Source of the DNA: Dysgonamonadaceae bacterium
GTDB taxonomy: Bacteria > Bacteroidota > Bacteroidia > Bacteroidales > Azobacteroidaceae
DNA length: 22,453 nucleotides
NCBI GenBank assembly: GCA_031276105.1
Contig: JAISNS010000171.1
Span: 1-22,453, forward strand
Reading direction: 5' to 3'
Shown in pieces: positions 1 to 22,453 of the stretch. The first letter of the stretch is position 1. Every line of letters begins with the position of its first letter. Below the pieces are notes generated by a model that was not told where the DNA came from, made no database searches, and saw nothing but the letters and a program-made list of their open reading frames with translations. The position numbers and the translations under genes are program-made.

Positions 1-177
1 GGTATCAAAGTTCGTTCGGCAAAGAATACGAGCATCCAACTTTACAACGTAACCGGAAGATTGATTCATTCGGTAAATGCTTCCGGAACAGTTACTCTAC
101 CCGTCGAAAAAGGCATTTACATCGTCAAAGTTATCGCCTTAAACGGAGAGCAACAACTAACAAAACTACGTTATTAA
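1..177 (+). CDS. C-terminal end of a T9SS-secreted protein (type A sorting domain), 5' truncated by the window
   Basis: The reading frame is open from the first base and ends at TAA 175-177, giving the last 58 residues of a protein that begins outside the window. The visible part has the layout of a Por secretion-system C-terminal sorting domain: a strand with LYNVTGRLIHS (the usual 'lynl.G..v' motif), a PVEKGIYIVKV segment (the usual 'l..GiYivki' motif), and a short basic-aromatic end, TKLRY. In this family the domain directs a Sec-exported protein through the type IX secretion system, after which it is removed and the cargo is anchored to surface lipopolysaccharide or released. The catalytic or binding part is not visible. 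Its position just upstream of the PUL on the same strand suggests a secreted glycan-active enzyme, but that is inference. Confidence 0.85.
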   Translation, partial: GIKVRSAKNTSIQLYNVTGRLIHSVNASGTVTLPVEKGIYIVKVIALNGEQQLTKLRY

Positions 178-178
178 A

Positions 179-224
179 GTTATGAATTATGAATTATGAG
201 TTGGGATGCGTTCCCAACTCATAA
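179..224. repeat. RTTATGA heptamer array running into a 13-bp hairpin
   Basis: Three heptamers of form RTTATGA (179-199) are followed by the variant GTTGGGA (200-206). Bases 194-206 (TTATGAGTTGGGA) are exactly complementary to 212-224, leaving a 5-base loop TGCGT. The hairpin lies between the upstream T9SS gene and the first lipoprotein. No T tract follows, so it is not a classical intrinsic terminator, though it could still slow or stop transcription. The same heptamer recurs in opposite orientation at 1278-1312 and as a perfect array at 10756-10790. Confidence 0.8.
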
Positions 225-241
225 CTCTTATCATTCGTATT

Positions 242-661
242 ATGAAAAACAGATTTTTACTTTCTTGGGCCGCTTTGCTTTTCATCCTGTCTTTTTCCTG
301 CTGCGAAGACAAGGACGAAGCGGAAGATATTCAAACCAAACTGACAGGTACTTGGCAACTGACGTCCGTCCAAATCGACGGTGCGGAGGTCGGCGTCGCT
401 TCTTTTCCCGGATGGATCCGCTTGCAAGAAAACCGGATTTATTTATCCTACGATGCAACGACAAACACCCTGATAAGAGGCGGTTGGAGCTACGAAGGAA
501 GTATGCTCAACATTTCAACGGATTTGCCGGCAGCCTACTACGTACTGTTAGCCGACGGAACCAGTTTGTCACTGAAACGACAGGACTTCAGCACGGACGG
601 AAAATTGAGCGTTACCGTTCGTCATTACCGGCGAACCGGCGATTCACAAATACCTGAATAA
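242..661 (+). CDS. Small lipocalin-like surface lipoprotein (first of a tandem pair)
   Basis: I start this 139-residue protein at ATG 242. A start at 206 is possible, but it would put 12 residues encoded by the upstream hairpin ahead of a complete lipoprotein signal (MKNRFLLSW, hydrophobic core, SFSC at residues 17-20). The lipidated cysteine is C20 or C21. It is followed by EDKDE, an acidic run like the lipoprotein export signal that sends Bacteroidota lipoproteins to the outer face of the outer membrane. The mature part is short and strand-rich (LTGTWQLTSV, RGGWSYEG, SLSLKRQDF), which looks like a lipocalin-type barrel. The next gene has a similar layout, so the two are probably paralogues. 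A binding role at the cell surface is inferred from the PUL context. No enzyme motif is visible. Confidence 0.72.
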   Translation: MKNRFLLSWAALLFILSFSCCEDKDEAEDIQTKLTGTWQLTSVQIDGAEVGVASFPGWIRLQENRIYLSYDATTNTLIRGGWSYEGSMLNISTDLPAAYYVLLADGTSLSLKRQDFSTDGKLSVTVRHYRRTGDSQIPE

Positions 662-682
662 AAACATTCTAATTCAAATAAA

Positions 683-1231
683 ATGAATAAAGCATTTTTA
701 CAAATCAGTGTACCGGTTTTTTTTCTCTTGTTTTTTTTCACTTCCTGTGAAAAAGACGAAACGGATAAAACCGCTTTGATTACAGGCTTATGGATTCAGG
801 AAAAAATAACGGAAAACGGGGAAGAAATCGCGCTTTCAAACGAAGAAAAGAGCCTTAGCCTGTTGATCGAACCCAACGGAGTTTACCGGACATACGCCAA
901 AGATGCACCCGAAAAAGAGCATTTCGGCGGTTGGACAATCACCGACAACACGTGGCTGGAACTGAGCGCCGATACGTGGCGGGTTAATTCCTCTCCGTTG
1001 GAAGATGCGAACAATCAATGGGCTAAAAATCATACCCAGATCCGTTTTACCCTGTTGAATCTCTCGGACAACAGCCTCGAAATCCGGCTGAAAACATACA
1101 TCGGTGAAAAAAAATATTCCCCGCTCTTTGTCGAAGGCGAACGCCCGCTGATCACAACGGACAACTTGGACGTTATAAGCGCCGAATATAAAAACATGAA
1201 AACATACACCTATACTTTCCGTAAGGAATAA
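683..1231 (+). CDS. Small lipocalin-like surface lipoprotein (second of a tandem pair)
   Basis: The gene encodes 182 residues and starts 21 bp after the preceding stop. Residues 1-22 form a lipoprotein signal: MNKAFLQ, a phenylalanine-rich core, then FTSC with C22 as the lipid site. C22 is followed by EKDET, a typical Bacteroidota surface-export signal. The mature region opens with ITGLWIQEKITENGEE, matching in position the LTGTWQLTSVQIDGAE of the upstream lipoprotein, and both have a GGW turn about 50 residues later (FGGWTITD versus RGGWSYEG). I therefore read this as a tandem duplicate with a longer C-terminal half. A lipocalin-like barrel is the likely fold. The ligand is unknown. Being directly upstream of SusC1 and on the same strand, it probably belongs to the PUL transcript and may bind or hold glycan at the surface. 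Confidence 0.72.
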   Translation: MNKAFLQISVPVFFLLFFFTSCEKDETDKTALITGLWIQEKITENGEEIALSNEEKSLSLLIEPNGVYRTYAKDAPEKEHFGGWTITDNTWLELSADTWRVNSSPLEDANNQWAKNHTQIRFTLLNLSDNSLEIRLKTYIGEKKYSPLFVEGERPLITTDNLDVISAEYKNMKTYTYTFRKE

Positions 1232-1243
1232 AAACAGGTGTAT

Positions 1244-1312
1244 GGGCAAAAGGCGAAAAGTGCAAGGAAAAAATCGCCATAACTCACAATTCATAATTCA
1301 TAATTTATCATT
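1244..1312. repeat. Intergenic degenerate heptamer arrays (GCAAAAG and CATAATT classes)
   Basis: The 90-bp gap before SusC1 is almost entirely repeats of period 7. Bases 1246-1266 read GCAAAAG, GCGAAAA, GTGCAAG. Bases 1278-1312 read CATAACT, CACAATT, CATAATT, CATAATT, TATCATT, which is the reverse complement of the RTTATGA class seen at 179-199. No TAnnTTTG promoter box was found in the gap, so I expect read-through from upstream. Confidence 0.75.
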
Positions 1313-1321
1313 CATTTACGT

Positions 1322-4300
1322 ATGAAGAAACAAATAATCACTTGGTTCTTATGTCTGTTTGCAATAGCGCCGCTTTTCGCTCAAAACAAGCATATTGTGA
1401 AAGGCGTAGTCAAAGACGCCGGCACGCAAGAACCCTTGATCGGCGTTAGCGTCATCCTAAAAGGAAGCACGCAAGGAACCGTTACCGATACGGACGGCCA
1501 ATATCGGATAGAATTAGCGTCGCCCCGGGAAGCCACGCTTCAATTTTCGTACATCGGCTATTCCAATCGGGAAATCCCGGTAGAAGGACGTTCGGAAATC
1601 GACGTGAACCTTTCGGAAAACGCACAACTCATCGACGAAGTCGTCGTAGTAGGCTATGGAATACAGAAAAAAGAATCGGTTGTCGGCTCTATTTCCTCCA
1701 TCGGCGGAAAAGAATTGGTCAATATTCCGGTAAGCAATATCACCCAATCGCTGGCCGGTAGAATAGCCGGCGTACAAATCGTACAGCCTTCCGGAGAAGT
1801 AGGAAAAGACGAAGCCGAAATCTACGTGCGCGGTTTGGGAACGTTCAACAATGCTTCGCCCATTTACATCGTCGACGGCATCGAACGCCGGAATATCGCC
1901 CAAATTGACCCCAACGAAATACAGTCGATAAACGTTCTGAAAGACGCTTCCGCTACGGCGGTTTACGGTATTCGGGGAGCCAACGGCGTTATCATTGTCA
2001 CCACCAAACGCGGAACAACGAACAAACCGTCCGTTTCGGTTTCCATACAGGGGGCGATTACACAGCCAACCCGTATTCCCAAACCCCTCAACGCCTATCA
2101 ATCGGCGGCCTTAAAAAACGTACATGCTTACAATCAGGCAACTAATGACGCTTATCCCGCACTCGCATTGCTGCAATACAGAACACACGCTTCTCCCTAC
2201 ATGTATCCCGACGTCGATTGGGTGGATTTGGTGATGAAAGACCATTCCACTATGCAGCAGTACAATGTAAACGTGAACGGCGGTACGGAAAAGGTAAAAT
2301 ACTTCATTTCGGGCGGTTTCCTCACACAAGACGGTTTTTACAATTACGACGACAATACCCGCTTCTCGCGCTACAATTTCCGTTCCAATTTGGATTTCAA
2401 CCTTACGAAACGCTTATCAATATCATTCAATCTGGGTTCACGCATCGAAAAGCGGACATTTCCGGGCACAGCTTGGTACGGCAGTTGGCCGGTTTACCGC
2501 GCCGCCTTTGCCGCCAGCGGACGCAAATATCCGGTCTATAATCCCGACGGCTCGTTTGCAAGCGATGGCGACGAATACAACAACAACGTCGCCCAATTAC
2601 TGAATGCCGGAACATACAAAAGCACAAAAAGCGTTGTCGAAATGGGCTTGAACATCCGCCATCAATTAGATTTCATCACGCCCGGACTTGCAGCCCGCGG
2701 ACAGTTAGCCTTCGACAATACCGGCGAAAACGCCGCTTTGTGGAATAAATCATACGCTACTTACGAATACAACCTGACCAAAGACACGTACAAGCAGCAC
2801 GGCGAAGACTCGCCCTTGAAGTTCGACTGGTCGGACGGTTGGGAAAATAGTCGGCAACAGGGCTTGGATCAGAATATCTACTTGGAACTCGGCTTGGAAT
2901 ACGAACGGACATTCGGTCAACATTCCGTCACCGGACTTTTTCTGACCAATCGAAGCGACCGGACAATCAGCGTTTTTATCAATCAAGCAAGTCAGGGATT
3001 AGTCGGACGACTTACTTACGATTACGACAAACGCTACTTTGCCGAAATGAATATCGGATACAACGGTTCCGAAAACTTCCCCAAAGAAAGCCGTTACGGA
3101 ATATTTCCCGCTTTCGCCTTGGGATGGATGCTTTCCAATGAAGCTTTTATCCGCGATACGGGACTGGCAACTCTCATCACCGCTTTCAAAATCAGAGGCT
3201 CTGTCGGTTGGGTAGGAAACGATAAATTAACCGGCAATATATACGAGTCGGCCTATCACGACCAGCGCTTCATTTACCTACAAAACTACGACAATCTTTC
3301 GGGCATCCAGACTGGTATCGGCGATACGCAATTACAGGCAATTCGGCAGGGAAGCATTGCCAATGCCAACGTCAGTTGGGAAGTGGCGCGCAAATCGAAC
3401 ATCGGTTTCGATGCCGAGTTCCGAAACGGATTACTGGGCGTCACTATGGATTATTTTTACGAATACCGGGACAACATTCTGATCGACGCCAGCGGGATGG
3501 AAAGCATCACGCCGGCTTATGTAGGCGCTTCGTTCAAAGCGGCCAACCTGGGAATTGTAGAAAACAGCGGATTTGAAATAGAACTCTCGCACCGGAAAAA
3601 AATCGGCGCCGACTTTTCGTATTTTGCGAAAGGAAACCTTTCTTTTGCCAAAAACAAAATTCTTCGCCGGAACGATCCCGAAGGTTTATTGCCCTATCAG
3701 CGGCAAGCCGGTTATCCCATCGGCGTGCAAAACCTGTATCAAGCCATTGGTATTTTCCAAAGTTATGAAGAGATTTACAACAGCCCCAGTCAGTTGGAAT
3801 TACCGGGAAATACGGAAGTCAAACCGGGCGATTTGAAATTTCTGGATTTCAACAACGACGGCGTGATCGACGAAGCGGACGCTTTCCGGCAAGGTTATGG
3901 AACGGTTCCCGAAATACAATACGGCATTAACTTGGGCGCCAACTACAAAGGTTTCGACTTCAACGTATTGTTCCAAGGATCCGGACGTTCTCAATTCAAT
4001 AAAAACTGGGAAATCATGTGGCATTTTTCCAACAACGACAACGTGTTTGAAAAACATTGGTATTATTGGTCGCCGGAACTCAGCGGAAACGAACAATACG
4101 TGCGCATGTACGGTTCCTACACCAACAACGAACCGCAAGGCGCCAACGGCTCTACCTATAAAATGGGAAGCGGCAACTACCTCCGCCTGAAAAGCGCCGA
4201 AATAGGGTACACGCTCCCGCAAGCATTGACCCGGAAAGTGTATCTCTCTACCGTGCGGTTTTATGCCAACGGAAGCAACCTTTTCCTTTGGGCAAAAGAG

Positions 4301-4390
4301 CCTTATATCGATCCGGACAACCGCGACGAACGCGGCGGTCTGATGCCTCAAACCCGTGCGATAAATTTTGGAGTGAATATTAATTTTTAA
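1322..4390 (+). CDS. susC-like: SusC/RagA-family TonB-dependent outer-membrane glycan transporter (SusC1)
   Basis: The 1022-residue protein has a Sec signal at 1-20 (cleavage near LFA|QNK). A carboxypeptidase-regulatory-like domain follows at about 24-100 (VKGVVKDAGTQEPLIGVSV, ending SYIGYSNREI), typical of SusC proteins. A TonB-box-like DEVVVVGYG lies at 105-113. The plug domain at about 115-225 carries the family signatures VRGLGTFNN, YIVDGIERR, SINVLKDASATAVYGIRGANGVIIVTTKRG-type (only the pattern is given), then a 22-strand-type barrel to a terminal phenylalanine (GVNINF). The protein imports oligosaccharides across the outer membrane using TonB-ExbBD energy and pairs with the SusD encoded next: its TAA and the SusD ATG abut with no gap. 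The signal peptide is ordinary, unlike that of SusC2. Family certain; substrate not readable from sequence. Confidence 0.96.
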   Translation: MKKQIITWFLCLFAIAPLFAQNKHIVKGVVKDAGTQEPLIGVSVILKGSTQGTVTDTDGQYRIELASPREATLQFSYIGYSNREIPVEGRSEIDVNLSENAQLIDEVVVVGYGIQKKESVVGSISSIGGKELVNIPVSNITQSLAGRIAGVQIVQPSGEVGKDEAEIYVRGLGTFNNASPIYIVDGIERRNIAQIDPNEIQSINVLKDASATAVYGIRGANGVIIVTTKRGTTNKPSVSVSIQGAITQPTRIPKPLNAYQSAALKNVHAYNQATNDAYPALALLQYRTHASPYMYPDVDWVDLVMKDHSTMQQYNVNVNGGTEKVKYFISGGFLTQDGFYNYDDNTRFSRYNFRSNLDFNLTKRLSISFNLGSRIEKRTFPGTAWYGSWPVYRAAFAASGRKYPVYNPDGSFASDGDEYNNNVAQLLNAGTYKSTKSVVEMGLNIRHQLDFITPGLAARGQLAFDNTGENAALWNKSYATYEYNLTKDTYKQHGEDSPLKFDWSDGWENSRQQGLDQNIYLELGLEYERTFGQHSVTGLFLTNRSDRTISVFINQASQGLVGRLTYDYDKRYFAEMNIGYNGSENFPKESRYGIFPAFALGWMLSNEAFIRDTGLATLITAFKIRGSVGWVGNDKLTGNIYESAYHDQRFIYLQNYDNLSGIQTGIGDTQLQAIRQGSIANANVSWEVARKSNIGFDAEFRNGLLGVTMDYFYEYRDNILIDASGMESITPAYVGASFKAANLGIVENSGFEIELSHRKKIGADFSYFAKGNLSFAKNKILRRNDPEGLLPYQRQAGYPIGVQNLYQAIGIFQSYEEIYNSPSQLELPGNTEVKPGDLKFLDFNNDGVIDEADAFRQGYGTVPEIQYGINLGANYKGFDFNVLFQGSGRSQFNKNWEIMWHFSNNDNVFEKHWYYWSPELSGNEQYVRMYGSYTNNEPQGANGSTYKMGSGNYLRLKSAEIGYTLPQALTRKVYLSTVRFYANGSNLFLWAKEPYIDPDNRDERGGLMPQTRAINFGVNINF

Positions 4391-6109
4391 ATGAAAATCA
4401 CGAAAATGAAAAACAATACAATCGTCATTCCGGAATTTGCCCGTCATTTCCTGATGACATCCATACTCCTATGCTGTCTGGCTCTGTTGCCGGCCTGCGA
4501 CAGCTACCTCGATCGCGCTCCCGAACTGCCGTTAGACGACGAGGTCGTTTTTACGCTCTTTTCACATGCGGAACGTTTCCACAACGACTTATACGCCAAT
4601 CTCCAAGCGCGTTTTAATGCGGTAGGCGATTATCAGCCGGTACCGATGTCGTCCGCCTCCGACGAATCGGACTCGCCTTTAGGATCACACGGCACGCAAA
4701 ACTTCAATATGGGCAATTACAACGGCAACGACGCCGATCTCGGCAATTACTACGGCGGCATCCGCAAAGTCAATATTTTCCTAAGCAAAACGGAAATTAT
4801 TCCTTTCCCCTCGGAAACAAAGAAAAAACAGATGCTGGGCGAAGCTTATTTCCTGAGAGCTTTTTATTTCAATGAAATCATCAAACGCTTCGGCGGAATG
4901 CCCATTTTGGACGAAAGCAAAATCCTCCTGCCGGGCGACGACCTGAATCTCCCCCGAAATTCCTATAAAGACTGCGTCGATTTTATCGGAGAAGATTTGA
5001 AAAAAGCCATTCAAATGCTGCCAGTTACGCTTCCCGAAACGGAATACGGACGCGCCACAAAAGGGGCGGCAATGGCCTTGAAAGCCAGGATATTGCTGTT
5101 TGCAGCCAGTCCGTTGTGGCAAAAAGAAATGAACGAAGATTTATGGCAACAAGCCGCCGAAGCGGCCCAAGCCGTCATCGACCTGAAAGACGAAAACGGA
5201 GTAAAAGTGTACGAACTCTATTCGACCGGCGCCGGCGCCGGCGACTATGAGCAACTCTTTTTCAAACGGCGCGAAAACGGCAACAAAGAAATCATCTTCT
5301 ACAAACACGCTTCTCCCGCCGGTTTCAACAGCAACGAAATTAAAGTCTGGTCGCCCTCCGGCGGTAAGTTTGGAGGCGATGGCGCGGTGTGTCCCACGCA
5401 AAACTTCGTCAATCTGTTCGAAATGGCCAACGGCAAATTCATCACGGAAATCAATTCCGGTTACAACAAGCAAAATCCATTCGTCAATCGCGACCCGCGT
5501 TTTTACAAAACCATCCTCTACAACGGTTGCCAATGGCAAGGCGAAACGCTCGACTTAACCTACAATTCCAATAAAGATTTGAGCGGAACGCATCGCCAAA
5601 CGAAAGAGAATACGCGCACCGGTTACTTTGTCCGCAAATATTTGCCCGAAGACGTCAAATACAACACCACCAACACCGCCTATCACAACTGGATTTATTT
5701 CCGGCTGGCTGAGATGTACTTAAACTATGCCGAAGCGCTCAACGAAACGCTTGCCGTTCCTTCCCAAGAAGTTTACGATGCCGTCAATGCCGTTCGATCG
5801 CGTTCGGGCGTCGCCGGTTTACCGGCCAACTTAAGCAAAGACCAAATGAGAGAACGCATTTGGAACGAACGAGCCATCGAATTATCGTTTGAAGAACACC
5901 GCTGGTGGGACGCCCGGCGCTGGGAAAAAGCGGTCGACTGGTTTGGAGGAGCCATGTACGAAATGGAAATCACCAAAGAAAACGGAAAGCTGATTTATGC
6001 CGAAAAACCGTTTTATACCCGCATTTACCGTTCGTACATGGATTTATATCCGATACCCACCGACGAAATACGTAAAAATCCGCTGTATTATCAAAATCCC
6101 GGATGGTAA
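4391..6109 (+). CDS. susD-like: SusD/RagB-family glycan-binding lipoprotein (SusD1)
   Basis: The 572-residue protein begins directly at the stop of SusC1 (TAA then ATG). A second ATG at 4406 (MKNNT) would give an equally good lipoprotein signal. The signal ends LLPAC with C36 as lipid site, followed by DSYLDRAPELPLDDE, the standard SusD opening. Family hallmarks follow: NYYGGIRKVNIFL, the helix GEAYFLRAFYFNEIIKRFGGMP, ALKARILLFAASPLW, IYFRLAEMYLNYAEALNE, ERAIELSFEEHRWWDARRW, and the end YPIPTDEIRKNPLYYQNPGW. SusD proteins sit on the outer surface as a hinged lid over their SusC and capture glycan. The fusion-like spacing supports obligate pairing with SusC1. A GC-rich run around 5226-5243 is simply codons for alternating Gly and Ala. 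Confidence 0.95.
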   Translation: MKITKMKNNTIVIPEFARHFLMTSILLCCLALLPACDSYLDRAPELPLDDEVVFTLFSHAERFHNDLYANLQARFNAVGDYQPVPMSSASDESDSPLGSHGTQNFNMGNYNGNDADLGNYYGGIRKVNIFLSKTEIIPFPSETKKKQMLGEAYFLRAFYFNEIIKRFGGMPILDESKILLPGDDLNLPRNSYKDCVDFIGEDLKKAIQMLPVTLPETEYGRATKGAAMALKARILLFAASPLWQKEMNEDLWQQAAEAAQAVIDLKDENGVKVYELYSTGAGAGDYEQLFFKRRENGNKEIIFYKHASPAGFNSNEIKVWSPSGGKFGGDGAVCPTQNFVNLFEMANGKFITEINSGYNKQNPFVNRDPRFYKTILYNGCQWQGETLDLTYNSNKDLSGTHRQTKENTRTGYFVRKYLPEDVKYNTTNTAYHNWIYFRLAEMYLNYAEALNETLAVPSQEVYDAVNAVRSRSGVAGLPANLSKDQMRERIWNERAIELSFEEHRWWDARRWEKAVDWFGGAMYEMEITKENGKLIYAEKPFYTRIYRSYMDLYPIPTDEIRKNPLYYQNPGW

Positions 6110-6143
6110 ATCAATGACAAATCAAAAAACAGGAAATACAATT

Positions 6144-9011
6144 ATGAAACAGATAGATTTTTTTAGGAGTAAACGAGTAAACAAGTTGACGAGTAAACAA
6201 GTTTCCTTGTCACTTACCACTCGTTTACTTGTTTACTCGTCAACTTGTTTCCTCGTTTACTGCTTCCCCGCTTTTCAGCCGGTTGCAGCGCAAACGAACG
6301 ATACGCTTCCGGCGGAAAAACGCTACGAGGTTGCTTATGGCGTCCGCACGAAAACGGAATTAACATCGGCCATTTCCGTCGTCGGAGGCGAAGAACTCGC
6401 CCGAACGCCGGTTTCAATCCTGAACGACGCCGTACAAGGCAAAGTAAGCGGACTGACCGCCATCCGAACTACCGGCAGCGAGCCGGGATGGACAACCACC
6501 CAGTTTCTGGTACGGGGAATAGGCACTTTCGGCAACGGTCAAACCCCTTTATACATGGTGGATAATGTGGAACGAAACATCACGCAGTTAGACCCCGAAG
6601 AAATTCAATCCTTTACCGTATTGAAAGACGCTGCGGCTACCGTCGCCTACGGAATGAGGGCTGCCAACGGAGTTATTAACGTAACCACTAAAAGAGGATT
6701 TGCCGGTAAAACCCAAATATCATTCAAGGCGCAAGCCGGAATGCAACAGCCGACACGCTTGCCGCAATACTTAAATTCGCAAGAATACGTCCGATACCGC
6801 AATATTGCTCTGGTTAACGACGGATTGCCCATCCCGACCGACCCGCGTTACAATCCCGATAATTACAACGGAACGCAAGATCCTTATCTCTATCCGAATA
6901 CGGATTGGTACGACGAATTTTTGAAAAACGCTTCTCCGCAACAGATTTACAAACTTTCGATCGCCGGAGGGTCGGAACAGGCGCGTTATTTCGTTTTGCT
7001 GGGCGTAACCGACCAACAGGGGTTGTTCCGATTCGGAAATGAAAATTCCGGTTACTCAACTAATTACGATTATACCCGTTACAATGTCCGTTCCAATGTA
7101 GATGTCGATATTACGAAATACCTTTCCGTTTCGCTTGATTTGGCAGGACGCTTGGAAACCAAAGTAGCGCCGAACACTTCCTCTTCCGCTATTTTTACGG
7201 CATTGTCGCAATTCCCGCCGACAATGCCGGTCAAAAACAGGGACGGCTCAATTGCCGGAACCTCCGTTTACACCGGCAATCCCTACGGGCTGATAGCGAA
7301 ATCCGGTTACGGCAACTACATGAATCGTTACCTGCAAGGCAATGTGACCCTCAATCAAAAACTGGATTTTTGGCTCAAAGGGCTTTCTGTCAATGCCTTG
7401 TTTGCTTTCGATAACTACAAGAATTACGATCGGGGCAAAGACAGAACCTTTGCCGTTTACAGCGAAAATACGGACGGAAGCTACACGAAACTGGGAGAAG
7501 ATTCGGAAGTCGGCACGAATTACAGTACTTGGAGTAGCGATTTTTACCTCTTGCTCTCCGGATTTGCCGGATTAAGTTATGTGAATACGTTCGATCAACA
7601 CAGCCTCGGAATTGACGTAAAATACCTGCAATCGCAACGAAACGTTCCGGACAACGAATTGGATTACAAGAATCAGGGCGCTTTCGGACGGATTACTTAC
7701 GGTTTCGATAAACGCTACATCGTCGAATGGGGCTGGTCGTACAGCGGTTCCGAAAATTTCACGGGAGAACGGCGTTTCGACTTTTATCCCGTCGGATCGT
7801 TGGCTTGGGTGGTTTCCAACGAACGGTTTTGGGGAAACCGGTTTTCCATTGATTTCCTGAAACTCAGGGGATCGTATGGTTTGACCGGCAATTCCGACGT
7901 CGGCATCGGACGTTTTCCTTACGAATCGCAATACACGCGCGGCGGCGGATACGTTTTCGGTTCCGGCTTCAGCGATTCGGACGGCTCGCAGGAAGGACGT
8001 CCGGGCAATCCGTACATCGGGGCGGAACACTCGCTCAACGCCAATATCGGCTTAGACGTCGAATGGTCTAACGGCTTGTTTGTGTTGAGCGCCGACGTTT
8101 TCCGCAACGACCGCAAGCAAATCATCACGACCCGCGGCAATACGTTTCCCGGCATTGCCGGCCAAAGCTTGCCTTACGAAAATATCGGATCGGTATTGAA
8201 TCGCGGATTTGAAGTCTCGCTGACGCATCGCAACCAAATCCGCGATTTCGCTTATTACGGGCAAGCCAACCTCTCGTATGCGGCCGACAAAATTACCTAT
8301 ACCGACGAAGTGTCCGGCATAGAACCCTGGCTTTCGTCCATCGGACGTTCCGTCTATCAACAATGGGGCTTGCAATCCGCCGGATTTTTCAACAGTCAGG
8401 AAGAAATAGACGGCTGGGCAAAATCGACTTACGGCGTGGTAAAACCGGGTGACGTCAAATACATCGACCAAAACAACGACCAAATCATCAATGACGACGA
8501 TCGCGTGCCACTGGGAAAACCCTCCATTCCCCAATGGAATTTCGGTTTCCTTTTCGGTTGCAGCTACAAAAATCTGGATTTCAATTTCGCGTTGACCGGC
8601 GTTGCCAATCGCTCAATATTCATCAGCAACAATGTGCTTTGGGGAATGCAGAACAACAATAAAATTACGGCGACCGCCCGCGACGCTTGGCAACAAGGCG
8701 TGAACGAAACGTCGGCGCTTTATCCGCGTTTAACGACGGAAGCAAACAACCATAATTATCGCGAATCCGATATTTGGCAATTCAGCGGCAACTACATCCG
8801 CCTGCAAAACGTGGAAATCGGTTACCGTTTGCCGGAAAACCTGTTGCAAAAAGTACATATTGCCGGATGCCGTTTCTTTGTAAACGGATTTAATCTCTTG
8901 TCGTTCGACCAGTTGAAAAAATTCAACCTGAGCGCCGAGTATCCCGATGCCGGCGTAACGGCTTATCCCGAAACGCGCGTGTTTAATATTGGTATTAATC
9001 TAAAATTTTGA
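6144..9011 (+). CDS. susC-like: SusC/RagA-family TonB-dependent transporter lacking the N-terminal regulatory-like domain (SusC2)
   Basis: I start at ATG 6144 (955 residues) rather than in-frame starts at 5997 (inside SusD1) or 6114. The sequence around 6144 matches the leader of SusD2 at 9010-9036, and a signal peptide follows. The signal (about 1-49, cleavage near VAA|Q) is unusually long and is encoded by the 6168-6261 inverted repeat: basic SKRVNKLTSKQV then hydrophobic RLLVYSSTCFLVYC. The mature protein begins almost at the TonB-box-like YEVAYGV (61-67), so the carboxypeptidase-regulatory-like domain of SusC1 is absent. Plug signatures follow (VRGIGTFGNG, YMVDNVERN, FTVLKDAAATVAYGMRAANG), then a long barrel ending INLKF. 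It should pair with SusD2, whose start lies 9 bp downstream. Family certain; substrate unknown. Confidence 0.94.
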   Translation: MKQIDFFRSKRVNKLTSKQVSLSLTTRLLVYSSTCFLVYCFPAFQPVAAQTNDTLPAEKRYEVAYGVRTKTELTSAISVVGGEELARTPVSILNDAVQGKVSGLTAIRTTGSEPGWTTTQFLVRGIGTFGNGQTPLYMVDNVERNITQLDPEEIQSFTVLKDAAATVAYGMRAANGVINVTTKRGFAGKTQISFKAQAGMQQPTRLPQYLNSQEYVRYRNIALVNDGLPIPTDPRYNPDNYNGTQDPYLYPNTDWYDEFLKNASPQQIYKLSIAGGSEQARYFVLLGVTDQQGLFRFGNENSGYSTNYDYTRYNVRSNVDVDITKYLSVSLDLAGRLETKVAPNTSSSAIFTALSQFPPTMPVKNRDGSIAGTSVYTGNPYGLIAKSGYGNYMNRYLQGNVTLNQKLDFWLKGLSVNALFAFDNYKNYDRGKDRTFAVYSENTDGSYTKLGEDSEVGTNYSTWSSDFYLLLSGFAGLSYVNTFDQHSLGIDVKYLQSQRNVPDNELDYKNQGAFGRITYGFDKRYIVEWGWSYSGSENFTGERRFDFYPVGSLAWVVSNERFWGNRFSIDFLKLRGSYGLTGNSDVGIGRFPYESQYTRGGGYVFGSGFSDSDGSQEGRPGNPYIGAEHSLNANIGLDVEWSNGLFVLSADVFRNDRKQIITTRGNTFPGIAGQSLPYENIGSVLNRGFEVSLTHRNQIRDFAYYGQANLSYAADKITYTDEVSGIEPWLSSIGRSVYQQWGLQSAGFFNSQEEIDGWAKSTYGVVKPGDVKYIDQNNDQIINDDDRVPLGKPSIPQWNFGFLFGCSYKNLDFNFALTGVANRSIFISNNVLWGMQNNNKITATARDAWQQGVNETSALYPRLTTEANNHNYRESDIWQFSGNYIRLQNVEIGYRLPENLLQKVHIAGCRFFVNGFNLLSFDQLKKFNLSAEYPDAGVTAYPETRVFNIGINLKF
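6168..6261. repeat. 35-bp near-perfect inverted repeat inside the SusC2 signal-peptide codons
   Basis: The left arm, 6168-6202, is built from 8-bp units (AGTAAACG, AGTAAACA, AGTTGACG, AGTAAACA). It is complementary to 6227-6261 with one mismatch (C at 6251 where A is expected), with a 24-base spacer. The whole element is in frame: the left arm gives residues 9-20, the spacer and right arm give 21-40. Bases 6168-6198 are identical to 10828-10858. Confidence 0.92.
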
Positions 9012-9020
9012 AATACAATC

Positions 9021-10745
9021 ATGAAACAGATATATTTTTTAATAAGTAAACGAGTTAACGAGTTAACGAGTAAACAAGTTTTCGCGTCATTCGTCACTTG
9101 CCACTTGTCACTCGCTTGTCTCCTCTTTTCCTGCTCCGACTACTTGGACAAAGATTCGCGAACAGACGTCAACCTGAGTTACGAACAAGTGTTCAAAGAC
9201 CCGCACTTGGCGCCCGGATTTTTGAACAATGCCTACACGAATCTGCCCGACGGATTCAACCGCGTGGGTGCGGCGTTACTGGCTTCCGCCTGCGACGAAG
9301 CCGAACATTCCGATGCCGGATCGGGAATCCGCCTCTTTAACAACAACTCCATTTCGGCTTCGTACAATCCCGACGATGTGTGGAACGATATGTACGCCGG
9401 CATCCGCAAGTGCAACATCTTCCTGAAAGAATTAGACGGTTTGATTGCCGAATCAAACAGCATACCGGAAGCCGACCGTCCTAATTATCGCGGACAGGCC
9501 TTGTTTTTGCGGGCTTTCTACCATTTTGAGTTATTGAAACGCTATCAAAATATCATTTATGTCGATACGGTAATCGGTCCGTTCAACGAAGACGAAGCGT
9601 TTGCTTTTCCGCAAGTGACTTTTCACGAAGCGGTTAACCGGATTACCACCGATTGCGATTCGGCTCAAGCATTGTTGCCGAACAAAACGACCGAAGATGC
9701 CACGAAAGGCCGTCCCGCCAAGTCCGCTCCGATGGCGCTGAAAGCTCGTATGCTACTCTACGCGGCCAGTCCGCTGAACAATCCCTGGAATGATAAAAGT
9801 TTGTGGGAAAAAGCAGAAAAAGCCGCGCAGGAAATTTACGACAACAAGAGCGTTTTGGGCATCGGATTAATGTCGAAAGGCAGTTACAGTAAAATTTTTA
9901 CCGAACCCTACAATTCCGAAATCATTTTTGCTACGCAGGCCTCCAACCGCAACGATATTGAAGCGGCCAATTTCCCAATCAGTTATCAGGGAAACGGTTA
10001 TGCAAATCCGTCGCAAGATTTGGTCGACGATTACGTCATGAATGCAACGGCATACAATAATTCGATGAACGGCTACGACCCTGCAAATCCCTACGACAAA
10101 AGGGAAGACCGTTTTGCCGCTACCATTCTTTACAATACCGCTATGTTCAAAGAGGCTCCGGTAGAAACTTTTGTCGGCGGAAAAGACGGCTTGTTCGCCA
10201 CCTCTACGGCAACGAAAACGGGCTATTACCTGCGGAAATTTCTCGTCCCGTCCATCAGTCTGGAGAAAAATGAAACGGCGCGGCGTCCTTGGATATTTTT
10301 CCGCTATGCCGAAGTCATTCTCAACTACGCCGAAGCACGCAACGAAGTGTTGGACGAACCCGACGCTACCGTTTACAAGTTGCTGAATGAGATTCGTTTG
10401 CGGGCAGGAGTGCGAAACAATCTTTCGGCTTCGCAACTCGGCGCCAGCGCTTGGTCGAAAAAAGAGGAAATCCGCAACTATATCAAGCACGAACGCCGGA
10501 TAGAATTGGCATTTGAAGAACATCGCTTCTGGGATTTGCGCCGCTGGAAAGATGCGGAAACCGTATTGAACAAACCGCTCAAAGGAGTTTCCATCGAAAA
10601 AACCGAAAACGGTTTTACTTATACGCCTTTCGACGCCGCTCAGCGTACATTCGATCCGAAATTCTACTGGTATCCGATTCCTCGCGCCGAAATATTGAAA
10701 TACAAAAGCAAAGGAATCGAACTGATGCAAAATCCGGGCTGGTAA
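9021..10745 (+). CDS. susD-like: SusD/RagB-family glycan-binding lipoprotein (SusD2)
   Basis: The 574-residue protein starts 9 bp after SusC2. The lipoprotein signal ends LLFSC with C38 as lipid site, followed by SDYLDKDSRTDVNLSYEQVF, a normal SusD opening. The signal is repeat-derived, with SKRVNELTSKQV at 9-20 and FVTCHLSLAC further on. Family hallmarks: DMYAGIRKCNIFL, GQALFLRAFYHFELLKRYQ, ALKARMLLYAASPLNNPWN, FFRYAEVILNYAEARNE, ERRIELAFEEHRFWDLRRW, and the end WYPIPRAEIL ... MQNPGW. It should form the surface lid of SusC2. Divergence from SusD1 in the middle suggests the two pairs bind different oligosaccharides, perhaps different fragments of one polymer; that is inference. Confidence 0.95.
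   Translation: MKQIYFLISKRVNELTSKQVFASFVTCHLSLACLLFSCSDYLDKDSRTDVNLSYEQVFKDPHLAPGFLNNAYTNLPDGFNRVGAALLASACDEAEHSDAGSGIRLFNNNSISASYNPDDVWNDMYAGIRKCNIFLKELDGLIAESNSIPEADRPNYRGQALFLRAFYHFELLKRYQNIIYVDTVIGPFNEDEAFAFPQVTFHEAVNRITTDCDSAQALLPNKTTEDATKGRPAKSAPMALKARMLLYAASPLNNPWNDKSLWEKAEKAAQEIYDNKSVLGIGLMSKGSYSKIFTEPYNSEIIFATQASNRNDIEAANFPISYQGNGYANPSQDLVDDYVMNATAYNNSMNGYDPANPYDKREDRFAATILYNTAMFKEAPVETFVGGKDGLFATSTATKTGYYLRKFLVPSISLEKNETARRPWIFFRYAEVILNYAEARNEVLDEPDATVYKLLNEIRLRAGVRNNLSASQLGASAWSKKEEIRNYIKHERRIELAFEEHRFWDLRRWKDAETVLNKPLKGVSIEKTENGFTYTPFDAAQRTFDPKFYWYPIPRAEILKYKSKGIELMQNPGW
9045..9116. repeat. Signal-peptide-embedded repeat in SusD2
   Basis: The left part, 9045-9080, has 7- and 8-bp units (AGTAAACG, AGTTAACG, AGTTAACG, AGTAAACA). 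The right part, about 9089-9116, is heptameric in the opposite sense (TCGTCAC, TTGCCAC, TTGTCAC, TCGCTTG). It has the same layout and reading frame as the SusC2 element, but the right part uses the TTGTCAC class instead of the GTTTACTC class, so the two parts pair only imperfectly. Confidence 0.88.
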
Positions 10746-10755
10746 TAAGCGATAA

Positions 10756-10790
10756 GAGTTATGAGTTATGAGTTATGAGTTATGAGTTAT
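10756..10790. repeat. Five perfect tandem copies of GAGTTAT
   Basis: The array fills the middle of the 61-bp gap between SusD2 and the next lipoprotein gene, with five identical 7-bp units and no interruptions. It is the RTTATGA class in another register and is the only perfectly homogeneous array in the window. Slippage during replication could change copy number. Confidence 0.97.
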
Positions 10791-10806
10791 TAAATTTATT
10801 TACAAC

Positions 10807-11319
10807 ATGAAACATTTATTTTATTTAAGTAAACGAGTAAACAAGTTGACGAGTAAACTTGCCTTGTCACTCGTCACCTGTCACTTGTCACTGATTTTTT
10901 CGTTGGCCTTTTCCGCTTGCGAAACGGCAGAAAACATCAGTTTTGGAATGGATCACGAAACGCCGTCCGGAATGGCCGTAACGGATTCTTTACAAGTGCA
11001 TCCCGGACAAACAGTTGATATAAAAATAGCGGTTTCCGATAATGCCGGATTGAGCAAAGTCGTCTTTTCCTACGGCGAGTGGATGATTCGAGAATCTGTT
11101 TCGTTGGCGGAATTGAATTATCCGCAGTCGTACACTTTCGAAACGTCGATCGTCATTCCCGAAGACGCAATCACAGCATGGGAAGAAGACGTGATTTTGA
11201 ACGATGGCAGCAAGAAAACAATCGTGCAACACTATCACCAATTGCTGTTGGAAGCAACCGACAGAAATATGAATGTGAAAGATATACCGGTTTATATTCG
11301 AGTGACGAGTGACAAGTAA
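10807..11319 (+). CDS. Small PUL-associated lipoprotein, probable Ig-like fold
   Basis: The gene encodes 170 residues. Its lipoprotein signal ends LAFSAC with C38 as lipid site, followed by ETAENISF. The signal carries the repeat peptide SKRVNKLTSKLA (8-19) and LVTCHLSL. The mature part (about 130 residues) is strand-rich: QVHPGQTVDIKIAVSDNAGLSKVVFSYGEW, then SYTFETSIVIPEDA and LLLEATDRNMNVKDIPVYI. The 'D..GL..V.f' pattern and closing 'EATD..MNV' strand recall Ig-like domains in bacterial surface proteins and DUF4625-type lipoproteins; I am unsure of the exact family. Sitting right after SusD2, it has the usual place of a third surface glycan-binding lipoprotein. Its last residues (RVTSDK) and stop codon lie within a repeat array at 11299-11341, so the native C-terminus may have been changed. 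Confidence 0.75.
   Translation: MKHLFYLSKRVNKLTSKLALSLVTCHLSLIFSLAFSACETAENISFGMDHETPSGMAVTDSLQVHPGQTVDIKIAVSDNAGLSKVVFSYGEWMIRESVSLAELNYPQSYTFETSIVIPEDAITAWEEDVILNDGSKKTIVQHYHQLLLEATDRNMNVKDIPVYIRVTSDK
10828..10892. repeat. Signal-peptide-embedded repeat in the Ig-like lipoprotein gene
   Basis: Bases 10828-10858 are identical to 6168-6198 (31 bases). They are followed by heptamers TTGTCAC, TCGTCAC, CTGTCAC, TTGTCAC (about 10864-10891). The left part is in the same frame as in SusC2 and SusD2 and begins at codon 8. Confidence 0.9.
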
Positions 11320-11341
11320 CGAGTGACAAGTTTACTCGTTT
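11299..11341. repeat. GTGACRA heptamer array covering the end and stop codon of the Ig-like lipoprotein gene
   Basis: The units read CGAGTGA, CGAGTGA, CAAGTAA, CGAGTGA, CAAG, then TTTACTCGTTT in the opposite sense. The TAA stop at 11317-11319 is part of the third unit. Bases 11307-11331 are complementary at 22 of 25 positions to 11419-11443, so the array can pair across the GH30 start codon. Confidence 0.88.
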
Positions 11342-11372
11342 GATTATCAATAATAAAACAACAAATTTTCGT

Positions 11373-13295
11373 ATGAAACATTCAAACACCTACAACAAAG
11401 GCTCACACCCCCCTCTCTACTCGTCACTTGTCACTTGTCACTCTCATTTGTCACTCGTTTACTTGTTTACTTGTTTACTCGTCAACTCGTTTACCGGAAA
11501 TGCGCAGTCGTATGTTCCGATCAATATTGACGCGGCAACGAGTTACCAAACCATCGTTGGCTTTGCCGCGTCCGATTGTTGGACAGGTAATTATGTCGGA
11601 AAATATTGGAGTGAAACACCCAAAAATACGATAGCGAAATACCTGTTCAGTCAAAATTTCAAGACAGACGGCAGTCCCGAAGGCATCGGCTTGTCGATGT
11701 GGCGCGTCAATCTGGGCGCCGGAACGGTGGAACAGGGCGACGACAGCGGCATAGAAGATATTTCCCGCCGGGCGGAATGTTTTCTCGACGCTTCGGGCGC
11801 TTACGACTGGACAAAACAAGCCGGTCAACAATGGTTTATGCAAAAAGCGAAAGAATACGGCTGCGAATCGTTCGTGCTGTTTTCCAATTCGCCGCCAGTC
11901 AGTTACACGCGCAACGGAAAAGCTTATTCCAACGGCGACGGAAAAACAAATTTGCAAGCCGATAAATACGACGACTTTGCCGGTTTTATGACTGAGGTAC
12001 TCGCGCATTTCAAAGAGGAAGGATTTGATTTCCGCTATATTAGCCCGGTCAACGAGCCTCAATGGGATTGGAAAGACCCCTCGCAAGAAGGATCGCCTTG
12101 GCAAAACGAAGAAATCAAAACTTTAGTGGTTGAATTGGATAAATCGTTACAGGAAAAAGAATTGGAAACTAAAATACTGCTTTCGGAAGCCGGACAATGG
12201 GATCGTTTATACCAAACCAACGGCAGGGCTTCCAACCAGATTTACCGCCTTTTCGACCCCAACAGTTCCGATTATGTCGGGAATTTGCCTTCGGTAGCGC
12301 CGGTTATCGCCGGTCACAGTTATTGGACGCACGACACGAACAGTCAGCTCATTAACGTTCGGAAAAATGTAAAAACGAATGCGAAAAAATACAACCTCGA
12401 CGTTTTTCAAACCGAGTGGAGTATGTTGTCCGGCGGGGAAGGCATTCCCGCTATTGAGGAGGCTTCGTACATGGACATCGCCCTGTTGATGGCTAAAATC
12501 ATTCATTCCGATTTGGCTTTTGCCGATGTAACTTCCTGGTCTTACTGGACTTCAATGGATATGGAACGCTGGGGACACAAAAACCGCTTTTTGCTGGTTT
12601 CGCTTTCGCCCAACAATCCTTACAACGCCATTACGCAATCGAGTACCGTTGCCGACCGATCTACCCTTTGGGCGTTAGGCAATTACAGTTTCTTCATTCG
12701 TCCCGGTTACAAGCGGATTCAGCTCAACGGCGCGAACGATCCGGCCGCTTTGATGGGAACCGCTTACTTGTCGCCCGACACATCCAACGTGGTAGCCGTG
12801 TACGTCAATATGAGTTCGGAAGCGCAAAAGATACGCACAACTTTTTCAAACACAGGACGCTACCGGGCAACGACCAACAAAATGTACATTACCGGTTCGA
12901 GTTACAACCTGAAAAAATACGGCAGCGCCTCGTCGGAAAGCTACGCCGAAGACCGCGAACTGACTATCCCCGCCCGTTCGGTAGCAACGGTCGTTTACTC
13001 GATGGAAGACCAGGGCGACACGGACATTCCGGCTTTGGAAAAATCCGCTTTCCGCCTTTATCCCAATCCCCTTTCGCCGGGCGAAAGCATCCTGATTGAT
13101 TTGCCGGAAACAGCAAAAGGAAATCTTACGCTATCACTTTATTCCACGCAGGGACACTTGGTTTATAGCGGGAATAAAATGATTGAAGAAACGGAAAAAA
13201 GGTTAACTTTACCGCTTAATTTGCCGAAAGGTATTTATCTCCTGAAAATACAATCGGGAAAAAATAATTATCAAGTAAAATTATTAGTAATGTAA
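11373..13295 (+). CDS. GH30-family glycoside hydrolase with T9SS sorting domain; likely endo-beta-1,6-galactanase type
   Basis: I chose ATG 11373 (640 residues) over 11340, because MKHSNTYNKG precedes the signal peptide. The signal (1-44, cleavage near GNA|Q) is largely repeat-encoded (SLVTCHSHLSLVYLFTCLLV). The catalytic domain, about 48-545, opens with ATSYQTIVGFAASDCW, like GH30 (clan GH-A). ISPVNEPQWDW supplies the acid/base E228 and VFQTEWSML the nucleophile E348. Motifs such as GIGLSMWRVNLGAGTVEQGD, RRAECFL and DWTKQAGQQWFMQKAKEYG look most like proteins annotated as endo-beta-1,6-galactanase (GH30 subfamily 5). That substrate call is from memory of the family and is not proven. A beta-sandwich side domain ends in RSVATVVYS (about 540). 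Residues about 560-640 (FRLYPNPLSPGES ... KGIYLLKIQSGKNNYQVKLLVM) are a type A T9SS sorting domain, so the enzyme should be at the cell surface. Confidence 0.88.
   Translation: MKHSNTYNKGSHPPLYSSLVTCHSHLSLVYLFTCLLVNSFTGNAQSYVPINIDAATSYQTIVGFAASDCWTGNYVGKYWSETPKNTIAKYLFSQNFKTDGSPEGIGLSMWRVNLGAGTVEQGDDSGIEDISRRAECFLDASGAYDWTKQAGQQWFMQKAKEYGCESFVLFSNSPPVSYTRNGKAYSNGDGKTNLQADKYDDFAGFMTEVLAHFKEEGFDFRYISPVNEPQWDWKDPSQEGSPWQNEEIKTLVVELDKSLQEKELETKILLSEAGQWDRLYQTNGRASNQIYRLFDPNSSDYVGNLPSVAPVIAGHSYWTHDTNSQLINVRKNVKTNAKKYNLDVFQTEWSMLSGGEGIPAIEEASYMDIALLMAKIIHSDLAFADVTSWSYWTSMDMERWGHKNRFLLVSLSPNNPYNAITQSSTVADRSTLWALGNYSFFIRPGYKRIQLNGANDPAALMGTAYLSPDTSNVVAVYVNMSSEAQKIRTTFSNTGRYRATTNKMYITGSSYNLKKYGSASSESYAEDRELTIPARSVATVVYSMEDQGDTDIPALEKSAFRLYPNPLSPGESILIDLPETAKGNLTLSLYSTQGHLVYSGNKMIEETEKRLTLPLNLPKGIYLLKIQSGKNNYQVKLLVM
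11418..11494. repeat. Signal-peptide-embedded repeat in the GH30 gene, opposite-sense arm only
   Basis: The array starts with heptamers (TCGTCAC, TTGTCAC, TTGTCAC, then TTGTCAC near 11449) and continues with octamers TCGTTTAC, TTGTTTAC, TTGTTTAC, TCGTCAAC, TCGTTTAC (about 11455-11494). It corresponds to the right arm of the SusC2 element, and the left basic arm is missing. It encodes most of the hydrophobic signal-peptide core. Confidence 0.88.
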
Positions 13296-13308
13296 AACAA
13301 AAAGAAAG

Positions 13309-15717
13309 ATGAAGAAAAGATTTTTTATCCTGTTATTTACGGCTTTATGGACAATGGAAGCCTCCTATGCTCAGGTTTCTTTCGGGCAATCCGAAACAAT
13401 TAACCGGCAGTGGCAATTCTATCTCGGCGACCATCCCGGTGACAAAACGCAGTGGCGAACGCTGGATTTGCCTCACGACTGGAGTGTCGAAGGCGTTTTA
13501 AGCCCGAATCTGGCAAGCTGTACGGGTTATCTTCCGGGCGGAATCGGCTGGTATCAAAAAAACCTCCACATCCCCACCGCCCAAGAAGGACAAAAAGTAT
13601 TTCTCTATTTCGAAGGCGTTTACAACCGGAGTGAAGTCTTCCTGAACGGACATTCGCTGGGAAAACGTCCCAACGGATACATTTCGTTCCTCTTCGACGC
13701 TACGCCGCACGTTCGGTTCGGGAAAGAAAACCTCCTTACCGTCCGCGTCGATCACAGTCAAAGCGCCGATTCCCGTTGGTACACCGGTTCCGGCATTTAC
13801 CGGAATGTATGGCTGATTTATGCGAATCCGACGCACATTGCCCATTGGGGTGTATTTGTTTATCCCGAAAAGGCAACGGAAAAAGACGCCCGCCTGTCGG
13901 TGGAAGTGGAAATTGTCAACGAATCAGCTACGAATCAGACGCTTATCGTCCGGAATGAATTGATTTCCCCGGAGGGAAAAGTCGTGGCGAAAAACGAGCA
14001 AAAAGCCGGAATTACTGCCGGAAAACAAAATAAACTCACCCTGTCGTTGCCCGTAAAACGTCCGCAACTGTGGGATTTGGAACACCCGCATTTGTACGCA
14101 TTGAAAACAACCGTACTGCAAAACGGGAAAGTGATCGACGAAACCACGACGACGACCGGTATCCGTTCGTTTACCTTCGACTCGGACAAGGGGTTTGCCT
14201 TGAATGGCAAGGGAATGAAAATGAAAGGCGTTTGTATTCACCACGACGCCGGCGTTTTAGGCTCGGCCGTACCGCGCGAAGTGTGGAAAAGACGGCTGCA
14301 AACCCTGAAACAGATTGGAGTCAACGCGATCCGCACGAGCCACAATCCGCAAGCGCCCTATTTGTACGATTTGTGCGACGAACTGGGAATGTTTGTCTTG
14401 AACGAAGCCTACGACGAATGGGAATTTCCTAAAAACAAGTGGATTGAAGGCTGGAATGTCGGAACGCCGGGACATCAGGGTTCGTTCGACATCTTTGCGG
14501 AATGGGGCGAACAGGATTTGGCAGACATGGTGCGCCGCGATCGGAATCACGTGTCTGTTTTTGCTTGGAGTATCGGAAACGAAGTTGATTATCCGAACGA
14601 TCCGTATTCTCATCCGGTATTGGACGGAGATAACCAAGGATTTACGCAAAAAATGTTTGGCGGTTACAAGAAAGACGCTCCCGACGCCAATCGCTTGGGA
14701 GGCATCGCCAAGCGTCTGGTAGCGGTAGTGAAACAGTACGACCGCTCGCGACCGGTAACGGCCGGATTAGCCGGCGTAGCGATGTCGAACGAAACGGAAT
14801 ACCCCGGCGCATTAGACGTTGCGGGCTACAATTATACGGAAAGCCGCTATGCTTCCGATCATCAAAAATACCCGCGCCGGATCATCTTCGGCAGCGAAAA
14901 CCGCCACGACATGGAAGCATGGAAAGCCGTCCGGGACAACGATTTTATCTTTGGACAATTTCTCTGGACAGGCATTGATTATCTGGGGGAATCTGCCCGG
15001 TGGCCTTCCCGCGGCTTTTATTCGGGCTTGCTGGATTTCGGCGGGTTTATCAAGCCGCGCGGTTATTTCCGGCAAGCGCTTTGGGACGACCGTCCGTTTA
15101 TCTACATCGGGACTTATCCGGCTCCCGTTCGGGAAAGAGAGCCTTCGATGGACGCCTGGCCGGTTTGGAATTACGCAGAAGGACAAAACATCCGCGTGGT
15201 TTGTTATACGAACTGCGCTTCCGCCCGCTTGTTACTGAACGGGAAGGAAGTGGGAAAACGACAAGATTACAACGATAAGACCGGCATCATCCATTGGGAC
15301 GTTCCGTATCAGGGCGGTCGTTTGGAAGTGACCGGATACAGTGGCGATCGGGAAACGTGCCGTTACGCCGTCCAAATGTCGGGACGACCGTATGCTATCA
15401 CAGCCACAGTAGATAAAATGCAGTTGAAGAAAGCAAACGATTGGGCGCATATCGTTCTGCAAATCGTGGACGAAAACGGCGTACCGGTCGTATTAGCCGA
15501 CGACGAAATAACTTGTACGGTCGAAGGGCCGGCGCGTCTGCAAGGATTGGAAGCCGGCAATAATTTCGATATGGGGGATTACCGCGACAACAGGCAGCGA
15601 GTGTTCTTGGGTCGTTTGTTGGCCTATATCCAAACAACAGGCGAAACCGGAACGATTACGGTAAAATTCTCCGCCCCCTGGCTGAAACCGGCGGAAGTGA
15701 AACTTCAGGCAGAATAA
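13309..15717 (+). CDS. GH2-family beta-galactosidase-type exo-glycosidase
   Basis: The 802-residue protein starts 13 bp after the GH30 gene, so it is probably co-transcribed. A Sec signal covers 1-21 (cleavage near SYA|Q) and there is no lipobox or T9SS tail, so a periplasmic location is likely. Domains: N-terminal sugar-binding sandwich about 24-175 (LPHDWSVEG, GIGWYQKNL, FEGVYNRSEVFLNG, GSGIYRNVWL); Ig-like domain about 180-290 (PQLWDLEHPHLYALKT); TIM barrel about 295-590 (GVCIHHDAGVLG, NAIRTSHNPQAP, FVLNEAYDEW). The acid/base is E425 in SIGNEVD and the nucleophile E530 in IIFGSEN. A DUF4982-like domain begins near 615 (VWNYAEGQNIRVVCYTNC), and a C-terminal Ig-like domain runs to the end. 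This is the usual build of Bacteroidota GH2 beta-galactosidases. It would trim galactosyl ends of imported oligosaccharides. Other GH2 specificities remain possible. Confidence 0.9.
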   Translation: MKKRFFILLFTALWTMEASYAQVSFGQSETINRQWQFYLGDHPGDKTQWRTLDLPHDWSVEGVLSPNLASCTGYLPGGIGWYQKNLHIPTAQEGQKVFLYFEGVYNRSEVFLNGHSLGKRPNGYISFLFDATPHVRFGKENLLTVRVDHSQSADSRWYTGSGIYRNVWLIYANPTHIAHWGVFVYPEKATEKDARLSVEVEIVNESATNQTLIVRNELISPEGKVVAKNEQKAGITAGKQNKLTLSLPVKRPQLWDLEHPHLYALKTTVLQNGKVIDETTTTTGIRSFTFDSDKGFALNGKGMKMKGVCIHHDAGVLGSAVPREVWKRRLQTLKQIGVNAIRTSHNPQAPYLYDLCDELGMFVLNEAYDEWEFPKNKWIEGWNVGTPGHQGSFDIFAEWGEQDLADMVRRDRNHVSVFAWSIGNEVDYPNDPYSHPVLDGDNQGFTQKMFGGYKKDAPDANRLGGIAKRLVAVVKQYDRSRPVTAGLAGVAMSNETEYPGALDVAGYNYTESRYASDHQKYPRRIIFGSENRHDMEAWKAVRDNDFIFGQFLWTGIDYLGESARWPSRGFYSGLLDFGGFIKPRGYFRQALWDDRPFIYIGTYPAPVREREPSMDAWPVWNYAEGQNIRVVCYTNCASARLLLNGKEVGKRQDYNDKTGIIHWDVPYQGGRLEVTGYSGDRETCRYAVQMSGRPYAITATVDKMQLKKANDWAHIVLQIVDENGVPVVLADDEITCTVEGPARLQGLEAGNNFDMGDYRDNRQRVFLGRLLAYIQTTGETGTITVKFSAPWLKPAEVKLQAE

Positions 15718-15745
15718 CGGACTCTCGACGTAAAGAATGCGCTTT

Positions 15746-15776
15746 GGCGATAACAGTTGCCCGGCTGTTCGTCGCC
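15746..15776. terminator. Imperfect hairpin between convergent genes, possible terminator
   Basis: GGCGA (15746-15750) pairs with TCGCC (15772-15776) and AACAG (15752-15756) with CTGTT (15765-15769), separated by a small internal loop, with an 8-base apical loop. It sits in the 87-bp gap between the convergent GH2 and SNF2 genes, where a two-way terminator is expected. There is no T tract directly next to it on either side; the nearest is T-rich 15800-15805. Functional assignment is weak. Confidence 0.3.
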
Positions 15777-15804
15777 GCAGCAGTATCATTACCGGCACAT
15801 TTTT

Positions 15805-18702
15805 TCAATCGGCAAAAAGTTTTTCTATCTCTTCCCTATTCAGGCTTTCCAGCGGATTGTTGGACGTGATGAATGTTTCCGACAATTGGCTTTTTTCGTT
15901 TTGCAGATGAAGTATTTTTTCTTCGATGGAATCGTTGGAAATAAAGCGGTAGGCCATCACTTTTTTATCTTGACCGATACGGTGCGCCCGGCTTAAGGCC
16001 TGCATTTCGGCCGCCGGATTCCACCACGGGTCAACGATAAATACATAATCGGCTACCGTCAGGTTCAGGCCTGTTCCGCCCGCTTTCAGTGAAATAAAAA
16101 AAGCGTTTACGTCCGCGTTTTGGGTGAAACGGTCAATTTCACCTTCCCTGTCGGAAGTCTGTCCGGTGAGCATCGCGTATTTCCATTCCTTTTCATCGAA
16201 TGATTTTGCCAGCAAACGAAGGTATTTGACAAACGAAGAAAAAATCAATACTTTGTGTCCGCTCGCCCGGATGGTCTCAAAATAAAGGAGGATTTGATCG
16301 AATTTACCCGAATCGCCGGTGTATTCGCTATAAGTCAACGCCGGATGGTTCGACAACAGCCGGAGCCGCATCAAACTTTTCAGGGCGATCAGGTTGTTTT
16401 TGATGAACAGTTCTTTGTTCTCCAGCATTTGATTGCGAATACTGTTCTTTTCGATTATATACACCCGTTCCTGTTCTTCGCTCATATCGCAATAAACGAT
16501 TTCCTGCGACAACTGCGGCAGTTCGGGCGTAACTTCCTCTTTGGTTCGGCGAAGCAAAAAAGGCCGGATTAATCGGAGCAAAGACTCTTCCGCGTTTTTG
16601 TCTTTCTCTTTTATTCTGTTAATATACCGGTTTTTGAAAAAAGACAAATTGCCGAGCAAGCCCGGATTAATAAAGTTGAATTGCGCCCAGAGGTCTGAGA
16701 GCGAATTTTCGATCGGAGTTCCCGTAAGCGTCAGTTTATGGTCGGACGCAAGCTGTTTGACAACCTGATAAGTGATGGAATCGGGATTTTTGATGTACTG
16801 ACTTTCGTCCAGCACAAGGTAATGGAAAAGATAAGGCATGAAATACTTGCTGTCGCTCCGCACCATTCCATACGAGGTGATGACGACGTGGTAAGGCCTG
16901 AACAGGTCGTGTATATCGGCTGTTTTCAATCGTTTATTTCCGGCATAAACATACGATTTCAAGTTGGGAGCAAACTTTTTTATCTCGTTCTGCCAATTGT
17001 GCAGCAGGGAAGTCGGCGCAATAATCAAAGAAGCCGGAAGCGTCGATTCCAGTTCGTCGAAAAGCGAAAATTGTCCGGTAGAATCGACGTTTTTTTTCTT
17101 TTCCCCTGCTTGCGAATAAATAGATTCCAGCAATGTAATCGTTTGAATGGTCTTTCCCAATCCCATATCGTCGGCCAAACAACCGCCGAAATGCAATTTC
17201 CTCAAATGCGCCAGCCAGTAAAATCCCTCCTTTTGGTAGGGACGCAAAACCGGATTCAAGTGTTCCGGAACGGGAGGCCGCTCCAAAAGCGTTTCGCCGA
17301 ATTGCTTCCAATCGTTACTCCTGTCCTTATCGAAAAGGATGTCCACCGCCAAATGCAGGAAACGGATATGTACTTTTTTCATGCGAATCGTCGCGCCCTT
17401 ATCTTCCGTATGTTGAAAAAAGTCCTGATAACGCAGAAACCATTCTTCCGGCAAAATAAAAACAGTTCCGTCGGGAAGGACATATTCCGGATTTCCCGTT
17501 ATAATATGCTTCCTGAAACGTCCGAAAGGCAATTTAAAATTATCGAAGATCACCTCAATCTCCAAATCGAACCAGTCGATTTTTTCAGTAACTTTCGATT
17601 GAAGGCTGATTTTTCCCTTATAGTACGTTTGCGCCGTTTTTTGCTCAATAAGGAAATCGTTCAGTTTGTCGAGATTCAGGTTCATCCAGTCAATCAGGCC
17701 GAAGCGTTGCAGGACTTCGGATTGTTGTTTCAGGTACAGCCGGTTGTCGACTTCAAATACCAGTCCTAATTTCAGTAACTTTTCCTGCAATTTTTTTTCC
17801 CAATCCAAATCGCGGTCGAACCAGCAGATATTTTCCATTCCGGCGACTTCTTCCAAAGCGACGACGCGCCGTTTCCTCGCACTGGTCGCCGGCGGAAAAC
17901 GCCGGTCGTCATAGCGGAAAAACAGCGAAAACATCAGGCGGGAATAAAAATCTTCTTCCAAAACCAAAACCGCCTGTTTCGCCGGTTTTTTTTCGTTCAT
18001 TTCGATCCCTTCAATCCGCACTTCGTACTTGGGAATGGTTTTCAGGATAAATTTTTCGAGATACAATTTTTCGGAAGACGGCGGGACATTGATATGCGTT
18101 TTAGTGAAAAAAGGCAGCAATTTTTTCGAATCGATGTTTTGCACGCGGTGAATTTGATTGCCGAGAAGGACAACGCAGGGTTCATTTGAGAGGACAATCG
18201 CCGGCTGCTGCTGCAATACGATTTCCTCGTCCCCATTGGTTAAAGTAATGAAATAGCGCAATCCCTGCTCATCCTTAATGAAATTGAACAGGCAACGGCT
18301 GGTTTCGGGAAGCAATTCAATCCGGTTGCGGACATAAATAACCCTGTTGCCGGCGGCTTCACGAAAAAAGAGCGGAATTTGCGTTCGCAACGCTAAATCC
18401 AGTATCTTGGAACAGTTTTTTTCAATCCGGGGACGAATCAAATTATCAATTGTACTTTGGGGGATTTTCGACTTTTCTTTCGTCCGGGAATAGGCTTTCA
18501 GGAGCGCCTCTTCCGAAACTTCGTCTGCCGCTTTCAACAGGGCGATACCGGCTTCGTCCAGTCCCTTTTCAATTTCCTCTTTCATGTTGGGACGTCCCAA
18601 TATACGGAGGCTGTCGCCGGTCTGCAAAACAGCCGAATAGAGGTTGATTTTCCAGCCGAAAGGACGGTGTTCGGTAACGAGCAGGATTAATTTTTCGTCC
18701 AT
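15805..18702 (-). CDS. SNF2-family DNA helicase/translocase
   Basis: The 965-residue protein is encoded 3 bp downstream of polA on the same strand. The N-terminal 460 or so residues match no domain I recognise and are rich in charged segments. The SNF2 ATPase core begins near LRPYQKEGFYWLAHLRKLHFG. Motif I is DDMGLGKT (Walker lysine K517), Ia is IIAPTSLLHNW, motif II is DESQ (D632) and motif III is LTGTPIENSLSDLW. The helicase C lobe carries VLIFSSFVKYL, SLKAGGTGLNLT, WWNPAAEMQALSRAHRIGQ (RAHRIGQ at 905-911) and ends with a C-terminal helix. All motifs are intact, so it should be an active ATP-driven DNA translocase. Bacterial members are thought to remodel DNA- or RNA-bound proteins such as stalled polymerase; the specific role here is unknown. 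Confidence 0.93.
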   Translation of the reverse strand: MDEKLILLVTEHRPFGWKINLYSAVLQTGDSLRILGRPNMKEEIEKGLDEAGIALLKAADEVSEEALLKAYSRTKEKSKIPQSTIDNLIRPRIEKNCSKILDLALRTQIPLFFREAAGNRVIYVRNRIELLPETSRCLFNFIKDEQGLRYFITLTNGDEEIVLQQQPAIVLSNEPCVVLLGNQIHRVQNIDSKKLLPFFTKTHINVPPSSEKLYLEKFILKTIPKYEVRIEGIEMNEKKPAKQAVLVLEEDFYSRLMFSLFFRYDDRRFPPATSARKRRVVALEEVAGMENICWFDRDLDWEKKLQEKLLKLGLVFEVDNRLYLKQQSEVLQRFGLIDWMNLNLDKLNDFLIEQKTAQTYYKGKISLQSKVTEKIDWFDLEIEVIFDNFKLPFGRFRKHIITGNPEYVLPDGTVFILPEEWFLRYQDFFQHTEDKGATIRMKKVHIRFLHLAVDILFDKDRSNDWKQFGETLLERPPVPEHLNPVLRPYQKEGFYWLAHLRKLHFGGCLADDMGLGKTIQTITLLESIYSQAGEKKKNVDSTGQFSLFDELESTLPASLIIAPTSLLHNWQNEIKKFAPNLKSYVYAGNKRLKTADIHDLFRPYHVVITSYGMVRSDSKYFMPYLFHYLVLDESQYIKNPDSITYQVVKQLASDHKLTLTGTPIENSLSDLWAQFNFINPGLLGNLSFFKNRYINRIKEKDKNAEESLLRLIRPFLLRRTKEEVTPELPQLSQEIVYCDMSEEQERVYIIEKNSIRNQMLENKELFIKNNLIALKSLMRLRLLSNHPALTYSEYTGDSGKFDQILLYFETIRASGHKVLIFSSFVKYLRLLAKSFDEKEWKYAMLTGQTSDREGEIDRFTQNADVNAFFISLKAGGTGLNLTVADYVFIVDPWWNPAAEMQALSRAHRIGQDKKVMAYRFISNDSIEEKILHLQNEKSQLSETFITSNNPLESLNREEIEKLFAD

Positions 18703-18705
18703 CGG

Positions 18706-21471
18706 TTAATGCGCTTCCAGCCAGTTTTTTCCAAATCCGCAGTCAGCCACAAGAGGAACTTGCAATTGAGCGGCGTTTTCCATTTCATACACTACGATTT
18801 GCTTTACTTTGTCCAATTCATCGACAAAAACGTTAAAGTTCAGTTCGTCATGCACCTGCATAATCATGCGCGATTGCAGGTTTTCTTCTTTGAATCGCCG
18901 GTGAATCCTGTTCATTGCAACTTTGATAATGTCCGCAGCCGAACCTTGAATCGGCGCGTTAATCGCATTGCGTTCGGCATATCCTCGCACGACGGCGTTG
19001 TGTGAAACGATGTCGGGCAAAAATCGCTTGCGGTGGAAAATCGTTTCTACGTATTGTTTTTCGCGGGCTTTTTCAACGCTTTCGTCCATGTATCTTTTTA
19101 CGCCCGGATAAGTTGCAAAATAACCTTCGATCAATTCCTTTGCTTCGGCGCGCGGGATTCGCAACTGTTCGCTCAGCCCGAAAATGGAAATACCGTATAT
19201 AATCCCGAAATTCGCTGTTTTGGCCTTGCGTCGCATGTCGCGCGTTACTTCGCCTATCGGAAGACCGAAAATCTTCGCCGCCGTAGCCGCGTGAATGTCC
19301 TGTCCACTGCGGAAGGCTTCGATCATGTTTTCGTCGCGGCTCAAATCGGCCATAATCCGCAACTCGATTTGAGAATAGTCGGCCGACAAAAAAAGGCAGT
19401 TTTCATCGGGAATAAATGCTTTCCGGATTTCTTTCCCGTCCTCGTCCCGGATAGGGATATTTTGGAGGTTCGGGTTTGTGGAACTCAATCGTCCGGTTGC
19501 CGTAGTAGCCTGATTGTATGTCGTATGCACTTTTCCGTCGTTCGGACTGATCAATTCGGGCAAAGCATCGACATACGTTGTGAGCAGTTTTTTGGTTTTC
19601 CGGTATTCCAGAATTTTTTCAACGATGGGATGTTTGCTTTTCAGGTTTTCCAAAACGTCCTCGCTCGTGGTGTACTGGCCGGATTTGGTTTTTTTGGAAC
19701 TTTCTACAATTTTCAACTGATCGAACAAGATTTCCCCGACCATTCTTGGCGAACTGATATTAAAGGTTTTCCCGGCCATTTCGAAGATTCCGGTTTCAAT
19801 TTCCTTCAACTGTTTCGACAAAACAAGCGACGATTCTTTCAGCGCGGGAATATCCAACCGCACGCCGGCTTCTTCCATGTCGGCCAGTACCGCAACCAAG
19901 GGCATTTCAATCCGGTACAGCAGGGAGGAAAAGTTATTTTGTTCAATCAATTTTTCAAAAACGTTTTTTAATTTCAGCGTGATGTCGGCGTCTTCGCTTG
20001 CATAATCGACCAGCAGGTTCAGGGGAACTTGCCGCATATTCCGTTGATTTTTACCTTTGGGGCCAATCAATTCTTCGATATGAACCGTTTGGTAATTCAG
20101 GTACGTTTCGGCGAGATAATTCAAGTTGTGCCGGTATTCCGGGTTAATCAGGTAATGAGCGATCAGCGTGTCGAACATCGGCCCCGACAGGCGCACATTG
20201 TACTTTTTCAGTACATTCATGTCGTATTTGATGTTTTGACCTATTTTCAGGATGGATTCATCTTCCAGCATTTCCCTGAATAAATCGACGGCTTTTTGAG
20301 CTTCTTCCCGGTTTTCCGGTACCGGAAAATAACAGGCCTTGCCTTCTTCAACGGCAAAAGACATGCCGACTAATTCGGCGGATAAAGCATCGGTACCGGT
20401 CGTTTCCGTGTCGAACGACACAAACTTTTTCGCCCGGATTTCGTCGATTAATCCGGCTATTTTTTCTTCATCGTCCAGCAAGAAGTACGTATGAGGAACG
20501 GTATGGATATTTTCCAGTGTGGAATAATTATCCGTTTCCGGAGAAAACACATCCAACTGATCGAAAAGGGAAGTCTGGCGGGGCGTTTTTACCGGGAGAA
20601 CCGGTTTATTCTCTCCCAGTACACGGGCAGATAATTGGCGAAATTCAAGGTCGTCGAAGATTTCGCGGAGAGCCGCTTCATCGAACTTTTTCCGGGCTAA
20701 TTCTTCCGGATTAAATGCAATGGGAACATCGGTTTTGATCGTCGCCAAGAATTTTGAGAACAGGATGAGGTCTTTATTTTCTTCAATTTTGGTTTTCAAA
20801 GAACCTTTCAATTCATTGGTATTCAGCAATACATTCTCGATGCTTCCAAAATCGGCTATCAATTTTTTAGCGGTCACTTCCCCCACGCCCGGACAACCGG
20901 GGATATTATCCGATTTATCGCCCATCAGCCCCAGCAAGTCGATGATTTGCTCCGGATACTGAAGGTCGTATTTTTTCTTGACCTCCTCCACGCCAAGCAC
21001 TTCAAAGTCGTTAACCCCGTATTTGGGTTTATAGATAAAAATATGGTCGTCCACTAATTGCCCGTAATCTTTATCGGGAGTCATCATGAAAACCGTATAA
21101 TCGCCGGAGACTTTTTTGGCAATTGTTCCGATAACATCATCCGCCTCATAATAAGGAACTTCTAAAACAGGGATATTGTAAGCCCGGATAATATTCTTGA
21201 TAATGGGAACCGATTCGCGGATAACTTCCGGGGTTTCTTCCCGTTGCGCCTTGTAATCTTTATAGGCCTCATGCCTGAAAGTGGGGCCGGCAGGGTCGAA
21301 AGCAACGCCGATATGCGTAGGGTTTTCCTTTTTGAGGACTTCTTCCAAGGTATTGACAAAGCCGTAAACAGCGGAAGTATTAAACCCTTTGGAATTCATC
21401 CGCGGCATTTTTATTAAAGCATAGTAAGCTCTATAAATTAAGGCATAAGCATCTAACAAAAACAATTTCAT
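18706..21471 (-). CDS. polA: DNA polymerase I
   Basis: The 921-residue protein is close to the usual length. The start at 21469-21471 gives MKLFLLDAYALIYRAYYALI, the normal beginning of the 5'-3' exonuclease domain (about 1-290, with DPAGPTFRHEAYKDYKAQR, EADDVIGTIA, TPDKDYGQLV and LMGDKSDNIPGCPGVGEVTA). The proofreading domain (about 325-520) keeps its DEDDy residues: FDTETTG (D354, E356), NIKYDMNVL, YASEDADITLKL. The polymerase domain has TGRLSSTNPNLQNIP, DYSQIELR (metal-binding D698), RRKAKTANFGIIYGIS (O helix) and QVHDELNF (D875), ending FGKNWLEAH. It removes RNA primers and fills gaps in replication and repair. All three activities should be intact, unlike E. coli-type relatives such as Taq that have lost proofreading. 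It probably shares a transcript with the SNF2 gene. Confidence 0.97.
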   Translation of the reverse strand: MKLFLLDAYALIYRAYYALIKMPRMNSKGFNTSAVYGFVNTLEEVLKKENPTHIGVAFDPAGPTFRHEAYKDYKAQREETPEVIRESVPIIKNIIRAYNIPVLEVPYYEADDVIGTIAKKVSGDYTVFMMTPDKDYGQLVDDHIFIYKPKYGVNDFEVLGVEEVKKKYDLQYPEQIIDLLGLMGDKSDNIPGCPGVGEVTAKKLIADFGSIENVLLNTNELKGSLKTKIEENKDLILFSKFLATIKTDVPIAFNPEELARKKFDEAALREIFDDLEFRQLSARVLGENKPVLPVKTPRQTSLFDQLDVFSPETDNYSTLENIHTVPHTYFLLDDEEKIAGLIDEIRAKKFVSFDTETTGTDALSAELVGMSFAVEEGKACYFPVPENREEAQKAVDLFREMLEDESILKIGQNIKYDMNVLKKYNVRLSGPMFDTLIAHYLINPEYRHNLNYLAETYLNYQTVHIEELIGPKGKNQRNMRQVPLNLLVDYASEDADITLKLKNVFEKLIEQNNFSSLLYRIEMPLVAVLADMEEAGVRLDIPALKESSLVLSKQLKEIETGIFEMAGKTFNISSPRMVGEILFDQLKIVESSKKTKSGQYTTSEDVLENLKSKHPIVEKILEYRKTKKLLTTYVDALPELISPNDGKVHTTYNQATTATGRLSSTNPNLQNIPIRDEDGKEIRKAFIPDENCLFLSADYSQIELRIMADLSRDENMIEAFRSGQDIHAATAAKIFGLPIGEVTRDMRRKAKTANFGIIYGISIFGLSEQLRIPRAEAKELIEGYFATYPGVKRYMDESVEKAREKQYVETIFHRKRFLPDIVSHNAVVRGYAERNAINAPIQGSAADIIKVAMNRIHRRFKEENLQSRMIMQVHDELNFNVFVDELDKVKQIVVYEMENAAQLQVPLVADCGFGKNWLEAH

Positions 21472-21506
21472 CTTTTTCTGTTTTTAAAATGATTCGTAAC
21501 AACCGG

Positions 21507-21514
21507 CAAATTTA
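21507..21514 (-). promoter_or_regulatory. Candidate -7 element for the polA-SNF2 operon
   Basis: Read on the minus strand the bases are TAAATTTG, matching the Bacteroidota primary-sigma -7 box TAnnTTTG. This puts the transcription start about 30 bases before the polA ATG. I find no clear TTTG -33 box at the right distance, so confidence is limited. Confidence 0.4.
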
Positions 21515-21601
21515 CGTGAAAATTTTTGATTTACACGCAGTCGGATAAAAATGGGCGTTTAAAAATGGTTCTAATTTTTTATTTTACGAATGCTTTATCT
21601 G

Positions 21602-21636
21602 TTTGCAGGTAAATTAAATTTTTTCATGTAATTTTG
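21602..21636 (+). promoter_or_regulatory. Candidate promoter for the outer-membrane-type gene at 21672
   Basis: TTTG at 21602-21605 and TAATTTTG at 21629-21636 match the Bacteroidota -33 and -7 boxes. The 23-base spacing is a few bases longer than usual. The -7 box would put the RNA start about 30 bases before ATG 21672. The 200-bp divergent gap 21472-21671 is otherwise AT-rich with no other feature seen. Confidence 0.45.
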
Positions 21637-21671
21637 CGACCGGACATAAAAACCTATTGATTTATATTGTA

Positions 21672-22325
21672 ATGTCAAAAAAATTTTTTACCGGCATGTT
21701 GCGGCGGATATTTTTTTTGTTTTTGCTTGTTTCGATTGCTTGGAATGTTTTTGCGATTGATTCCGATTTCAACGTCTTTCAAAAATTAGAAAATGAGAAG
21801 GATGATTTGAGGTTTGAAATCCGTACGGCGTCTGTATTGCCTTTGCGGAATTTGAAAGAGGTTTTCAAATTTGCTCCGGGATTTGATTTGTTTTTTTGTT
21901 TGCCGGTACAAAAAAATACCACTGTTGATATTGGTTTTCAGGCTGTTTTTCCGGTTATGCCCGCTTCATTTGTTTACTATCTCGGCGATGAAGCTTACGA
22001 TGCGAAACCGGTGTATCAGGCGTCGGTTTATTTACGTTATGCTTACCGGCATCAATTACTTGCGAATCTTTCGTGTAAAACTTATTTTGGGGTGGGACTC
22101 TCTTATCTTCAAACCGATTTACTGAAAGAAGAAAATACAAACGGCGATAAAGTGTATTACGATATGAAAGCCATGGATTTGCATGGTGGAATAAGTTTAC
22201 GCTACAGGCAAACCGGCTGTTTCATCGAATACCATCGTGCACCCTATGCCATTTTCAATGCTAAAAAAATCGCCTATGATTTTGGCGGCAATTTTTTGAA
22301 TACGGGTTTGATTTATTACTTTTAA
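21672..22325 (+). CDS. Small outer-membrane beta-barrel-type protein, function unknown
   Basis: I start at ATG 21672 (217 residues). A TTG at 21657 is in frame, but it would only add five residues and leave a very short leader after the candidate promoter. The N-terminus MSKKFFTGMLRRIFFLFLLV ... NVFA is a clear Sec signal with cleavage near residue 28. The mature part shows alternating strands with aromatic ends (TTVDIGFQAVFPVM, YQASVYLRYAYRH, KTYFGVGLSYLQT, LHGGISLRYRQTGCFIEYHR) and ends NTGLIYYF, the terminal aromatic used for barrel insertion. I predict an eight-strand-type outer-membrane barrel of unknown role. Its codons are more AT- and T-rich than those of the PUL genes. It stands alone, divergent from polA. 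Confidence 0.7.
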   Translation: MSKKFFTGMLRRIFFLFLLVSIAWNVFAIDSDFNVFQKLENEKDDLRFEIRTASVLPLRNLKEVFKFAPGFDLFFCLPVQKNTTVDIGFQAVFPVMPASFVYYLGDEAYDAKPVYQASVYLRYAYRHQLLANLSCKTYFGVGLSYLQTDLLKEENTNGDKVYYDMKAMDLHGGISLRYRQTGCFIEYHRAPYAIFNAKKIAYDFGGNFLNTGLIYYF

Positions 22326-22337
22326 TCCTGCTGCATA

Positions 22338-22365
22338 CTTTCGCCCTTGCCCTTTTGCTTTCTCA
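22338..22365. repeat. CTTTTGC-class heptamer array after the outer-membrane-type gene
   Basis: Units read CTTTCGC, CCTTGCC, CTTTTGC, TTTCTCA. This is the reverse complement of the GCAAAAG class at 1246-1266 and lies directly downstream of the gene stop. No terminator hairpin is evident. Confidence 0.6.
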
Positions 22366-22399
22366 CTTTAATTTGTGCTCTCACTTTTTCAAAAAAATA

Positions 22400-22431
22400 T
22401 TTGCATAATCCGATTAAACAAATTACATTTG
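22400..22431 (+). promoter_or_regulatory. Strong Bacteroidota-type promoter for a gene beyond the window
   Basis: TTTG at 22400-22403, a 20-base spacer, and TACATTTG at 22424-22431 match both the -33 and -7 consensus boxes with the expected spacing. The predicted RNA start is about 22437. The transcript would run rightwards out of the window, so its gene cannot be named. Confidence 0.65.
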
Positions 22432-22453
22432 CAGCGGTTTTTGTAAAACAACA

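Follow-up and report, generated by a model that had tools for sequence, protein, structure and literature searches.

Small dispersed repeats in the signal peptides of exported-type genes of a Dysgonamonadaceae bacterium

In a 22,453-nucleotide stretch of DNA from a Dysgonamonadaceae bacterium (contig JAISNS010000171.1; the window), four consecutive genes, encoding SusC2, SusD2, an Ig-like lipoprotein and GH30, carry short repeats at the codons of their signal peptides, which raises the question of why a repeat should lie in just this segment of a gene. The organism's family is known from termite guts, as the available part of PMC11481507 states and homologue names also indicate. An earlier note on this DNA had proposed a mobile or recombining palindromic element that is targeted to signal peptides and donates a working export signal, an interpretation that, overall, is partly supported by the results below. 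We consider it probable, as one joint reading, that the arrays represent copies of a small repeat of the REP/MITE kind, which is dispersed and often palindromic, that such repeats survive in signal peptides, this segment being discarded, and that their antisense arms sometimes become the signal.

Arrays at four signal peptides of the window

In SusC2, SusD2, the Ig-like lipoprotein and GH30, arrays of the octamer GTWRACRA and the heptamer GTGACRA account for much of the signal-peptide coding sequence, and both arrays and peptides were found as the earlier note had claimed. The window's arrays span 6168-6261, 9045-9113, 10828-10893, 11300-11336 and 11420-11494, with the following features.

6120..6167, + strand: SusC2 5' flank and first codons, ATG at 6144; 38 of 48 bases equal those of 8997-9044
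6144..6293, + strand: SusC2 signal peptide region, MKQIDFFRSKRVNKLTSKQVSLSLTTRLLVYSSTCFLVYCFPAFQPVAAQ; Plug domain downstream
6168..6202, + strand: SusC2 sense octamer arm, in frame
6219..6261, - strand: SusC2 antisense octamer arm, in frame; pairs with the sense arm (38-nt arms, 95%)
8997..9044, + strand: SusD2 5' flank and first codons, ATG at 9021; resembles 6120-6167
9021..9134, + strand: SusD2 signal peptide to the lipobox cysteine, MKQIYFLISKRVNELTSKQVFASFVTCHLSLACLLFSC; repeat-free orthologue P0005, MKQLYCLFVCLLALSC
9045..9079, + strand: SusD2 sense octamer array
9091..9113, - strand: SusD2 antisense heptamer array, VTCHLSL
10807..10920, + strand: Ig-like lipoprotein signal peptide, MKHLFYLSKRVNKLTSKLALSLVTCHLSLIFSLAFSAC
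10828..10858, + strand: Ig-like lipoprotein sense octamer array, identical to the 31-mer at 6168
10863..10893, - strand: Ig-like lipoprotein antisense heptamer array
11300..11336, + strand: sense heptamers, then an antisense octamer; C-terminal RVTSDK and stop codon of the Ig-like lipoprotein, spacer after
11373..11507, + strand: GH30 signal peptide region, MKHSNTYNKGSHPPLYSSLVTCHSHLSLVYLFTCLLVNSFTGNAQ, with Q as the expected +1 residue
11420..11494, - strand: GH30 antisense heptamer, then antisense octamer array, in frame

The sense octamers give the peptide SKRVN[KE]LTSK, starting at codon 9 in SusC2 and SusD2 and at codon 8 in the Ig-like lipoprotein, and the antisense heptamers give a VTCHLSL-like peptide in SusD2, the Ig-like lipoprotein and GH30. 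Pfam places Plug, SusD and GH30 domains downstream of the arrays in SusC2, SusD2 and GH30, respectively, and no Pfam family was found in the Ig-like lipoprotein (170 aa). The 38/48 identity between the pre-array flanks of SusC2 and SusD2 was reached by 0 of 20,000 mononucleotide shuffles. The array scan of the window agrees with the earlier statement that the repeats are absent from gene bodies and from the SusC1, SusD1, GH2 and upstream signals: no array was detected in any gene body of the window, nor in the signals of SusC1, SusD1, GH2 and the first two small genes.

Frame and stop codons were considered next to the claim that the reading frame is the same each time. Units of 7 and 8 nt run through all frames, and a pure array thus encodes one periodic peptide in any frame. 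Because the heptamer peptide is alike in every frame, the shared frame of the heptamer part is automatic and says nothing. The sense octamers are a different matter. Read in antisense, the units stay open and give mostly hydrophobic peptides (LSLVTCH, SFTRLLVY and LFTCLLVY, also LVYSFTR), antisense arms of most unit types being free of stops in all three frames (the exception is the GTTAAC unit, which gives a stop), and sense arrays run into stops. All ten genes described below have their heptamer units in antisense orientation over the first 240 nt, and none has them in sense. In the five genes that have sense octamers, phase-2 units are GTT[AG]AC in 5 of 5 cases and phase-1 units GTAAAC in 9 of 9, in each case the form that escapes a stop; in the background, 38 of the 150 array units read are GTT units. 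Stop avoidance by the sense octamers is real; its p-value of ∼8e-5, calculated by hand, would hold if copies were independent, which related copies are not, and such p-values are too small because copies may share ancestry.

Positions of copies in the genome and in repeat-free orthologues

Across the window's genome (G000), the 31-mer at 6168 was matched 28 times with at most 3 mismatches, overlapping places being counted apart, against 0 matches for the reversed pattern, and three-unit patterns gave 125 octamer and 91 heptamer matches, against 0 for the controls. Many arrays consist of paired opposite arms, some of them around a GCGCGAAGCG core. The arms of these arrays are inverted repeats, yet their tandem units are degenerate and their ends are not fixed. 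Octamer arrays also occur in 14 viral contigs.

To tabulate positions, we read the window and 60 of the other 369 contigs (61/370; 506,584 bases), 50 of which were picked for listed matches and 10 arbitrarily. These held 72 clusters of any size; for the 67 with a length of 19 nt or more, positions were assigned with a home-made gene caller, signal-peptide (SP) likeness being a Kyte-Doolittle cut-off on its gene calls. Intergenic DNA held 48 of the 67 arrays, and a further 5 lay in open frame before the start assigned to the gene. The first 50 codons contained 7 arrays in SP-like genes (one of which, at L095, precedes a normal signal) and 1 in a gene of another kind, at a contig edge; 6 lay in the last 8 codons of a gene. 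None of the 67 lay in the body of a coding sequence, although such bodies make up 374 kb, or 73.8% of the bases, and ∼49 would be expected by base share (calculated by hand). Thus the copies in the contigs read occupy intergenic DNA, the ends of genes and, in frame, exported-type signal peptides, and gene bodies are empty. The genome search and position table called for in the earlier note support its interpretation to this extent, that in-gene copies were seen at N-terminal segments and at the ends of genes alone. That the element is targeted to signal peptides is not supported, given the 48 intergenic copies and the lack of signal-peptide copies among the arrays read in three array-rich relatives (see below).

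In all, the signal peptide contains an in-frame array in ten G000 genes of the contigs read, the window's four and six more: SusC (two), SusD (two), GH30, GH2, A2M, Y_Y_Y/Reg_prop and two lipoprotein-like genes without a family, all of exported or lipoprotein-like kinds. Four of the ten were added by eye after the automatic call, L067 and the L069 SusD not having been scored as N-terminal and the arrays of L093 and L103 being shorter than the 19-nt threshold. The placing of repeats at signal peptides is thus extended to ten genes, and qualified by 11300-11336, which also encodes the C terminus and stop of the Ig-like lipoprotein. Of 20 N-terminal candidates outside the window, 6 are in frame and lack a further ATG ahead of the cleavage site, 13 have an ordinary ATG downstream of the array, and the last is a doubtful open reading frame at a contig edge (L086). 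In L067, the entire palindrome is in frame. According to the part of PMC5837995 available, SPI signal peptides of Bacteroidetes follow a Q-rule, with glutamine after the cleavage site; as this rule predicts, Q follows the site, picked by eye, in 5 of the 6 non-lipoprotein signals (SusC2, GH30, L069 SusC, L090 and L103, not L093). A lipobox-like Cys is present in the remaining four of the ten.

Comparison with orthologues, which the earlier note had also suggested, was made at the protein level for repeat-free sites. The repeat-free SusD P0005 and GH30 P0122 have an ordinary signal peptide, and the sequence after the signal is kept. SusD P0005 (75% identical) has MKQLYCLFVCLLALSCSDYLDKDS where SusD2 has MKQIYFLI[SKRVNELTSKQVFASFVTCHLSLA]CLLFSCSDYLDKDS; judged from these sequences, the SusD2 array seems to have been inserted into a signal peptide that was already there rather than to have donated one. 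The signal of GH30 P0122 is plain and runs for 20 residues before Q, compared with 44 residues, largely built of repeat, in the GH30 of the window, and the A2M of the relative G015, at 65.7% identity, shows an ordinary signal with an array just upstream. Donation of a signal is supported in part: in GH30 and A2M a repeat-derived hydrophobic core stands at the place of the ordinary core of the orthologues, whereas SusD2 speaks for insertion. In further SusD orthologues, the position of the SusD2 array is taken by different repeat-like stretches (LVYSLTCLLVYSSC, LSLVTCLL, FSILSFQFSIL and VIAGLTRNP..GGMTR), the last two of which we take to be repeat families. A protein search with the first 45 residues of SusD2 alone gave no matches.

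A leader at start codons in a relative

At the stringency used, octamer arrays were found in 17 of the 77 relatives, or in 18 of 78 when G000 is counted, mostly as a handful; G015, G016, G018, G020, G022 and G035 are rich in arrays. No array lay in a signal peptide among 21 in G016 and 20 in G022 (match-selected stretches) or 4 in G018 (blind stretches). In G015, the family has a derived cassette at the start codons of dozens of exported-type genes, a leader of ∼90 nt composed of ATGAAACATTCATGTTTAACAAACACCCAAGAGCATGAAAATGAG, antisense octamers and CATTTTCGT, which has its own ATG and adjoins native ATGs. With at most 3 mismatches, the left end of the leader was found at 46 places in G015, 44 of them starting with ATG, a proportion that the initial ATG of the pattern itself favours. 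Elsewhere, the leader had 2 matches in G000, which are exactly the signal-peptide genes L093 and L103, 1 in G020, none in G018 or G022 and none in the viral contigs.

Leaders were scored as open when they read for 100 codons, or for 50 to the end of the available sequence. At 4 mismatches, 43 of 52 evaluable leaders (54 sites) were open in frame into the next gene, a count that includes L299 twice, as this gene has two leaders in tandem, and L271 and L277, which read 57 codons only with no signal seen; at 5 mismatches, 44 of 55 (57 sites) were open. The 9 of 52 that were not open include some with lengths of 82, 89, 133 and 146 nt. Leaders of a length other than 90 nt were open in 19 of 27 cases (p 9e-5 versus 1/3). 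The L241 leader is 9 nt short through two separate losses and retains the frame, and in L240 and L244 ATA replaces the native ATG and the leader reads through. In L291, L300 and L303 the leader meets a stop before the native ATG and is therefore not part of the protein. Native N termini at in-frame leaders were SP-like in 30 of 31 cases, the sole exception being that at the second leader of L299, against a background of 76 of 217 genes. Among 25 distinct 90-nt leaders, we counted 19 synonymous, 63 amino-acid-changing and 1 stop event, where a neutral null gives 19.8, 59.4 and 3.8 (p 0.04 for fewer stops). Because synonymous changes are not in excess, the leader peptide drifts, and its frame is kept.

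Pfam families above the cut-off were found in 7 of 10 G015 cargo proteins; cargo includes a TonB receptor, SusD, GH28, GH2, an arabinofuranosidase, an N-glycanase and propeller proteins with T9SS tails. L296 and L308 had no Pfam family, and L230 had sub-threshold matches only.

Explanations and known systems

The simplest common cause is a filter, by which copies survive where the finished protein keeps nothing of them. Selection would remove copies from segments that remain in the mature protein; the signal peptide would tolerate them, since signal peptidase removes this segment. Signal peptides, being loosely specified and cut off, are nearer to intergenic DNA for an open, hydrophobic element, and since antisense arms are stop-free and hydrophobic, they can extend or replace a hydrophobic core. 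Sense octamer arms would provide the basic segment SKRVNKLTSK and persist only where the order of units avoids stops. One process might thus have three outcomes: insertion (SusD2), replacement (GH30 and A2M) and addition of a leader (G015). We infer the movement of copies, translation from upstream ATGs, export and cleavage, and would guess that copies move by recombination between repeats.

Several other accounts were weighed against this filter. Tentatively, a mobile N-terminal cassette of start codon, leader and frame-tolerant hydrophobic repeat might copy itself onto exported genes, be translated and be removed by signal peptidase, as a selfish element that is occasionally the signal itself. 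That such a signal-peptide or leader cassette, start codon included, is joined at the ATG of the next gene and favoured as a common N terminus seems rather unlikely to us. The many G015 leaders that start with ATG and adjoin a native ATG on their right, the tandem pair of L299, the SP-like native N termini, the two G000 leader matches at signal-peptide genes and the bases common to SusC2 and SusD2 before the array all fit a cassette; however, the leader peptide shows no purifying selection, tolerance alone explains the confinement to exported genes, and no transposase was found. A RAYT transposase as the driver was rejected, as the presence of Y1_Tnp does not follow array number: it was above the cut-off in 16 of 38 genomes, absent from the array-rich G015, G016 and G018, and present in the array-rich G000, G020, G022 and G035 and also in G004 and G005, which have no octamer matches.

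The repeats could instead act as DNA or RNA, as a 5' regulatory element or hairpin with the true starts downstream and the peptide incidental, an account that we hold to be improbable. It would suit the many arrays just upstream of an ATG, among them the 13 candidates with a normal ATG after the array, the G015 leaders, most of which precede an intact native signal, and the database gene calls, which start SusD2 from a TTG after the array (codon 42) and GH30 from a TTG within it and so miss the signals. Nevertheless, no ATG separates the array from the cleavage site in the ten G000 genes, SusD2 would lose its lipobox cysteine if it started at the TTG, frame and stop codons are constrained, and Rfam gave no match within 5900-11600. 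Strong hairpins are formed by the arrays of SusC2 and L067 but are not common to all (z -8.7 for SusC2, -0.25 for SusD2, -2.1 for the Ig-like lipoprotein and +2.0 for GH30), and an RNA hairpin as a general cause was rejected because its strength varies from gene to gene. Least probable in our judgment is a contingency locus, in which slippage of 7- or 8-nt units after the start codon toggles surface proteins. Tandem, frame-shifting arrays near the start codons of surface-protein genes would allow this, and the G015 leaders that are not open or whose length is not a multiple of three agree with it; degenerate units and the shortness of the signal-peptide arrays should limit slippage, and most arrays are intergenic.

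The repeats have parallels in known systems, described here from the available portions of the cited sources. Rickettsia palindromic elements (RPE) are small palindromic repeats in many copies, both intergenic and in frame in genes and apparently tolerated; 19 protein genes reportedly have them in frame, many conserved, such as gmk, the product of which is active with the insert (PMC2229807). The present repeats are likewise palindromic and dispersed, with paired opposite arms at many loci. Compared by description rather than by sequence, they differ from RPE in being built of tandem 7/8-mer arms, in leaving coding bodies empty (0/67 in 61/370 contigs) and in having their in-frame copies in signal peptides. 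In Yersinia, RU-2/YPAL provides residues 1-30 of the predicted 41-residue signal peptide of YPO1552, and the signals of homologues are unrelated (Delihas 2007, PMC2759123). That account, as far as available, concerns one main locus. The present family, by contrast, stands at ten genes in the part of one genome that was read and at dozens in a relative, is excluded from gene bodies and has a leader derivative at start codons. RPE and RU-2 in YPO1552 are the closest precedents in these partial sources.

Direct repeats of the heptamer TAACTGA in Beggiatoaceae, Cyanobacteria and Bacteroidetes are tandem, mostly intergenic and near start codons, one orientation being rich in stops and the other encoding a periodic peptide in open frame (PMC4679880). 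Tandem 7-nt units near start codons and the same orientation logic are seen here; the unit differs (GTGACRA), and palindromic pairing of arms is not described for TAACTGA in the portion available. The term "signal peptide" is absent from the main text of that paper. A conserved functional extension like the ESPR (PF13018) of autotransporters, which places ∼25 N-terminal residues before an ordinary signal peptide (PMC8151025, in part), was rejected: the ESPR peptide is conserved as described there, whereas the G015 leader peptide drifts without synonymous excess, and 0 of 10 G015 cargo proteins match PF13018 at E<=0.001. Among the literature matches listed, in a search with preprints and most subscription journals outside its scope, we found no repeat-derived signal peptides in Bacteroidota.

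The filter amounts to a rule testable in any genome, namely that small repeats live in the gene segments that proteins throw away, and offers a route by which signal peptides may be rebuilt out of non-coding repeats. The repeats may also explain misplaced gene-caller starts in such genomes, as in SusD2 and GH30, whose internal TTG starts make exported enzymes look cytosolic.

Repeat arrays at contig ends and gene ends

Arrays of the octamer and heptamer repeats lie near the ends of several contigs of this genome (G000), and the ends of contigs C220 and C276 (loci L090 and L099) overlap each other by 119 nt. The assembly was therefore probably fragmented by the repeats, and its array copy count is thus a lower bound. 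As for gene ends, the C-terminal residues and stop codon of the Ig lipoprotein (RVTSDK*) are encoded by a heptamer array (window 11300-11336), and 6 of the 67 classified arrays fall no more than 8 codons from where a gene ends.

Occurrence and decay of the leader

The leader, a repeat-derived segment with its own ATG, was found also in MAGs that carry the labels Prevotellaceae, Bacteroidales, and Candidatus Symbiothrix (L300, L304, L309, and L303), reflecting either transfer or mis-binning; some of these MAGs share isolate codes with Dysgonamonadaceae MAGs. A decayed leader, lacking an ATG and out of frame (L182:3374-3500), precedes a gene whose start, judged by eye, resembles thymidylate synthase. 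This decay is as expected if cytosolic genes are unable to retain the leader. Octamer arrays are present in 14 viral-labelled contigs (L310-L323); one contig carries three arrays, of which two lie near each other in opposite orientation.

Annotated starts and other repeats

In the SusD/GH30-type database proteins P0001, P0007, P0022, P0025, and P0121, starts are annotated within or past the signal, which is consequently missing. For SusD2 and GH30 of the window, internal TTG codons were taken as starts by the gene caller, probably because of the repeat.

A different repeat-like stretch, VIAGLTRNP..GGMTR / NKGIAGQARNDK, GATTGCGGGTCAAGCCCGCAATGAC, was seen within these signal peptides:
SusD orthologues P0004 and P0020
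GH2 of G000 (L103, from 343)

A third family of tandem heptamers, AATTATG / AGTTATG, lies between genes in the window:
173-206, array
1278-1306, array
10759-10795, array
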